A DNA stretch of 64,000 nt from Pseudomonadota bacterium (GTDB lineage Bacteria > Desulfobacterota > Desulfobulbia > Desulfobulbales > Desulfocapsaceae), in assembly GCA_018820855.1 (NCBI GenBank), contig JAHJNL010000074.1:1-64000 (forward strand), given 5' to 3'. Position 1 is the stretch's first letter. Each line of letters starts with the position of its first letter. The translations under genes were made by a program, and so were the position numbers. Positions 1-64,000 of the stretch are shown piece by piece. The notes under the pieces were generated by a model. The model was not told where the DNA came from. It saw only the letters and a list, made by a program, of their open reading frames with translations, and did not search any database.

Positions 1-790
1 CCAGATGACGGCTACAGATGATTCCCCAACACCGGAAACCACAGCAGAAACTGCCAACAAAGCGGGCACCTGATGTGGGAGCGGTTTCAACCGCGAACAT
101 ACCCCGATACAGGCTACCTGACACTGAGGACACGCCAACACCCATTTCGCGGATAAATCCGCTCCCACACACAGGGAGGGGGAGAAAACAAACACGGACC
201 AGATGACGGATAAAGGGGATTCCCCAACGCCGGAAACCACAGCAGAGACTGCTAACGAAGAGGGCATCTGATGTGGGAGCGGTTTCAACCGCGAACATAC
301 CCCGAGGCAGGTTACCTGATACTGAGGGGCACGCCAACACCCATTTCGCGGATAAATCCGCTCCCACACACAGGGGGAGGAGAAAACAAACACCGGCCAG
401 ATAACGGCTACAGAGGATTCCCCAGCACCGGAAACCACAGCAGAAACTGCCAACAAAGCGGGCACCTGATGTGGGAGCGGTTTCAACCGCGAATATACCC
501 CGAGGCTGGCTACCTGACACTGAGGACACGCCAACACCCATTTCGCGGATAAATCCGCTCCCACACACAGGGCGGGGAGAAAACAAACACGGGCCAGATA
601 ACGGATACATATGACTCCCCAGCACCGGAAACCACAGCAGAAACTGCTAACGAAGCGGGCACCTGATGTGGGAGCGGTTTCAACCGCGAACATACCCCGA
701 GGCAGGCTACCTGACACGGAGGACTCGCCAGCACCCATTTCGCGGATAAATCCGCTCCCACACCCAGGGTGGGGAGGAGACAGAGACAAA
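1..790. repeat. Tandem array of four REP-like inverted-repeat pairs, about 198 bp period
   Basis: Four near-identical units have left arms starting at 74, 272, 470 and 667 and right arms starting at 146, 345, 542 and 739. The left arm reads TGTGGGAGCGG followed by TTTCAACCGCGAA; the right arm is TTCGCGG followed by ATAAATCCGCTCCCACA. Each arm contains its own 6-bp hairpin (GCGGTT-TC-AACCGC and GCGGAT-AA-ATCCGC), and the two arms are also largely complementary to each other, as in bacterial interspersed mosaic elements. About 100 bp of conserved spacer separates consecutive pairs. The array is cut by the left edge of the window, so more copies may lie outside. The core resembles the well-known Pseudomonas REP consensus, from memory. 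The short open frames in this stretch are by-products of the repeat. Confidence 0.9.
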
Positions 791-848
791 TGATTATTTC
801 CTAACCATCTACCAATCATCAAACCTTACAGGGAACTGCTCAGTCTTC

Positions 849-1316
849 TTACTCTCTCCCCTCCAGCCACACGGCATCCCAGTGCGGATACATCCAGAGA
901 CTCTCCACCAGTCCCGCACGTAGCGGGTTGGCTACCAGGTATCGTGCCGCTGCCACAAGATCTTCGTCGCGACGCAGTCCGTGATCGTGATAGCCTGTCT
1001 GCCAGAGAGTACCTGAAGTTCCGGCATGCTCATTGATCAGGCGGGCTGACTGCCCTTTGACAGCTTTCATCACTGCGCCCAGATCGGTCTGCCCCAATTC
1101 GATCAGCCAGTGAAAATGATTGGGCATCACCACAAAAGCCAGCGACCTGACTGTTCCTTTTTCGTGCTGCATCCGCAGTGCATGAATACATATCCTGGCA
1201 GCAGTAAAATCTTGGAAAACCGTTTGTCGTCGAGAGGTGACAGCCGTTAACAGATAATATTGACCATGCTGTGAATAGCGGCCTCTGCGCAGGTCTTGAC
1301 TGTGGAAGTTAGCCAT
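849..1316 (-). CDS. REP-associated tyrosine transposase (RAYT, Y1/IS200-like)
   Basis: This is a single-stranded-DNA nuclease of the HUH Y1 family that is domesticated to act on REP sequences. With the ATG at 1316 the protein is 155 aa; the frame extends to a TTG at 1328, but neither start has a clear Shine-Dalgarno sequence. Key residues are visible: the HUH metal-binding motif inside VMPNHFHW (residues 64-70), a basic helix AVMKAVKGQSAR (81-92), and the presumed catalytic Tyr109 in WQTGYHDHGLR. The length matches the family (about 150-180 aa). It sits alone, with REP-pair arrays on both sides (1-790 and 1345-1710), which is the typical RAYT context and makes it the probable driver of their spread. 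No terminal inverted repeats of an ordinary insertion sequence are seen. Confidence 0.9.
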   Translation of the reverse strand: MANFHSQDLRRGRYSQHGQYYLLTAVTSRRQTVFQDFTAARICIHALRMQHEKGTVRSLAFVVMPNHFHWLIELGQTDLGAVMKAVKGQSARLINEHAGTSGTLWQTGYHDHGLRRDEDLVAAARYLVANPLRAGLVESLWMYPHWDAVWLEGRE

Positions 1317-1344
1317 GACAGTATCCAATAGACTTTTTCATGAT

Positions 1345-1710
1345 TATAGAAGCGGTCTCAACCGCGAACAAGCCCCTCACTGCAGATACAGGCAAGCGGC
1401 TCGGACCAACACCGAGTTCGCGGATAAATCCGCTCCCACAGGAAATGGTGGTTATCTGACAGAACTACGACAGGCCAAGTGGGAGCGGTTTCAACCGCGA
1501 ATAGCACCCCCACTGCGCATAAAGACAAACGGTCGCAGCAACACCGGATTCACGCATAGATCCCAACACACAGGAAATGGTGCTTATCTGACACAACTAC
1601 GACAGGCCAAGTGGGAGCGGTTTCAACCGCGAACAGCACCCCTCACTGCGCATAGAGACAAATGGTCGCATCAGCACCCGAGTTCACGGATAAATCCGCT
1701 CCCCCAATTT
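1345..1710. repeat. Second REP-like array, three pairs, about 132 bp period, partly degenerate
   Basis: AGCGGT cores of the left arm occur at 1351, 1484 and 1616; right arms lie at about 1417, 1549 and 1683. The within-pair distance (about 66 bp core to arm) equals that of the array at 1-790, but the spacer between pairs is only about 37 bp and has a different sequence, giving a 132 bp period. The first left arm (AGCGGTCTCAACCGCGAA) and the middle right arm (1549-1573) carry substitutions, so this array looks older or less maintained. It ends shortly before the stop codon of yaaA. Confidence 0.85.
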
Positions 1711-1749
1711 CCAATCCACACCTCTCAATGTACAAACCGAGCCGTCCTA

Positions 1750-2514
1750 CTACTCCCGGGTGAAGAGATAGTAATTTTCATTGGAGAGGTCAGGACGGAA
1801 GGTGTAGCCGTCCAGGGCAAAATCCTTTAATTCTTCCACTGCCTCCAGTCTGTTCCCTATGGCAAAATCAACCATGCGGCCGCGGGCCCGTTTGGCATGG
1901 ATGGCCACCGTCCGGTAGCCATCCCCTTTGCGCTCCTTGAAATCTATCTGGAGCATGGTTCCCTGAAGATTTTGTTGGTTGATCACCTTGCTGTATTCCA
2001 TGGAAGCCAGATTAACAATTACCGCCTGCCGCTGTCCGGCAAGGGTCTGATTCAGCTCTGCTGTCACCTGCCCTTCCCAGAAGTCATATAGATTCCTGCC
2101 CCGGCTGTTGGCAAGCTTACAGCCCATTTCCAGGCGATAGGCCTGCATCAGATCCAGGGGCCGCAGTACTCCATAGAGACCGGAGAGAATACGCAGGTGA
2201 TCTTGCGCATAATCCAGCTCCTTCCTGCCATATTTCCCGACTGCAATGCTGCTGTACACATCTCCCTTAAAGGACATAAGGGCCGGACGGGCATTCTCCG
2301 GGGTGAAAGGGAGTCGGAAGTCACTGACCCGCTGGTACGTCTGCTCTGCCAGATCTTTACTCATCTTCATCAACACAGCCAATTCGTGTACGGAGAATTT
2401 ACGCAGTTCGCGGATGAGCAGTTCACTTTCCCGAAGCAGGGAAGGTTGAGTGGCATCGGCCACAGGAGGGATTGAAAAATTCTGGGTCTTGGAGGGGGCA
2501 AGAATCATCAGCAT
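1750..2514 (-). CDS. yaaA: YaaA family peroxide-stress protein (DUF328)
   Basis: The 254-aa protein has the full length and architecture of the YaaA/UPF0246 family. In E. coli YaaA limits intracellular free iron and DNA damage during hydrogen peroxide stress. Recognisable signatures are the N-terminal MLMILAPSKTQNF, the central LSGLYGVLRPLDLMQ, YRLEMG, and the C-terminal pair IDFKERKG and HAKRARGRM. The assignment is strong because these blocks are nearly invariant in the family. It is a single gene between the REP array and folP. Its biochemical activity is unknown; DNA binding has been suggested for homologues. Confidence 0.9.
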   Translation of the reverse strand: MLMILAPSKTQNFSIPPVADATQPSLLRESELLIRELRKFSVHELAVLMKMSKDLAEQTYQRVSDFRLPFTPENARPALMSFKGDVYSSIAVGKYGRKELDYAQDHLRILSGLYGVLRPLDLMQAYRLEMGCKLANSRGRNLYDFWEGQVTAELNQTLAGQRQAVIVNLASMEYSKVINQQNLQGTMLQIDFKERKGDGYRTVAIHAKRARGRMVDFAIGNRLEAVEELKDFALDGYTFRPDLSNENYYLFTRE

Positions 2515-2637
2515 GAGAGAAGACTCCTAATGAGGACTGGCGTGGTAAAAAAATGACTTATTCACAGCGGCAGGACTGACCTGAGCCACAACACCACTGC
2601 ACTCAGTCAAAAATCCTGCCTGGAGGTTGAGACGTTT

Positions 2638-3438
2638 TCAGCGAGCCTCGCCAATGGCTGCGGCCAACTGCAGGGCCTGGCGAGTGGCAGCCACGTTGTG
2701 GACGCGGATAATATCCACGCCGGAAGTTGCCGCCAGGGCCGAGACCACAGCTGTGGGCAGATCCCGGTCAGCAACGGAAAGGCCGGTGATATCACCTATG
2801 AACCGTTTACGGGAATGCCCGAGAAGGAGCGAGCAGCCAAGACTCTTGAATTCTGCCAGGTGCTTGAGGATGGAGAGATTGTGGGCAGGGGTCTTGCCAA
2901 AACCGATACCGGGATCAAGGATAATCCGTTTACGCGCAACACCCTCACTCTCCAGCCAGGCCAGCCGCTCCTGAAAAAAATCGATGATTTCCGCCACCAC
3001 GTCCCGGTACTGCGGATTGACCTGCATCTCACCGGGCGTACCCTGCATATGCATGATGATCACCGGCACCGACGTCTTCTGCACCAGCCCGAGCATATCC
3101 GAGTCGTTACGCAGGGCCGAGATATCGTTAATAATGTCAGCACCGGCTTTCAGGGCCTGACGGGCCACTTCAGCCTTTGTTGTGTCTATGGAGATGGGGA
3201 TAGAATGGGTACGACGGATGGAACGAATAGCCGGAATGACCCTGCGCAGCTCTTCTTCTTCAGAAACGGGTTCGGCAAAAGGACGGGTGGATTCCCCGCC
3301 GATATCGAGGATATCGGCACCGGAAGCAATAAGGGCCTCTGCCTGAGCACAGGCAGAGGCCTCTGATACAAACTGGCCACCATCGGAAAAGGAGTCGGGC
3401 GTCACATTGAGTATGCCCATGATCCTGATTGCAGTCAC
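2638..3438 (-). CDS. folP: Dihydropteroate synthase
   Basis: FolP condenses 4-aminobenzoate with 6-hydroxymethyl-dihydropterin pyrophosphate in folate synthesis. All the usual blocks are present in order: GILNVTPDSFSDGG, ILDIGGESTRP, ISIDTTKAEVA, IINDISALR, VIIMHMQGTPGEMQ, ILDPGIGFGKT, LLLGHSRKRFI and the C-terminal RVHNV. The frame is open far upstream, but that part lies inside ftsH. I place the start at the GTG 3436-3438 because AAGGAG sits 7 nt upstream and overlaps the ftsH stop region; this gives 266 aa. The gene follows ftsH by 4 nt on the same strand, the same ftsH-folP order as in E. coli, so the two are very likely co-transcribed and translationally coupled. Confidence 0.95.
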   Translation of the reverse strand: MTAIRIMGILNVTPDSFSDGGQFVSEASACAQAEALIASGADILDIGGESTRPFAEPVSEEEELRRVIPAIRSIRRTHSIPISIDTTKAEVARQALKAGADIINDISALRNDSDMLGLVQKTSVPVIIMHMQGTPGEMQVNPQYRDVVAEIIDFFQERLAWLESEGVARKRIILDPGIGFGKTPAHNLSILKHLAEFKSLGCSLLLGHSRKRFIGDITGLSVADRDLPTAVVSALAATSGVDIIRVHNVAATRQALQLAAAIGEAR

Positions 3439-3442
3439 AACA

Positions 3443-5467
3443 TCACTCCTTGCTTTGCTCTCCTGCCTGGACACTCTCTTCCTGCGACTCTGCAACTTCT
3501 GCTTTTTCTTCAGCGGAAGCCGCAACCGGCTCAGCCGATTCAGCAGTTGCTTCAGCCGGAGCAGTCTCTGCAGCAGCAGGTGCTGCGGGCTCGGCAGGTG
3601 CAACCGGAGCGGCAGGCTTTCTGGCAACCTTCACTGCAGGTTCAGAAGATATGGGCTCGTACTGTCCGGGACGAAGTTCTGCCAGGATACGCTCGATATC
3701 GTCAAGGACAATGGTCTCTTTTTCCAGCAACTCTTCAGCCATTCGCTTGAGTACATCCTTATTTTCGGTGAGCAGTCTGGTCACGGTCTCATTGGCGGTG
3801 AGGATGATTTTCTGCACCTCTCCATCAATCTTGCGAGCCGTATCTTCACTGAAATCACGATGCTGAGAAATCTCTCGGCCAAGAAAAATCTGTTCTTCCT
3901 TCTTGCCAAAGGTGAGAGGCCCGAGTTCCTCACTCATTCCCCAGGCACAGACCATCTTGCGGGCCATATCCGAGGCACGCTCAATATCGTTGCCGGCACC
4001 GGTGGTGATCTCATTAAAGACAAGCTTTTCTGCCACCCGACCACCAAAGAGGATACAGAGGGTATTCTCCAGAAATTTCTTTGAGTGGGTATAGCGCTCA
4101 TCCTTGGGCAGCTGCATGGTGACACCCAAGGCGCGGCCACGGGGAATAATGGTGACCTTATGAATCGGGTCGGTATCCTTTAACAGCCTTGCCACCAGGG
4201 CATGTCCCGCCTCATGATAGGCGGTGACCTCTTTTTCCGCATCGGTGATGATCATGGAACGGCGCTCGGCACCCATCATGATTTTGTCTTTGGCCTTGTC
4301 AATCATGGTCTTGTCGATCTTCTTGGCCCCGTTCCGGGCGGCCATCAGAGCAGCCTCGTTGACAAGATTTTCCAGGTCTGCACCGGTAAAACCAGGGGTA
4401 CCCCGAGCCACGATCTCCATGTCCACATCTTCTTCCATCTTGGTCTTCTTGGCATATATCTCGAGAATCTTCTGTCTGCCTTTGACATCAGGCGCCGGAA
4501 CGATCACCTGTCGATCAAAACGACCGGGACGAAGCAGTGCCGGATCGAGGACATCGGGACGGTTGGTGGCTGCAACGATGATCACGCCTTCGTTGGCCTC
4601 AAAACCATCCATCTCCACCAGGAGCTGATTCAGGGTCTGTTCGCGCTCGTCATGACCGCCGCCCAAGCCTGCCCCACGGTGCCTGCCTACGGCATCAATC
4701 TCATCGATAAAGATAATACAGGGGGCATTTTTTTTGCCCTGGGCAAAAAGGTCACGAACACGGGAAGCACCGACACCCACGAACATCTCCACAAAATCGG
4801 AACCGGAGATGCTATAAAAAGGGACATCTGCCTCACCGGCAATGGCCTTGGCCAGGAGGGTCTTTCCTGTACCTGGAGATCCTGCCAGGAGTACGCCCTT
4901 GGGAATACGACCGCCAAGCTTGGTAAACTTCTGGGGATCCTTGAGAAAATCGATGATCTCCTCCAGCTCCTCTTTGGCCTCGTCTATACCTGCCACATCC
5001 TCGAAGGTGACCTTATTGGTGTCACGCTCCATGAGCTTGGCGCGGGTCTTGCCAAAGGAAAGGGCCCCCCCCTTGCCTCCACCCATCTGCATCTGGCGCA
5101 TGAAGAAAATCCAGACGCCAATGAGGAGCAGCATGGGAAACCAGGAGACGAAAATGGTCATGAACCAAGAGTCCTTCTGCGCTTCTTTGACCGAAATATC
5201 TACCCTGTTATTGCGCAGGATGGAGATCATTTCGTCATCATTGATCGGGTAGATGGTACGAAAGGGTTTGCCGTCCTGCAGGGTGCCCGAAAGGGTGTCA
5301 CCACTGATCTGGACCTTGGAAATCGACTGACTCTCCACAGCAGACATGAACTCACTGTAGGTCAGCGGGTTCAACTGGCCCTGCGGTTTGTTGAAAAGAT
5401 TGAAGAGCAGGATCATGGTGAGACCAATCACCAGCCACATAGAAAGATTTTTATAGAATGTATTCAA
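3443..5467 (-). CDS. ftsH: ATP-dependent zinc metalloprotease FtsH
   Basis: FtsH is a hexameric membrane AAA+ protease that degrades misfolded membrane proteins and regulators. The 674-aa sequence shows two transmembrane segments (about 10-26 and 102-123) around a periplasmic region, Walker A GSPGTGKT (196-203), Walker B IIFIDE (251-256), the second region of homology ending in RPGRFDR, and the protease motif HEAGH (418-422). The last 55 or so residues are an Ala/Glu/Pro-rich low-complexity tail not typical of the E. coli enzyme. Translation appears to start at TTG (5465-5467), with GGAGG 5 nt upstream. It heads the ftsH-folP operon. Confidence 0.97.
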
Positions 5468-5841
5468 AGAGTCCTCCGCAACTCCTGAAGTGAGCGTATT
5501 CGACGCCGCTATACGGTGTCTATTAGATGTGTTCCCAATGAAAAACCACTGTCCCGCCTTGTCAATTGACGGGCCAACAGTCCTCTACAGTAAGGACATA
5601 ACAGACCAATGTCGAGGTCAGAAACACTTTTTTCGCAAACAGAGTATCATTTATCACTTTCAGATCGACTTATAGACAGTCAAAATTAATATTGGTTAAC
5701 TAAGTTACACACTGGCTGCAGAAATATTCATACCAGGCATGCGAACTTGCACAGATATGGGGCACAGGAGCACGCCTCGGCGCCTGCAACTTCGCAATTC
5801 CCAGACAGATAAAGAGTTATTGAAGTCTTCGCTTATCTGCG
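5468..5841. other. Intergenic region between ftsH and carB: possible promoter and hairpin
   Basis: No gene is seen. On the minus strand a TTGACA (5560-5565) lies about 95 nt before the ftsH start, but no good -10 box follows at 17 nt, so the promoter is tentative. An inverted repeat with 11-nt arms and one mismatch (5741-5751 and 5785-5795) lies about 50 nt beyond the carB stop. It could act as a carB terminator, although no T-run follows on the minus strand. Confidence 0.35.
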
Positions 5842-8800
5842 CTAAGCCATCAGTTTTTTTATCCCTCTGGTAAAGTACTGCACCGAATGCACCCCGATCT
5901 CTTTTTCCCGCATGGCCTTCATGGCCATGACCACGGCAACGGCACCGGTGGCCGTGGTGGTATAAGGGACGTGAAGTTCCAACGCTGCCCGACGGATGGA
6001 ATAGGAATCCTCGGTAGTGCGCCGTCCCATGGAGGTGTTCACCACCCAGGCCACCTGATGATCCTGCAGCTTGTCCAGAATGTGCGGCCGTCCTTGAGAA
6101 ATCTTATTCACCTGCTCACAGGGGACATTGTTTGACTGGAGAAAATCGGCTGTGCCCTGGGTCGCAATAATGCTGAAATCCATCTCCACCAGAGTACGGG
6201 CAGGGGCCAATATGGAGGCCTTATCGCTGTCTCGAACACTGATAAAAACTGCTCCGGAAGAAGGCAGGGTCGAACCTGTAGCCAGCTGTCCCTTGGCAAT
6301 GGCAAGACCGAGATCATCATCGATTCCCATGACCTCACCCGTGGACTTCATCTCCGGTCCGAGCAGGGTGTCCACATTGTCAAAACGGTCAAAAGGAAAA
6401 ACAGCCTCTTTCACTGCCCAGTGGCTGATTTCCACCTCGCGGGTAAAGCCGAGTTCTTCCAGGCTCATGCCCATCATGACCTTGGTCGCCAGTTTGGCAA
6501 GGGGTACGCCGGTGGCCTTGGAAACAAAAGGAACGGTCCGGGAAGCCCTGGGATTGACTTCAAGAATATAGAGGTCCTTGTCCTTGACGGCAAACTGAAC
6601 ATTCATAAGCCCGATAACGCCAAGCTCTTCAGCCATGGCCCTGCTGGCCCGTTTTATCTCCTCCACCAGTGCCGGGGAGAGGGTGTGAGGGGGCAGGACG
6701 CAGGAAGAGTCACCGGAATGGATACCCGCTTCCTCGATATGTTCCATGATACCGCCGATAACCGTATGGTTCCCGTCACAGATGGCATCCACATCCACTT
6801 CTATGGCGTCTTTCAGAAACTTATCTACCAATACCGGATGTTTTCCTCCGGCCATACCGGGAATGGCCATGAAGTCGCGGATCTCTTTTTCGTTGTAGGC
6901 GATACGCATATCGCGGCCGCCCAGAACATACGAGGGCCGAACCACTACCGGATAACCAATCTTCTCGGAAGCAGCCAAAGCCTCTTCCAGGGTATGCACC
7001 GTATCATTATCAGGCTGGCGCAGACCCAGCTTCTGCAGGAACTGCTGGAAGCGCTTCCGGTCCTCTGCCCGATCAATGGAATCTGGCGGGGTTCCGATGA
7101 TGGGCACGCCGGCCTCTTCCAGGGCCACAGCCAGGTTAAGCGGGGTCTGGCCGCCAAACTGGACTATCACCCCGAAAGGTTTTTCCTGATCGATAATATT
7201 CAGGACATCTTCCAGTGTCAGGGGCTCGAAATAGAGCTTGTCCGAGGTATCATAGTCAGTGGATACAGTCTCGGGATTGGAGTTGACCATAATGGATTCC
7301 ACCCCGATTTCTTTCAGGGCAAAGGCGGCGTGGACACAGCAGTAGTCAAACTCGATGCCCTGACCGATACGGTTAGGTCCTCCGCCCAGAATAATAACCT
7401 TCTTGTTGTCCGAGACAACCGCCTCGTTCTCCTGCTCATAGGTGGAGTAATAGTAGGGGGTATAAGACTCAAACTCAGCAGCGCAGGTGTCCACCAGTTT
7501 GTAGACCGGTGTCACAGCAAGTTTCTTGCGCAGGCCACGAACATCCCCGCTTGAAGTGCCGGTGAGAAAGGCGAGCTGATGATCAGAGTAGCCATACTCT
7601 TTTGTGCGCCGGAGGAAATCAGCGTCCAGGCCCTGAAAACCGCGTTCGCGGATGGTCCCCTCCATCTCCACGATCTGTTCAAAATTCCGCAGGAACCAGG
7701 GATCGATCTGAGTCAGGGCAAAGAGTTTTTCAATGGAAAAGCCACGCTTCAAGCCCTCGTAGATATGGGAGATCCGTTTGGAATTGGGTCGTCGCAGTCC
7801 GCTTTCCAGATCTTCAAGCTCCAGATGGGTCAGATCATTCTTGCCGTCGCCGCCGAATCCGAATCTGCCGGTCTCCAGCGATCGCATTCCTTTCTGAAAG
7901 GCCTCTTTAAAAGTCCGGCCGATGGCCATGGTCTCGCCCACCGATTTCATCGCCGTAGTAAGGAGATCCTCGGCCTCCGGGAATTTCTCGAAGGTCCAGC
8001 GCGGTATCTTCACCACACAGTAATCGATGGTGGGCTCAAAGGAGGCATAGGTCTCCCTGGTGATATCATTTCTGATTTCATCCAGGGTATAGCCGACGGC
8101 AAGCTTTGCGGCAATCTTGGCAATGGGAAATCCGGTGGCCTTGGAAGCCAGGGCCGAACTTCTGGAAACCCGGGGATTCATCTCAATGATCATCAACTCT
8201 CCGTCCGCAGGATTCACGGCAAACTGGACATTAGAGCCCCCTGTCTCCACCCCTATCTCGCGGATAATGGCAATGGCAGCATCCCGCATAGTCTGGTACT
8301 CGCGATCGGTAAGGGTCTGTGCCGGCGCCACGGTGATGGAATCACCGGTATGCACGCCCATGGCATCCACATTTTCAATGGAACAGATAATGACCACGTT
8401 ATCCTTGGTGTCGCGCATCACCTCCAGCTCATACTCTTTCCAGCCCAGCAGGGAACGCTCGAGCATGATCTCAGTGGTCATGGACAGGTCCAGACCCGAG
8501 GAAGAGAGCTCTTCCAGTTCATGACGATTGTAAGCGACTCCGCCACCTGTTCCGCCCAGGGTGAAACTTGGACGAACAATAACAGGAAAGCCGATTTCCT
8601 CTCCGGCGGCCATGGCATCATCCAGGGTATGGACAATGATAGACTTGGGAACATTGAGACCAATGGACTCCATGGCGGCCTTGAACTCTTCTCTGCCTTC
8701 GGCCTTTCTGATAACATCGATATTGGCGGCCAGCATCTCGACATTGTACTTCTCCAACGCACCCATCTCAGCCAGTTTAATGGCAGTGTTCAGGGCAGTC

Positions 8801-9078
8801 TGTCCGCCCAGGGTGGGAAGCAGGGCATCGGGGCGTTCCTTCTCAATGACCTTGATAACCATTTCCGGTGTAATGGGCTCGATATAGGTGGCGTCGGCAA
8901 GCTCCGGGTCGGTCATGATAGTGGCCGGATTGGAGTTGATGAGCACAACCTCATAGCCCTCTTCCTTCAGGGCCTTGACTGCCTGGGCACCGGAATAATC
9001 AAACTCACAGGCCTGACTGATAATGATCGGACCGGAACCAATGATGAGAATCTTTTTGATGTCTGTTCGTTTTGGCAT
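5842..9078 (-). CDS. carB: Carbamoyl-phosphate synthase large subunit
   Basis: CarB makes carbamoyl phosphate from bicarbonate, ammonia delivered by CarA, and 2 ATP, feeding pyrimidine and arginine synthesis. At 1078 aa it is full length. It shows the duplicated ATP-grasp architecture: the N-terminal half has [20 protein letters not shown] and [20 protein letters not shown]; the C-terminal half repeats these as [19 protein letters not shown] and [20 protein letters not shown]. These are followed by an MGS-like allosteric domain (about 940-1078). It lies 88 nt downstream of carA on the same strand, forming the usual carAB pair. The long antisense open frames over this gene are shadows. Confidence 0.98.
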
Positions 9079-9166
9079 GGGAGATTTTTTTTGTTTTCAG
9101 TTTCACCCAAAGGGGCATAAATTAGTTTTCGGCAAAGTGTTGCGCTTAAGCACTCTATGACGAATC

Positions 9167-10282
9167 TCAGATCATCTCTATAAAGCGATCAAAAAGATAC
9201 ATGGCATCGTGAGGGCCCGGCGCATGTTCAGGATGATACTGGACAGAGAATGCCTGGTATTTCTTATGGCGCATGCCCTCGACAGAGCCGTCATTGAGAT
9301 TGACATGCGTAAGCTCCACCTCATCCGGATTGAGACTGTCCATGTCTACACAAAAGCCGTGGTTCTGGGAGGTGATCTCCACCCGCCCGGTGGTCAGATC
9401 CTTGACCGGCTGATTGCCGCCCCGGTGACCGAATTTCAGTTTGTAGGTAGAGCCGCCATAGGCAAGGCCAAGAAGCTGATGGCCCAGGCAGATACCAAAG
9501 ATGGGTTTTTTGCCCAACAGGTTGCGAATGGTCTCCACTACCCCGGGAACCCCCTCAGGGTCACCCGGACCATTGGAGAGAAAGATACCGTCCGGATTCA
9601 TGGCCAGGACTGTTGCAGCATCGGTTGATGCCGGCACCACCTGGACCTGACACCCCTTGTCCGTAAAAATCCGGGCCTGGTTGTATTTCAGGCCGAAATC
9701 AAAGGCAACAATCTTGCGCGGTTTGTCGAGCCCGGACTGAGCTGTGGTAAATCCGGTTCCGGGAACCGGTCGGTTATCGGCCCAGCCGTATGGTTCGCGG
9801 CAGGTCACCCTGCTCACCATATCCTGGCCTACCAGTCCTGACCACTCGCGGGCACGGGCCACCAAAGAATCACGATCCAGATCTTCAGTGGAGACAATGC
9901 CTTTCATGGCCCCTTGGGTCCGGATATGACGAACCAGCGCCCGCGTATCAAAGCCCTCTACTCCAAGCACTCCGTACTCCTGAAGAAACTCGGCAAGGGT
10001 TCCCTCGGAACGAAAGTTGGAAGGATAAGCATTGTATTCTTTGACAAGAAAGGCTCTGGGATGAATGGAAGCAGACTCCATGTCCGCCTTATTAACCCCG
10101 TAATTGCCAATCAAGGGATACGTCATAGTGACGATCTGGCCCTTATAGGAAGGATCGGTAAGGATTTCCTGATAACCGCTCATGGAGGTATTGAAGACGA
10201 TCTCGCCAACGGCCTCGCCTGATCCGGTAAACGATCGGCCCTCAAAAAGGGTCCCATCTTCCAAAACAATAACTGCTTTCAT
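9167..10282 (-). CDS. carA: Carbamoyl-phosphate synthase small (glutaminase) subunit
   Basis: CarA hydrolyses glutamine and channels ammonia to CarB. The 371-aa protein has the N-terminal CPSase small-chain domain (about 1-150) and a class I glutamine amidotransferase domain with the triad Cys265 (GICLGHQL), His350 and Glu352 (YHPEH). The usual small-chain signatures [17 protein letters not shown] and SNGPGDP are also visible. It precedes carB in the same direction. No obvious leader peptide or operator was recognised in the 54 nt upstream, which separate it from the end of waaA, so waaA-carA-carB could be one transcript. Confidence 0.97.
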
Positions 10283-10336
10283 TTATTCCCCCTGTACTTC
10301 GCTTCTGGGTAAACGGCCCTGGCAGGCCTGAACTAT

Positions 10337-11617
10337 CTATTGTAAAAGAGAAACCACCATCTCTGCCTGTTTTCTTGCTGCACCCTGCTGGGCCCGGGCA
10401 AGCTCACCTGCCCGCCGGCAAGCCAGACTGTACTCCTGCTGATGCTCTCTGAAAAACTCTATTTTTTCTTTCAAGGCAAAAGCATCACGAACCATAAATC
10501 CGGCGCCCGCCTCTTCCAGCATGACTGTCGCATCTCTGAAATCACTCATATTAGGCCCGTAAAAAACAGCCTTGCTCCAGAGCGCGACCTCCATCACATT
10601 ATGACCCCCTCGGAGAACGAGACTGCCGCCGCAGAAGACATAGTCAGCCACGGAATAAAGCATGGCAAGTTCGCCCATGCAATCGACAAGGACCAGATCT
10701 GCCTGCCTGACCTGCCCTTTTTCCAGATCGCTGAACAGGTCAAAGTGATACCCCTTTTGCTCAAGCATCAGCCGGAGCTGAGGAAGACGCTCTAAATGAC
10801 GAGGGGCAAGGATCAGAAGTTGCCTTCCTTTCTCCAGGCCATCATCAAGGAGAGACAACAGCTGTTCTTCTTCGTTGCCGTGGGTGGAACCGGCAATCAG
10901 CACCTCGCATCCGGATTCAATACCAAGCAAGGATCGATACCTGGCTGTTACTGCAGTCTGGTCAGGAGGCAGGGCCAAATCATATTTTACATTTCCCAGG
11001 ACCTGAACCCTTCCGGGGTCCATGCCAAGTCCGACATAGCGTTCTCTGTCGGCTGAGCTGATCACTGCCATTTGCTCAAAGTGCACCAGGATTCGTGCCA
11101 TGAAGCGTCGAATCTTTCGATAGCTCCCATAGGAACTCTTGGACATGCGTCCGTTGACCAGTGCCAGTTGCCGCCCTCTCTGAATAATCTTTTTCAAGAT
11201 AAGCGGCCAGAGTTCGGTTTCGATGCAGACATAAAGATCCGGGTCAATGGCGGCAAGACTTCTGTCTACAATCAGAGGGACATCCAGCGGAGCCAGGACA
11301 CAGGTAACGTCCTTTCCCAGGAATTTTTCTGCTACCAGTCTACCTTGAACTGTCATGGTAGACAGGACAAAGTCAGCCCCAGGAAGCAATCGACGAATCT
11401 CGGGAATAATGGCTCGAGCCGCCTGCACCTCACCCACCGAAGAGGCATGAAGCCATATCCTGACATTCCCCTCGGCTTTTTTGTTCAGCTCCGGATAAAC
11501 ACCCAGCCTCTGTCCGAGCCCGTCCCGATGTCGACCGCTAACAAACGAAAAAACCAAAAAAAATGGAAAAATGAGAAGGAAAAGCGTACAGGTAATCACC
11601 TGATAAAAAATGTACAA
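10337..11617 (-). CDS. waaA: 3-deoxy-D-manno-octulosonic acid (Kdo) transferase
   Basis: WaaA/KdtA adds Kdo to lipid A precursor at the cytoplasmic face of the inner membrane and is a marker of an LPS-containing outer membrane. An N-terminal membrane anchor is followed by the glycosyltransferase signatures LHASSVGEVQAA, STMTVQGR, ETELWP, NGRMS and the C-terminal GGSLVLRGGHNVMEVALW. The frame is open to 11677, but I prefer the TTG at 11615-11617: GGAGGAG lies 9 nt upstream and the resulting N-terminus (YIFYQVI then a hydrophobic anchor) fits the family. This gives 426 aa. A G6/C6 hairpin lies just upstream (about 11648-11662). Confidence 0.93.
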   Translation of the reverse strand: MYIFYQVITCTLFLLIFPFFLVFSFVSGRHRDGLGQRLGVYPELNKKAEGNVRIWLHASSVGEVQAARAIIPEIRRLLPGADFVLSTMTVQGRLVAEKFLGKDVTCVLAPLDVPLIVDRSLAAIDPDLYVCIETELWPLILKKIIQRGRQLALVNGRMSKSSYGSYRKIRRFMARILVHFEQMAVISSADRERYVGLGMDPGRVQVLGNVKYDLALPPDQTAVTARYRSLLGIESGCEVLIAGSTHGNEEEQLLSLLDDGLEKGRQLLILAPRHLERLPQLRLMLEQKGYHFDLFSDLEKGQVRQADLVLVDCMGELAMLYSVADYVFCGGSLVLRGGHNVMEVALWSKAVFYGPNMSDFRDATVMLEEAGAGFMVRDAFALKEKIEFFREHQQEYSLACRRAGELARAQQGAARKQAEMVVSLLQ

Positions 11618-11902
11618 TCTCAGCCTCTCCTCCAAACAGAACCTCTTGGGGGGCTCCCCCCCATACACACAAGACAAACAGCGCAGACAAAATCACGACA
11701 TTAAACTCAGAAAAAAGAGATGAGTCAACAGGAATCGGGTTTTCCTTCTCAAAACCCCGTTAAATGACGACGATAGAGATGTAAGCTTGCCCTTCTCCTT
11801 ATTTTTATTCTTGGATTTTCCTTCCAATTTGGTATTCATAGGTACTATATAGCAAAGGTTTCAAACTTTTCTTACCTTTCCCCCTTTCCAGAAGGAGTAT
11901 TC

Positions 11903-12934
<1,032 letters not shown>

Positions 12935-12958
12935 CAATAGCTGAAAGCTGAAAAAGCT

Positions 12959-13004
12959 ACAACAAAGGCCTGGCTGGAGCAAATTCCGACCGGGCCTTTG
13001 TTGT
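12959..13004 (+). terminator. Rho-independent-like hairpin after the PPIase gene
   Basis: A perfect 12-bp inverted repeat (12959-12970 and 12993-13004), GC-rich at its top and T-rich on the 3' arm, lies 24 nt after the stop codon. The 3' arm ends TTTGTTGTGT, which is a weak U tract. Confidence 0.7.
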
Positions 13005-13066
13005 GTTCTGCAGAACCGTTGATTGTCCATAAACGGACAGGCACTAACTAACACGAGAAAAAAGAA

Positions 13067-13879
13067 ATGCTGGTTATCTTTTGCGAAGAATGCGGTGGCA
13101 AAAACATTATTGACCAGAAGACGCTGCAGGAGCTGGAAAAACGTTCCATTGCTTGTCAGATCTGCAAAAGTCATATTTCCCGGGAGACTGTTATCTCCTA
13201 CTCAGGATCGGGCAACAGTGTTGATACCAAGAACATACAGCTGCTCTTTATTGATGACGAATCCCTCTTTCTGCAAGCAATGCAGGCTTCCATGAAAAAG
13301 GATTATTCGGTAAGCGTCGCCCTGTCAGGAACAGAAGGGATCCGACTGGCTGAAGAGATAGCCCCAGACCTCATATTTCTTGATGTAAACATGCCTGGCA
13401 TGAGTGGCTACGAGGTCTGCAGCCGACTCAAAAACAGCAAAAAGCTCCGGCACATACCGATCATCTTTGTTTCTGCAGGAACAGACAGTGATGATGAACG
13501 CAAAGGACTGAGCCTTGGAGCCGTTGATTACATAAGTAAACCGATTGACCTGCCGATCTTTCACGCCCGGGTGGCAATGCATATCCGACTGAAAAAAATC
13601 CAGGACGCCCATCAACAAGAGGTGCAGAAGTATCAGGACATCATCGCCTCAATGAAAAAAAACAGGGAAAAGGATCCGGCACACAAATACATTATCACCA
13701 ATCTCCCTGAAATCAGAAAGCTTGTAACACTCCTCACCATAAGTGTTGACTCGATCACAGCCATTTATAAAGATGACAAACGGCTCGCCGAATTCAACAG
13801 CTACATCAGTAACTCCGCTCACAAGTTAAAAGATATGCTGGAAGAACTGCAGAAGATAAAAAAGGACGACAGCCTCTAA
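13067..13879 (+). CDS. Response regulator with N-terminal zinc ribbon and helical tail
   Basis: The 270-aa protein begins with a small CxxC...CxxC module (Cys at residues 6, 9, 30 and 33), likely zinc binding. A receiver domain follows (about 60-180) with LLFIDDES at the acidic pocket, the phosphoacceptor Asp in FLDVNMPGMSG, and the conserved Lys in YISKPIDL. The remaining 90 residues are helical and charged with no recognised output domain. Output is probably by protein-protein contact. It converges tail to tail with the big hybrid kinase (13876-17229) with a 4-nt overlap, and an HD-GYP regulator lies beyond that, so all three may belong to one signalling pathway. The ATG at 13067 has only a weak purine-rich SD. 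Confidence 0.8.
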   Translation: MLVIFCEECGGKNIIDQKTLQELEKRSIACQICKSHISRETVISYSGSGNSVDTKNIQLLFIDDESLFLQAMQASMKKDYSVSVALSGTEGIRLAEEIAPDLIFLDVNMPGMSGYEVCSRLKNSKKLRHIPIIFVSAGTDSDDERKGLSLGAVDYISKPIDLPIFHARVAMHIRLKKIQDAHQQEVQKYQDIIASMKKNREKDPAHKYIITNLPEIRKLVTLLTISVDSITAIYKDDKRLAEFNSYISNSAHKLKDMLEELQKIKKDDSL

Positions 13880-16800
13880 CGCTCATCTCCACTCATCTGC
13901 AAACTGTTTTCCTCGTCATAGATTCGAGCCATCAGGAACTCGCTTCCCTGTTCATTCAGGACTTCCTGTACCGCATTCACAAGCTCAGGCCCCCGCACAG
14001 GCTTAAAGACATAACGGCGAATCCCCATGGCCAGGGCATCCCTTTCTGACATCACACTGGAATACCCGGTACACATAATCACCGGAATCTTCGGATCTAT
14101 CTGCATCACCGCAACTGCCAATTCAGCCCCGGTCAGCTCAGGCATGGTTTGATCGGTAATCAGAAGATCAAAACGCCGGGGTTCCCTGCGCACCGCTTTG
14201 AGTGCCTCCTGGCTTGATGTCATTTCTGTTACCCTGTACCCGAGATGACGCAAGAAACGGCCAAAAAACTGAACCAGCATCGGATCATCGTCAACAACGA
14301 GAATTTCTTCACTACCGCAGCACCCTTCCCTACCAGAATAGTTACATTCAACAGGTTGACTTTCCTCAATATTATCGATTGCCGGCAGGTACACCCGAAA
14401 AACACTGCCGGCCCCGAGTGTGCTCTCGACTTCAACAACACCTTTAAAGTCCTGTACTATTCCATGCAGGACTGCCAGGCCCAGGCCTGTCCCCTCGCCA
14501 ACTTCCTTGGTACTGAAGAAGGGATCAAAAATCCGTTCACGGGTTTCTTTAGACATTCCCTGTCCGGTATCACTGACCTGAAGGACAATATAGCTCCCTG
14601 GCAGATCTTCACCACCGAAGGTTGTTCTCTCCGCAGCATCCAGACGCCGAAGGGTGATTCGCAACACGCCCTTTTCTCCCTCCATGGCCTGGAAGGCATT
14701 GGTACAGAGGTTGATCAGAATCTGATGAATCTTGATGGGATCTGCCTCGATCATACCGGCATTTTCATCAAGTTCTTCCTCTATGGTCACCGTGCTCGGC
14801 AGGGTGGAATGAAGCATCTTCGCCACCTCCCTGGCAATAGAGTAGGGCTCCACAGGTTGAAGGAGGTGTACTCTTTTACGACTGAAGCTGAGGATCTGGC
14901 CCACCAGATCCTTGGCCCTGGCTGCTGCCTGCAAAACCTGATCCATGTCATTCCTGGAGGGACTATCAACAGCAAGGTCCTCTCGCACAAACTCGGAAAA
15001 GCCGATTATGGCAGTAAGAATATTATTGAAATCATGGGCAATGCCCCCGGCCAACGTACCGATGGCCTCCATCTTATGGACCTGGTAAAGCTCCTCTTCA
15101 AGCTGCTTCTGCGCAGTAATATCTCTGGCAATATGCACCAGGTATTCCACCTTGCCATCGGCTGCCAGGAGCGGAGAAGAAGAGATATGGAATACTTTTT
15201 GTAAATTCTCATGCCGGATAATGGGCGGATATTCTCCGATCTGCCCGGCAACACTCAACATGGGGCATCCCTCACATGGCCGGTTCTGGCCGCGAAAAAC
15301 CTCATGGCAGTATCTGCCGACCAATCCACCACGTTCCACCTGAAAAAAGTCCTCCGCAGCCTTGTTGGCACGAATTATATGCATATCAAAATCCTGAATG
15401 GTGATCAGGTCTGAGATGGCATCAAAGGTCCGTTCCCACTTCTCTCTACTCCGGCGCAGCCTGTCTTCCACCGCCCTCTGTTCGCTCAGGTCATGCCGGC
15501 GCATAAAAATACTGAGAGGTTTCTGATCGCTGTCCCTGACTATGGTCACAGTGATTTCCAATGGCACCCCTGTAGAATTTTCCGGATGATTGGCTTCCAG
15601 AACAATACGGGTATCCTGCAACTTTTCCTGGGCCTGGCAGACCTGGCAGGGCACAGCTTCGCCCTGGGGATGAACTATATCTACGATATGACGTCCCAGG
15701 ACAGTCTCAGCATCTGCGCCCACCATTTTATAAAAGGCCTTGTTCGCCTGAACAAGACGTCTATCCAGATTCAGGATGTAGATGGCATCCACCTCAGTAT
15801 CCATGGCCAGCTCCAGCGTTTCTGTTGCCTGTTTATAGATAGTGAGATTACGACTTATGCCGATAACTCCGATCAGACTCTTATCCGGTCCCTGATAAGG
15901 CATTTTATGGGTATGCATATATAACAGGGAGTTTTCCAACTCAAGCCAGTTCTCATAGGTATATGGCCTACCGTTATGTATGGTCTCCTGATCATGGACA
16001 CTAAAAAATTCTGCAAGCCCCGGCTGAAAAAGCTCCGAATCGGTATGACCGACAATGGATTCCTTTTCATATCCTGTCAGATCGGCAAAGGCCTTATTAC
16101 AGCCGAGATAGGTACCGGACCTGTCTTTATAAAAAATGAGATCCTGGACAGAATCGATCATGCACTCAAGAAATATCTTTGCCTCCTTATATAAATTCTC
16201 CGCCTCCGTACGTTTTATCATTTCCCTGCTCATGGCGACCAGCAGCTTATTGAAACTGAGATGGAGGGCCGCAAATCCCAACACCAGGAGACAGATCGTA
16301 AAAAGAATGGTTTTATGGAGAAATATTCGCTTATTTTCTATAAGCTGGGTTACATCCTGGAGAATAATCATGCCGCCGATCAGCCTGCCGCCTAAATCAT
16401 TGAAGGCCGGATGGATGTGAACGATATAATATTTCCCCTCTATTTCAACCGGCCTGTGTAATTCCTCAGACATAACCATATCTCGGGGTATTTTGTCATA
16501 AATTGGATCACCATGACTGTTGAGAACCAAATGATCACGCTCAACCATGGGAAATTTGTCAAAAGCATACGCTTTCTCCCATTCCTCCTTTATAAAATAA
16601 GTGGTCGCCTGCAGACGCAGATGCTCCTGCACAACATCAACGGCCAGGTGCATATTCAGATAAAACCCCACAACTCCCACACAGTTTCCCTGATAATACA
16701 CCGGACCCAAGATCCGGATAACTCCACCATAGGCACAGACTAGAAACTCGGAAAACACCCTCTTCTCTTCTTGGACTCTCTGCAGCGAAGACCTTATAAT

Positions 16801-17229
16801 TCCCTGTTCATCATCCTGGCACTCCAGATCATGCATATGGAGAAAAGAACGCCCGTCAGGAAGGTAAAAATGCAGGTTACTGAACGAGCTGTTTTCTTTT
16901 TTCAAGACATTGAATCTGGGGAGGGTCAACTCGTAGAGACGCTCACGATCACGCTCTGCAAAGGCCTTGATAATTCCCGTATTGAGCTGAGTAAAGGCCA
17001 ATAATCTCTTTTCATAGTAGAGAAATGAACGGTTACGGATATGGCTTATGCTGTTACTGATATCCTCTTCTGTTTTATTGATCACCAAATCAATGGTCTG
17101 ATTGTGTTGGTTGACACCATAATAGAAAAATGAAAGAGAGATGAAAAAAATGATCGCGGAGACAATGAACAAAGCCTTGGCTCGGTAACCCATCTGCCAA
17201 ATCAGATTGAACGTTGCTTTTCCTGCCAT
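13876..17229 (-). CDS. Hybrid PAS sensor histidine kinase with receiver domain
   Basis: The 1117-aa multidomain sensor has, in order: TM1 (about 18-38), a periplasmic Cache-like sensor (about 40-300), TM2 (about 307-326), three PAS domains (about 350-715), a HisKA dimerisation domain with the phosphorylated His in GGIAHDFNNILTAIIGF, HATPase_c (NLCTNAFQAM and GTGLGLAVLHG), and a C-terminal receiver with Asp in LLITDQTMPE. The third PAS carries CHEVFRGQNRPCEGCPM, a Cys pattern common in PAS sensors of anaerobes. Its start overlaps the end of the HD-GYP regulator gene by 28 nt, so the two are co-transcribed and probably functionally paired. The ligand is unknown. Confidence 0.9.
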   Translation of the reverse strand: MAGKATFNLIWQMGYRAKALFIVSAIIFFISLSFFYYGVNQHNQTIDLVINKTEEDISNSISHIRNRSFLYYEKRLLAFTQLNTGIIKAFAERDRERLYELTLPRFNVLKKENSSFSNLHFYLPDGRSFLHMHDLECQDDEQGIIRSSLQRVQEEKRVFSEFLVCAYGGVIRILGPVYYQGNCVGVVGFYLNMHLAVDVVQEHLRLQATTYFIKEEWEKAYAFDKFPMVERDHLVLNSHGDPIYDKIPRDMVMSEELHRPVEIEGKYYIVHIHPAFNDLGGRLIGGMIILQDVTQLIENKRIFLHKTILFTICLLVLGFAALHLSFNKLLVAMSREMIKRTEAENLYKEAKIFLECMIDSVQDLIFYKDRSGTYLGCNKAFADLTGYEKESIVGHTDSELFQPGLAEFFSVHDQETIHNGRPYTYENWLELENSLLYMHTHKMPYQGPDKSLIGVIGISRNLTIYKQATETLELAMDTEVDAIYILNLDRRLVQANKAFYKMVGADAETVLGRHIVDIVHPQGEAVPCQVCQAQEKLQDTRIVLEANHPENSTGVPLEITVTIVRDSDQKPLSIFMRRHDLSEQRAVEDRLRRSREKWERTFDAISDLITIQDFDMHIIRANKAAEDFFQVERGGLVGRYCHEVFRGQNRPCEGCPMLSVAGQIGEYPPIIRHENLQKVFHISSSPLLAADGKVEYLVHIARDITAQKQLEEELYQVHKMEAIGTLAGGIAHDFNNILTAIIGFSEFVREDLAVDSPSRNDMDQVLQAAARAKDLVGQILSFSRKRVHLLQPVEPYSIAREVAKMLHSTLPSTVTIEEELDENAGMIEADPIKIHQILINLCTNAFQAMEGEKGVLRITLRRLDAAERTTFGGEDLPGSYIVLQVSDTGQGMSKETRERIFDPFFSTKEVGEGTGLGLAVLHGIVQDFKGVVEVESTLGAGSVFRVYLPAIDNIEESQPVECNYSGREGCCGSEEILVVDDDPMLVQFFGRFLRHLGYRVTEMTSSQEALKAVRREPRRFDLLITDQTMPELTGAELAVAVMQIDPKIPVIMCTGYSSVMSERDALAMGIRRYVFKPVRGPELVNAVQEVLNEQGSEFLMARIYDEENSLQMSGDER

Positions 17230-18464
17230 AAATGGACTCCTGTTCTGATTTCCTTTAACTCGTCCCCGATAAACAAACTGCCGTCCGGCATGAGATTCTT
17301 GAGCTGTTCCTTCTTTTCCCTCATCTTGTAGCGGGCGCAGGCCTTGAAATTGGTACAGCAGTACTGCATTTCATAGGCCTGGGAGACACTATTCTCTTTA
17401 ATCCGGGCAAACACCTCACAGACAGAAAGTAAGGGACAGGGCTTCTCATCATGGCATCCCTCCATCAACTCAACAAATTTTTCGGCCAATACAGGATCAA
17501 ACTGCCTGCCTGCATTTTTTTCAATTTCTGCAAGAGCATCTCTGTAATTCATACTCTTCCGGTAGGGTCGATCGGACGTCATGGCATCATAACTGTCAGC
17601 AACGGCGATAATCCGTGAATAGAGGGGGATAGCCTCACCAACCAGTCCATCCGGATACCCTTTCCCATCAAAACGTTCATGATGATGACGGATGATATGG
17701 ACAATATTGTTCATTCGCCCATTAAATCCCATGGGACGCAGGATACGCGCACCCTGATCGGGATGTTTTTTAATGATGGCAAATTCTTCTTCTGTAAGTC
17801 GTCCGACCTTAAGGAGAATGGAATCAGGAACTCCTATCTTTCCGATATCATGCAGCATACCACTCAAACGAAGAAGTTCCAGATCCATTGTCGTATCGTT
17901 GAGATGTTCAGCCAACTGCAGAGAAAGATTTGTCACCCTCCGGGCATGACCGTGGGTGTACTTATCCTTTTCATTAAGGGACGTGGCCAGCGATTCAACA
18001 AGACGAAGAAAAAACAACCTTTCCTTCTCCTTACTTCGACCGAGTTCGGCAAGCAATGAGCGCTCTCTGAAGATGCGTTGAATTTTTGCCCGCAGTTCAT
18101 CGATCTCAAATGGCTTGCCGATAAAGTCGCTGGCACCGGCAGTAATAAGATCAGAAAAACTATACTGATTGCCATAGGCGGAAATGATAAGGACATCGGT
18201 ATCAGCATGCTGTTGTTTAATACAACGCAGGAGTGTCATCCCATCCATGACCGGCATCATAATATCGCTGATTACCAGAGCATAGGAATGATTTTTCAAC
18301 AATTCCAAAGCTTCTTCACCATTCCCCGCCAGATCAACGTTAAAACCTAAACGGCGCGTATGACGATACAGCAAGGTGAGGATATTTTTATCATCATCAA
18401 CCAGAAGAATTCTATCGGGCAACCCATTGCTCTCAATTCTGTTTTGCTTGGAATCATGTAACAC
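17202..18464 (-). CDS. Response regulator with HD-GYP c-di-GMP phosphodiesterase domain
   Basis: A receiver domain (Asp in LVISDIMMPVMDG, Lys in FIGKPFEID) is joined to an HD-GYP domain with MLHDIGKIGVPD and HHERFDGKGYPDG. The metal ligands and the GYP triad are intact, so it should hydrolyse cyclic di-GMP. A Cys-rich C-terminal extension follows, including CPLLSVC and CCTNFKAC, perhaps a metal-binding or redox module. The frame is open to a GTG at 18503, but I prefer GTG 18462-18464, because GGGAGG lies about 6 nt upstream and because the 18503 start would lie inside a perfect inverted repeat. ATG 18482 is another option. The gene is first in a two-gene operon with the hybrid kinase. Confidence 0.88.
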   Translation of the reverse strand: MLHDSKQNRIESNGLPDRILLVDDDKNILTLLYRHTRRLGFNVDLAGNGEEALELLKNHSYALVISDIMMPVMDGMTLLRCIKQQHADTDVLIISAYGNQYSFSDLITAGASDFIGKPFEIDELRAKIQRIFRERSLLAELGRSKEKERLFFLRLVESLATSLNEKDKYTHGHARRVTNLSLQLAEHLNDTTMDLELLRLSGMLHDIGKIGVPDSILLKVGRLTEEEFAIIKKHPDQGARILRPMGFNGRMNNIVHIIRHHHERFDGKGYPDGLVGEAIPLYSRIIAVADSYDAMTSDRPYRKSMNYRDALAEIEKNAGRQFDPVLAEKFVELMEGCHDEKPCPLLSVCEVFARIKENSVSQAYEMQYCCTNFKACARYKMREKKEQLKNLMPDGSLFIGDELKEIRTGVHLWQEKQRSI

Positions 18465-18490
18465 CTGACACCCTCCCGCCATTGCCTGAA

Positions 18491-18547
18491 TGGACAAATG
18501 CACACTTCACTCTTTTGACCCTACCACTCATGCTGTGCATTTGTCCA
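18491..18547. promoter_or_regulatory. Perfect 14-bp inverted repeat upstream of the HD-GYP regulator
   Basis: TGGACAAATGCACA at 18491-18504 is exactly mirrored by its reverse complement at 18534-18547, with a 29-nt spacer. It sits just upstream of the preferred start of the HD-GYP gene and is flanked by an A9 run on the plus strand. It could be an operator, or an RNA hairpin in the 5' leader. No known regulator motif was recognised. Confidence 0.5.
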
Positions 18548-19158
18548 AAAAAAAATACACAGAAAGCATCTACCCATATAATTTTCTTCAGTTAATCAAT
18601 CATCCATTGCAAAATCGAACGATTCAACAGCTCTTCCTGAAAAAGAGAAGGACAAGGGAAAAGGACAGAGCAAAATGACGGCAACCGACAATCACCTGCT
18701 TACTGCAATAGAGATATGGCAGAAAAAGAAAGCACGCAGAGCCAATACAGTCAAGGCAGGCACCTTTCTCACTGCTGGCATTCTGGAATAAAAAATACAT
18801 CCCAGATGAGATGAATAGCTCCAAGCCCAATCATCTCTGGGCATTGTTGCTTTTAAGAAAACGAATGGATACAACTGAACAGGCTACTGAAATGTGGCCT
18901 GAAAAACAAGTTACTCTGGGCAGGACAGAATTCCCAACGGGAATGAAGAGAACCGCCCCCCTCTAAACTCTTCCTGAACCCAGAATAACAGGGCACCTGC
19001 CCCCCCCCAACCTGAGCATCAGAGAGGACAAGAAATAATATGTAACAATCATTGCTGCAGCAAAAGAGAATGGGCCACAGCGACTTTTCGACAGAAAATG
19101 AACAAAAAAACTTTCAACAGGCTGGGTGAAATGCCCATTTTCTAACGAGAAGCAACCT
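18548..19158. other. Non-coding stretch of about 610 bp downstream of trpS
   Basis: No conserved gene or RNA was recognised here. The only structured item is a possible 38-codon frame with a downstream hairpin (18675-18841, listed separately). A C10 tract occurs near 18999-19010. Other short frames have no recognisable product. Confidence 0.5.
18675..18791 (+). CDS. Possible small protein, 38 aa, unrecognised
   Basis: This is a short basic frame starting MTATDNHLLTAIEIW, with a run of Lys/Arg in the middle. AAGGA lies 9 nt before the ATG. Ten nt after the stop is an imperfect hairpin (arms 18801-18814 and 18831-18841, with a 3-nt bulge) followed by a T-rich stretch. The combination of SD, frame and hairpin is suggestive, but any of these can occur by chance. 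No homologue is known to me. Confidence 0.2.
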   Translation: MTATDNHLLTAIEIWQKKKARRANTVKAGTFLTAGILE

Positions 19159-20124
19159 TCAGTATTTCAATCCCACCCGCTCACGAACCAGATCCAGAGT
19201 CACCGTTGCCTTCTCCCGCGCCTGCGCTGCACCTTTGTGCAAGATGGCCCGAAGCATCTCCGGGTCTGCCAGGTATTCGGCTTTTTTCCGGCGAGCCTCG
19301 GCAAAATAGTCACTGAGCATATCGAAGAGCTCCAGCTTGATATAGCCATAGGCTGCGCCCCCGTTCACATACAAGTCCCGCACCTCCTGCAGCCGCTCAG
19401 GGCTGGCAAAGAGTTTGAACATGGCAAAAAGGTTGCATTTATCCGGGTCCTTAGGGGCTTCCACCGGAGTGGCATCGGTTTCAATGGCCATGATCTTTTT
19501 CTTCAGGGCCTTGCCTTCCAAAAAGATAGGAATGGTATTGCCGTAGGACTTGGACATCTTCTGTCCGTCGAGCCCGGGAACAGTGGCTGTAGTCTCGCTG
19601 ATGCCAGGCTCAGGAATCACAAACGTTTCGCCGAAAGTGCTATTAAATTTCTGGGCAATATCCCTTGCCACCTCCAGATGCTGTTTCTGATCCTTGCCCA
19701 CCGGTACCCGGTCTGCCTGATAGAGGAGGATATCGGCAGCCATGAGCATAGGATAGGAAAAGAGGCCGTGACTGGCATCAATTCCCTTGGCCACCTTGTC
19801 CTTGTAGGAATGGCAACGTTCCATGAGCCCCATGGGAGTCACAGTGGAAAGTATCCAGGTCAGCTCACAGACCTCGGGCACATCGGACTGCACCCAAAAG
19901 ATGCATTTATCCGGGTCCAGCCCCAACGCCAGGAAGTCAGCCGCTGCCTCCAGAGTGCCTGTGGCTAGTTTCTGTCGATCATGGACCGTAGTGAGGGCAT
20001 GAAGATCAACGATGAAGACATAGAGTTCTGACGTTTCCATGTTGGAAATCATGGTCTTCATCATTCCGAAATAGTTCCCTATGTGCAGCTGACCAGAGGG
20101 CTGGATACCTGATAGAATTTTCAT
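19159..20124 (-). CDS. trpS: Tryptophanyl-tRNA synthetase
   Basis: This is a class I aminoacyl-tRNA synthetase that charges tRNA-Trp. The 321-aa protein shows the HIGH-type motif in SGQLHIGNYFG, the tryptophan pocket region VDLHALTTVHD, and the KMSKS loop as GQKMSKSYGN. Length and motifs fit the bacterial TrpRS family. The start ATG at 20124 is directly followed by the conserved KILSGIQPSG. It lies 192 nt beyond the end of dnaK and is separated from it by an intrinsic terminator, so it has its own promoter somewhere in 20125-20229; none was recognised. Confidence 0.97.
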   Translation of the reverse strand: MKILSGIQPSGQLHIGNYFGMMKTMISNMETSELYVFIVDLHALTTVHDRQKLATGTLEAAADFLALGLDPDKCIFWVQSDVPEVCELTWILSTVTPMGLMERCHSYKDKVAKGIDASHGLFSYPMLMAADILLYQADRVPVGKDQKQHLEVARDIAQKFNSTFGETFVIPEPGISETTATVPGLDGQKMSKSYGNTIPIFLEGKALKKKIMAIETDATPVEAPKDPDKCNLFAMFKLFASPERLQEVRDLYVNGGAAYGYIKLELFDMLSDYFAEARRKKAEYLADPEMLRAILHKGAAQAREKATVTLDLVRERVGLKY

Positions 20125-20229
20125 AGTTACAAGGTCTATATGTTTAAGTTTTCAGTTTTACCCTGAGGGCATAATTCAGTTTTCACTGTGGTGCCGCATA
20201 CTACTCCACTTGTAAACCTGATCAAACCG

Positions 20230-20267
20230 AAAAAAAAGGGGGAATCCGAATTAATTCGAATTCCCCC
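20230..20267 (-). terminator. Intrinsic terminator of dnaK
   Basis: Read on the minus strand, a GGGGGAATTCG...GGATTCCCCC hairpin (plus positions 20238-20267) is followed by eight T residues (20230-20237). It lies 50 nt after the dnaK stop codon. Stem, spacing and T-run all fit a rho-independent terminator. Confidence 0.92.
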
Positions 20268-20316
20268 TTGATCTTTGCCTGTTCAGGCACTGTATCTTAC
20301 TGCTTGTTCAGCAGAA

Positions 20317-22227
20317 TTACTTCTTGTCGTCTTTGACCTCTTCAAAGTCAGCGTCAACGACATCATCATCCTGTTTCGTATCAGAAGTACCAGCAGTACC
20401 TTCGGGACCGGGTTCTCCCTGAGAAGCCTGAGCATACATGAGTTCAGCCAACTTATGAGAGGCCTGGGTCAGCTTCTCCACGGCAGCATTGATGGCAGCA
20501 GTATCCTCACCTTTAATGGCCTCTTTCACATTTTCGATCTCACGCTCCACACTAGCTTTTGTCTCTGCATCCACCTTGTCACCGAGATCTTTCAGTGATT
20601 TGCCGGAGGCATGGAGCAGACCGTCAGCGTTGTTACGGGCATCGACAAGTGCCTTACGTTTCTTGTCTTCATCGGCATGAAGCTCGGCATCCTGCTTCAT
20701 TTTCTCAATCTCTTCCGTGGTGAGTCCTGAAGAGGCGGTGATGCGGATGGACTGTTCCTTTTTAGTGCCCAGATCCTTGGCTGAAACATGGAGGATACCG
20801 TTGGCATCCAGGTCAAAGGAGACCTCGATCTGCGGTACACCACGTGGAGCAGGCGGAATATCAGAGAGCTCGAAACGACCAATGGTCTTGTTATCCTGGG
20901 CCATTTCACGTTCGCCCTGAAGCACATGGATAGAAACTGCCGGCTGATTATCTGCCGCAGTGGAGAAAACCTGGCTCTTTTTGGTGGGAACCGTGGTGTT
21001 TTTCTCGATCAGCTTGGTGGTTACACCACCCAGAGTCTCGATTCCCAGAGAAAGGGGAGTAACATCAAGAAGCAGAACATCTTTAACATCACCCCGAAGA
21101 ACACCACCCTGAATAGCAGCACCGATGGCAACCACCTCATCAGGGTTCACGCCCTTGTGCGGGGCCTTGCCAAAAATTTTCTGAACCTTCTCCTGGACCT
21201 TGGGCATCCGGGTCATGCCACCTACCAGAATAACTTCATCGATGTCAGAGGCGGTAAGCCCTGCATCTTTGAGCGCGGTCAGACAAGGCCCAACGGTGCG
21301 CTCCACCAGATCTTCGACCAGACTCTCATACTTGGCCCGGCTCAGCTTGATGTTCATATGTTTGGGGCCGGTGGAATCTGCAGTGATAAAGGGCAGATTG
21401 ATATCAGTCTCCATGGTGGTGGAAAGCTCCATCTTGGCCTTTTCCCCTTCTTCTTTGAGACGCTGCAAAGCCATTTTATCTGTGCGCAGATCAATTCCCT
21501 GATCCCGTTTAAACTCGTCGGCCAACCAATTGACAATACGCATGTCAAAATCCTCACCACCGAGAAAAGTATCGCCGTTGGTAGATTTGACCTCAAAGAC
21601 ACCATCGCCGATCTCGAGGATAGAGACATCAAATGTTCCACCACCGAGATCAAAAACTGCAATTTTCTCTTCACCCTTTTTATCAAGACCGTAGGCAAGA
21701 GACGCTGCTGTGGGCTCGTTGATGATGCGCTGGACATTGAGGCCGGCAATCTTTCCGGCATCCTTGGTGGCCTGACGCTGAGCATCATTAAAATAGGCGG
21801 GAACGGTTACCACTGCATCGGTGACCTCTTCTCCCAGATACTCTTCTGCAGTCTTTTTCATCTTACCAAGGATCATGGCTGAGACCTCTGCCGGGGTGTA
21901 GGATTTTCCCTGCACGTCGATAGCTGCACTACCGCCTTTTCCCTCAGCGATCTTAAATGGACTGATCTTGATTGATTTCTGCACCTCGGCATCGCTGAAT
22001 TTGCGACCGATGAGGCGCTTGATGGCATAGAGCGTACGCTCGGGATTGGTGACGGCCTGTCGTTTTGCAACCTGACCGACCAATCGCTCACCATTATCCG
22101 TAAATGCGACGATGGATGGGGTGGTTCGATTTCCTTCCACATTGGCAATCACTACGGGATCGCCACCTTCCATCACTGCCACACATGAATTTGTAGTTCC
22201 AAGATCAATTCCAATTATCCTTCCCAT
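20317..22227 (-). CDS. dnaK: Chaperone DnaK (Hsp70)
   Basis: DnaK is an ATP-dependent chaperone working with GrpE and DnaJ. The 636-aa protein has the N-terminal signature [10 protein letters not shown], the phosphate-2 motif [13 protein letters not shown], the adenosine motif [14 protein letters not shown], a substrate-binding domain ([11 protein letters not shown]), and the acidic C-terminal tail with a [11 protein letters not shown]-type ending. SD AAGGAG lies 7 nt before the ATG. It is 212 nt downstream of grpE; an imperfect CGCTTTCCG/CGGAAGCG hairpin lies in the leader (22258-22279). No CIRCE element was found. The dnaJ homologue in this window is far away (46970-48079). Confidence 0.98.
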
Positions 22228-22439
22228 GACATATCTCCTTATCTCGAAGCATTAAATCGCTTCCGGTTAACGGAAAGCGTTATATTCCAGTTTAGTTTTG
22301 ACTATTGCCGGACAGGGTAACGGACAGCATGCTCTTTCTCCCTGTGACGCCCGGTTTATTGTTTACAACAACATTTGCTACAGTGCGCATCATCTTTGAT
22401 TTGTCAAGCATTTGAAGCCAGTGCATGATGATATTTTTT

Positions 22440-23024
22440 TTATGATGCGGCCTGATCCCCGGCAGAGACAATGACCTTAGCTGCACGAAGGAGGCGATCT
22501 TTATAATGGTAGCCCTTTTCAAACTCTTTCAGCACATGGTTGGCCGGAACCGTATCACTGGCCTCCATGGTCAAAGCTTCCTGCATAGTTGGATCAAAAG
22601 GCTGCCCGACACTGTCAATGGAACGAACTTCAAATTTTTCCAGAGTAGCAAGAAGGCTTTTCAGAGTCAGCTGCACACCTTCACGCAAAGAGACCAATCC
22701 TTTTTCCGCGTCAACGCCCTCTGTTTCACTATGATTGACAGCGCGTTCAAGGTTGTCTACAGCCGGCAGGATATCCCGAAAGATCGACTCCCCTGCATAC
22801 TTCATGGCAGTTGCCCGCTCCCTGATCATACGCTTCTTATAATTTTCAAATTCAGCAGCAATACGTAACATCTGATCTTTCTGTTCCGCTATCTCCGCCT
22901 TGGCATCGGCAAGTTCTTTTTCAAGATCCGGCGCGGCCTCAGCATCTTCTCCTGCAAGAAGTTCTTCTTCCTGCGGCACAGCCCCTTCTTCCAAAATCTC
23001 TTCTTGTTTCTTTTCCTCGCTCAC
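22440..23024 (-). CDS. grpE: Nucleotide exchange factor GrpE
   Basis: GrpE releases ADP from DnaK. The 194-aa protein has an acidic N-terminal tail (about 1-50), a long coiled coil (about 30-90) with RIAAEFENYKKRMIRERA, and a C-terminal beta domain including QPFDPTMQEAL and the closing LRAAKVIVSAG. It lies upstream of dnaK on the same strand. hrcA, often its neighbour, is not present; upstream is a long non-coding region with a good sigma-70 promoter. Confidence 0.95.
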   Translation of the reverse strand: MSEEKKQEEILEEGAVPQEEELLAGEDAEAAPDLEKELADAKAEIAEQKDQMLRIAAEFENYKKRMIRERATAMKYAGESIFRDILPAVDNLERAVNHSETEGVDAEKGLVSLREGVQLTLKSLLATLEKFEVRSIDSVGQPFDPTMQEALTMEASDTVPANHVLKEFEKGYHYKDRLLRAAKVIVSAGDQAAS

Positions 23025-23136
23025 CTCTTCCCCCTTATTGACTTTGTTACTCTGTTCGTATTTGTCAGTCAGCTGACCTGCGGCATTCTCTTTGCAATCA
23101 TGTTCTGACTTTTTTTCAGGTCACACACCTGCCCGC

Positions 23137-23165
23137 ACAATAAGTAGCGCGATTTTCCTTGTCAA
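23137..23165 (-). promoter_or_regulatory. Sigma-70-type promoter upstream of grpE
   Basis: On the minus strand TTGACA (plus 23160-23165) and TATTGT (plus 23137-23142) are separated by exactly 17 nt, about 115 nt upstream of the grpE start. The -35 box is a perfect consensus match and the -10 box matches at 4-5 positions. A CTTGA start also loosely recalls sigma-32, but no CCCCAT-type -10 is seen. Confidence 0.6.
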
Positions 23166-23707
23166 GCTGCAGGGATGAAGAATTCAACCGACTCTTGCCC
23201 CGATATGCCCGTAAAAAAAGGATACTCCTCAGGTTACAGAGATGTAGAAAAAGAAAAAAATTGACAGTTTTTTCCTGTAACTGTTCAAGTGGACAAGCAA
23301 ACGGTTGAATCCTGCTTGAAAAAACAAAAGATTAGCGGTGAATACGTGTTGGCTTTTACTCAGGCATGTAACTATGACTAAAATCACACTATAATATCTC
23401 CAGCCTTCGCTCTGATTGGCTGAACAGTGCACTCTTGAAAAAAACTATACTGTTCTGGCAGACCCTTTTGCCGCTGGTGCCAAGACACCGTTCTTCGAAT
23501 ATTTTCTTTGCTCGACGCCTTTGCCTTGCCAAGTCCCACTGAACTTCTTATTTTTTGATAGAATCATTCTCAAAACCCTGCTGTCTCACTGAATTGAATC
23601 ATTTTTCCCTGAGCCCCCAGGGGATGCACCATAACTAGAATCTTCCAATGATCGAAAAGACCTGTTGATGCACATCCATTTTCTGCATACCTATAAAAGG
23701 ACTAATA
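23166..23707. other. Divergent intergenic region between grpE and the moxR operon
   Basis: About 540 bp without a convincing gene. A 67-codon minus-strand frame (23229-23432) has no recognisable product. The last bases (AAAGGACTAATA before ATG 23708) provide the moxR ribosome-binding site. No riboswitch or repeat was recognised. Confidence 0.45.
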
Positions 23708-24697
23708 ATGCGTGTTGAAAAAAAGCAGCCGCCATCCCCCTTGCCACCGACTTCATCCAAGTTTCCTCATATGAAGGAGTTGCACGGACTATTTGAGAAA
23801 ATCACCGAACAGGTCGGTCAGGTTATTTTTGGGAAGCAGGAGCAGGTGAAACTTGCCCTCTGCTGCCTGTTTGCCCAAGGACATCTGCTCATAGAGGACA
23901 TACCCGGCATCGGCAAAACAACCCTGGTGAAGGTACTGGCCGAAACGTTGGGTCTTGATTTTCGCAGGGTCCAGTGCACCAGTGACATGTTGCCCGGAGA
24001 TATCCTTGGTGTTTCTGTTTTCGAACAAAAGACAGGTCAGTTTATCTTTCACCAGGGACCGATTTTCTCTCAGGTCCTGCTCTCCGACGAAATCAACCGC
24101 ACCACACCCAAGACCCAGAGTGCCCTCCTCGAAGCAATGGAGGAGCACCAGGTTACCATCGAAGGAAAGACCCGTCCTTTGCCATCGCCTTTTTTCGTGA
24201 TTGCAACATTGAATCCTCTGGAACAGGTCGGAACCTTTCCTCTACCGGAATCACAACTGGATCGTTTTCTTTTTCGCATCAAACTTGGGTATCCGGACCG
24301 GTTGTCAGAGCTCAAGCTCCTGCGTAGCGCTGGTACTCAAAGGGAAAGAGCAACCATACGCCCTCTTCTCTCTCCGGAAAAAGTGATCCGCTGTCAACAC
24401 ATGGCAGCCAGGGTCCATATCTCCGACACCCTTGTCCACTATGTCCAGAATATCCTCGACTACACCCGAACATCCCCGGACTTTCACATAGGCTTGTCCC
24501 CCCGCGCCGGTCTCTCACTCGTTCGGGCATCTCAGGCCTGGGCATTCATCAGCGGCAGAGACTACTGCCTTCCCGAGGACGTGCAGAAACTGCTCCCCTT
24601 TGTTGCCAGCCACCGCTTACACCGGATCGACAGCCAGGCTGAAATGAACAGCGACGAGCTCATGAATCTGTTGCTCACCATTCCCGTCCCTGCATGA
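23708..24697 (+). CDS. MoxR family AAA+ ATPase
   Basis: This 329-aa AAA+ ATPase has Walker A IPGIGKTTLVK, Walker B LLSDEINRTTPKTQSALLEAM, and the MoxR hallmark EEHQVTIEGKTRPLPSPFFVIATLNP, followed by PLPESQLDRF. MoxR proteins are thought to act as metal-insertion or assembly chaperones. It is first in a three-gene cluster with a DUF58 protein (overlap ATGA at 24694-24697) and a TgpA-type transglutaminase. This arrangement is widely conserved and suggests a joint role at the cell envelope. Confidence 0.93.
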   Translation: MRVEKKQPPSPLPPTSSKFPHMKELHGLFEKITEQVGQVIFGKQEQVKLALCCLFAQGHLLIEDIPGIGKTTLVKVLAETLGLDFRRVQCTSDMLPGDILGVSVFEQKTGQFIFHQGPIFSQVLLSDEINRTTPKTQSALLEAMEEHQVTIEGKTRPLPSPFFVIATLNPLEQVGTFPLPESQLDRFLFRIKLGYPDRLSELKLLRSAGTQRERATIRPLLSPEKVIRCQHMAARVHISDTLVHYVQNILDYTRTSPDFHIGLSPRAGLSLVRASQAWAFISGRDYCLPEDVQKLLPFVASHRLHRIDSQAEMNSDELMNLLLTIPVPA

Positions 24698-25659
24698 AGA
24701 ACCCGGTTTCTTTCATAAGTGGTGCTATCCGGAAACGGTTGAAGATTAACAAACGGACACCTTTGCCGATCAAGCTCCGTCACCGCTATCTCTATATTTT
24801 ACCCACCCGTCATGGACTGGTCTTTTTTGCCATACTACTGGCAATTCTTATCGGAGCGATAAACCATAACAACAATCTTGGCTTCATTCTCACCTTTCTC
24901 CTGGGAGGAATCTCGTTTGTTTCTATCTTCCATACCTTCCGTAACCTGTCCGGCCTCACTCTCTTGTCGGCACGGGCAATCCCGGTTTTTGTCGGCCAGA
25001 CGGCCTCGTTTGCAATCTGCGTAGAAAATAGCGGGCCGCCCCGAGCATCTCTCTGTTTCAATTTCCGTAACAGGGAACAGACCATCTTTGATCTGGCGGC
25101 AGGAGAAAAACAGACCATCACTGTCCCCCACGCCACCGCCGAACGCGGACTGCTGCGACCGGACATCCTCTCTGTCTCCACAACCTATCCCCTCGGTCTC
25201 TTCCGCTGCTGGTCTCTCCTCTATCTCGATGCCCAGTGCCTTGTCTACCCGAGACCTGTTTCAGGGCCGACAATCACTGCCCATGGCCTGACGAAAGACG
25301 ACAATGAAGGAAAGAGTGGCGGACCCGGTGTGGACGATTTTGCAGGTCTGAAGAATTATCAGCCCGGAGACCCTCTTCAGCATCTCTCATGGAAATCTTT
25401 TTCACGAGGCCAGGGACTGCAACGAAAAGTTTTTGAAGGGCAAGCAGGAGAAACCATCTATTTCGATCTCGATGCCCTGCCCGGACAGGACCTGGAATGG
25501 AAACTTTCCCGGATCTGCCACATGATCCTGCAAGCTGAGGCACATCGTATGGCCTATGGACTCCGAACAGGCAATCATCTAATCGAACCGGCTCTTGGGG
25601 GAAGACATAAACGGAGTTGTCTGCGCAGACTTGCCCTGATCGGACAAGGAGAAGGCTGA
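24694..25659 (+). CDS. DUF58 domain protein
   Basis: The 321-aa membrane-associated protein has two adjacent hydrophobic segments near residues 30-75, a beta-rich middle part, and the DUF58 signature DDFAGLKNYQPGDPLQHLSWKS (about 205-226). DUF58 proteins have a von Willebrand A-like fold and regularly partner MoxR ATPases. It is coupled to moxR through a 4-nt overlap, and its stop overlaps the start of the next gene (TGATG at 25657-25661). The biochemical role is unknown. Confidence 0.88.
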   Translation: MKNPVSFISGAIRKRLKINKRTPLPIKLRHRYLYILPTRHGLVFFAILLAILIGAINHNNNLGFILTFLLGGISFVSIFHTFRNLSGLTLLSARAIPVFVGQTASFAICVENSGPPRASLCFNFRNREQTIFDLAAGEKQTITVPHATAERGLLRPDILSVSTTYPLGLFRCWSLLYLDAQCLVYPRPVSGPTITAHGLTKDDNEGKSGGPGVDDFAGLKNYQPGDPLQHLSWKSFSRGQGLQRKVFEGQAGETIYFDLDALPGQDLEWKLSRICHMILQAEAHRMAYGLRTGNHLIEPALGGRHKRSCLRRLALIGQGEG

Positions 25660-27650
25660 TGGTGCCGGACCGCCGCACCATACCCATACTTGCTGTGGTT
25701 GCCATATGCACGCTGCCCCATTTTCTCAATGTTGCCCCATGGGTGGTTGTGGCCTGCCTGCTTCTCTGGAGCTATACGCTTGCAGCCGTTCGCAGAAACT
25801 GGACGTTGCCGGGAAGGCTGAGCAGAGGAACTCTGGCAGGAATACTTTCCGTCCTCACCATGACCACCCACGAGGGATTCACCATTGAGGCATTCGTGGC
25901 CCTCCTGGCACTCATGATCTCCCTGAAGCTTCTTGAAAACACGAGCACTCGCGATCGCATGATCACGGTAATCCTGTGCTATTTTCTCCTGGTCGGCGGA
26001 TTGTTTTTCGACGATTCCATCATTGCCACAGCTTATATGATGTTTGCCGTTCTCTGCACAACAGCGGTAATGATCCATATCAATCAAGGAAAGCGTGGTC
26101 TTCTCGCCCCTCTCAAGCTCTCTGTAAGGCTCATGATCCAGGCAGTACCGATTATGCTGATCATGTTTTTACTCTTTCCCCGTATTCAGGGAGGGCTATG
26201 GGGGCGCACCCCTGTCAATTCAGGACGTACAGGATTTTCCAATGAAATTTCCTTTGGCGCAATCGCCCGCCTGGCCGAAAATCATGAAGTGGCATTCCGG
26301 ATAGAATTCAATGGAGAAGCGCCAGCCAGAGAGCAGCTGTACTGGCGGGGCATTGTTCTTTCGGAGTTTGACGGGAGCACCTGGCGCCGCGGCAATGACC
26401 GAGTAAAAACCGTACCATCGCTGCAGGAAACCAGACAGCAGATCACCTATACCCTCACTCTGGAACCGCACAATGAACATTGGCTGATTACCCTCGACCT
26501 GCCCATGCGCGTTTCCTTCCGGCGTGCATGGCTCCTGGGAGATCACACCTTATACAGCTGGAGACGTATTTCTCAGCGTATTTCCTATGTTGGAGAATCG
26601 TCCCTGGACGCCAAAACATTCGGACAGGAGAGAGAGTGGAAAAAGGGACTTCAGCTCCCTGAAGAGGGTAATCCACGAACCCGGGAACTGGCTGCATCCT
26701 GGACGAGAGAGACCGAAGACCCAGAAGAAATAATGCAGATGGCGTTGACCTATTTCCAGGAGCAAGCCTTTGTCTATACCCTGAATCCAGGGACTTTGGA
26801 CATCGGGACGAAAGGAGAGACAACCGGCGCCAAAGACCTGATAGATCGTTTTCTGTTCGACAGTCGCAAAGGATTCTGTGAACATTACGCCTGTTCATTC
26901 GCCTTTCTGATGCGTGCTGCCGGCATACCTGCCCGAATAGTGGCAGGATACCAGGGAGGGACTGTTAATCGCTACGGGGGGTACCTGGTGGTAAGACAGT
27001 CTGATGCCCACGCCTGGTGTGAAGTCTGGCTCCCTGCGCAAGGCTGGGTCCGAGTTGACCCGACAGCCGCTGTTGCCCCGGAACGGTTGCAAAGCAATGC
27101 AACCAATGCCCTTCCAGCCGGAGAAATGATCAGCGCCTGGTCTTTTTTCCGTGCAGGCCCTCTGGCAGACTGGCTGGAACCAATGGCCAGCGCATGGGAT
27201 CTGCTCAACAGCCGATGGAATCGCTGGGTCATGGGCTATTCCGTTGCCGAACAGCTTGACCTTTTTTCCCGCTTGGGATTTCATCTGAACGGACAAAAGA
27301 ATCTGGCCAAACGGCTCGGTATCTTTCTGGCAGCTGCACTGCCTCTTCTGCTGCTCGCAGGTTTTCTCATCTCCCGCCGAAAAAAAGAGGCAGAAGACAA
27401 GGTTGCCTCATACTGGATGGATTTCTGTCAAAAACTTGCTGACATTGGCCTGGCCAGGCCACCCGAACAAGGGCCAAGGGACTACATGCGGGATATCCTG
27501 AAACACCGTCCCGATCTTGAGTTATCGATACGTGAGATAGTATCCCTCTACATTTCTCTGCGGTATGGCAGACAGGCAAAAGATGAGGATGTCAGACACT
27601 TGAGAATCCTTGTTAAAAATTTCACACCACAAAAACGCCGTGTCCGTTAA
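25659..27650 (+). CDS. TgpA-type membrane transglutaminase-like protein
   Basis: The 663-aa protein starts at ATG 25659, inside the stop of the DUF58 gene and with AAGGAG upstream. The N-terminal third contains several transmembrane helices (DUF3488 region, to about residue 185). A large periplasmic part carries a transglutaminase core with Cys in [11 protein letters not shown], His in DAHAWCEVW and Asp in VRVDPTAA. One further transmembrane helix near residue 560 is followed by a cytoplasmic DUF4129-like tail. In Pseudomonas aeruginosa TgpA is needed for viability. Substrates are unknown; a role in envelope protein or peptidoglycan modification is inferred from the fold and location. Confidence 0.9.
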
Positions 27651-27798
27651 CGGCTTATTATTAAATAGCTTTTTTTCAACAGGAGCCTACGTCCATCCTT
27701 CACCAATTCCACAAGCCACCCTTTTTGCCTTTCATCTTCCCGAAAAAGACAATATAGTAGTCGGTATTATTTGCTGTTTCTATCATATGGAGAAAGAA

Positions 27799-28872
27799 AT
27801 GGAGTTTGAACCAAAATGGATCGCCTGGGAGATAACCAGGCGCTGTAACCTCAAGTGTGTGCACTGCCGTTCATCATCTGAGCTCGATATTGCCGGCCAT
27901 CCGGACTTTTCCTTTGATGAAGCAAAACGCATCATCGATGATATTGTCTCGTATGCCTCTCCGGTAATGGTACTCTCCGGCGGTGAACCTCTGCTCCGCG
28001 CGGATGTCTTTGATATTGCCAAATATGGCGGATCCAAGGGACTGCGCATGTGTCTTGCCACCAACGGCACCCTGGTAACACCTGAGATTTGCGTAAAGAT
28101 AAAAGATGCCGACATCAAGATGGTCTCCCTCAGCCTCGACGGAGCAAAGGCCGAGACCCATGACAACTTCCGTAATCAGGAAGGGGCCTTTGACGGGACC
28201 ATGAATGCCATCAAACTCTTCAACGAACACGGCATCCCCTTTCTCATCAATTCCTCCTTTACCGTCCGTAACCGCGAAGAGATCCCTGACATTTATCGTC
28301 TGGTGAAGAAACTCGGGGCCACGGCCTGGTACATGTTCATGATTGTGCCCACCGGCCGCGGCGAGGATATCATGGAAGAGCTGATTCCGGAGAAGGTCTA
28401 CGACGAGATTCTGGAGTGGCATTACGAGACTGAGAAGAATGAGGATGAACTCCTCATGCGCCCCACCTGCGCCCCTCATTATTACCGGATTGTACGGCAA
28501 AAGGCCAAAGAGGAAAACAGCTCCTTTAAACGCCGCAATCTCAAATTTTCCACCGGCGGTTCCAAGGGCTGCCTGGCAGGACAACTTATCTGTCTCATTG
28601 ATGTGGATGAAAATATCCTTCCCTGCAGTTATTTTCCCAAAGCTGCCGGTAACCTCAAGGAGCAGTCCTTCAAAGAGGTGTGGGAAGACTCATCCCTCTT
28701 TCACGAGATGCGTGATTTCAAGGGCTACAAAGATAACTGCGGTTCCTGCGAATATGTCAATGTCTGCGGCGGTTGCCGGGCCCGGGCCTATGCCATGACC
28801 GGCGACTACCTGGCCCAGGAACCCTTCTGCAGCTATGTACCCAAAAGTATACAGGCAAAAAAAGACAAATAA
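27799..28872 (+). CDS. ahbD: Radical SAM/SPASM protein, probable haem b synthase AhbD
   Basis: The 357-aa protein has the radical SAM cluster motif CNLKCVHC near its N-terminus, GGEPL as the SAM-contact region, and a C-terminal SPASM-type set of cysteines ([31 protein letters not shown]) for auxiliary clusters. The block [19 protein letters not shown] resembles AhbD, which turns iron-coproporphyrin into haem in the sirohaem-dependent pathway of sulfate reducers and archaea. AhbC or NirJ relatives, or a peptide-modifying SPASM enzyme, remain possible. Proximity to hemE supports a tetrapyrrole role. I chose ATG 27799 (GGAG 6 nt upstream) over 27787 and the longer upstream frame, which overlaps the previous gene. 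Confidence 0.68.
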
Positions 28873-28909
28873 AACTTCCAATCATCCTCCACAACCCAAA
28901 GAATATCCC

Positions 28910-29929
28910 ATGAATGATACCTTCCTGAAAGCCTGTCGAGGCGAAGAGACCGATTACACTCCTATCTGGATCATGCGCCAGGCCGGACGCTATCTTCCCG
29001 AATACCAGAAAGTGCGGGGAAAGGTCACCTTTCTTGAGCTGTGCAAGACCCCTGAGCTCTGTGTTGAAGTCACTCTCCAGCCTGTCGACATCCTGGGCGT
29101 GGATGCAGCCATCCTCTTCTCCGATATCCTCATTCCTCTGGAAGCCATGGGCACTCCTCTGGAATTTCATGAGGGGCGCGGTCCGGTCTTTCCTGAACCG
29201 ATACAAAACCAGGCCGACCTTGACCGACTCATTATCCCGGACCCGGATGAGCACACCGGCTTTGTCATGGAGACCATCCGTCTCCTGCGCAAGGAACTGC
29301 AGGTGCCGCTCATCGGTTTTGCAGGAGCTCCATTCACCTGCGCCACCTACCTCATCGAAGGCGGTTCATCCAAGGTCTTCTGGGAAACCAAGAAGATGAT
29401 GTACACCAATCCCGAACTCTTCCACAACATGATGGAAAAGATCACCCGGACGACCACGCTCTACCTCCTGGCCCAGGCCAAAGCCGGTGCCCAGGCCCTG
29501 CAGATCTTTGACTCCTGGGCAGGCGTTCTCGCTCCGGAGGACTTTAAGACCTTTGCCCTGCCCTATGTGCAACAGATCGTCAGCGATTTACAGGAGACAG
29601 GTCTGCCCATCATCTACTTTGCCAACAACGGGGCCACCCTGCTGGAGATGGCCGCAAGTACCGGAGCCGATGTCCTGGGTCTGGACTGGCGGATTAATAT
29701 CGGCGATGCAGTCAGACGGGTGGGGAAAGTGGCCCTTCAGGGAAACCTGGACCCCTTTGCTCTGCTTTTGCCCAAGGAGAAGCTCAAGGCCCGCATAGGA
29801 CGCATCCTTGAGGATGCCAAAGGTGCCCACGGTCACATCTTCAACCTGGGCCACGGTATCCACCAGTTCACGCCACCGGAACAGGCTAAGGCTGCCGTGG
29901 AGTTCGTCCATGAATTAAGCCAAAGATGA
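28910..29929 (+). CDS. hemE: Uroporphyrinogen decarboxylase
   Basis: HemE decarboxylates the four acetate side chains of uroporphyrinogen III to give coproporphyrinogen III. The 339-aa protein shows the active-site signature IWIMRQAGRYLPEY, FSDILIPLEAMG, and GFAGAPFTCATYLIEGG, and the C-terminal FNLGHGIHQFTPPE. All are typical of true HemE rather than the UroD-like methyltransferases. The start is ATG 28910, 37 nt after the radical SAM gene; the SD is weak. Co-location with an AhbD-type gene is notable, because the sirohaem route to haem does not need HemE. Confidence 0.95.
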   Translation: MNDTFLKACRGEETDYTPIWIMRQAGRYLPEYQKVRGKVTFLELCKTPELCVEVTLQPVDILGVDAAILFSDILIPLEAMGTPLEFHEGRGPVFPEPIQNQADLDRLIIPDPDEHTGFVMETIRLLRKELQVPLIGFAGAPFTCATYLIEGGSSKVFWETKKMMYTNPELFHNMMEKITRTTTLYLLAQAKAGAQALQIFDSWAGVLAPEDFKTFALPYVQQIVSDLQETGLPIIYFANNGATLLEMAASTGADVLGLDWRINIGDAVRRVGKVALQGNLDPFALLLPKEKLKARIGRILEDAKGAHGHIFNLGHGIHQFTPPEQAKAAVEFVHELSQR

Positions 29930-29960
29930 TAACGCCGTAAAAACTCAAAAGTGTAAAACA

Positions 29961-30557
29961 GTGTCTATCCCTACCATCCAACAATGTTACTCTCTCATGG
30001 ATGAGTATAAAATGCTTGCCAACATCCGGGCTCACTCCCTGATGGTGACCAGGGTGGCCGCTGTCCTGCTCCGGGAACTGGCTGATTCGCAAAAACCGCC
30101 GACCCTGCTGCCGAACAGTGACCTGGTCCTGGCCGGTGCCCTGCTCCATGATATCGCCAAGACACCATGTCTGCACAGCCAATGCAACCACGCCCTACAG
30201 GGAAGAGACATCTGCCTGTCGCTTGGCTTCCCGGAAATAGCTGAGATAGTGCTGGAACACGTCATTCTCGCCGAATTCTCACCCAGCCGTTATGCAAAGG
30301 GCCTGTTTCTGGCCAAGGAACTTGTTTATTATGCAGACAAACGGGTCCGCCATGAAGAAATCGTCTCCATTGACAAGAGACTTGAATATATCCTGGAACG
30401 TTACGGCAACAATGACGCCGAACGCCACAGTAAGATCAGGAAAAACTTCAATCAATGTCAGCAGCTGGAAACCTTCCTCTTTTCCTCTACGGCTTTACAG
30501 CCCGATGAGTTGGAAAAGGCCGTGGCCCATCACGCCCCCCTCACTCTGACGGCATGA
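29961..30557 (+). CDS. HD domain phosphohydrolase-like protein
   Basis: The 198-aa protein has HD-superfamily ligands in an early His (ANIRAHSLMV), the HD doublet in LAGALLHDIAKT, and a later His (VLEHVIL), fitting a small metal-dependent phosphohydrolase. The substrate is unknown. The start is a GTG at 29961, 31 nt after hemE, with no clear SD. Its stop overlaps the start of the next gene (ATGA 30554-30557), so the HD protein and the metallo-beta-lactamase-fold protein are translationally coupled. Confidence 0.78.
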   Translation: MSIPTIQQCYSLMDEYKMLANIRAHSLMVTRVAAVLLRELADSQKPPTLLPNSDLVLAGALLHDIAKTPCLHSQCNHALQGRDICLSLGFPEIAEIVLEHVILAEFSPSRYAKGLFLAKELVYYADKRVRHEEIVSIDKRLEYILERYGNNDAERHSKIRKNFNQCQQLETFLFSSTALQPDELEKAVAHHAPLTLTA

Positions 30558-31297
30558 AACTCACCTTCCTCGGAACCGGCGAGGCCTGTGATCCCACTCG
30601 GCCGAACACTTCACTCCTTCTGGAGACAGATTCGGACTTCCATCTTCTTGACTGTGGATTTACAGTCCCCCACGCCTTTTTTGGCCACTGCCTGGACCCG
30701 GAACAACTCAAGACCCTGTGGATCTCTCACTTCCATGGAGATCACTTCTTCGGAGTACCACTCCTCCTCCTTCGCCTCTGGGAAATGGGACGAAAAGGAC
30801 CTTTGCAGATCATCAGCGGCGTCGCTGCTGATGAAAAAATCTGGGCTGCCCTTGAACTGGCCTACCCCAATTTCCGGGAACGCCTCCAGTTTCCTGTCTG
30901 TTTCACCCAGCTCAAACCCGGCGAAAAGTTCCGCTACCGGCATTTGGACTACATGCTGGCTGCAACCGTTCATTCCCAACCCTCATTCGCTCTGAAAATA
31001 GAGAAGGGAAACAAATCATTTTACTACAGTGGTGATGGCCGGGCTACAACCGAAGCAGAAGAGTTGATGCAGGGGTGTGACCTGATTGTTCACGAGGCCT
31101 TCACCCTGGAAGACAGGATGGAGACCCATGGCTCCATAGCCAGCTGCCTCTCTCTTCAGAAAAAAAGCCGCTGCCCGAAGATGGCTCTGGTCCATCTTTC
31201 CCGGCAAACCAGGCAAGAGCAAGGACCATTAGCAAAAATCCTATCCGAAAAGCAAAGAATTTATCTGGCTGACGACGGTGAGCAGTTAATTCTCTGA
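30554..31297 (+). CDS. Metallo-beta-lactamase-fold hydrolase, RNase Z-like
   Basis: The 247-aa protein begins KLTFLGTGEA and has the metal-binding motif HFHGDH, a further Asp in YYSGDGRAT, and a late His in IVHEAFT. The N-terminal strand and LGTGEACDPTRPNTS resemble the tRNase Z/arylsulfatase branch of the fold. It lacks an evident long exosite, so calling it the tRNA 3' processing enzyme would be premature. It overlaps the HD-domain gene by 4 nt, and both follow hemE closely, suggesting one transcript from ahbD or hemE onward. Confidence 0.78.
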   Translation: MKLTFLGTGEACDPTRPNTSLLLETDSDFHLLDCGFTVPHAFFGHCLDPEQLKTLWISHFHGDHFFGVPLLLLRLWEMGRKGPLQIISGVAADEKIWAALELAYPNFRERLQFPVCFTQLKPGEKFRYRHLDYMLAATVHSQPSFALKIEKGNKSFYYSGDGRATTEAEELMQGCDLIVHEAFTLEDRMETHGSIASCLSLQKKSRCPKMALVHLSRQTRQEQGPLAKILSEKQRIYLADDGEQLIL

Positions 31298-31830
31298 GAG
31301 GATAGGTGATATCGAGCAAATGACGAACAACTGCCTTATCAGCCAGCCCGCCAGGGACACAAAAGGCACTGCAGACAACCCGTTATTACGTTCATCGCCG
31401 CCTTCGACGGCTATCTTATTGACAGAGCATTCACTGATTCCTCCTGCAAACTCAGCCTCGACCTATTTTGGTGCGCACGGCATACCATACTAAGCTGATA
31501 TTGCCGGATTCAGATATTTTCAAATTGCAGCATCTGCAGAACTCTCACTTTCATCCGGAACCGGATCTCCTGTCTGCAGCGTTCTCTCCGCATCCGCTTC
31601 ATATACCAGCCGTGGCTTGCGATCATACAGGAAAGGTTCACGTTAAATTTCATACAGGAAAGAAAGCAACTGATTGTTTCTTGACCAAAAACATGGCACA
31701 ATCTAAGGAGAACATAGGGAAGACATTCCCCTATCTGATCCAGGAAAATTGAATGACGTTTTCTTCTGAAAATTTATATCATCACTTCATGTACGCTTTG
31801 CGCTGAATAAGCGCCTGACGAGAAAAAAAG
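31298..31830. other. Intergenic stretch of about 530 bp
   Basis: No convincing gene. A 94-codon plus-strand frame at 31468-31752 starts with TTG and has no recognisable product or SD. No repeat, RNA gene or clear promoter was identified. Confidence 0.4.
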
Positions 31831-32772
31831 TTGCCAATCAAGCAAAACGACCCATCGGACGGACAAAGGCCTGCTGCCTTCAGACAGCACCAGAATGAAG
31901 ACGAAAGCATATTGCAGGCCGCCGAAGAGATGTTGAGTTCGACAATGCCACGCAAGCTGACAAATCAGGTGCGGGAGTTCTTTTCCGCATGCCTGCGCCT
32001 GCACAGCTATAATATTTTCAAAAACCCTTATATCTGGTTCGGGATTCTCTGGGGGCTACCTGTTCCCTTAGTCACGATCTTTCTGACAATGGCTTTCACT
32101 GCCAATAATCACCTTGACCATGCTATTACCCATGTTTTACAAAACCCACTCCAGTGGTTTTTTCTTGCGCACCCACTTCTATTCGGAGCCCTGTTCGGCA
32201 TACTTGGCACCATACGCCAGGAAAAAGATACCCAGATCCAGAATCTGGTTGAAAAATTGAGGCAACTGTCGACCCAAGACCCGCTGACCGGCCTGGTGAA
32301 CCGGCGCTATTTCATTGAGGCCTTTGCAGAAGAGGTTGCCAGAACCCTGCGCCAGAACATTCCCCTGTCAGTTGTTTTTCTCGACCTGGATTTTTTTAAA
32401 AACATCAATGACACCCACGGACATCGTATGGGAGACACAGTGCTCAAGGAAATCAGCCACTATGTGCAGCGACAGTGCAGACCATTTGACACAATCGCAC
32501 GCTGGGGGGGGGAAGAGTTTATCATACTGCTGCCGGCAAACGATGAAAAGGAAGCTGTCGCCTGTGCAGAGAGGATACGGCGCGGCATTGCTGCAGGTGT
32601 CAGTAAGAAAATCCCGTTTCCGGTCACGATCTCAGCCGGAGTCGCTCGGTATGAAGCAGGCGATTCTCTGCAAACGCTCACAGACCGTGCTGATCAAGCA
32701 CTCTACAAGGCCAAGCAGAGCGGCAGAAACAAGGTTGTCATATGGCAAGAGCAGGAACCGATCAACACATGA
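31831..32772 (+). CDS. Membrane diguanylate cyclase (GGDEF domain)
   Basis: The protein has two predicted transmembrane helices (about residues 68-92 and 109-126) and a C-terminal GGDEF domain (about 145-305). It carries the active-site motif GGEEF in RWGGEEFIILL, and an inhibitory I-site RPFD exactly five residues before it. It should synthesise cyclic di-GMP and be feedback-inhibited. The start is uncertain: the frame begins with TTG 31831 and no SD, giving 313 aa; an in-frame ATG at 31930 would still keep both helices. It is monocistronic, and faces the LysE-type gene on the other strand. Confidence 0.88.
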   Translation: MPIKQNDPSDGQRPAAFRQHQNEDESILQAAEEMLSSTMPRKLTNQVREFFSACLRLHSYNIFKNPYIWFGILWGLPVPLVTIFLTMAFTANNHLDHAITHVLQNPLQWFFLAHPLLFGALFGILGTIRQEKDTQIQNLVEKLRQLSTQDPLTGLVNRRYFIEAFAEEVARTLRQNIPLSVVFLDLDFFKNINDTHGHRMGDTVLKEISHYVQRQCRPFDTIARWGGEEFIILLPANDEKEAVACAERIRRGIAAGVSKKIPFPVTISAGVARYEAGDSLQTLTDRADQALYKAKQSGRNKVVIWQEQEPINT

Positions 32773-32863
32773 TCACTTGTCTGCAACACAAAGAAGTACA
32801 GCCGGTTGGAGCTGAAAAGCAGTTGATTCTCTGAAGGACACCTTGCTATCAGAGGTGGACATC

Positions 32864-33481
32864 TCAGTACAGGGTCACCACCCGAACAGCCAGAAACAGC
32901 AGGAGAAACCCAAAGGCCTTGTCCAGCAGACCGACCTTGCGCCGCAAAAGAGCGAGCACCCAGGAATGGGACAAAGCCAGAGCGACAAGCAGATACCAGC
33001 TGGCATCGATGCCGGCGGCAGTCAGAGCCATGATCATCTTTTCCCCCAACCCGGCCTGGACAGAGACGAACTGACTGAAGAGGGCGGCAAAAAAGATTGC
33101 CAGCTTGGGATTGAGAAATGCGGTCAGGAAACCGGAGCGCAGCCCGTTTACCTGACAGGAAACATCTGCCTCTGTCTGAGCCGACTCTGCCAAGGCAGAG
33201 GGTCCGAACAGGGCCTTACACCCAAGATAGGCGAGAAAGAAGGCTCCCAGCCATTGAACAATGGTAAAGAGTAAAGGGCTGCCGGTGATCAGGACAGCCA
33301 GACCGGCTGCCGTGGCAAAGGCATAGATCCCGACACCAAAACCATGGGCCAGAGCGGTCTTCACCCCTTCCGAACGTCCGGCAGCCAGGGTATTTTTCAG
33401 AACAACCGCAAGACTCGGCCCCGGTGACATGGCACCGAGAACACAGATGGTGGCCAGAGAAAACCAGGCAGTCAGGGACAT
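32864..33481 (-). CDS. LysE/RhtB family amino acid exporter
   Basis: The 205-aa inner-membrane protein has about six hydrophobic segments and the family signature MSPGPSLAVVLKNTL near the N-terminus, followed by GRSEGVKTALAHGFGVG. LysE/RhtB proteins export amino acids and related metabolites. The frame is open to 33673, but ATG 33481 is preceded by GGAGG at 8 nt and gives the canonical short N-terminus. It is downstream of the Cys-rich lipoprotein on the same strand. Confidence 0.9.
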   Translation of the reverse strand: MSLTAWFSLATICVLGAMSPGPSLAVVLKNTLAAGRSEGVKTALAHGFGVGIYAFATAAGLAVLITGSPLLFTIVQWLGAFFLAYLGCKALFGPSALAESAQTEADVSCQVNGLRSGFLTAFLNPKLAIFFAALFSQFVSVQAGLGEKMIMALTAAGIDASWYLLVALALSHSWVLALLRRKVGLLDKAFGFLLLFLAVRVVTLY

Positions 33482-33533
33482 TGTACCTGCCTCCAACAAT
33501 TCATCACTAATAACGCAATCACCACAGTCCTCT

Positions 33534-33929
33534 CTATTTGTCGCAGCCAGACACACAAATCTCACGACCGGAGACCAGACCGCCGCAATTCTGATAACAG
33601 ATCCGATACTCCTCATCACAGTACTCATAGTTAGCAGAGTTACAATAAGCAGATCGATCCCAACAACGCTCATAATTCATGGAAATACAGCGATCATATT
33701 CGAGACGGGCAATCATATTTTCATCTTCACAGGCCCGCACACGAAATTCTTCATTGGTATAACAGTGCCTCTTTATCTTTTCACACTGCATAATACAGGT
33801 TTGTCCCTGGGGACTCTGCGGCGGTCGATAAGTGTATTCTGTTTTATAGACCGGACCGCAGCCAAAGAGGAACAAAAGAAGCCAACCCCCTGCAAGAATT
33901 ACAGCAATATTTTTTTTCTGCATAGTCAT
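33534..33929 (-). CDS. Cys-rich lipoprotein, unrecognised
   Basis: The 131-aa protein has a lipoprotein signal peptide ending in a lipobox LFLFGC (Cys near residue 24). The mature part carries 12 further cysteines spaced along a mostly polar, Tyr/Arg/Glu-rich chain (for example CIMQCEKIKRHC, CDEEYRICYQNC). An even number of cysteines in an exported protein suggests six disulfides. No domain is recognised. Its start overlaps the end of the upstream flavin-reductase-like gene (ATGA at 33926-33929). Confidence 0.75.
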   Translation of the reverse strand: MTMQKKNIAVILAGGWLLLFLFGCGPVYKTEYTYRPPQSPQGQTCIMQCEKIKRHCYTNEEFRVRACEDENMIARLEYDRCISMNYERCWDRSAYCNSANYEYCDEEYRICYQNCGGLVSGREICVSGCDK

Positions 33930-34546
33930 CGATCCCCTTCCCCTGAATTACCTTTGCGTTGACTTGTCTTGATTGCCTGAACTGTCTGTATATCCGTCTC
34001 CTGTCCCCTGTGCAGAAGATACTCACTGATCCCATTGATTGTCTCGGCATCTTTACCCTGCAGGAGATCACTCTTGGCAGAAATGTACAAAGGATGAATT
34101 TTAACAACAGCGCAGGCGGAAAGTGCCGGAGTCTTGGCAGTGAGAGGCGGAAAGTCGGCTTCGGGCTCATGGGCTCGAACCAGAGCATTCAGGGCTCCTG
34201 CCTTTTCCTCACCATCTTCCAGCAAAGCAGCCAGTCCGCGAATGATGACACAGTGATAGAGCTGATGCAGACGACAGGGATTGGCCTGGGTTGTGCAGCC
34301 GAGACCCAGGTAGGAAAGAGGGATGTCGACCTCGAAACAGACTTTTGCGTCGCGTTTCATATTCTCCAGTTTTTCTCCTTCCGGAGCACTGTGAAAATAG
34401 ATCGCATCCTGCCACCAGACAAAATTCACGGGAGTGATATAAGGATACCCATCAGCACCGGAAGTTGCCAGACGACCGACAGTACAACCAGTCAGCACCC
34501 GGCAGATATGCTTATATTCTGTGATCTCACACTGTTTTCGACGCAT
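33926..34546 (-). CDS. Pyridoxamine 5'-phosphate oxidase-like (NimA-type) flavoprotein
   Basis: The protein has a split-barrel FMN-binding fold, suggested by GRLATSGADGYPYITPVNFVW, IYFHSAPEGEKLENM and VCFEVD in the N-terminal 100 residues, as in NimA-like 5-nitroimidazole reductase relatives. Using ATG 34546 it is 206 aa. The frame extends to 34615, but the start at MRRKQCEITE has an AAGGA upstream and matches the family. Substrate unknown. It is coupled by a 4-nt overlap to the downstream Cys-rich lipoprotein. Confidence 0.82.
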   Translation of the reverse strand: MRRKQCEITEYKHICRVLTGCTVGRLATSGADGYPYITPVNFVWWQDAIYFHSAPEGEKLENMKRDAKVCFEVDIPLSYLGLGCTTQANPCRLHQLYHCVIIRGLAALLEDGEEKAGALNALVRAHEPEADFPPLTAKTPALSACAVVKIHPLYISAKSDLLQGKDAETINGISEYLLHRGQETDIQTVQAIKTSQRKGNSGEGDR

Positions 34547-34687
34547 TTCCCATTTGTTCCTTAACGTGTAACGGTTCAGACAACTCAACTGAAGGTTGCC
34601 GGGGTGGCCATGCAAGTGGGTTCTCTTTTTCCTTCAGTCTTCAGCCTGTTGCCTGAACACCTGAAGAGCTTGCACCCTGCTTTTCCT

Positions 34688-35914
34688 TCAACGTCGAAGG
34701 GCCTTGAGAATTTCCTGAGTTGGCATACCGTCAGGCTTTGTCCCCAGCTGATTCTGAAATGCTTCAATCCCTTTTTTAGTATCGGTGCCCAGATACCCGT
34801 CAATACCGCCGGCATAGAAGCCCTTTTCCTTGAGCAATGCCTGCAACTCAAATTTTTCTTCAACTGAGAGCGATCCCGCCGGTCTGGGCCATGGCTGCAC
34901 CATGCCTTTTTTCCCAGCCAATCGATCAGCCAGCAAGCCCACGGACAGGGCATAAAAATCTGAATTGTTATAGCGTTTGAGGATGAAAAAATTCCGGAGC
35001 ATAAGAAAAGCCGGGCCGTTATCACCGGCGATCATCTTCAAAACAGCCTTTTCCTCGGGCCGTGGAAAACCTGCCCCATGCGGACGGACGAAACCAAGCT
35101 CCTGCCACTGGGCCAAGGTCTTGGTTTCCTCGTTATACTGCGCACCATTTGACGGCTTCAGAACTTCATACCCCCAGCTTTTTCCTGTTTGCCATTTGTT
35201 TTGATGAAGAAGATTGGCAGCCGTTGCCAGGGCATCAGGAATGGAATTCCAGATATCGCGGCGCCCGTCACCATCCATGTCCACTCCGTAAGCCAGATAA
35301 CTGGTAGGAATAAACTGGGTATGACCCATAGCCCCAGCCCAGGAGCCGGTCAATTGGTCTATGCTGATATCTCCGGCCTGGACAATTTCCAGGACCGCAA
35401 GCAGCTGCTGTCTGGCAAACTTCTGGCGCCGCTTATCAGCATAGGCCAGGGTAGCCAAAGCCCGGGGCACATAATAGAGCCGATTGGAACGAAGAAGGAC
35501 GGCCCCGTAATTGGTCTCCATGGACCAGATGGCCAGGAGCACAGAGGCATCCACACCAAAACGGGTCTCGACCTCTTGCAGCGTCTTGCCATACACCCCG
35601 GCCATGATACGCCCATCATCAATGGACCTTGGATTGACACGAGTGTCCAGATAATCCCATATCTCTGTGGTAAACTCAGGCTGATAGGAAGCCTTTTGCA
35701 GGATTTCCTCGTCTGGTGCAGTGACCCCTGCAAAGGTACGGTCATAGGTAGTCCGCGCAATTCCATTCTGGGCAGCAACAGAATAAAATTCCTCCAGCCA
35801 CGCCTGAAAAGACTGATCTGCTCCCGCTGCTGCAGATACTGACAGGGCAGCTCCCACCAGACAAAAGCAAAAAAAGACTCCTCGCACCAAGTTTCTCAGC
35901 CTACTCACAAGCAT
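34688..35914 (-). CDS. mltB: Lytic murein transglycosylase, MltB family with peptidoglycan-binding domain
   Basis: The enzyme cleaves the glycan strands of peptidoglycan in the periplasm. After a signal peptide (ending near VSAAAGA) comes an SLT_2 catalytic domain with the probable catalytic Glu in WSMETNYGAVLL and the family block SWAGAMGHTQFIPTSY, including DMDGDGRRDIWNS. It ends with a PG_binding_1 domain (last 60 residues, YLGTDTKKGIEAFQ). Starts: ATG 35914 has GGAGG only about 4 nt away, while GTG 35908 has it at 8 nt; either gives about 406-408 aa. Confidence 0.92.
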   Translation of the reverse strand: MLVSRLRNLVRGVFFCFCLVGAALSVSAAAGADQSFQAWLEEFYSVAAQNGIARTTYDRTFAGVTAPDEEILQKASYQPEFTTEIWDYLDTRVNPRSIDDGRIMAGVYGKTLQEVETRFGVDASVLLAIWSMETNYGAVLLRSNRLYYVPRALATLAYADKRRQKFARQQLLAVLEIVQAGDISIDQLTGSWAGAMGHTQFIPTSYLAYGVDMDGDGRRDIWNSIPDALATAANLLHQNKWQTGKSWGYEVLKPSNGAQYNEETKTLAQWQELGFVRPHGAGFPRPEEKAVLKMIAGDNGPAFLMLRNFFILKRYNNSDFYALSVGLLADRLAGKKGMVQPWPRPAGSLSVEEKFELQALLKEKGFYAGGIDGYLGTDTKKGIEAFQNQLGTKPDGMPTQEILKALRR

Positions 35915-36401
35915 CTTCCTCCATTTCCACACAATACCGTTACCAGAACATCGGGAAATATAAACGCTCCCCAACCCTCAATCCTGTATCCACCCTTACT
36001 ATAACATGGTTTTGCTCTTCAGGGCCATCAGTATGTATATTTCATACCAGCCACAGACCAGTAACGCGCGCCTCTCCATAGCATTCATCCACCTGATAAC
36101 ATACATTATTTTTCTTTTCTAAAAGTTCTAACCGCACCAAGCAATACCCCATGTTAAACGATCCGGCCGAATGACATTAGGGTAACCTTACCGACCATAA
36201 CAGAAATACAAGTTTCATTATTGACACGCCCATTGCCCGTAATTATGTTTCTTTGCCAAGGAATGACGTGTTCGCTAAAGAGACCTGGATAGCTCTGGTT
36301 AACCATCATTTCAACATGATGATGAGATATCCTCTGCTGTTCCGGCAAACTCTTTTTCAAATCCGTCAAACAATAATAAACCCATACACAGGAGACAGAT
36401 T
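35915..36401. other. Divergent intergenic region before the Hsp20 cluster
   Basis: About 490 bp with no gene recognised. It must hold the promoter of the Hsp20 genes; AGGAGA sits 6 nt before ATG 36402. No convincing sigma-32 box, CIRCE or ROSE-type element was identified by eye. Confidence 0.4.
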
Positions 36402-36848
36402 ATGTGGACACGAGTAGGTGACGTTGACCGGATGTTTAACACCATGGACCTGCTTCGCACTCGAATGAACAGATTGTTTACAGATTACGACAACTTTTAT
36501 GGAGATGATTTTGGGTGGCGAGCTGCTGATGGAACTCCACGAACAAATCTTTATGACAAGGGGAATCAGCTTGAAATACAAGCCGAGGTTCCGGGCATGA
36601 CAAAAGATGACCTTAACATCAAAATCCAAGGCAATTATCTTGAAATAAGCGGTACCCGTAAATCCGATGCCCCTGAAGGCTATAAAGTCCATCGGGCCGA
36701 ACGAGAAGCAGCAACCTTCACTCGCAGTTTCACCCTGCCCTCTGAAATTGATGCGGAAAAAGTCAACGCCTCACTCTCTGATGGGATCCTCTCTCTGACC
36801 TTACCAAAGATTGAGGCGGCCAAGCCAAAACAGGTTTCCATATCATAA
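36402..36848 (+). CDS. Small heat shock protein, Hsp20 family (first copy)
   Basis: This 148-aa ATP-independent holdase has an alpha-crystallin domain at about 45-148. Typical blocks are QAEVPGMTKDDLNIKIQGN, LEISGTRKSD, RSFTLPSEIDAEKVNASLSDGILSLTLPK. It prevents aggregation of unfolded proteins during stress. It is first of three tandem Hsp20 genes, 41 nt ahead of the second. The C-terminal I-x-I-like end is reduced (QVSIS). Confidence 0.93.
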   Translation: MWTRVGDVDRMFNTMDLLRTRMNRLFTDYDNFYGDDFGWRAADGTPRTNLYDKGNQLEIQAEVPGMTKDDLNIKIQGNYLEISGTRKSDAPEGYKVHRAEREAATFTRSFTLPSEIDAEKVNASLSDGILSLTLPKIEAAKPKQVSIS

Positions 36849-36889
36849 GATTTTTTGACATTCAGACATCGATTAATGGAGATTGAACC

Positions 36890-37270
36890 ATGAGTGAAAA
36901 AACAGACATTATCAAAAGAGAAACAACCGTCCCGGAATACAGCAGTCAGATTCCTGCTATCAGACCTGTGGTGGACATTTACGAAAATGAAGACGAACTG
37001 CTGCTGTTTGCCGACATGCCTGGTGTTGCCAAAGAAAACATCAGCGTAACCGTTGATAATGGCAAACTGGTGATCAGCGGAGTACGCAATCTGCACAGGC
37101 CAGGAACTGTAACGCAGGAAGAGTTCAGCGATGTGAAATTTCACAGAACCTTTTCAGTCCCTCAGACAATTGACGTCGCTAAAGTCAATGCTGAAATGAA
37201 GAACGGTGTACTCAGGCTGCATCTGCCGAAGTCAGAAGCCGCGAAACCCCGACAGATCAAAATCGCTTAG
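36890..37270 (+). CDS. Small heat shock protein, Hsp20 family (second copy)
   Basis: At 126 aa this is the shortest copy, mostly an alpha-crystallin domain: DIYENEDELLLFADMPGVAKE, LVISGVRN, FHRTFSVPQTIDVAKVNAEMKNGVLRLHLPK and a final IKIA. Class-A-like Hsp20 tandem pairs often co-assemble. The short N-terminal arm (about 25 residues) suggests it may depend on a partner copy for oligomerisation; this is inference. It is co-directional with the first copy. Confidence 0.92.
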   Translation: MSEKTDIIKRETTVPEYSSQIPAIRPVVDIYENEDELLLFADMPGVAKENISVTVDNGKLVISGVRNLHRPGTVTQEEFSDVKFHRTFSVPQTIDVAKVNAEMKNGVLRLHLPKSEAAKPRQIKIA

Positions 37271-37345
37271 GGCTTCACAGAGTACCAGGGATTCCGTCGT
37301 TTCAGCGCAGAACAATACTGACATAACAAACATAGTCCTTCTAAA

Positions 37346-37393
37346 AACAAGGAAGTGGGAAATCATCTCCGGCCGGTTTTCCACTTCCTTGTT
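37346..37393 (+). terminator. Perfect 13-bp hairpin between second and third Hsp20 genes
   Basis: AACAAGGAAGTGG (37346-37358) and its exact complement (37381-37393) flank a 22-nt loop, about 75 nt after the second Hsp20 stop and 26 nt before the third start. It could be a terminator or an attenuator separating the copies. No long T-run follows. Confidence 0.5.
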
Positions 37394-37418
37394 CAAAAAT
37401 GAGTATTGGAGCCGTGTC

Positions 37419-37976
37419 ATGAATTTCAAGAAATTAGCACCTTGGAACTGGTTCAAAGAAGAGGAAAGTACCACTACACTGCCGATCAAACACACAGGAC
37501 AGGTGGTACTGCCAAGAAAGCCGCCATATGGACCTATCGCTCAACTGCAGCAGGAAATGGACCAACTGTTCGACAACTTCTTCAAAGGGTTCGCACAGGG
37601 TCCTGTCGGGACCGGCAGTTTTTTTCCCGGCTCTCTTAGCGACAACCTGCTCAAACCGACACTGGATATAGGAGCTACAGAAAAAGAATATACCATCAGT
37701 ATCGAAGTCCCTGGGGTAGAAGAGAAAGACGTAACACTTGAAATTGCCGACAATACCCTGACAATCAAGGGGGAAAAAGAACAGGAAAGAGAAGAGAAGG
37801 AAAAACACTACTACCGGATGGAACGCTCCTACGGCTCATTTCAAAGATTACTGTCGCTGCCTGAAGATGCCGACCAAGATGCAATTAAAGCAACTTTCAA
37901 GAACGGAGTTGTCACCATTACCATGCCGCGTAAAGCATTACCTCAGTCTGAAGTGAAACAGATTAAGATCAAGTGA
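37419..37976 (+). CDS. Small heat shock protein, Hsp20 family (third copy)
   Basis: The 185-aa Hsp20 has an N-terminal arm of about 75 residues, then the alpha-crystallin domain: SIEVPGVEEKDVTLEIADN, LTIKGEKEQERE, YGSFQRLLSLPEDADQDAI, ATFKNGVVTITMPR, ending in KQIKIK (I-x-I). ATG 37419 is chosen because GGAG lies 7 nt upstream; the frame extends further 5' only into the hairpin region and the previous gene. It is followed 99 nt later by the HtrA protease gene on the same strand. Confidence 0.93.
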   Translation: MNFKKLAPWNWFKEEESTTTLPIKHTGQVVLPRKPPYGPIAQLQQEMDQLFDNFFKGFAQGPVGTGSFFPGSLSDNLLKPTLDIGATEKEYTISIEVPGVEEKDVTLEIADNTLTIKGEKEQEREEKEKHYYRMERSYGSFQRLLSLPEDADQDAIKATFKNGVVTITMPRKALPQSEVKQIKIK

Positions 37977-38075
37977 CAAGCCTGTTTTTTCACAGGAACA
38001 ATACAACGCCTGGGGCCCGGGCCAGACAAAGATGGGTCGAGAGAACAACACAAAAAAGCCACAGGAGACATCACT

Positions 38076-39536
38076 ATGGAAAGGCGACAGACTTCCATTC
38101 AGAAAATGAACAGAATAATTTTCATAGCCGGTTTATTGTTTTTAATAATGAGCGTCCTTCCAGGTAAAAACTCTGTCTGGGCCGAGATGCCATTATCGTC
38201 AGAAGTTTTAAAAGAAGGGGGAAGTCTGATAGCCGACATTGCAGAGAGCAGTGTCGCTGGGGTAGTGAATATTTCCTCAACAAAACTTATCACCGCCGAT
38301 GCCGGTCAACTCATGCATCCTTTCTTCAACGATCCGTTTTTCCGTGATTTCTTTGGTCAGCGTTTTTACAATATTCCCAAAGAACGGCGTGAGCGCAGCC
38401 TCGGCTCCGGCGTAATTATCTCCAAAGACGGACTGATTCTCACCAACAATCATGTTGTGGAAAACACGGAAGAAATACTGGTCACCTTGTCTGACAAGCG
38501 TGAGTTGGAGGCAGAAATTGTTGGCACAGACCCTAAAAGCGATGTGGCGGTTATCCGTTTAAAGGGAAACACAGAAGATCTTACGCCGCTGCCGATTGGC
38601 AACTCCGGCGAATTGCGTCTTGGCGATATTGTCCTGGCCATCGGTAATCCGTTCGGCCTTGACCATACAGTAACCATGGGCATTGTCTCAGCTAAAGGTC
38701 GAGCCAATGTCGGCATTACTGACTATGAAGATTTTATCCAGACAGATGCTGCCATCAACCCAGGAAACTCCGGTGGCGCCCTCATTAACCTGAAAGGAGA
38801 ACTGGTCGGTATAAACACTGCCATCGTCACCCGCTCAGGCGGGTATCAGGGAGTTGGTTTTGCAATTCCATCCAACATGGCCAAAGCGGTTATGGACAGT
38901 CTCATAAAACATGGTAAGGTGGTTCGCGGCTGGCTTGGTGTTGCCATTCAGGATCTGGACAAAGATCTGTCTGAAGCCATGGGCTTGAAGGATATCAATG
39001 GAGTACTGGTTTCAGATGTTACCGAGAACAGTCCGGCGGCAAAGGCTAAACTCGAGCGAGGAGATGTCATCCTGAGAGTGAACGGTGAGAAAATGACGTC
39101 AACCGGTAGACTGCGTAATACCATTGCCGCCATGGGCGCAGGAACAGAGGTGCAGCTGGATCTCATGCGTGACGGCAAGGAAAAGACTGTTCCGCTCACC
39201 TTGGGAGAACTGCCAGATGATTTCGGCGGCCAGGCAACTCTTCAGGAAAACGATGGACTCCTCGGCGGTATAACGGTTGCCCCTCTCAACGAACTGACAC
39301 GTGAAAAATTTGAAATCAATAAAAATGTCAAAACAGGTGTCGCTATCACTCAGGTCGAGGGTGGAAGCACTGCTGAACAGGCTGGACTCAGGAGCGGTGA
39401 CGTCATATTGGAAATTAATCGTCAGAATGTGAACTCGGTGGAAGACTTCGAAAAGGTCTATAAAAAGTCAAAAGACAGCCTGCTTATGCTTATTTATCGT
39501 CAGAACAGTACCTTTTATCTGGTATTGAGAAAATAA
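38076..39536 (+). CDS. degP: Periplasmic serine protease, DegP/HtrA (Do) family
   Basis: The 486-aa protein has a signal peptide (about 1-36, ending VWA), a trypsin-like domain with His in LTNNHVVE, Asp in PKSDVAVI and Ser in NPGNSGGAL, and two PDZ domains (about 280-370 and 390-480). DegP degrades or refolds damaged envelope proteins. AGGAGA lies 7 nt before ATG 38076; a second Met 10 codons later could also serve. It is the last gene of the plus-strand stress cluster after three Hsp20 genes. Confidence 0.95.
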   Translation: MERRQTSIQKMNRIIFIAGLLFLIMSVLPGKNSVWAEMPLSSEVLKEGGSLIADIAESSVAGVVNISSTKLITADAGQLMHPFFNDPFFRDFFGQRFYNIPKERRERSLGSGVIISKDGLILTNNHVVENTEEILVTLSDKRELEAEIVGTDPKSDVAVIRLKGNTEDLTPLPIGNSGELRLGDIVLAIGNPFGLDHTVTMGIVSAKGRANVGITDYEDFIQTDAAINPGNSGGALINLKGELVGINTAIVTRSGGYQGVGFAIPSNMAKAVMDSLIKHGKVVRGWLGVAIQDLDKDLSEAMGLKDINGVLVSDVTENSPAAKAKLERGDVILRVNGEKMTSTGRLRNTIAAMGAGTEVQLDLMRDGKEKTVPLTLGELPDDFGGQATLQENDGLLGGITVAPLNELTREKFEINKNVKTGVAITQVEGGSTAEQAGLRSGDVILEINRQNVNSVEDFEKVYKKSKDSLLMLIYRQNSTFYLVLRK

Positions 39537-39610
39537 AGAAGACTATGGCTGACGTCATTCCCATCAAAGCGAAACAGTGTGTCATGGCAAGTTGTTGAAC
39601 AACAGACAAA

Positions 39611-39655
39611 ACAAAAAAATAGCGGGTGGTCAGTTGAACAAGCTGACTACCCGCT
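39611..39655 (-). terminator. Intrinsic terminator of the PAS histidine kinase gene
   Basis: On the minus strand a 13-bp stem with one G-U pair (plus 39643-39655 with 39621-39633) is followed by ATTTTTTTGT (39611-39620). It lies about 110 nt after the kinase stop. The same hairpin could also slow plus-strand transcripts leaving degP. Confidence 0.82.
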
Positions 39656-39763
39656 CGCGAGGGTTAATCAGCGGCCATTTCCAAGCATGGTTGCGGTAGA
39701 GATCACTGAGGTCCTGCAGGAGTAAAGGCAGTGCCAGAGAAACACACCGAAGAAACCTTAAAA

Positions 39764-40843
39764 CTATTTGATTTTATGTTTTTTTTCAGTGACATGAGGG
39801 ATCTTCATATAAAAACTGCTGCCCTCTCCCCGAATACTTTTGGCCCAAATAGTGCCGCCATGAGCCTCAGCTATTCCTTTAACAGCAGCCAAACCTAAGC
39901 CAAAGCCCGTACCTTCTCCATCTTTTTCATGCAGACTGAAAAAATAGTCGAAAATATACGGCAGCTTATCTTCCGCAATACCTTGTCCCTGATCCTTCAC
40001 CGTTATAAGAATAAAATCGCCGACACTTTTCAATTTAAGTTCTATCCTGCTGTTCTCAGATGAGTATTTTATGGCATTGTCCAGCAGATTACTGACTGCC
40101 CTTTCCAGTTCAACCCTATCGGCAATGACCCTGCTCACCCGGCTATCAGCTATGTAATCTATGTGTATGCTTTTTTGCATGGCCTTTACCTGAAAATCAA
40201 AAGCCAGTTCACGGAGCATGCTATTAAGATCACATATTCCATAAATGAGTTGCAGCTGGCCGGACTCAAGTCGGGAGACATCGAGAAAATGATGTATATA
40301 GCTGCCAAGCCTGTCTATTTCTCTTTTAATTGCTGTTACATATTTATGCTGTTTATCCGTCATCCTGCCAGCTTTTCCCTGAAGAAGACGCTGGAGGAAG
40401 CCCCCGGCAATAGATACAGGAGCCTTTAAATCATGAACAAATATGGAGACAATATTTTTCTTTTGTGCTTCCAGTTTTTTTGTTTCAGTTGCATCCCGGA
40501 AGATTTCAAATCCTGTTACAAACTGTTTATCTTCTGTCAATAAGGCCGAACTTGAAAGGAAGACAGGAACTCTTTCATTCCACTTTGTTATAATGAAGGC
40601 CTCCTGCTGTACCGAGTTCCTCTTTTCCTGCACACACTGAAGCAAGGGGCATTGCGTTTCACAGAGACTGCTTTGCAGTACCTGTGAGCACCTCTTGCCA
40701 ATCACCTCACCCCTCTGCCAGCCCGTCAGTCGTTCCGCCTCCTTATTAAACTCGACTATTCTAAACTCCTCATCCACCAGGAGCAGGCCCATGGGGAGAT
40801 TCGTCAACAGAAAATCTTGCAGTTGGTCTTTGGTCACATCCAT
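39764..40843 (-). CDS. Soluble PAS-domain sensor histidine kinase
   Basis: The 359-aa cytoplasmic kinase has no transmembrane segment. A PAS domain (about 10-125) contains CSQVLQSSLCETQCPLLQC, a Cys-rich pattern seen in PAS domains of anaerobes. HisKA follows with His in VSIFVHDLKAPVS, then HATPase_c with NLLDNAIKYSSE, DQGQGI and GFGLGLAAVKGI. The start ATG 40843 has AGGGG 7 nt upstream; the upstream extension is unsupported. No response regulator is adjacent. It sits inside the Hsp20/HtrA cluster, so a stress-sensing role is plausible but unproven. Confidence 0.88.
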   Translation of the reverse strand: MDVTKDQLQDFLLTNLPMGLLLVDEEFRIVEFNKEAERLTGWQRGEVIGKRCSQVLQSSLCETQCPLLQCVQEKRNSVQQEAFIITKWNERVPVFLSSSALLTEDKQFVTGFEIFRDATETKKLEAQKKNIVSIFVHDLKAPVSIAGGFLQRLLQGKAGRMTDKQHKYVTAIKREIDRLGSYIHHFLDVSRLESGQLQLIYGICDLNSMLRELAFDFQVKAMQKSIHIDYIADSRVSRVIADRVELERAVSNLLDNAIKYSSENSRIELKLKSVGDFILITVKDQGQGIAEDKLPYIFDYFFSLHEKDGEGTGFGLGLAAVKGIAEAHGGTIWAKSIRGEGSSFYMKIPHVTEKKHKIK

Positions 40844-40964
40844 GCAATTTCCCCTAGTCTCTTCTGAAACAGTTACAGCAATATGAAAAAAAGACATTTT
40901 GTCAGTCCCTCTCCACTGGCAAAGGGGAGGAACTGACAGAGAAATACAACAAAGGAGCAGCGTG

Positions 40965-41444
40965 CTATTTGATGGCTATTTTTTTCTTTTGGGCTTTACC
41001 GGATGTCGGCATCCGTATCTCCAAGACCCCATCCTTAAAGGAAGCATTGGCTTCGTCACTGTTTACATTCTCCGGCAAACGAAAAGTGCGGCGAAATGAG
41101 CCATATGAACATTCAACTCTATGGTAATCTTTCTTGTCGATCTTCTTCTCCTGCTTCTTTTCACCGGAGATAGTCATACGATTTTCACTGATATCAATAG
41201 TGATATCGCTTTTTTTAATACCTGGGAGTTCTGCCCTGACCACCACCTCCTTGCCTTCTTCAAAAACATCCACAGTCGGCGCAACCACCTCCATACTTGG
41301 CACTTGCATTTGTGGCCATTTGGGATAGCCAAAAAATGAGAATGGCTGATGAAAGATTTCATCAAAATATCTCTCCATTTCTCCAAATGGAGAGAGGACA
41401 TCCTCTTCTTTTTTGACAACCAATTCCGCTTTTTCTTTTCCCAT
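40965..41444 (-). CDS. Small heat shock protein, Hsp20 family (fourth copy)
   Basis: The 159-aa Hsp20 has an alpha-crystallin domain from about residue 50: VRAELPGIKKSDITIDISEN, MTISGEKKQEK, YGSFRRTFRLPENVNSDEANASFKDGVLEIRMP, ending KKIAIK (I-x-I). The strand is opposite to the other three copies. A good GAGGAGG SD lies just before the start (ATG 41444). An intrinsic terminator-like hairpin lies only about 27 nt upstream of the start, so it is either transcribed from a very close promoter or controlled by read-through. Confidence 0.93.
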   Translation of the reverse strand: MGKEKAELVVKKEEDVLSPFGEMERYFDEIFHQPFSFFGYPKWPQMQVPSMEVVAPTVDVFEEGKEVVVRAELPGIKKSDITIDISENRMTISGEKKQEKKIDKKDYHRVECSYGSFRRTFRLPENVNSDEANASFKDGVLEIRMPTSGKAQKKKIAIK

Positions 41445-41470
41445 TTCATACCTCCTCAGTATTGAATGAT

Positions 41471-41499
41471 AAAAAAACCTGACAAAAGCCTTTATCAGG
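41471..41499 (-). terminator. Terminator-like hairpin just upstream of the fourth Hsp20
   Basis: On the minus strand CCTGATAAA and TTTGTCAGG form a 9-bp stem with a GGCT loop, directly followed by seven T residues (plus 41471-41477). It lies 14 nt after the stop of the 41514-41855 frame and 27 nt before the Hsp20 start codon. It may end that upstream transcript, or attenuate Hsp20. Confidence 0.75.
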
Positions 41500-41513
41500 T
41501 CATGCAGAAACGA

Positions 41514-41855
41514 CTAATTACCTGTCGGGTATTTATACCGCAGGCCACATCCGGCAAAACAGCCGGGCAGTGACAGAGCAAGAGAGGAATTAACACCTTG
41601 ACCTTGAAAAAACGCTGTGCCGGATTCAGTCAGCACAGGGCACTGCCATTGCCCTTGCGGACTATGGAAGCAAACAAGAGGATGCTGAAAAGGATTATAC
41701 TTTCGAGAAACAGAGAACAAGAGAACAATGAGATGACCAGCCGGCTCCGGATTCAGGTTTATAAGGAACACAAGAGACAACCGGCGAGATCTGCTGAATA
41801 GTGCCGCAAGCTTTCCTGTCATTTCATATGCACCTGCACGCATACACAGTTCCAT
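41514..41855 (-). CDS. Possible small protein, 113 aa, unrecognised
   Basis: The frame starts MELCMRAGAYEMTGK with AAGGGAG about 5 nt upstream and ends 14 nt before an intrinsic terminator-like hairpin. The sequence has one moderately hydrophobic stretch (HLIVLLFSV) and four or five cysteines, including LPGCFAGCGL near the end. No family is recognised. The SD and terminator support a real transcript; codon use and composition are not convincing, so it may equally be a non-coding RNA or a chance frame. Confidence 0.3.
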   Translation of the reverse strand: MELCMRAGAYEMTGKLAALFSRSRRLSLVFLINLNPEPAGHLIVLLFSVSRKYNPFQHPLVCFHSPQGQWQCPVLTESGTAFFQGQGVNSSLALSLPGCFAGCGLRYKYPTGN

Positions 41856-42059
41856 GGCCACTCCCTTGAAGTTAACATAAACCCTTATTGAATGGCGTGA
41901 GCTCGAAAATTTCTAGCTCCTCTTGAACTCCTTATATTATATCACAGAAAAAGTGCATTTAAAAATATTATTCCGCTCATCCTCTCATCTCAGCATCACT
42001 TTTTTCAATCACAGTCATTGACAATCACATGGTGTATCTTGCGTATCTGAGAGGAGATT

Positions 42060-43715
42060 TCATTCCTTCTCCTCCCCCCAGCCACTCTGGCCTGCACCAT
42101 ATATGAGGAGATGCTCCCGGTAAGTGCCAAAACGACGTGAAAGAGAGACCTCGCTAAAAAATCTCTGGTTCTCATTGAAATGTTGCCAGGCTTCTTTGGC
42201 GGTCATCCCCTGACTGACAGAATACTTAAAGACAGGATGCAACATTGAGGACTTTTTATCTTCCCAGATCCGGTCGATAAAAAATTTTCGCGGTTCCCTG
42301 TAAATCAGTGCCCCCTCGACGAGGACAAATGTCCCGGCACTCAGGGCATGGATATTGTCCCTGTTACTGTCGATAAAGGTCAGGGTTTGTTGGAATTCTT
42401 CCATCGTTTCCGAAGGAAATCCGAAAAGGATAAAAACCAGGTTGTATATTCCGGCCTGTGCAGAGCTGCTGAGGACATTTTCAACCACACTAATATCGGT
42501 CCCCTTCAGCATCAGATCCAAAATCCGTTGACTTGCAGCCTCCACTCCCCACTGCAGAACGCGGCATCCTGAACGCTGAAGCAATGTGCAGATATCGGTG
42601 GTAAATTGCTGAACCGGTTTGGCATAGGCACCATAACGGACAACAATCCCCTCTTCAATTATCTGCCCGGCCAGTTTTTTAAAACGCTGTGGTGGAATCA
42701 TTTCATCATAGAAATAGAAAAAACTGCAGCCGTATTGTTTTTGCAGGAATTTGATTTCTGCCACGCAATCTTCAATCCTGCGAGTACGATAGTGAAGGGA
42801 AGTATGATGGTGGGTGCAGAAGGTGCACCTTCCCCAGGGACAACCGCGCGAGGTCATAAGAGGCAGCACCAGTTCCGGGGTCAGATATTCATCCAATTTA
42901 AAATGCGAAAAATCAGGAAAGGGTAGCGTCTCTATTTCGGCCAGGGCCGGCTCATTGATCCGCAGTTCATTGCCGTTGAAATAAATCAGATTCGGCACCT
43001 CGGCCAGATCAGCAGAATTTTCTGCCTGGCAGAGATGATAGAGACCAAGCTCCCCTTCACCCGGTATCAGGTAGTCAAAAAAATCTTTGAAAAAGATTTC
43101 GGGAGCACCCGCAGCTGTCTGCACGAGTGGTGCGACAAACAGTTTCTCCGGCATGGACATGACGCTGATTTTCGCTCCGCCCGCCACGATTTTGGCCTTG
43201 CTTCGTTTTTTTATCAGTTTGGCAAGCAGGGCAGCAAAAACAACTTGCTGCTGATACAAAATGGAAAATCCGACCAGATCAGGCCTGACAGCCAGCACCG
43301 GCCGGATCAAGTCTTCAAAAAAGGATTCTATTCTTTCCGGAATGTTTTGGCCAGCCAGAGCTTTTCCAGCCATTTCTGCCATAAACGCATTAAAAATATT
43401 TTCAAAGCTTAAAAAGATCGTGGCCCAATGATGATACTCCTTCAGGTCAGACTGGCCTGGCTGCCAGTTCCTGAGAAAGGAAACTGCCTGCTCAAGACGA
43501 TAAGCTGTTGTCTTTTCATCCCAGTTATAGAGGCGAATCCCGATAACCCCTTCTTTAATGCTATCAAGACTGTTCAGATAGTAATCCAGGCTGAGATCAA
43601 AGACGGAAACATCTACGGCCGGCACTCTTTTTTGCAGATAGGCAGAAAGGACTGCCGGTCCCAGAGGCGGACAAGTGGGATGGGTATGGGGAGAAGCGAT
43701 CAGGGCCAGTTTCAT
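42060..43715 (-). CDS. B12-binding-type radical SAM protein
   Basis: The 551-aa protein has an N-terminal region resembling a cobalamin-binding Rossmann domain (about 1-240, LALIASPHTHPTCPPLGPA at the start) and a radical SAM core from about residue 275. The cluster motif is SRGCPWGRCTFC, spacing CX4CX2C rather than CX3CX2C. YFYDEMIPP and QWGVEAASQRILDLM follow as in B12-dependent radical SAM enzymes. The substrate is unknown; such enzymes act as methyltransferases or ring-forming catalysts on peptides, lipids or cofactors. ATG 43715 is chosen (MKLALIA). It lies about 95 nt downstream of the AmrS-like gene on the same strand. Confidence 0.83.
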   Translation of the reverse strand: MKLALIASPHTHPTCPPLGPAVLSAYLQKRVPAVDVSVFDLSLDYYLNSLDSIKEGVIGIRLYNWDEKTTAYRLEQAVSFLRNWQPGQSDLKEYHHWATIFLSFENIFNAFMAEMAGKALAGQNIPERIESFFEDLIRPVLAVRPDLVGFSILYQQQVVFAALLAKLIKKRSKAKIVAGGAKISVMSMPEKLFVAPLVQTAAGAPEIFFKDFFDYLIPGEGELGLYHLCQAENSADLAEVPNLIYFNGNELRINEPALAEIETLPFPDFSHFKLDEYLTPELVLPLMTSRGCPWGRCTFCTHHHTSLHYRTRRIEDCVAEIKFLQKQYGCSFFYFYDEMIPPQRFKKLAGQIIEEGIVVRYGAYAKPVQQFTTDICTLLQRSGCRVLQWGVEAASQRILDLMLKGTDISVVENVLSSSAQAGIYNLVFILFGFPSETMEEFQQTLTFIDSNRDNIHALSAGTFVLVEGALIYREPRKFFIDRIWEDKKSSMLHPVFKYSVSQGMTAKEAWQHFNENQRFFSEVSLSRRFGTYREHLLIYGAGQSGWGEEKE

Positions 43716-43809
43716 GATTTGCCGCCTCACCCCACTTGCTTGTCAGACAAATCTTCTTGTCGGCCCTTAACAGATGCAGGGAGATCACCTTTCTCAGGGT
43801 GCCGAAAGA

Positions 43810-44823
43810 TCAACTCCATCTCCCCTCTATCTTTTGCCCGCAATCGCTGCAGCAGCCATCAGTTACCCGGTTCTGCCGGATACTGAAACCGAATCGGGTG
43901 ATCAATTCCGTGCCGCATGAAGGGCAGTAGGTGTTTTCACCGCCTTCACCGGGAACATTACCTTCATAGACAAAATGCAATCCCTCTTCAAGCCCGATAT
44001 CCCTCGCCCTGCGCAGGGTCTCTACCGGGGTGGGCTCACGGTCAGTCATCTTGTAGGTGGGATAAAAGGCGGTCACATGCCAGGGAATTCCGGGATCGAC
44101 ACTCTTGACAAACCTGGCTATATCACGCAGCTCTTGCGATGAATCATTGAGACCGGGAATAAGCAGAGTGGTTACCTCGACCCACACCCCGAGATCGTGC
44201 ATGAGTCGAACATTGTCCAGCACCGGCTGCAGCCTGGCCTTGCACACTTTTTTATAAAAATCATCGGTAAAGGCCTTGATATCGATGTTAATCCCGTCCA
44301 GCAGCGGGGCCAGATGGCGCGTCACTGCCGGGGCCATGTAGCCGTTGCTGACAAAGACATTTTTCAGCTTTTGCTCACGGGCTACTTTCGAACAGGCATA
44401 GGCAAATTCATAAAAAATTGTCGGCTCCACATAGGTGTAGCTGATACTGGCGCAATCCGCTGCAACCGCAGCCTCTACCACTGATTCAGGCGTCCGTTCC
44501 CTGCCGGTTATATCTCCGCCGTACAGATGAGGATATTGGGAAATATCGTAATTCTGACAGTGCAGACAGCGAAAGTTACAGCCCACAGTTGCGATGGAAT
44601 AGGAGCGGCTGCCGGGCAGGAATTGGAATAATGGTTTTTTTTCAATGGGATCAATATGTTCCGAAACGAGACGACCATACACCAGACTGTACAGCTTCCC
44701 GTCCCGATTTTCCCGCACCCCGCAGATGCCGCGCTTTCCTTCTTTGATATGACAATGATGGTTGCACAGTTCACAGATCACCTCGTTTTCCTTACCGATC
44801 TGATAAAACATTGCCTCCTGCAT
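43810..44823 (-). CDS. amrS: AmmeMemoRadiSam-type radical SAM enzyme
   Basis: The 337-aa protein resembles the radical SAM member of the AmmeMemoRadiSam group (relatives of pyruvate formate-lyase activating enzyme). It has an N-terminal Cys block CELCNHHCHIKEGKRGICGVREN, the radical SAM motif CNFRCLHC within GCNFRCLHCQNYDISQYP, DGINIDIKAFTDDFYKK, and a C-terminal zinc-ribbon CPSCG...CSDCG. SD GAGGAGGG lies 7 nt before ATG 44823. The usual partners, AMMECR1 and Memo proteins, are not adjacent here. The next gene in the same direction is a B12-type radical SAM protein. Biological role is unknown. Confidence 0.87.
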   Translation of the reverse strand: MQEAMFYQIGKENEVICELCNHHCHIKEGKRGICGVRENRDGKLYSLVYGRLVSEHIDPIEKKPLFQFLPGSRSYSIATVGCNFRCLHCQNYDISQYPHLYGGDITGRERTPESVVEAAVAADCASISYTYVEPTIFYEFAYACSKVAREQKLKNVFVSNGYMAPAVTRHLAPLLDGINIDIKAFTDDFYKKVCKARLQPVLDNVRLMHDLGVWVEVTTLLIPGLNDSSQELRDIARFVKSVDPGIPWHVTAFYPTYKMTDREPTPVETLRRARDIGLEEGLHFVYEGNVPGEGGENTYCPSCGTELITRFGFSIRQNRVTDGCCSDCGQKIEGRWS

Positions 44824-44984
44824 ATTTTCACCCTCCTCGGATATCCTGTTGTCCGGACAATCAGAATGTTACAGGCTGAAGCACCTCAGAACATGATTTA
44901 TTTCTGACACCCATCTCTCCAGCGATTCGTTCAGCTAAAAAGTACCCGCTTCATTTTCACCTTCCATGGAACTCTTTGTTGTCA

Positions 44985-45000
44985 TATAATATATTATAAT
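44985..45000 (+). promoter_or_regulatory. Possible -10 region(s) upstream of the BCAM0308-like gene
   Basis: Two perfect TATAAT boxes (44985-44990 and 44995-45000) lie in an AT-rich quasi-palindrome about 55-65 nt before the start. No good -35 box is seen, so activator-dependent or extended recognition is possible. Confidence 0.4.
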
Positions 45001-45053
45001 GCTCCCCGGTAGAAATGAACAGAGAAGGTTTACATATACAAGGAGGACGCTCA

Positions 45054-45539
45054 ATGGATAAGAGTCAATACGGACGACGCGACAGGCTCATGCAGGAAAA
45101 ACGCCACGACACCTACAGAGAAGACAAAAAATGGCCGGAACCGACGGCATGTACGGAATGCGACAGTGTGTACCTTGAAGGACGCTGGACCTGGTACGAG
45201 CCACCTTATAAAGCCAACAGGGTGCTCTGCCCCGCCTGTCAACGTATTGCAGAAAACTACCCTGCCGGTTACCTGGAGCTGAAGGGAGCTTTTTTCAAGC
45301 AACATCGAGAGGAAATGCTCAATCTCATAAACAACGAAGAAAAGCAAGAAAAAGCTGACCACCCCCTGGAAAGAGTCATGGCCATAGACGAGGAGGAAGA
45401 GGAACTCGTCCTCATAACAACCACCGGCATCCACATTGCCCGTCGTATCGGTGAGGCGATCTCCCGTGCCTACCAGGGTGACCTCTCATTCACCTATGGT
45501 GACGGTGAAAAAACGATTCGCATTTTCTGGAATAGATAG
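45054..45539 (+). CDS. BCAM0308-like zinc-ribbon protein
   Basis: The 161-aa soluble protein has a Cys4 zinc ribbon (CTECDSVYLEGRW ... VLCPACQRI), preceded by the conserved basic stretch RRDRLMQEKRHDTYRE and followed by NYPAGYLELKG, a pattern I recognise from BCAM0308-family proteins. The C-terminal part has a DEEEEELVLITTTGIHIARRI block. Function is unknown. AAGGAGG lies 7 nt before ATG 45054, which is preferred to an upstream in-frame ATG at 45015. Confidence 0.75.
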   Translation: MDKSQYGRRDRLMQEKRHDTYREDKKWPEPTACTECDSVYLEGRWTWYEPPYKANRVLCPACQRIAENYPAGYLELKGAFFKQHREEMLNLINNEEKQEKADHPLERVMAIDEEEEELVLITTTGIHIARRIGEAISRAYQGDLSFTYGDGEKTIRIFWNR

Positions 45540-45739
45540 CACCCGGACGGAAATGTGATAGTTCGGAGTCTTACGACTGTGCTTACCTGATCCAAGTCGA
45601 GGCACCCACAAAATTCAACCACAGCTATCTGACTGATATCACGAAGATTAAATTTTGCGGGGTAACAAAGAGTGAGGACAAAACAGCCATTCATGCATAA
45701 GCACTAGAGAACAGGCTGTGTTATCTGAGGAGGGCCCCC

Positions 45740-46960
45740 ATGCCAGTTACGCTGAAGCGCAGCCTCTCCCCGCTCCTCATCACCTTTTACGGACTGGGAA
45801 CCATTCTTGGTGCTGGCATCTATGTGCTGGTCGGAGAGGTGGCGGCCACAGCAGGACCGTACACGCCGCTTGCCTTTCTGATCGCCTCATTCATTGCTGG
45901 CTTTTCGGCCTTTTCCTTTGCCGAACTCAGTTCAAGGTTCCCGAAGAGTGCCGGTGAGGCGCTGTATACCCAGGAGGCTTTTGGCCACCGACTGTTGTCC
46001 ACCACAGTCGGTGTCATGGTCATATCCATCGGCGTAATTTCAGCCGCCACCATCTCCCGTGGTTTTACAGGCTACCTTCGTGTCTTTGTCGATGTACCCG
46101 ACTGGCTGGCCCTCTGCTCCCTGATAATCAGCCTTGGCCTCATCGCTTCCTGGGGAATCAGCGAGTCTGTGACAACCATCTCCCTCATGACCGCCATTGA
46201 GCTCTTCGGCCTCCTCTACATAGTGTGGATCTGTGGAGATGCATTTGCTGAGTTACCCGCAAGGTTGCCCGAGATGATTCCGCCATGGGAAGCCACAACA
46301 TGGGTAGCGATTTTCAGCGGTGCCTTTCTTGCCTTTTATGCCTATATCGGATTTGAAGATATGGTCAATGTGGCCGAAGAAGTCAGGAATCCGCAAAAAA
46401 ATATGCCGTTGGCCATAATTTCCTGTCTTGTTATCACCTCTCTTCTTTACATGGCGGTGGCATTGGTGACGCTGCTCTCTCTGCCCCTGGAGGAACTTGC
46501 CGGCAGCCATGCCCCTCTGGCACTGCTCTATCAACATAAAACAGGGAGTGCGCCAACACTTATCACCGCCATCAGTCTCTTTGCCGTGAGCAATGGTGCC
46601 TTGGTCCAGATCATCATGGGTGCCAGGGTGCTCTACGGCCTGAGCAGCCAGGGATGGCTACCGGAACCTCTGGGCAGGATCAACCCCCGGACCCGTACGC
46701 CGCTGCGAGCCACCTTTCTGCTCACCACACTTATTCTTATCATGGCGCTCTGGCTGCCCCTGGTAACCCTTGCCCGCCTCACCAGTTTAGTGACTCTTAC
46801 CGTCTTTGCCTGCATCAATATGGCGCTCATTGTCATCAAAGGCCGCACCCCCAGGCCGGAAAACTGCCTGATTGTGCCAATCTGGATACCCTGGATCGGT
46901 TTTTTCATCAGCGTGGTGATGATCCTGCTGGAGCTTACCAGACAATTTTTTTCCATGTAA
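45740..46960 (+). CDS. APC superfamily amino acid permease
   Basis: The 406-aa integral membrane protein has about 11-12 hydrophobic helices and the APC signatures FYGLGTILGAGIYVLVGEVA in TM1 and the TM6-type stretch FLAFYAYIGFEDMVNVAEEVRNPQK. It should import or exchange amino acids or amines using ion gradients; the substrate cannot be read from the sequence. A GAGGAGGG SD precedes ATG 45740. It ends 9 nt before dnaJ, so the two may be co-transcribed despite unrelated functions. Confidence 0.9.
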   Translation: MPVTLKRSLSPLLITFYGLGTILGAGIYVLVGEVAATAGPYTPLAFLIASFIAGFSAFSFAELSSRFPKSAGEALYTQEAFGHRLLSTTVGVMVISIGVISAATISRGFTGYLRVFVDVPDWLALCSLIISLGLIASWGISESVTTISLMTAIELFGLLYIVWICGDAFAELPARLPEMIPPWEATTWVAIFSGAFLAFYAYIGFEDMVNVAEEVRNPQKNMPLAIISCLVITSLLYMAVALVTLLSLPLEELAGSHAPLALLYQHKTGSAPTLITAISLFAVSNGALVQIIMGARVLYGLSSQGWLPEPLGRINPRTRTPLRATFLLTTLILIMALWLPLVTLARLTSLVTLTVFACINMALIVIKGRTPRPENCLIVPIWIPWIGFFISVVMILLELTRQFFSM

Positions 46961-46969
46961 CTTGAAGCC

Positions 46970-48079
46970 ATGCCTACATCCACAAAAGATTACTATGAAA
47001 CCCTCGGCGTTCCCCGAGACGCCGATGAAAAGGTGATCAAGAAGGCCTATCATAACCTGGCAATGGAATGGCACCCCGACCGCAACAAATCCCCGGAAGC
47101 AGGAGAGCGGTTTAAGGAGATAGCCACAGCCTATGCCATCCTCAAAGATCCGCAGAAACGGGCACGCTACGATCTTCAGGGCATGGAAGGCGTTGCCCAC
47201 TATACCTCGGAAGACCTCTTTGGCGGCCTTGATCTCGGCAATATCTTCGGTGACATGGGGTTTGGCTTTGGCGGCGGTTCCATCTTTGACAGAATGTTCG
47301 GCAGCAGAACCGCCCGTCCCCAACATGGACAAGACCTCAGGGTACAGATTGAGATACCGCTGGAAATGGTCAATGAGGGTGGCAGACAGGAAGTAGGAGT
47401 CAGCCATCCAGCGGCATGTTCCCTCTGTCATGGCTATGGAACCAAGTCCGGTACGCCACCGCCGTTGTGTAAATCCTGTAATGGCTCAGGCAGGAAAGTG
47501 TCAACCCGTGACCAGTCCGAGGGGAAACAGCAGATCAAGATACAGCAAATCAATGTCTGTCCGCACTGTCACGGAAAAGGCACCGAGATAACTGATCCCT
47601 GCCCTACCTGCGGCGGCTACGGCCAGGTGGAAAAGGAAGAAACCATTAAGGTGACCATTCCAGCGGGCATCGAGGATGGCGTAGTCCTGCGCGTTGCAGG
47701 TCACGGTCTGCCAGGTGACGGACCGGATATTTCCCCGGGCGACCTGCATGTCGTCGTAACGACGAGAAGCGATGGCCGCTTTCAACGTCGTGGCGCGGAT
47801 TTGTGGCGGGCAGAGACTATCACTGTCCCGGATGCCGTGCTGGGTACGACCAGAACTGTTCCAGGCCTTGGCGATAACTTAGCATTAACGATACCGCCCG
47901 GTACGCAGCCTGACGCGATCATCCAGCTCAAGGGCAAGGGATTGCCCCGTTTTCGTGGAAACGGGCGTGGCGATATCAATATCCGTATTCAGGTGCATGT
48001 CCCTGATACGCTCTCCAAAAAGGAGCGCAAGCTCTACGAACAACTCAGGGAATTAACTGATACAGACTTTAAAAAATAA
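46970..48079 (+). CDS. dnaJ: Co-chaperone DnaJ (type I Hsp40)
   Basis: The 369-aa protein has an N-terminal J domain (about 6-70) with the HPD motif in EWHPDRN, a Gly/Phe-rich segment, a zinc-finger domain with four CxxCxGxG repeats (CSLCHGYG, CKSCNGSG, CPHCHGKG, CPTCGGYG), and the C-terminal substrate-binding domain. It stimulates DnaK ATPase activity. It is unlinked from dnaK-grpE (20317-23024), and could be a second DnaJ or the only one; the window cannot tell. Confidence 0.96.
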   Translation: MPTSTKDYYETLGVPRDADEKVIKKAYHNLAMEWHPDRNKSPEAGERFKEIATAYAILKDPQKRARYDLQGMEGVAHYTSEDLFGGLDLGNIFGDMGFGFGGGSIFDRMFGSRTARPQHGQDLRVQIEIPLEMVNEGGRQEVGVSHPAACSLCHGYGTKSGTPPPLCKSCNGSGRKVSTRDQSEGKQQIKIQQINVCPHCHGKGTEITDPCPTCGGYGQVEKEETIKVTIPAGIEDGVVLRVAGHGLPGDGPDISPGDLHVVVTTRSDGRFQRRGADLWRAETITVPDAVLGTTRTVPGLGDNLALTIPPGTQPDAIIQLKGKGLPRFRGNGRGDINIRIQVHVPDTLSKKERKLYEQLRELTDTDFKK

Positions 48080-48081
48080 GA

Positions 48082-48690
48082 GTGCCTATGCCTTTCATTT
48101 CCGTGGATTTGCAAAAAGACTTCAGCGCTGCCGGTGGTGCCTGTTATCAGGATCGTCCCTGCGTGGATTTCATCCGGAAAATTTTCATCCCCCACTGCCG
48201 CAAGCACGGAATACAACTTGCTGAGATCGTCTCGGATTACAGGCAGCCTCGTCCGGGTCTCCCGTTTGCCCACTGTATACCCGGAACAGCGGGTTACGAA
48301 TCTGAACTCCCTGGTAATATTAAACATCCACAGGTCTGGATCAAGTGCATGCACTCACCCGTCTGGGTGCGTGAACATGGCGGATCGGCTGCGGAAGCGC
48401 CGGGAGAGCCCTACTCGGACCCCAAAGGCTTTACCAGCTGGCTGGCATCTATCATCGGGCCGCCAGATAACAGCAAGCCCATTGTCCTGATCGGTCTGAC
48501 CCTGGATTGCTGCGTCCTCTGCACTGCCCAGGAACTCTTTTTCCGAGGGTACCGGGTAGAATTCCTTACTGAAGCAGTGGACACCTACTGTGGCAGCCAG
48601 GAGGAGAAACATTCCCTTTTCCGTGTCCCTCTCGCCAATTGGGGCAAGGCAGTTTCCTGGCAGGAAATCAAGGAAAGAACGATTGGATAA
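48082..48690 (+). CDS. Isochorismatase-like cysteine hydrolase
   Basis: The 202-aa protein has the probable triad Asp in ISVDLQKDF, Lys in VWIKCMHS and Cys in GLTLDCCVLCTAQELFFRGY, matching nicotinamidase/isochorismatase-like cysteine hydrolases. Substrate unknown. It begins with GTG 48082 or ATG 48088, only 2-8 nt after dnaJ, and no SD is clear. The next gene is a phosphoribosyltransferase, so a salvage role involving nicotinamide or a base is conceivable, but this is only inference from neighbours. Confidence 0.8.
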   Translation: MPMPFISVDLQKDFSAAGGACYQDRPCVDFIRKIFIPHCRKHGIQLAEIVSDYRQPRPGLPFAHCIPGTAGYESELPGNIKHPQVWIKCMHSPVWVREHGGSAAEAPGEPYSDPKGFTSWLASIIGPPDNSKPIVLIGLTLDCCVLCTAQELFFRGYRVEFLTEAVDTYCGSQEEKHSLFRVPLANWGKAVSWQEIKERTIG

Positions 48691-48722
48691 TCCGGCATCC
48701 TAAAAGAGGCAGAAGAAACACC

Positions 48723-49334
48723 ATGGTCAAACAATTTCAATGCGAACTCGTCTCCTGGAGTGAAGTGTACCGACTGTCAGCCCTGCTGGCCCAACAGGTA
48801 AAAGATGCCGGATACAAGCCCGATCTGGTCATCGCCATAGCTCGTGGCGGATACATCCCGGCCCGGCTTCTCTGTGATATTCTCGACATCTACGACCTCA
48901 CCAGTGTCCGCATCTCACACTACACTGCGGGCAGCAACAAGGAGGAAACAGCCCGCCTTTCATCTCCCCTGTGTATGGAACTCACGGGACTCAAGGTGCT
49001 CCTTGTCGATGATCTCACTGATACCGGTGATACCATCAAGGTGGCCCTGCAGCATATCAGAGAATTCAATCCGGCAGAGATCAGGGTCGCGGTCCTGCAG
49101 CATAAAAAACAATCCATGCTGCTACCTGATTTTTATGCAAAGAAATTAGTTAAGTGGCGCTGGATCATCTACCCCTGGGCAATGGTTGAAGATATTGGCG
49201 GATTTCTCCGTTCCATGCCTGAGCTGCCGGCTACGGTCGAAGCTGCAAGGACAATACTTCAAGCCGATCATGGAGTGAAAGTGCCGCACCGCACACTGTC
49301 CCGGGTTTTCAGGATCATCGAAAGAAACGGATGA
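48723..49334 (+). CDS. Purine-type phosphoribosyltransferase
   Basis: The 203-aa protein has the PRPP-binding motif VLLVDDLTDTGDTI and an N-terminal VIAIARGGYIPARLL, typical of xanthine/hypoxanthine-type phosphoribosyltransferases. The KWRWIIYPWAMVEDI block fits the archaeal-like COG2236 branch. It attaches ribose 5-phosphate to a base, but which one is not clear. ATG 48723 is the first start outside the preceding hydrolase gene, which ends 32 nt earlier. Confidence 0.87.
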   Translation: MVKQFQCELVSWSEVYRLSALLAQQVKDAGYKPDLVIAIARGGYIPARLLCDILDIYDLTSVRISHYTAGSNKEETARLSSPLCMELTGLKVLLVDDLTDTGDTIKVALQHIREFNPAEIRVAVLQHKKQSMLLPDFYAKKLVKWRWIIYPWAMVEDIGGFLRSMPELPATVEAARTILQADHGVKVPHRTLSRVFRIIERNG

Positions 49335-49407
49335 TTCATTAGCCGTAAAACCATACTGTTAGGGTGTTCTTTCACATCACCTGACAGGCAGAACAATGAA
49401 CTGAGAC

Positions 49408-49800
49408 ATGAAGAAAAAAACCAAAACCGGATTGGGCTGTCTGTTTGTCATACTTTTTTTTGTCCTCCTGATTGTGCTCATGTCTCTTTTTCGAGAAGAA
49501 TATGATCGTTTCATGGGGGAAACAAAGACACAGGAGATTGCCTGGGCTCCGGCAATGAAAATATGTAAGGACAGATACAAGTCCCTTGACTCACCCGGCA
49601 GAATCAACGTACCGAATTGTAAAAAACGAAGCGAAAATGATTTGCAGCATGTCTTTTACTGGAGCAAACCGATGGCGATTTTTATCAAAAAGGACCCCGA
49701 CGTCCTGACCATCAACTCAGGTACCTGTGTAGTATCCAAAGACAGTGGCGAGATAATCTACATGACCCTGAACGACAGAGTAATTGTGGGGGGAAAATGA
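49408..49800 (+). CDS. Small single-pass membrane protein coupled to grdE, unrecognised
   Basis: The 130-aa protein has a basic N-terminus (MKKKTKTG), one strong hydrophobic segment (about 9-26, LGCLFVILFFVLLIVLMSLF), and an exported domain of about 100 residues with three cysteines. No family is recognised; it is not GrdX-like. Its stop overlaps the ATG of the GrdE-like gene (ATGA 49797-49800), so it is translated together with the reductase subunits. A membrane-tethering or accessory role for the reductase is possible but unsupported beyond location. Confidence 0.7.
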   Translation: MKKKTKTGLGCLFVILFFVLLIVLMSLFREEYDRFMGETKTQEIAWAPAMKICKDRYKSLDSPGRINVPNCKKRSENDLQHVFYWSKPMAIFIKKDPDVLTINSGTCVVSKDSGEIIYMTLNDRVIVGGK

Positions 49801-51041
49801 TATTCGAACGAGGAGTTGTTGCTGTAAGCGATGTACAATTCGGGGAGCAGACCGAACTCTGTGACAGAATCTTACTGCTGGACAAGAAAGGGTTAAGCGA
49901 TTTTTTGCTGTCCCTGGATGATACCATGGAGTCCTGCACAGTCTCCATAACCAGACCAGGAGATTCGACCAGGATACTCTGTGTCAAGGATGTGGTGCAA
50001 CCGGGCTGCAAGGTTCGGGGTGATCGTCCCGGTAGGGGCAAACGACATGTCCTGGAAAACGTCACTGTAGTAACCTGCGGCAAGATTGTCGGCTACCAGG
50101 AAGGCATCATTGACATGAGCGGGGCAGGTGCACTCTACTCGCCCTTTTCCCGCACCTTCAATGTCGTGCTGGATATCGCAGTTATCCCCGGTCTGACACC
50201 CCATGAGCATGAAGAGACAGTCAGGAAGGCCGGGCTTGCTGCTGCCGCTTTCCTTGGCGAGACCTCTCGATCGGTGACTCCCGAGACAATGCAATCCTTC
50301 ACCGCCTTGGAAGAGCTGCCCACTTTTCCGGATCTGCCACGCATAGTCTATCTATACATGCTGCTCAGCCAGGGCCTCCTCCATGACACCTATGTCCTTG
50401 GCCGCAATGCCAGCGAAGGACTACCGCGAATCATTGATCCCCTCATCCTGTTGGACAATGCAATCACCTCGGGCAACTGCGTTTCCGCCTGCGACAAGAA
50501 TACCACCTGGCACCACCAGAACAACCCTGTGCTCCGGGAATTGTGGCAGCGCCATGGCCGCGACCTTAATTTTTCCGGCGTTGTTCTCACCACAGAACCT
50601 ATCAGACTGGCTGCCAAGGAAGCCGGAGCGCAAAAGTCCATCGCCCTTATCCAGGAACTGAAGGCCGATGGTGTCATTCTCTCCAAAGAAGGTTTCGGTA
50701 ACCCGGATGCCGACCAGATGCTCTTGACCCGCGGCCTGGAGCAGCAAGGGATCAAAGTGGTGGCCATCACCGATGAATTTGCCGGTGCGGACGGATTTTC
50801 CCAGTCTCTGGCCGATTCAGCCGTGGAGGCAGACGCTGTTGTCTCAGTTGGCAATGCCAATGAGCGGGTCATGCTGCCTCCCATGCAGCGACTGCTGGGT
50901 CCTGTCAGTGACTTGAGCAAGCTTGCAGGCGCCTGGCCGCACAGCCTGCAAGAAGACGGAAGCCTGGAGGTGGAACTGCAGGCAATTATCGGGGCAACCA
51001 ACGAACTCGGTATGCAGACTCTCAGCTGCAGGGAGATCTGA
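49797..51041 (+). CDS. grdE: Glycine/sarcosine/betaine reductase component B, pyruvoyl proprotein subunit (GrdE-like)
   Basis: GrdE is the proprotein that self-cleaves to give the alpha and beta subunits of substrate-binding protein B; the new N-terminal Cys becomes a pyruvoyl group that binds the amine substrate as a Schiff base. The 414-aa sequence carries the cleavage region AITSGNCVSACDKNTTWHHQ, with Asn227-Cys228 as the probable scissile bond, matching the position known in Clostridium enzymes. The N-terminal part fits the beta chain and VGNANERVMLPP the C-terminal chain. Glycine (GrdE), sarcosine (GrdG) and betaine (GrdH) homologues cannot be told apart here. It is followed 2 nt later by the selenoprotein subunit. 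Confidence 0.92.
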   Translation: MIFERGVVAVSDVQFGEQTELCDRILLLDKKGLSDFLLSLDDTMESCTVSITRPGDSTRILCVKDVVQPGCKVRGDRPGRGKRHVLENVTVVTCGKIVGYQEGIIDMSGAGALYSPFSRTFNVVLDIAVIPGLTPHEHEETVRKAGLAAAAFLGETSRSVTPETMQSFTALEELPTFPDLPRIVYLYMLLSQGLLHDTYVLGRNASEGLPRIIDPLILLDNAITSGNCVSACDKNTTWHHQNNPVLRELWQRHGRDLNFSGVVLTTEPIRLAAKEAGAQKSIALIQELKADGVILSKEGFGNPDADQMLLTRGLEQQGIKVVAITDEFAGADGFSQSLADSAVEADAVVSVGNANERVMLPPMQRLLGPVSDLSKLAGAWPHSLQEDGSLEVELQAIIGATNELGMQTLSCREI

Positions 51042-51043
51042 TC

Positions 51044-52402
51044 ATGGCCCATAAATATAGAGTTCTCTACTGTCTGAACCAGTTTTTTGGCGGCCTTGGC
51101 GGCGAAGACAAGGCCTACCAGCCGCCGCAACTCCATAATGGCGCACGGGGACCCGGCATGTTGCTTGAAAAGCTGTTCCCGGAGATAGAAATCGCTGCCA
51201 CCCTTGTAGTTGGCGACAATTACCTTAGCGAAAAGACAGAGGAAGCTCTGCGGGAAATCCTTGCCCTGCTCACCCCCTGCTTTGCGGCTGCAGGTGAAGA
51301 GAAAATCCATCTCCTGCTGGCCGGGCCGGCCTTTAATGCCGGGCGTTACGGCCTGGCCTGCGGTGCCATATGCCAGGCGGTACAGGAAGGGTTTGCAATT
51401 CCTGCTGTAACCGCCATGTATCCACAAAATCCAGCAGTTGCAGAATACAGAAAAGCTGTCCTCATTGCCAAAGCTGGAAAAGATGTCATGGGTATGGAAG
51501 AGGCACTGCGAACCATGGCAGCTCTTGCGCTCAAGCAACTGAACGGGGAGGAATTGCTTCCGGACCAGGATAACTACATCTCCCATGGGCAGCGAAAGAA
51601 TTATTTTACTAAAAAACCTGGAGCCCACCGAGCTCTTGATATGCTGTTACAGAAATTGGCAGGCAAGGAGTTTCATACCGAATACATCATGCCTGTCTTT
51701 GACCGGGTACAGCCCGCACCCCCGGTCCGGGATATAGCCAGCGCCAGACTGGCTCTGGTGACTTCGGGCGGCATTGTCCCTCGCGGCAATCCGGACAGGA
51801 TCGAAGCAGCCAGCGCCAGCCGTTTTGGCATCTATCCCCTGAAAGGCCTGTCAGCATTCAGCAGTGCAACGCACCAGACAGCCCATGGCGGCTATGACCC
51901 GACCTTTGCCAATGACGATCCGAACCGGGTACTGCCCCTGGATGCGGTGCGCGAACTGCAGTCGGAGGGGGCATTCGGCAGCCTGCACGAATTCTATTAT
52001 GCCACGGTGGGCAACGGGACATCGGTTGCCAATGCAAAGAAATATGGGGACGAAATTGCCAAACTCCTGCTGGCCGACGGTGTCCAGGCGGTCATCCTCA
52101 CCTCCACCTGAGGAACCTGTACTCGTTGCGGCGCAACGATGAGCAAGCAGATTGAACGGGCAGGGATACCGGTTGTCCACGCCTGTTCAATTGTCCCCAT
52201 CTCCAAAACAGTGGGGGCAAACCGTATTCTTCCCACCATCGCCATCCCCCACCCCTTCGGCGCCCCGAACAAGAGCCCGGAGGAGGAAAAAAAGATGAGA
52301 AAAGAGCTGGTCAAAAAGGCACTCAAGGCCCTGGCAACGCCAATTGATGAGCAGAGAGTCTTTTCATCCGAACAGAAAAAGAGAAACCTGGATTGCCTAT
52401 GA
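51044..52402 (+). CDS. grdB: Selenoprotein GrdB-like subunit of component B, UGA-encoded selenocysteine
   Basis: GrdB is the large subunit of protein B and carries the selenocysteine that attacks the bound substrate to release ammonia or an amine and pass a carboxymethyl group to GrdA. The reading frame stops at TGA 52109-52111 and continues in the same frame to 52402. Decoding UGA as Sec gives TSTUGTCTRCGATMSKQIE, the conserved GrdB active site, at residue 356 of 452. The part beyond it (RAGIPVVHACSIVPI, SVGANRI-like) is typical GrdB C-terminus, so this is not a pseudogene. A SECIS-like hairpin follows. GGGAG lies 8 nt before ATG 51044. It overlaps the next gene by ATGA. It could equally be GrdF or GrdI. 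Confidence 0.94.
52122..52141 (+). promoter_or_regulatory. bSECIS-like hairpin of grdB
   Basis: Starting 10 nt after the UGA, an 8-bp stem (52122-52129 with 52133-52139 and 52141) closes a GGC loop and has one bulged U (52140). The GG apical loop is about 19 nt after the UGA, where a bacterial SECIS binds SelB. Confidence 0.75.
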
Positions 52403-52950
52403 CAAAAAACCCTGTCAAATACGTCCCCAATGCCTTGTCAACCGGCCGCATACTCCTGGCCTGTGCATTCCCTTTCTCCCCGGAATGGTTATGGCTCTGG
52501 ATTGTTCTCATCAGCGGCATAAGCGATATCCTTGACGGCTGGGTGGCAAGACGATGGCAGGTGCAAAGCTGGGAGGGCGGCCTGCTGGACGGGGTTGCCG
52601 ACAAACTCTTTATTCTCTGTGCTCTCACCACCTTTATTGCTGCAGGCAAATTCTCAGCCTGGTGGCTTCCCGCCCTCCTTGCCCGTGACCTGTTCGTGGC
52701 CTTTACAGCCATTTATGCCATGACCATAAGGTCCTGGGAATCATTTAAAAAGATGGACGTCAGATGGTCCGGCAAAGTGGCAACACTGGGTCAGTTCACC
52801 CTCTTCCTCGTCGTCCTCCTTTTTCCCGACAAAATCCAGCCCGCCCTTTTCATCGCCGCCCTGCTCAGTGTCGGCGCTGCCTGTGATTATGGCTGGCTGT
52901 TTCTCCTGGAGCTGCGCCTTCGCGCAGAGAAAAGGGAGTCTGTCTCATAG
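52399..52950 (+). CDS. CDP-alcohol phosphatidyltransferase
   Basis: The 183-aa multispanning membrane enzyme has the CDP-alcohol motif DGX2ARX8GX3DX3D visible as DILDGWVARRWQVQSWEGGLLDGVADK. It transfers a phosphatidyl group from CDP-diacylglycerol to an alcohol such as glycerol phosphate, serine or choline; which one is unclear. ATG 52399 overlaps the grdB stop (ATGA), so translation is coupled to selenocysteine read-through of grdB, which is unusual for a phospholipid enzyme. PgsA is the default guess, but the genetic link to an amine reductase raises the chance of an amine-containing head group. Confidence 0.82.
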   Translation: MTKNPVKYVPNALSTGRILLACAFPFSPEWLWLWIVLISGISDILDGWVARRWQVQSWEGGLLDGVADKLFILCALTTFIAAGKFSAWWLPALLARDLFVAFTAIYAMTIRSWESFKKMDVRWSGKVATLGQFTLFLVVLLFPDKIQPALFIAALLSVGAACDYGWLFLLELRLRAEKRESVS

Positions 52951-53335
52951 AAGCGAAAGAAGGAACAGACTTATTTTTTGATTTGCCTTATGGCAGAGGT
53001 TAATGGTCCTCCCCCAGTTTAACGGACAGTTTTAATCAGAGAAAAACACCTTTCAACGGAAGGTCCCAATGGTAATCCCATAAGGATGAAGCACTTCTTG
53101 TTGGCTACTCACAAGTAGCATATGCAAATAATAGAAATATGCCGCGAGCTCTGTTTGTTATTTTCAGAGCCACTTCTCCAACTCTCATTATTGCCTTATC
53201 AAGGCAATAAATAATGCAACAATAGAAGCTAACTTCTACCTTTATTTGCAAAAATGAATTATCATTCATTTTTGTTTTTCCGGCAATACGCAGCTCACCA
53301 TATTAAGAGAAATCAAAAAAAAAGGAGGATGAACC
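52951..53335. other. Intergenic region with two inverted repeats upstream of the DsrE-like gene
   Basis: No gene. A 10-bp palindrome with 3-nt centre lies at 53188-53210 (TATTGCCTT/AAGGCAATA core). A perfect 11-bp inverted repeat at 53249-53274 (CAAAAATGAAT/ATTCATTTTTG) is followed by a T-rich stretch. The second looks like an AT-rich operator of Fur type or a weak terminator. AGGAGG lies 7 nt before ATG 53336. Confidence 0.5.
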
Positions 53336-53695
53336 ATGAGTGACAACGTTGTTATTATCTGTTCTTGCGGCACAGATAATCCGAACAGGTCAAGCCGAGC
53401 AATCCATCTTGCAACAATTGCCCACAAGGAGGGAAAAAACGTTTCCCTCTTCTTACTTGATGAAGCAGTTTATCTCGTCAAAAAGGGAATGATCAATCAT
53501 CTTCAGGCTGCGACCGGAGATGTCGCCGATGATCTGATGACGTACCTCCAGGCCCATGATGTCCCCATCCTTGCCTGTACGCCATGTGCCAAAAGCCGGC
53601 AGATATTTGAAGATGACCTGATCGATGGAGCAAGAATGGGCACCGCCGTGGAACTCATTCATCTCTGTTCCGATGCTGCTGTTATCAGTTTATAA
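53336..53695 (+). CDS. DsrE family sulfur-relay-like protein
   Basis: The 119-aa protein has the DsrE/TusD-like fold signature: an N-terminal VVIICSCGTDNPNRSSRAIHLA, a central region LDEAVYLVKKG, and Cys residues in LACTPCAKSRQ, where a persulfide-carrying Cys would sit. DsrE-like proteins move sulfur atoms as persulfides in sulfur metabolism or tRNA thiolation. It is a single gene with a strong SD (GGAGG), framed by inverted repeats on both sides. Its partner is unknown. Confidence 0.82.
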   Translation: MSDNVVIICSCGTDNPNRSSRAIHLATIAHKEGKNVSLFLLDEAVYLVKKGMINHLQAATGDVADDLMTYLQAHDVPILACTPCAKSRQIFEDDLIDGARMGTAVELIHLCSDAAVISL

Positions 53696-53724
53696 CAAAC
53701 AAGCAACGGATTAAGACTACAATG

Positions 53725-53765
53725 ATCTTATGCATTCCCATGCTCCACGCGAGAATGCATAAGAT
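53725..53765 (+). terminator. Hairpin downstream of the DsrE-like gene
   Basis: A perfect 13-bp inverted repeat (53725-53737 and 53753-53765) lies 30 nt after the stop codon. There is no T-run, so termination would be weak, but the stem is strong. Confidence 0.55.
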
Positions 53766-53777
53766 AGAATATAACTA

Positions 53778-53850
53778 ACCAAAACAGAACAGAACAATTA
53801 ATCCCATTTCAAAGACAGATGCAGCGCTGATTGTTCCGTTCTGATTTGGT
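53778..53850. repeat. Long imperfect inverted repeat, 21-bp arms
   Basis: ACCAAAACAGAACAGAACAAT at 53778-53798 pairs with 53830-53850 at 19 of 21 positions across a 31-nt spacer. The similarity seems to extend a few bases outward with a small gap. It could be a tiny non-autonomous mobile element, a large transcript hairpin or an operator. The rest of 53696-54035 is non-coding. Confidence 0.55.
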
Positions 53851-54035
53851 TTCGATTAGTATCTTGTCAAGAAACTGGAATAATTTATATTTTTTTTGAC
53901 TTGTCCGATTTAGCCGATTATCATTAATGACTTAATGAGATAATTGCATGGAAAACCGGGCTAACGAATCAAATTGTATGAACAAGAAAGACCCAAAAAA
54001 GCGAATACCATTACCCAGAGGAGTATAAAACACGG

Positions 54036-56087
54036 ATGAGTTCTGACTTCATCGCCAAAGAAATTTCCTGGCTCAGTTTTAACGGCCGTCTGTTGCAGGA
54101 GGCCATGGACCCGACGGTCCCCCTGATCGAACGACTGAAATTTCTGGGCATCTACTCCTCTAATATGGATGAGTTCTTCGAGGTTCGCGTGGCCACTCTC
54201 AGCCGCCTGTCCCAATTGGGAAAAAAGAGCCTGAGCCTGATCCCAGTGGATCCGCGAAAAACCTTGAAAGAGGTTCACCAGCTGGTCCTGTCACAACAGA
54301 CGCAGTTTAAGGAGATATACAGCCACCTCGTGGAAGAGTTGAGAAAGCAGCAGGTCTTTTTTCTCAACGAGAAGACTATCACTCCCAAACAGAAGGAGAA
54401 TCTCACCCACTACTTCCATACCCGCGTTCGCCCCCATATCTTTCCCCTCATGGTGAACAGCCGGACGGTAATTCCCGAACTGGTCCACCGCGCCATCTAT
54501 CTGGCTGTGATAATGAGGAAAAAACCATCTTCCGTTTCGAAAGAATACTGTATCATCCGTATCCCCTCTCACATTGTGCAACGCTTCGTGCCTTTGCCGC
54601 GTGAAGGGAAAAAGCAGTACCTTATCATGCTCGACGACGTGATCCGCCTTGGACTGGAAGAGATTTTCCGTCCCTTTCAGTACACCTCTTTCGAGGCCTA
54701 TTGCTTCAAAATAAGCCGTGATGCCGAGTTGGACATCAAAGACGACATTTCCGCCAGCTACCTGGAACAGATCCAGGAAAGCCTTCACCAGCGAAAACTG
54801 GGAGACCTGGTCCGCATGGTTTACGACCGCACCATGCCCGATTTCCTACTCACTCTCCTGGTGAGAAAACTGAAACTTACATCAGATACACTGATCGAGA
54901 CCAATCGACGCTACCATAACTCCAAGGACTACATCACCTTCCCTTCTCTTCTGCCCACCCGGACTATTCTCTATCCCGAGCCCGTCGTTCCCCGAAGACT
55001 GATTCCGGGGAAGAGCTTTTTCGATATCCTCGATGAAGGCGATGTCTTGCTCAACTTTCCTTACCAGTCTTTTGATCATGTTATCGATTTTCTGCGCGAA
55101 GCAGCCATCGATCCGAAAGTAACAGAGATCAAAATCAACCTTTATCGCCTGGGGAAACATTCGAGTGTAATCAACGCCCTGATCAATGCAGGAAAAAACC
55201 GGAAAAATGTTATGATCCTGCTGGAACTCCAAGCCCGCTTTGATGAAAAGGCCAACATCCACTGGGCCAACGTGCTCAAGGATGAAGGGATCAAGGTGAT
55301 CTTCGGTGTACCGGGACTCAAAGTGCACTCCAAGGTGTGCATGATCACCCGAGTGAAAAAGGGAGTTGCGAAGACCTACTGTCTCATCGGCAGTGGCAAC
55401 TTCAACGAAGACACAGCCAGATATTACACAGATGCCTTTCTCCTCACGGCCAACAAAAAGATCGCCAAGGATGTGCGCAACCTCTTTGGCTTTTTCGGGA
55501 AGAACTACAAACTTGACCCCTTTGAGCAGCTGCTCGTCTCGCCTTTCATCTTCAGAAAAAAAATCATAAAACTGATTCGCAATGAAATCCATTGCATGCA
55601 GAAGGGAAAACCCGCCTATATTGACCTGAAGCTGAACAACCTGGCCGACCGGGAGATCATCGAACTCCTTTACGAAGCCAGCCAGGCAGGGGTCAAAATT
55701 CGTCTCGCCGTACGGGGTATGTTCTCACTGGTAACAGGGGTGAAGGGAAAGAGTGAGAGGATCGAAGGGAGAGGGCTTGTGGACAAGTACCTGGAACACA
55801 GCCGGATCTTCTTTTTCGGCAACGGAGGAGAAGAGCTCTGCTTTATCTCTTCGGCCGACCTGCTGCCTCGGAACCTCGATTCCCGCGTGGAAGTGACCTG
55901 TCCCATCCTCGATGCCGAGGTTCATCAGGAGTTGCGCGATATTTTCGAGCACGTCTGGGCCGATAACGTGAAGTCACGCATTCTCAACGCCAAGCTCGAC
56001 AACACCTACTTCCGTGAGGGTAAGACAAAAGTCCGCTCCCAGGAAGCCATCTACAACTACCTGAAGATGAAACATCAGGGAAACTAG
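54036..56087 (+). CDS. ppk1: Polyphosphate kinase 1
   Basis: PPK1 reversibly makes inorganic polyphosphate from ATP. The 683-aa protein has the N-terminal FLGIYSSNMDEFFEVRV, the nucleotide-binding region, the autophosphorylated His in LKVHSKVCMI, and GSGNFNEDTARYYTDAFLLT, followed by the C-terminal C2 domain (SSADLLPRNLDSRVEV). Length and motifs are typical. It may be co-regulated with phosphate or stress; no Pho box was recognised. It converges with the SulP transporter gene. Confidence 0.97.
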   Translation: MSSDFIAKEISWLSFNGRLLQEAMDPTVPLIERLKFLGIYSSNMDEFFEVRVATLSRLSQLGKKSLSLIPVDPRKTLKEVHQLVLSQQTQFKEIYSHLVEELRKQQVFFLNEKTITPKQKENLTHYFHTRVRPHIFPLMVNSRTVIPELVHRAIYLAVIMRKKPSSVSKEYCIIRIPSHIVQRFVPLPREGKKQYLIMLDDVIRLGLEEIFRPFQYTSFEAYCFKISRDAELDIKDDISASYLEQIQESLHQRKLGDLVRMVYDRTMPDFLLTLLVRKLKLTSDTLIETNRRYHNSKDYITFPSLLPTRTILYPEPVVPRRLIPGKSFFDILDEGDVLLNFPYQSFDHVIDFLREAAIDPKVTEIKINLYRLGKHSSVINALINAGKNRKNVMILLELQARFDEKANIHWANVLKDEGIKVIFGVPGLKVHSKVCMITRVKKGVAKTYCLIGSGNFNEDTARYYTDAFLLTANKKIAKDVRNLFGFFGKNYKLDPFEQLLVSPFIFRKKIIKLIRNEIHCMQKGKPAYIDLKLNNLADREIIELLYEASQAGVKIRLAVRGMFSLVTGVKGKSERIEGRGLVDKYLEHSRIFFFGNGGEELCFISSADLLPRNLDSRVEVTCPILDAEVHQELRDIFEHVWADNVKSRILNAKLDNTYFREGKTKVRSQEAIYNYLKMKHQGN

Positions 56088-56251
56088 CCCCTTCTGTCAG
56101 GAAACCCCCGCGTTCTGACAGAAGAACGGCAGGGGCAGATCTGCACAATTACCACAATAACCAACGGTGAATGGAGCACCATGACTCGTGGTGCCTCCGG
56201 AACCTGAATTCACCTGTTTCTTTGAATGACAACATTCGTATCATCCTATTC

Positions 56252-57781
56252 TCAAGCCAACTGGTCGCTGGCCACCCAGTAACGTGGGTCCTCGATAACG
56301 TTAACCTCGATCATGCTGCCGGCATTATGCAGCAGGGTGCGGCACTCTGGACTGAGGCGTTTGAGACGCAGTTTTTTCCCCCGGCTCAAGTAACGTTCGG
56401 TGAGACTGTTGATGGACTCAATACCTGAATGATCGCAGACCCTGGCCAGGCCGAAATCGATAATCACCTCGTCCGGATCTTCCTGGGGAGTGAACTGTTC
56501 CTGAAAGCTGTGTATGGAGCCGAAAAAGAGGGAACCGCTCAGCCTGTATACCTTAGCGCCGGATTCGTCGATACTGCTGCTCGAGGTAATACGCTTGGCG
56601 CTTTCCCAGGCAAAAACCAGAGCCGAGACGATGACTCCAACCCCGACGGCGATGGCCAGGTCAGTGGCGACGGTGACAGCGGAGACGAGCACCAGCACCA
56701 AGGCATCGGTAAACGGAATCTTGTGCAGAATGCGAAAGCTCGACCAGGCGAAGGTACCGATGACGACCATGAACATGACGCCAACCAGGGCAGCCAGCGG
56801 AATCATCTCAATTAGGCCCGAGGCAAACACAATGAAGACCAACAGAAAAAGCGCCGCCGCGATGCCGGAAAGCCTGCCACGCCCCCCGGAATTGACATTA
56901 ATCATGCTCTGGCCGATCATAGCGCACCCTCCCATACCGCCAAAGAAACCGGTCACCACATTGGCAGCCCCCTGGCCGATACACTCTTTGTTACCACGTC
57001 CGCGGGTTTCGGTTATTTCATCGATCAGGCTCATGGTCATAAGCGACTCGATCAGGCCGATGGCAGCAAGGATGCCTGCATAGGGAAGGATAATCAGGAT
57101 ATTGTCAAGGGTGAGCGGTACCAGGGGAATGTGAAACTGGGGCAGACCGCCGGCAACCGAGGCCAGATCACCGACCATGCGGGTATCGAGATCAAGGCCG
57201 TGGGCCAGGGCAGTAACTGCAAGAATAGCAACCAGCGAAGCGGGAATGGCTCGGGTAAGCTTGGGAAGAAAATAGATGATTGCCATGGTCAGCGTCACCA
57301 GGCCAAGCATCATCCACAGAAGAGGGCCACTCATCCACTGCATCAGTCCTTCAGCGTTTTCAACCTTGAACTGACTGAGCTGGGCCAGGAAAATGACGAT
57401 GGCCAGACCATTAACAAAACCAAGCATGACCGGATGAGGAATCAGGCGTACGAACTTCCCCAGCCGCAGCAGGCCGGCACTGATCTGGATGAGGCCCATC
57501 AGGACCACGGTTGCAAAGAGGTACTCGACTCCATGCTGAGCCACCAAGGTGACCATGACAACTGCCAGAGCTCCGGTGGCACCGGAGATCATCCCCGGAC
57601 GTCCGCCAATGACAGAAGTGATCAAACCGACCATAAAAGCGGCATAAAGACCGACCAGGGGAGCAACCCCTGCTACGAAAGAAAAGGCCACCGCTTCGGG
57701 CACCAGGGCCAGGGCCACGGTCAGACCCGATAATATATCATCTTTGAAACTTGCAGTTCTTCTGACAAAAAGCTCAAACAT
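56252..57781 (-). CDS. SulP family anion transporter with STAS domain
   Basis: The 509-aa protein has about 10-12 transmembrane helices in the SulP fold: an N-terminal [67 protein letters not shown], and the block [32 protein letters not shown]. It ends with a cytoplasmic STAS domain (about 400-505, [18 protein letters not shown]). SulP proteins carry sulfate, bicarbonate or carboxylates; substrate is uncertain. It is a single gene on the minus strand. Confidence 0.92.
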
Positions 57782-57948
57782 CGTTATCCTTATAGGTATG
57801 GATTCAAGAAAAAAACGACGAACCTAAACAGGATGGCCTGGAATAGCAAGTAATTAAAAGAGAACCCTCTAACAACACCTAACGCACTTTAGGACTAGAC
57901 GCAGATTGAGATAGCCAACAGATAGAGGCAATAGACAGACTGTCAGGT

Positions 57949-58005
57949 CAGGTCTGAGCTCATAGGGCTTAACAGTCCGAGAGACCGAACAGCCCTCCAG
58001 ACCTG
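57949..58005. ncRNA. Possible structured element, nested hairpin
   Basis: CAGGTCTG (57949-57956) pairs with CAGACCTG (57998-58005), and inside it AGGGCT (57964-57969) pairs with AGCCCT (57991-57996), with an asymmetric internal loop. It is 170 nt upstream of the SulP start on one side and 90 nt before a likely promoter on the other. No T-run follows on either strand, so it is not a typical terminator. No known RNA family was recognised. Confidence 0.3.
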
Positions 58006-58096
58006 TTGACATTATGGTATTACCGAAACGACACAAATGGATAATTCAATAGGTCAGGCACACATTTTGTAACTATTATTGGTTTCCCACGTTCTA

Positions 58097-58105
58097 TGTT
58101 ATAAT
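58097..58105 (+). promoter_or_regulatory. Extended -10 promoter for the LapG-like genes
   Basis: TGT followed by TATAAT (58100-58105) is a perfect extended -10 box, about 200 nt upstream of ATG 58308. The -35 region (TTGG-like) is poor. The rest of the 57782-58307 gap holds no recognisable gene or riboswitch. Confidence 0.5.
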
Positions 58106-58307
58106 AGCCGTTAATTCCTGCTTTACTCTTTGATAATCGGAAGTATTCGCAGTAGAATGAGTATTGTGCTTTTTTGAGCCCGCCAGGATAGGGACCAAAA
58201 ACAACGGTGGATACAGCGTACTGGAGTCAACTCGTCGTTTCCCGTTCCCGGGTTGCTTGGTTCAATAAACGCCTATTCACCACCAAGTATGATGGAAAAC
58301 CGATCAG

Positions 58308-58994
58308 ATGAACAGCTTGCACTTCTTTTTTGCTAATTTATACAAACCTGCCCGCCTCTCTCTCTGGACAATGGCGCTGCTACTGGCAGTGCTGGTCAAC
58401 GGCTGCAGCAAAAAACCTCTGCCCCCCCCCGAGCCACCTGTCATTGAAAGATATGACGAAGCGACAAGAAAGAGAATCGCTCAGTGGAAAGCCCTTATTA
58501 AAGAGACAAAAAAGGCCCCTATCAGCGAGAAACTGGCTTCGGTGAACAAATTTTTTAATCACCTTCACTTTGTTACCGATCGTAATCACTGGGGACAGGA
58601 GGACTACTGGGCAACACCGTTGGAGACACTGGTCAGCAACGGAGGTGACTGCGAGGATTTCACCATTGCCAAATATTTCACCCTGAAAAGCCTGGAAGTA
58701 CCGGACAAAAAAATGCGGCTGACCTACGTCAAATCACTGACCCGCAATCAGGCGCACATGGTCCTCAACTATTACCACCACCCCTCTTCCGACCCCCTGG
58801 TACTTGACAATCTGAACAAGCGCATAGTGCCTGCCTCCCAACGTAAAGACCTGGTACCGGTCTACAGTTTTAACGGCACAGGGCTCTGGTTGGCAAAGAA
58901 CCGTGGTTACAGTACCCCGGTGGGTGGAGCCAGCCGACTCAAACTCTGGCAGGAGGTTCTGCAACGTGCAGAAGATGAACCGTTACTACCCTGA
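58308..58994 (+). CDS. LapG-like (BTLCP) periplasmic cysteine protease lipoprotein, first copy
   Basis: The 228-aa protein has a signal peptide with lipobox LVNGC (Cys near residue 33) followed by a Pro-rich linker. A transglutaminase-like cysteine protease core has Cys in SNGGDCEDFTIAKYFTL, His in QAHMVLNYY and Asp in PLVLDNLN, typical of bacterial transglutaminase-like cysteine proteases such as LapG. LapG cleaves giant surface adhesins when cyclic di-GMP is low. No LapD or adhesin gene is nearby. A near copy follows at 59046-59780. Confidence 0.83.
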   Translation: MNSLHFFFANLYKPARLSLWTMALLLAVLVNGCSKKPLPPPEPPVIERYDEATRKRIAQWKALIKETKKAPISEKLASVNKFFNHLHFVTDRNHWGQEDYWATPLETLVSNGGDCEDFTIAKYFTLKSLEVPDKKMRLTYVKSLTRNQAHMVLNYYHHPSSDPLVLDNLNKRIVPASQRKDLVPVYSFNGTGLWLAKNRGYSTPVGGASRLKLWQEVLQRAEDEPLLP

Positions 58995-59045
58995 AACGCA
59001 CCAATTACGTACGTGTCCTTTAAAGTACTTTGATGTCAATTTGTA

Positions 59046-59780
59046 TTGGCCAAGAGATTCTGCGTCTTTTTATTCTACCCTGAATCGGTAACTATCATAA
59101 GCTGCCTCAAACAATTCTTTTCTCCTGACCTATGCAAACCTGCCCGCCTGTCTCTCTGGACAATGGTACTGCTGCTGGCGCTGATATCCGGTTGCGGGAA
59201 GAAACCTCCTCCCCTTGAGCAACCTTATTTTGAAAAATATGATGAAGCGGCAAGACAGAGAATCGCCCAGTGGAAGACTCTTATTAATGATAAAAGAAAG
59301 GCCCCTATCAGCGAAAAACTGGTTTCAGTGAACAGCTTTTTCAACCGGCTTCACTTTGTTTCCGATCTTAACCATTGGGGACAGGAGGACTATTGGGCAA
59401 CACCGCTGGAGACACTAGGCAGCAACGGAGGTGACTGCGAGGATTTCACCATTGCCAAATATTTCACCCTGAGAAGCCTGAAAGTACCGGATGAGAAGAT
59501 GCGACTGACCTACGTCAAATCACTTACCCTGAATCAGCCCCACATGGTCCTCAACTATTACCACCACCCCTCTTCCGACCCTCTGGTACTCGACAATTTG
59601 AACAAGCGGATTCTCCCCGCCTCCCAGCGTAAGGATCTGGTACCGATATACAGTTTTAACGGTACAGGACTCTGGTTGGCAAAAAACCGTGGCGACAGCC
59701 CCCCGGCTGGTGAATCCAGCCGACTCAAACTCTGGCAGGAGGTCCAGCAACGCGTGAAAGAGGAATCTTTACTTCCCTGA
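59046..59780 (+). CDS. LapG-like (BTLCP) cysteine protease lipoprotein, second copy with unclear start
   Basis: A tandem duplicate of 58308-58994, similar over nearly the whole length, with lipobox LISGC and the same Cys, His and Asp motifs. The ATG that starts the first copy corresponds to ATA here, and no in-frame ATG lies between the TTG at 59046 and the Met inside the signal peptide. Either the TTG start (no SD) is used, giving 244 aa, or the gene has lost its normal start and is weakly expressed. The catalytic part shows no decay, so translation by some route is likely. It converges 4 nt from the next gene. Confidence 0.72.
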   Translation: MAKRFCVFLFYPESVTIISCLKQFFSPDLCKPARLSLWTMVLLLALISGCGKKPPPLEQPYFEKYDEAARQRIAQWKTLINDKRKAPISEKLVSVNSFFNRLHFVSDLNHWGQEDYWATPLETLGSNGGDCEDFTIAKYFTLRSLKVPDEKMRLTYVKSLTLNQPHMVLNYYHHPSSDPLVLDNLNKRILPASQRKDLVPIYSFNGTGLWLAKNRGDSPPAGESSRLKLWQEVQQRVKEESLLP

Positions 59781-59784
59781 ACAG

Positions 59785-60414
59785 TTACAGTTGAGTGTTC
59801 TTTGAGACAAGGGGATCAGGGACCTTGCTATCAAGGTCACCAAAGTCGCTGCGAATTTCACTGTTGTTTTCCCGGAACCCCTCCCCATCGCCATAATCCA
59901 GGAAAAATCTATAGCGACTGTGCCTTGTCTTGGTTCGCTGGGCATGTTTTATGGGACACCAATACTGCTCCGTCCGGCCTGCTATTTCCTGAACATAGCC
60001 GATCAGACCTGTGAAATATTCACAGTAACAGCAGTTTATTTTTTCAATCAGATTCAGGTAACTCAGGTATTGCCGATCAAACAGGATATAGTCACTCCGT
60101 TTGACCTTTGGGATGCAATAAACAGGAAAACAGATCATCTGAAAAATGGAAACAACAAGGTCCAGGAACAGGGCAGGCAACAGGCAGGACCAGATCACCG
60201 GCCCAGAAAGTATATTCAGCAGGGTCGCATCATTGATATAGCGACGAATAGTTTTGAGCAGAAGCCTGTTTTTCTCTTTAACGTCCTTCTGAAAGCGGAC
60301 CTTTTTATCTCGAACCTCGTAAAAATACTCTTTTTCTTTTTTCTGTAATTCACTGAACAGTTCCTGTTCAAGCAGTTTTATCCTGCTCAGCAGTTCCTCT
60401 AATCTATTATTCAT
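59785..60414 (-). CDS. Conserved-looking membrane protein with Cys motifs, function unknown
   Basis: The 209-aa protein begins with a charged coiled coil (about 1-55, EELLSRIKLLEQELFSEL), then a long hydrophobic region (about 68-105) and a Cys-rich part EKINCCYCEYFTGLIGYVQ and TEQYWCPIKHAQRTKTRHSRYRFFLDYGD. The NCCYCEYF and WCPIKHA blocks look conserved and recall a family of uncharacterised bacterial membrane proteins, but I cannot name it. A metal or Fe-S site is possible. Confidence 0.62.
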   Translation of the reverse strand: MNNRLEELLSRIKLLEQELFSELQKKEKEYFYEVRDKKVRFQKDVKEKNRLLLKTIRRYINDATLLNILSGPVIWSCLLPALFLDLVVSIFQMICFPVYCIPKVKRSDYILFDRQYLSYLNLIEKINCCYCEYFTGLIGYVQEIAGRTEQYWCPIKHAQRTKTRHSRYRFFLDYGDGEGFRENNSEIRSDFGDLDSKVPDPLVSKNTQL

Positions 60415-60551
60415 TCAACGTCCTGTGGCACTGTCAGAAGTGACCCCGAGTTTCACATCTTCATAAGATCACATGAAAAAGCGACACCAAAGACTACTTA
60501 CAATGATTGAGCATCTGATAGAGAATCGTTATGATCTCTGCAATGATCTGC

Positions 60552-61016
60552 TTACACCTTATAACTGATACGCGCATCTTTCATAATATTACAGATCGTT
60601 TCCCGTGCCTCCTCCTCGATTTCAAGTTCATACATGGCCATTTCCTTTTCCCACACCTCTGCCGGAATATCACCTTGAAGTTCAAGGATATGATAGCTTT
60701 CTATGTTCAAAGCAACACCGGCCAGGGGTCCTGCAAAGCTGGGATCACCATTTTTGAAGGTCTGGGCCATGATCCGTATGGTGGACGGCTGGTTGATGCC
60801 GAAAACAATGATCAGGTTCTCGGCCCCATGCTGCGCAGCAAGTTTCCTGATCTCTTCCTGTACCGTAAGACCTACGGCGCCTGCCGCAGTTCAGACAAAA
60901 CAGGCGGTGGCCTCATAAACGATTTCGGCGCCGGCAGCTTTGAGACATGTGCTGACCGTTGTCCCGGAAATATCATCCCTCTCTCCAAAAACGATGACTT
61001 TTTTCCCTGTTAACAT
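60552..61016 (-). CDS. grdA: Selenoprotein GrdA (glycine reductase component A), UGA-encoded selenocysteine
   Basis: GrdA is the small shared selenoprotein that takes the carboxymethyl group from protein B and delivers acetyl (as a thioester) to protein C. Read on the minus strand from ATG 61016, the frame is [14 protein letters not shown] ... [18 protein letters not shown], where U is the in-frame TGA at 60893-60891. It continues as FGINQPS and [21 protein letters not shown] to the stop at 60552. It has 154 residues with Sec at position 42 in a CxxU motif, matching the family (about 155 aa, Sec44). GAGGAG lies 9 nt upstream. It is 36 nt after grdC, so one operon. A naive reading finds only a 72-aa C-terminal fragment. 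Confidence 0.95.
60862..60878 (-). promoter_or_regulatory. bSECIS-like hairpin of grdA
   Basis: On the minus strand, 12 nt after the UGA, GCCGTA pairs with TACGGT around a GGTCT loop. The loop (GGUC at +19 to +22) closely matches the E. coli fdhF SECIS apical loop. Loop sequence and spacing both fit SelB recognition. Confidence 0.8.
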
Positions 61017-61052
61017 GTGCGTTCTCTCCTCATTTTGGTTTTCAGTCCACTC

Positions 61053-62519
61053 TCAAAGCCTGGGATTACGCTCCAGGACAAATGAAACACCGTCCAGCAG
61101 ATTCGTGCAGCGATTAAGAAAAAGACTTGCCCGGGCGAGGAACATGACCCGTTTGATCTCCCCCCTGTTCATGGCCTCCATGGCATGGCCGATATAGGGG
61201 ACCGCTGATGGGATATGTCCCTGAGTCGGAGCAAAACCGGGCATGCCGACCCTTTCGATCCATGCGTTCATCCCGGATTTTTCCAGCTGTTTTGCAAGCA
61301 CCGCCATTGCCGCAATTTTCCGATAATTTTTTGACGCTACATCGCCGGAACCCGCAAATTCCATGATTTCCGGATTATGCAGTTCAGCGGCATAACGATC
61401 GATGTCCGTGCACTTCAAGCCAAGGCTCTCGAGAGGCGCCAGCAGATAATGACGGAACACAGCCTCATCAGAAAAGCCTGCTCCCGCAGGAACCGTGCCC
61501 ACGGCTCCGGGTTCAAGACGGATAATGGGGCTTGCCCCATCATCTTCGCTTATCAGCAAAGCAGTAGAGGCAAGACAATCATCAAGAATAGGGATACCGT
61601 GCTCCAGGAAAGACTGGAATTTCATCCCGAGTTTGGCAAGTGAGCCACCGCCTATCACCGCGACACGCTTATACAGGCCTGCCTTCACCATGGCCGCTGC
61701 CGTAATGATGGCTGAAGCCGGTGCTGCACAGAAGTTCTTGATATCCATGCCCGAGGCATTGGTGCAGCCGCACATCTCGCCAATGGCCTTGGCCATACCG
61801 CCGCCGCCACGCTGATACCGGTCACCACAGGCCTCTTCACCGCAACTGATAAGAAAATCAATTTTCTCAGGATTTATTTTCTCACGGTGCAGGAGCCAGG
61901 TGAGTGCCAGGGCCCCGGAGGCCTTGGTGCATAGATTTTCAAGAAGAGTGTATGGTCCGAGATTGTCATCCCCCTTTCCTTCCGCCCGCTCATCGCCATA
62001 AAACCAGCCGCAGCTTTTTCCCTCTGAGCGCATGGCCAGGGCAGAAGATCGGCTTGGATCCTGTCGGCTATGGTCATGCACATCTTGAGGAATAGCTGCC
62101 AGCCTGGAGGCAAAACCAGCGAGCAGGGGATGCGCCGCAAGACCTTCCCGCAATCTTGCCAGCACAGTGTCATCCACGGCAAAAAGTGGAGGATTCAGGA
62201 CATCTGCCAGCTTGAGCAGACCGTAAAAGCTTTTCTGATCAAGGATCTCCCCGAATTTACCCTTAGCGCTGCATAATGCTTCATTTTCAAACCAGGGCCT
62301 TGGAATATTTCCCAGCTCATCAGGAGACAGGTTACCGACAAAGGTCTGGTTCGGAGGGTAGCAACAGGCCTTGTTATAGGAACGAAGAGAGTGGGCAATG
62401 GACTCTTTACTGCTTGGATTTTCTATTATTTCCCGTCGTGGTTTTGAGCCATACTGCACAAGATCAGGAACATGGACCAAACAGTACGAACAGTTTTTTA
62501 TGACAGGAGTTGTGACCAT
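61053..62519 (-). CDS. grdC: Glycine/sarcosine/betaine reductase component C, GrdC subunit
   Basis: GrdC is a thiolase/FabH-like acyl-transfer protein that, with GrdD, converts the acetyl group received from GrdA into acetyl phosphate. The 488-aa protein has the family N-terminus (SYCLVHVPDLVQYGSKP), GGGGMAKAIGEMCGCTNASGMDIKNFCAAPASA in the catalytic region, AVIGGGSLAKLGMKFQSF, and the C-terminal FLNRCTNLLDGVSFVLE. GrdD, normally the next gene, is not present downstream; grdA is. It begins 42 nt after the acyl-CoA ligase on the same strand. Confidence 0.93.
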   Translation of the reverse strand: MVTTPVIKNCSYCLVHVPDLVQYGSKPRREIIENPSSKESIAHSLRSYNKACCYPPNQTFVGNLSPDELGNIPRPWFENEALCSAKGKFGEILDQKSFYGLLKLADVLNPPLFAVDDTVLARLREGLAAHPLLAGFASRLAAIPQDVHDHSRQDPSRSSALAMRSEGKSCGWFYGDERAEGKGDDNLGPYTLLENLCTKASGALALTWLLHREKINPEKIDFLISCGEEACGDRYQRGGGGMAKAIGEMCGCTNASGMDIKNFCAAPASAIITAAAMVKAGLYKRVAVIGGGSLAKLGMKFQSFLEHGIPILDDCLASTALLISEDDGASPIIRLEPGAVGTVPAGAGFSDEAVFRHYLLAPLESLGLKCTDIDRYAAELHNPEIMEFAGSGDVASKNYRKIAAMAVLAKQLEKSGMNAWIERVGMPGFAPTQGHIPSAVPYIGHAMEAMNRGEIKRVMFLARASLFLNRCTNLLDGVSFVLERNPRL

Positions 62520-62561
62520 AGTTCCCTTTAGTTATGAAAAGCCGTACATTCTGGAGAGACT

Positions 62562-64000
62562 TTACGCGAGCACATCATGCCCCTTATACAGTTCCCTGAT
62601 GATTTCCGTATAACGTCTTTCTATTTCCCCTCGTTTCAACTTCAAGGTCGGGGTCAACAGACCGTTTTCAATGCTCCACTCATCCAGGAGCAGGCCGACC
62701 TGACGAATCCGGGCATTACCGGGAAATCCGTGGAGCAGGACCTGAATTTTCTCGACAACAGCCGCCTTGACGGCTGGTGCCTGCAGTGACGAGACATCAG
62801 CCGGATCCAGCCCATATTTCCCTGCCAGTTCTTCCCATGGGGAACGGTGCAAGACCAGCAATGCGCCAAGATACGGCATGCCCTCGCCAACCACCATCGC
62901 ATGATCAAATAGAGGATCAGCGACAAGGGTCATCTCCAGGTCAGCAGGAGGCACCTTTTCACCGGTTGAGGTAACGATGATCTCTTTGAGCCGTCCGCGG
63001 ATAGAGATGTTGCTGTTCGTTATTTCCACCACGTCACCGGTATGGAGCCAGCCATCACTGTCAATTACTTCATTGAATTTATCCGGCAGGTTCCAGTAGC
63101 CTGACATGAGACCGGGGCTTTTCACCAGCAGTTCATTCTCCTGACCGATACGACACTGAACATCCGGAAGAGGAGGCCCCACCGAGGTCGGAATATTGTG
63201 GCCTGGAGTATTGGCGCTGACCACAGGTGCCGCTTCTGTCAGTCCATAGCCCTGGATCAAAGGGAGTCCGAGACTGAGGAAAAATCTGGAGACAGCCTCC
63301 TGCAGAGGGGCGCCGCCACTTACAGCAAAACGGATTCGGCCGCCAAGCCGGTCAAGGATCTTAGCGGCAACAACACGTTGCAACAAAGGCCAGAGCAGAT
63401 ATTCCCGGAAGGTCGAGGCCGGAGCTCGTCCCTGTGCAGTTTCAAAATGACGCCAGCCGGTGTCGAGCGTGAGCTGAAAGAGCCAATGGGCTACGATGTT
63501 CCTGTGCTGCAGCTGTTTCCGGACCTTGGCGTATATCTTTTCAAAGATACGCGGCACTGAAATAATGATCGTGGGGTGTATGGTCTGCAGATCTTCCGCC
63601 AATTTCTCCATGGAACGGGCATAGGCGACCGAACATCCTGCCATCATCGGCGTATAATACCCTACCGTGCGTTCAAAGGTATGGGAGAGCGGGAGAAAGG
63701 AGAGGAGGATGTCGGAGGGATAACAGGGGATCACCTTCAGAATAGCCTCCGCATTCCAGAGTATGTTTTTATGCGAGAGCATCACGCCTTTGGGTGGTCC
63801 GGTGGTTCCCGAGGTGTAGACGATGGTGGCCAGGCTGTCGGGATCATCAACATTGATGCATATCTCGCCGCCATAATCAGGCAGCCACGCAGTTATTGAA
63901 ACGCTTGCAGGACCAGGAGACGGGGCCGGAAGGCTGTCCTCCAGGCAAACAACCTTATTGAGTTGCGGAAAAGAGGCAGCATGAGGGACAAGTTTCCGCC
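62562..64000 (-). CDS. AMP-forming acyl-CoA synthetase (partial, 5' end outside window)
   Basis: The frame is open through the right edge of the window, so the true start lies beyond 64000. The AMP-binding signature YTSGTTGPPKGVMLSHKN is near 63780-63840. It is followed by the adenylate core SFLPLSHTFERTVGYY, GGAPLQEAVSRFFLSLGLPLIQGYGLTE, DGWLHTGDVVEI and GRLKEIIVTSTGEKVPP, typical of long-chain fatty-acid-CoA ligases (FadD15/FAA-like). It activates a carboxylate as an acyl-AMP then an acyl-CoA. It is directly upstream of grdC-grdA, 42 nt away, so it may be co-transcribed with the reductase genes. Confidence 0.9.
   Translation of the reverse strand, partial: RKLVPHAASFPQLNKVVCLEDSLPAPSPGPASVSITAWLPDYGGEICINVDDPDSLATIVYTSGTTGPPKGVMLSHKNILWNAEAILKVIPCYPSDILLSFLPLSHTFERTVGYYTPMMAGCSVAYARSMEKLAEDLQTIHPTIIISVPRIFEKIYAKVRKQLQHRNIVAHWLFQLTLDTGWRHFETAQGRAPASTFREYLLWPLLQRVVAAKILDRLGGRIRFAVSGGAPLQEAVSRFFLSLGLPLIQGYGLTEAAPVVSANTPGHNIPTSVGPPLPDVQCRIGQENELLVKSPGLMSGYWNLPDKFNEVIDSDGWLHTGDVVEITNSNISIRGRLKEIIVTSTGEKVPPADLEMTLVADPLFDHAMVVGEGMPYLGALLVLHRSPWEELAGKYGLDPADVSSLQAPAVKAAVVEKIQVLLHGFPGNARIRQVGLLLDEWSIENGLLTPTLKLKRGEIERRYTEIIRELYKGHDVLA

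Follow-up and report, generated by a model that had tools for sequence, protein, structure and literature searches.

A putative selenocysteine-dependent glycine reductase from a lineage without GrdD, in a Desulfocapsa-like bacterium

Gene content and selenocysteine signals

The window, a stretch of 64,000 nucleotides, carries four genes of a glycine/sarcosine/betaine-type reductase in two pairs. On the plus strand, grdE (49797-51041) encodes the protein B alpha proprotein of 414 amino acids (PF09338, 484 bits) with an intact pyruvoyl-type motif SGNCVSACDK, and grdB (51044-52402) encodes selenoprotein B, which reaches 452 amino acids by UGA readthrough (PF07355, 457 bits). The UGA codon of grdB (52109-52111) specifies residue 356 in the context STUGTCTRCG, and a SECIS element starts directly 3' of it (52112-52149, plus strand; Rfam SECIS_4, 39.2 bits, gathering score 38). 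The minus strand carries grdC (61053-62519), which encodes the FabH-like protein C subunit of 488 amino acids (NF040746, 544 bits, cut-off 450), and grdA (60552-61016), which encodes selenoprotein A, 154 amino acids long by UGA readthrough (NF040748, 150 bits, cut-off 130). The grdA UGA (60891-60893, minus strand) lies in the context CFVUTAAGA, with the CxxU motif present as CFVU. A SECIS-like hairpin 3' of this codon (60862-60878, minus strand) is kept in several relatives, including a compensatory pair change in that of L037, but is not the minimum-energy fold of the window's own stretch.

Profile matches confirm all four genes, and the intact active sites and two UGA-Sec codons of the original prediction are borne out by the signatures and by both in-frame UGA codons being kept. 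The genome also encodes SelB (367 bits, cut-off 242) and tRNA-Sec (73 bits, gathering score 47), so the selenocysteine machinery, whose absence would have counted against that prediction, is present. An Rfam scan of the SelB locus yielded nothing useful. Among the features that define the reductase superfamily, protein B with Sec in GrdB, selenoprotein A and GrdC were all found, but the protein C subunit GrdD, associated with acetyl phosphate formation, was not found in the genome.

Gene arrangement, host and distribution

The two pairs are separated by about 8 kb as predicted, but they are convergent rather than divergent. The 8.1 kb between grdEB and grdCA (52403-60551) encode a CDP-alcohol phosphatidyltransferase-like protein, a DsrE-related protein, a polyphosphate kinase, a SulP-like protein, two BTLCP/LapG-like proteins and one hypothetical protein. 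This insert is absent between the pairs in eight relatives. Since the pairs adjoin tail to tail, 13-89 bases apart, in 8 of the 13 genomes of the order with GrdE, GrdC and GrdA, the split is secondary and local to the window. AMP-ligase genes adjoin grdC in this contig and in G079, G160 and G164; they were left out of the model described below because only close relatives of the window proteins show it.

The predicted Gram-negative host stands, and its possible sulfate reduction is better graded, from its relatives, as a probable role in sulfur cycling. Named relatives include Desulfocapsa, Desulfocapsaceae and Desulfobulbaceae MAGs and some with less exact names; a contig scan with one GrdB query returned six close relatives, and a viral-contig scan for GrdC relatives gave nothing useful. 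The main surprise of the original prediction, a Grd system outside Firmicutes, is not new: according to excerpts of two reports, such systems are known in Desulfobacterota, for example in Desulfovibrio desulfuricans (PMC7547702, PMC1794560).

The GrdD and GrdE searches of the phylum covered 395 genomes each, drawn alike and taken as one set. GrdE was found in 30 genomes in total, 14 from the order search and 18 from the phylum search with two shared, and 28 Desulfobacterota genomes with GrdE, GrdC and GrdA were counted. G384 and G054, the latter 86% complete and with its GrdE at one end of a contig of 4.5 kb, were left out because they have neither GrdC nor GrdA; GrdD was over the cut-off in neither. 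These counts rest on GrdE, GrdC and GrdA, and G069 and G054 have no GrdB row.

Absence of GrdD and features of GrdC

The original prediction did not notice that GrdD, which forms the PlsX-like half of protein C, is missing. No NF040747 match over the cut-off was found in the window's own genome or in any of the 193 genomes of the order, whereas the same profile reached 493-530 bits in 5 of the 395 phylum genomes, which served as a positive control. GrdD is absent from 23 of the 28 Desulfobacterota genomes. The single PF02504 protein of the window's genome is PlsX, judged by its neighbours; GrdD matches PlsX in comparison. The earlier statement that the system looks functional overlooks this gap. 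Acetate kinase was found in all five GrdD-bearing genomes against 9 of the 23 GrdD-less ones (p 0.041, uncorrected for kinship). With two acetate kinase matches, the window's genome could itself make use of acetyl phosphate.

A C-terminal tail is present in all nine GrdC proteins with a GrdD partner (from three phyla) and in none of the 23 without GrdD, the window GrdC among those lacking it. On the GrdC tree this pattern corresponds to one old split and therefore counts as a single event. An invariant GrdC cysteine aligns with the catalytic cysteine of FabH, and Cys264 of the window GrdC is probably the acyl-carrying residue. An AlphaFold model of this protein from a three-sequence alignment had a mean pLDDT of 34.

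Proposed reaction and alternatives

With moderate confidence, we favour a Sec-dependent glycine reductase belonging to a lineage without GrdD, in a Desulfocapsa-like host, in which the GrdC cysteine would pass the acetyl group to a non-phosphate acceptor, perhaps CoA. By analogy with the known enzyme, GrdE and GrdB would bind glycine through the pyruvoyl group and Sec and release ammonia, the Sec of GrdA would receive the carboxymethyl group, and GrdC would then take over the acetyl group. From the FabH-like C264 it would go on to CoA, in the simplest case, or to some other non-phosphate acceptor; we infer this because the PlsX-like GrdD, which would release it as acetyl phosphate, is missing. 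A bolder version, offered tentatively, is that there are two old types of glycine reductase. In the second, GrdC alone would finish the reaction on its FabH-like cysteine, giving acetyl-CoA directly with GrdD unneeded, and the tail found in the first type would serve as a docking element for GrdD. If true, this would be a CoA-linked glycine reductase bypassing acetyl phosphate and acetate kinase, which would suit carbon assimilation over fermentation. Several points weigh against the favoured explanation: the two acetate kinase matches of the window's genome, the single-event nature of the tail pattern, the uncorrected acetate kinase statistic and the best-scoring sarcosine models described below. 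In addition, the clostridial enzyme depends on a thiol of GrdD, and a non-homologous substitute for GrdD may exist elsewhere in the genome.

Alternatively, the housekeeping PlsX or some unrelated phosphate acyltransferase might stand in for GrdD in trans, with acetyl phosphate still the product, as the presence of a GrdD-related PlsX and of acetate kinase in the genome would allow. We consider this unlikely, though a serious competitor, given that acetate kinase was not matched in 14 of the 23 genomes without GrdD, that the ten neighbour proteins scanned beside GrdD-less grd genes in other parts of the phylum included no phosphate acyltransferase, and that the window GrdC is without the tail common to all sampled GrdC proteins with a GrdD partner. 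Hydrolysis of the acetyl group to free acetate, which would make the enzyme an electron sink or nitrogen source with no energy gain, is compatible with a conserved four-gene module that encodes no dedicated acceptor enzyme. It is nevertheless improbable, since the invariant probable acyl cysteine of GrdC is what would be expected for a thioester that is kept and transferred.

Substrate preference

The original prediction left betaine, sarcosine and glycine as candidate substrates. The window GrdB scored 563 bits with the sarcosine model NF040794 (cut-off 800), 560 with the general TIGR01918 (cut-off 65), 526 with the glycine model TIGR01917 (equivalog cut-off 602) and 505 with the betaine model NF040795 (cut-off 775), and thus reached none of the three substrate-specific cut-offs. 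The best NCBIfam model was that for sarcosine, also for GrdE (412 bits, below the cut-off of 780). However, the residues telling GrdB from GrdF (AHGGxD, RV[IL]PxD and TxGNxTxV) are present as AHGGYDP, RVLPLD and TVGNGTSV, the GrdF (sarcosine) motif is absent from the window GrdB, and the GrdE motif SGNCVSACDK is absent from the two sarcosine and three betaine references. The full published GrdB motif (PMC9751293) is matched except at two residues, C for Y in YxN and V for C in CGD, and a filter based on it would miss the window GrdB.

In the GrdB tree (39 of 43 rows, after removal of three duplicates and a partial row) and the GrdE tree (41 of 44 rows, three duplicates dropped), the window proteins fall inside the glycine/sarcosine/betaine reductases, not outside them, which agrees with the original prediction. 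Both trees place the betaine references in a 100/100 group of their own, with the window proteins outside it; glycine and sarcosine references are not cleanly separated on the GrdB tree. The "glycine" and "betaine" labels for Acetoanaerobium and the "betaine" label for E. raffinosus were assigned here by gene order and similarity, since these loci are unannotated in their records. PDB searches with GrdE and GrdB gave nothing useful.

The tdh-kbl genes adjoin grdC in four genomes and lie elsewhere in the window's own genome. A sphingolipid synthesis reading of these four neighbourhoods (serine palmitoyltransferase and ceramide reductase) was dropped because solved-structure comparison favoured L-threonine 3-dehydrogenase and 2-amino-3-ketobutyrate CoA ligase. 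Together, the diagnostic GrdB and GrdE motifs and the threonine-to-glycine genes beside grdC in these four relatives point to glycine, which may be supplied partly from threonine via Tdh and Kbl. Membership of the betaine group is excluded by the trees, which by themselves do not tell the glycine from the sarcosine types. Sarcosine, betaine or another amine in place of glycine would be in keeping with the best-scoring sarcosine models, the mixed GrdB tree and the two differing motif residues, but has a small chance in view of the glycine-type motifs, the distinct betaine group and the tdh-kbl neighbours. Finally, the genes might be what is left of a formerly complete system now in decay. This reading, suggested by the patchy spread (GrdE in 3 of 12 genomes of the genus and in 14 of the 193 order genomes) and the split pairs in the window, is highly improbable with frames, UGA codons and signatures kept in 13 genomes of the order spanning five families.

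Implications and comparison with known systems

Glycine reductase is treated as acetyl-phosphate-forming, and excerpts of the reductive glycine pathway literature assume that product. If many Desulfobacterota versions are without the acetyl-phosphate subunit, as found in 23 of 28 genomes, the assigned energy yield and carbon route need revisiting. A natural one-subunit protein C also makes it testable how GrdC and GrdD share the work.

The clostridial glycine reductase of Acetoanaerobium noterae (L137; gene order grdX trxB trxA grdE grdA grdB grdC grdD, named by similarity) has homologous GrdE, GrdB, GrdA and GrdC, glycine-type GrdB and GrdE motifs, and Sec in GrdA and GrdB. In contrast to it, the window has no GrdD and no GrdC tail, its genes form two convergent pairs, and neither trxA/trxB nor grdX was found at its grd module. 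The sarcosine reductase GrdFG of Peptoclostridium acidaminophilum (L140, L167) has a homologous protein B (50% identity to GrdB), but carries the GrdF motif and lacks SGNCVSACDK in GrdG. The betaine reductase GrdHI of Enterococcus gilvus (L139), also with a homologous protein B, belongs to the separate betaine group in both trees, has neither glycine motif and possesses GrdD. Protein B of the fluoroacetate reductase FarEB is likewise homologous, but FarE is said, in the excerpted report, to lack two processing cysteines (PMC10838667), both of which the window GrdE keeps while scoring 125 bits with the FarE model (cut-off 675).

The Desulfovibrio-type system (D. desulfuricans G11, PMC7547702; similar loci L128 and L130) shares with the window the phylum, glycine-type GrdB and GrdE, GrdA and GrdC, but possesses GrdD and a tailed GrdC, and its cluster includes trx genes. 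As part of the reductive glycine pathway, the G11 enzyme is reported, in the excerpts available, to yield acetyl phosphate (PMC7547702). The GrdEBCA clusters of Lost City MAGs are said in excerpts of their report, which do not comment on GrdD, to lie with selA, selB and trxA, unlike the window genes; likened to the window by this description, they too are named without GrdD (PMC9469722).

Identification of the grd genes and their selenocysteine signals

The window carries grdE (49797-51041, plus strand; PF09338, 484 bits) and grdB (51044-52402, plus strand; PF07355, 457 bits), as well as grdC (62519-61053, minus strand; NF040746, 544 bits, cut-off 450) and grdA (61016-60552, minus strand; NF040748, 150 bits, cut-off 130), with one UGA read through in both grdB and grdA. 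The UGA of grdB (52109-52111, context STUGTCTRCG) is directly followed by a 38-base match to SECIS_4 of Rfam (39.2 bits, gathering 38). On the 3' side of the grdA UGA (60893-60891, context CFVUTAAGA) lies a short hairpin, which is kept among relatives with a compensatory pair change at the compared locus L037, and which has a lower-energy alternative fold when the window stretch is folded alone. The source genome also encodes SelB (367 bits, cut-off 242) and tRNA-Sec (73 bits, gathering 47). The original prediction of selenocysteine-containing Grd proteins is borne out, but the two gene pairs are convergent and not divergent as it stated. GrdA of the order is divergent in sequence (137-154 bits versus 239-249 in five GrdD-bearing genomes of the phylum), and in the window protein (60552-61016) the Sec motif is followed by [10 protein letters not shown].

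Substrate type

Motifs described by Nobu and others (PMC9751293) distinguish the glycine form, GrdB, from its sarcosine counterpart, GrdF. The window GrdB has the glycine-form discriminating residues AHGGYDP, RVLPLD and TVGNGTSV and lacks the GrdF motif of that paper. TxGNxTxV is present in 13 of 13 aligned Desulfobulbales GrdB sequences, in which AHGG begins with A, V or I. The GrdE motif SGNCVSACDK occurs in 14/14 Desulfobulbales sequences, the Acetoanaerobium glycine-type operon (labelled from gene order and similarity), Photobacterium and all five genomes with GrdD; the two sarcosine and three betaine references lack it. Against this motif evidence, the best-scoring NCBIfam model is the sarcosine one for both proteins, in each case under cut-off: 563 bits for GrdB, versus 560 with the general, 526 with the glycine and 505 with the betaine model, and 412 bits for GrdE. 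The trees place the window within a Desulfobulbales group (100/100) apart from the betaine group; they do not decide between glycine and sarcosine, since the GrdB tree does not cleanly resolve references of these two types. Judged by its motifs, the window enzyme is a real glycine-type reductase.

The window GrdB departs from the full glycine motif of PMC9751293 at two N-terminal positions, where C replaces the Y of YxN and V replaces the C of CGD. Other Grd protein B sequences share this Y and this C; across the order, the Y is C or S in 13/13 sequences and the C is V, F or S in 12/13, and the cysteine of the order's GrdB has possibly moved in position. A second grdE/grdB pair in the GrdD-less relative G123 (locus L032, considered alongside L166 of Acetoanaerobium) groups with betaine references (100/100), so this genome may reduce betaine too.

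Absence of GrdD and a matching difference in GrdC

GrdD (NF040747), the partner of GrdC in protein C, was found above cut-off in none of the 193 order genomes. Among the matches listed, all partial, none exceeds 30 bits, and most fall in frames of PlsX length (about 340 aa). The source genome has one PF02504 protein, flanked by genes recognised by eye as L32 and FabH, the usual PlsX setting. As a positive control, the model detected GrdD in five of 395 phylum genomes (493-530 bits), all five with GrdE. In both surveys together, GrdE was found in 30 genomes and GrdC in 28 of them, the same 28 having GrdA (27 above its model cut-off); GrdD is missing from 23 of these 28. In the plasmid-collection reference loci with grdC (Acetoanaerobium noterae, Photobacterium sp. 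DA100, Enterococcus gilvus and E. raffinosus), grdD lies directly 3' of grdC in 4/4. The Photobacterium locus (L138), on a gammaproteobacterial megaplasmid, has a cluster of trxB, trxA, two grdA, grdC, grdD, grdE and grdB.

All nine GrdC proteins with a GrdD partner (five from Desulfobacterota, three from Bacillota and one from a Gammaproteobacterium) extend roughly 30-40 residues past the common core end, the last part of the tail having hydrophobic positions that recur in a helix-like manner, whereas the 23 GrdD-less proteins have 0-16 residues of unlike sequence there. The groups share no residue at site 26 (K versus T or V) or site 300 (K versus N), and C264 is invariant. In the GrdC tree, a single branch (100/99) divides them; the tail/GrdD pattern is therefore one event, and the Fisher value for the tail is not to be taken as independent support. 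The grd system originally predicted stands as a genuine glycine-type reductase, with the absence of GrdD and the difference in GrdC having gone unnoticed in that prediction.

Possible acetyl acceptor and glycine source

PlsX converts acyl thioesters to acyl phosphates, and FabH-like enzymes handle acyl-CoA. A reference GrdD matches PlsX (E 7e-5), which makes it plausible that GrdD is the half of protein C that uses phosphate. The GrdC profile matches FabH-type synthases across the catalytic cysteine (best E 2e-5). With GrdD missing, the acetyl group on GrdC would need a different acceptor, for which CoA is the simplest guess given the substrates of FabH-like enzymes. Acetate kinase is present in 5/5 GrdD-bearing versus 9/23 GrdD-less genomes (Fisher p 0.041, uncorrected for kinship); the source genome, with two matches, is one of these nine, so the contrast is of no direct help for it.

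L-threonine 3-dehydrogenase and 2-amino-3-ketobutyrate CoA ligase convert threonine to glycine and acetyl-CoA. A gene pair adjoins grdC in four relatives; in G065 its products match these two enzymes (E 5e-119 to 7ol1 and 4e-69 to 3tqx, respectively), and the pairs in G123, G159 and G112 are homologues. Among GrdE-bearing genomes, the dehydrogenase was found in ten of 14 from the order and in none of the five with GrdD. The source genome has tdh and kbl together (C27:4028-6207), and glycine may be supplied from threonine by this route.

Host and gene order

Six GrdB relatives were found in named genomes, all MAGs, including Desulfocapsa sp. (82% identity), Desulfobulbaceae bacterium (83%) and Desulfocapsaceae bacterium (65%). 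We infer a Desulfocapsa-like member of Desulfobulbales as the host.

Thirteen order genomes have GrdE, GrdC and GrdA. In eight (G123, G035, G032, G065, G159, G112, G056 and G093), grdE grdB and grdA grdC stand tail to tail, the gap from the matched end of grdB to that of grdA being 13-89 bases. In G069, grdC, grdA and grdE share one orientation and lie at the end of a contig. The pairs are 8.1 kb apart in the window and about 5.5 kb in G160, and occupy separate contigs in G079 and G164; the 8.1-kb separation is a local feature.

Between the pairs, the window has tandem, mutually similar LapG/BTLCP-like cysteine protease genes (58308-58994 and 59046-59780) and a 209-aa protein without a Pfam match (59785-60414), which adjoins grdA in G160 and G079 too. 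Immediately upstream of grdC, and on its strand, are two genes (window 62562-64000; locus L031, 2565-7285). The first encodes a 614-aa AMP-binding acyl ligase; the product of the second (960 aa) combines ACP-like, AMP-binding and acyltransferase domains. Both also occur in G079 and G160, and at least the first in G164. The latter genome (loci L035 and L131) is placed in a different family (f12), yet its GrdB and GrdC share 82-83% identity with those of the window and its grdC adjoins the same ligase gene, pointing to either recent transfer or misbinning.

Comparison with known systems

The Grd enzyme is already known in Desulfobacterota. Earlier work includes a 2006 tabulation of deltaproteobacterial Grd selenoproteins for Syntrophus and Desulfuromonas (PMC1794560), CO2 fixation by Desulfovibrio desulfuricans via glycine reductase to acetyl phosphate (PMC7547702), and a 2026 analysis of five glycine reductase subunits throughout Desulfobacterota, in which the complex is unsupported in the common ancestor (PMC12827605). 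GrdD-less systems appear in none of the titles and abstracts listed in searches of open-licence literature, and passages of PMC9469722 report Lost City MAGs with GrdEBCA without comment on GrdD. What makes the present system interesting is that GrdD is missing and that GrdC differs correspondingly.
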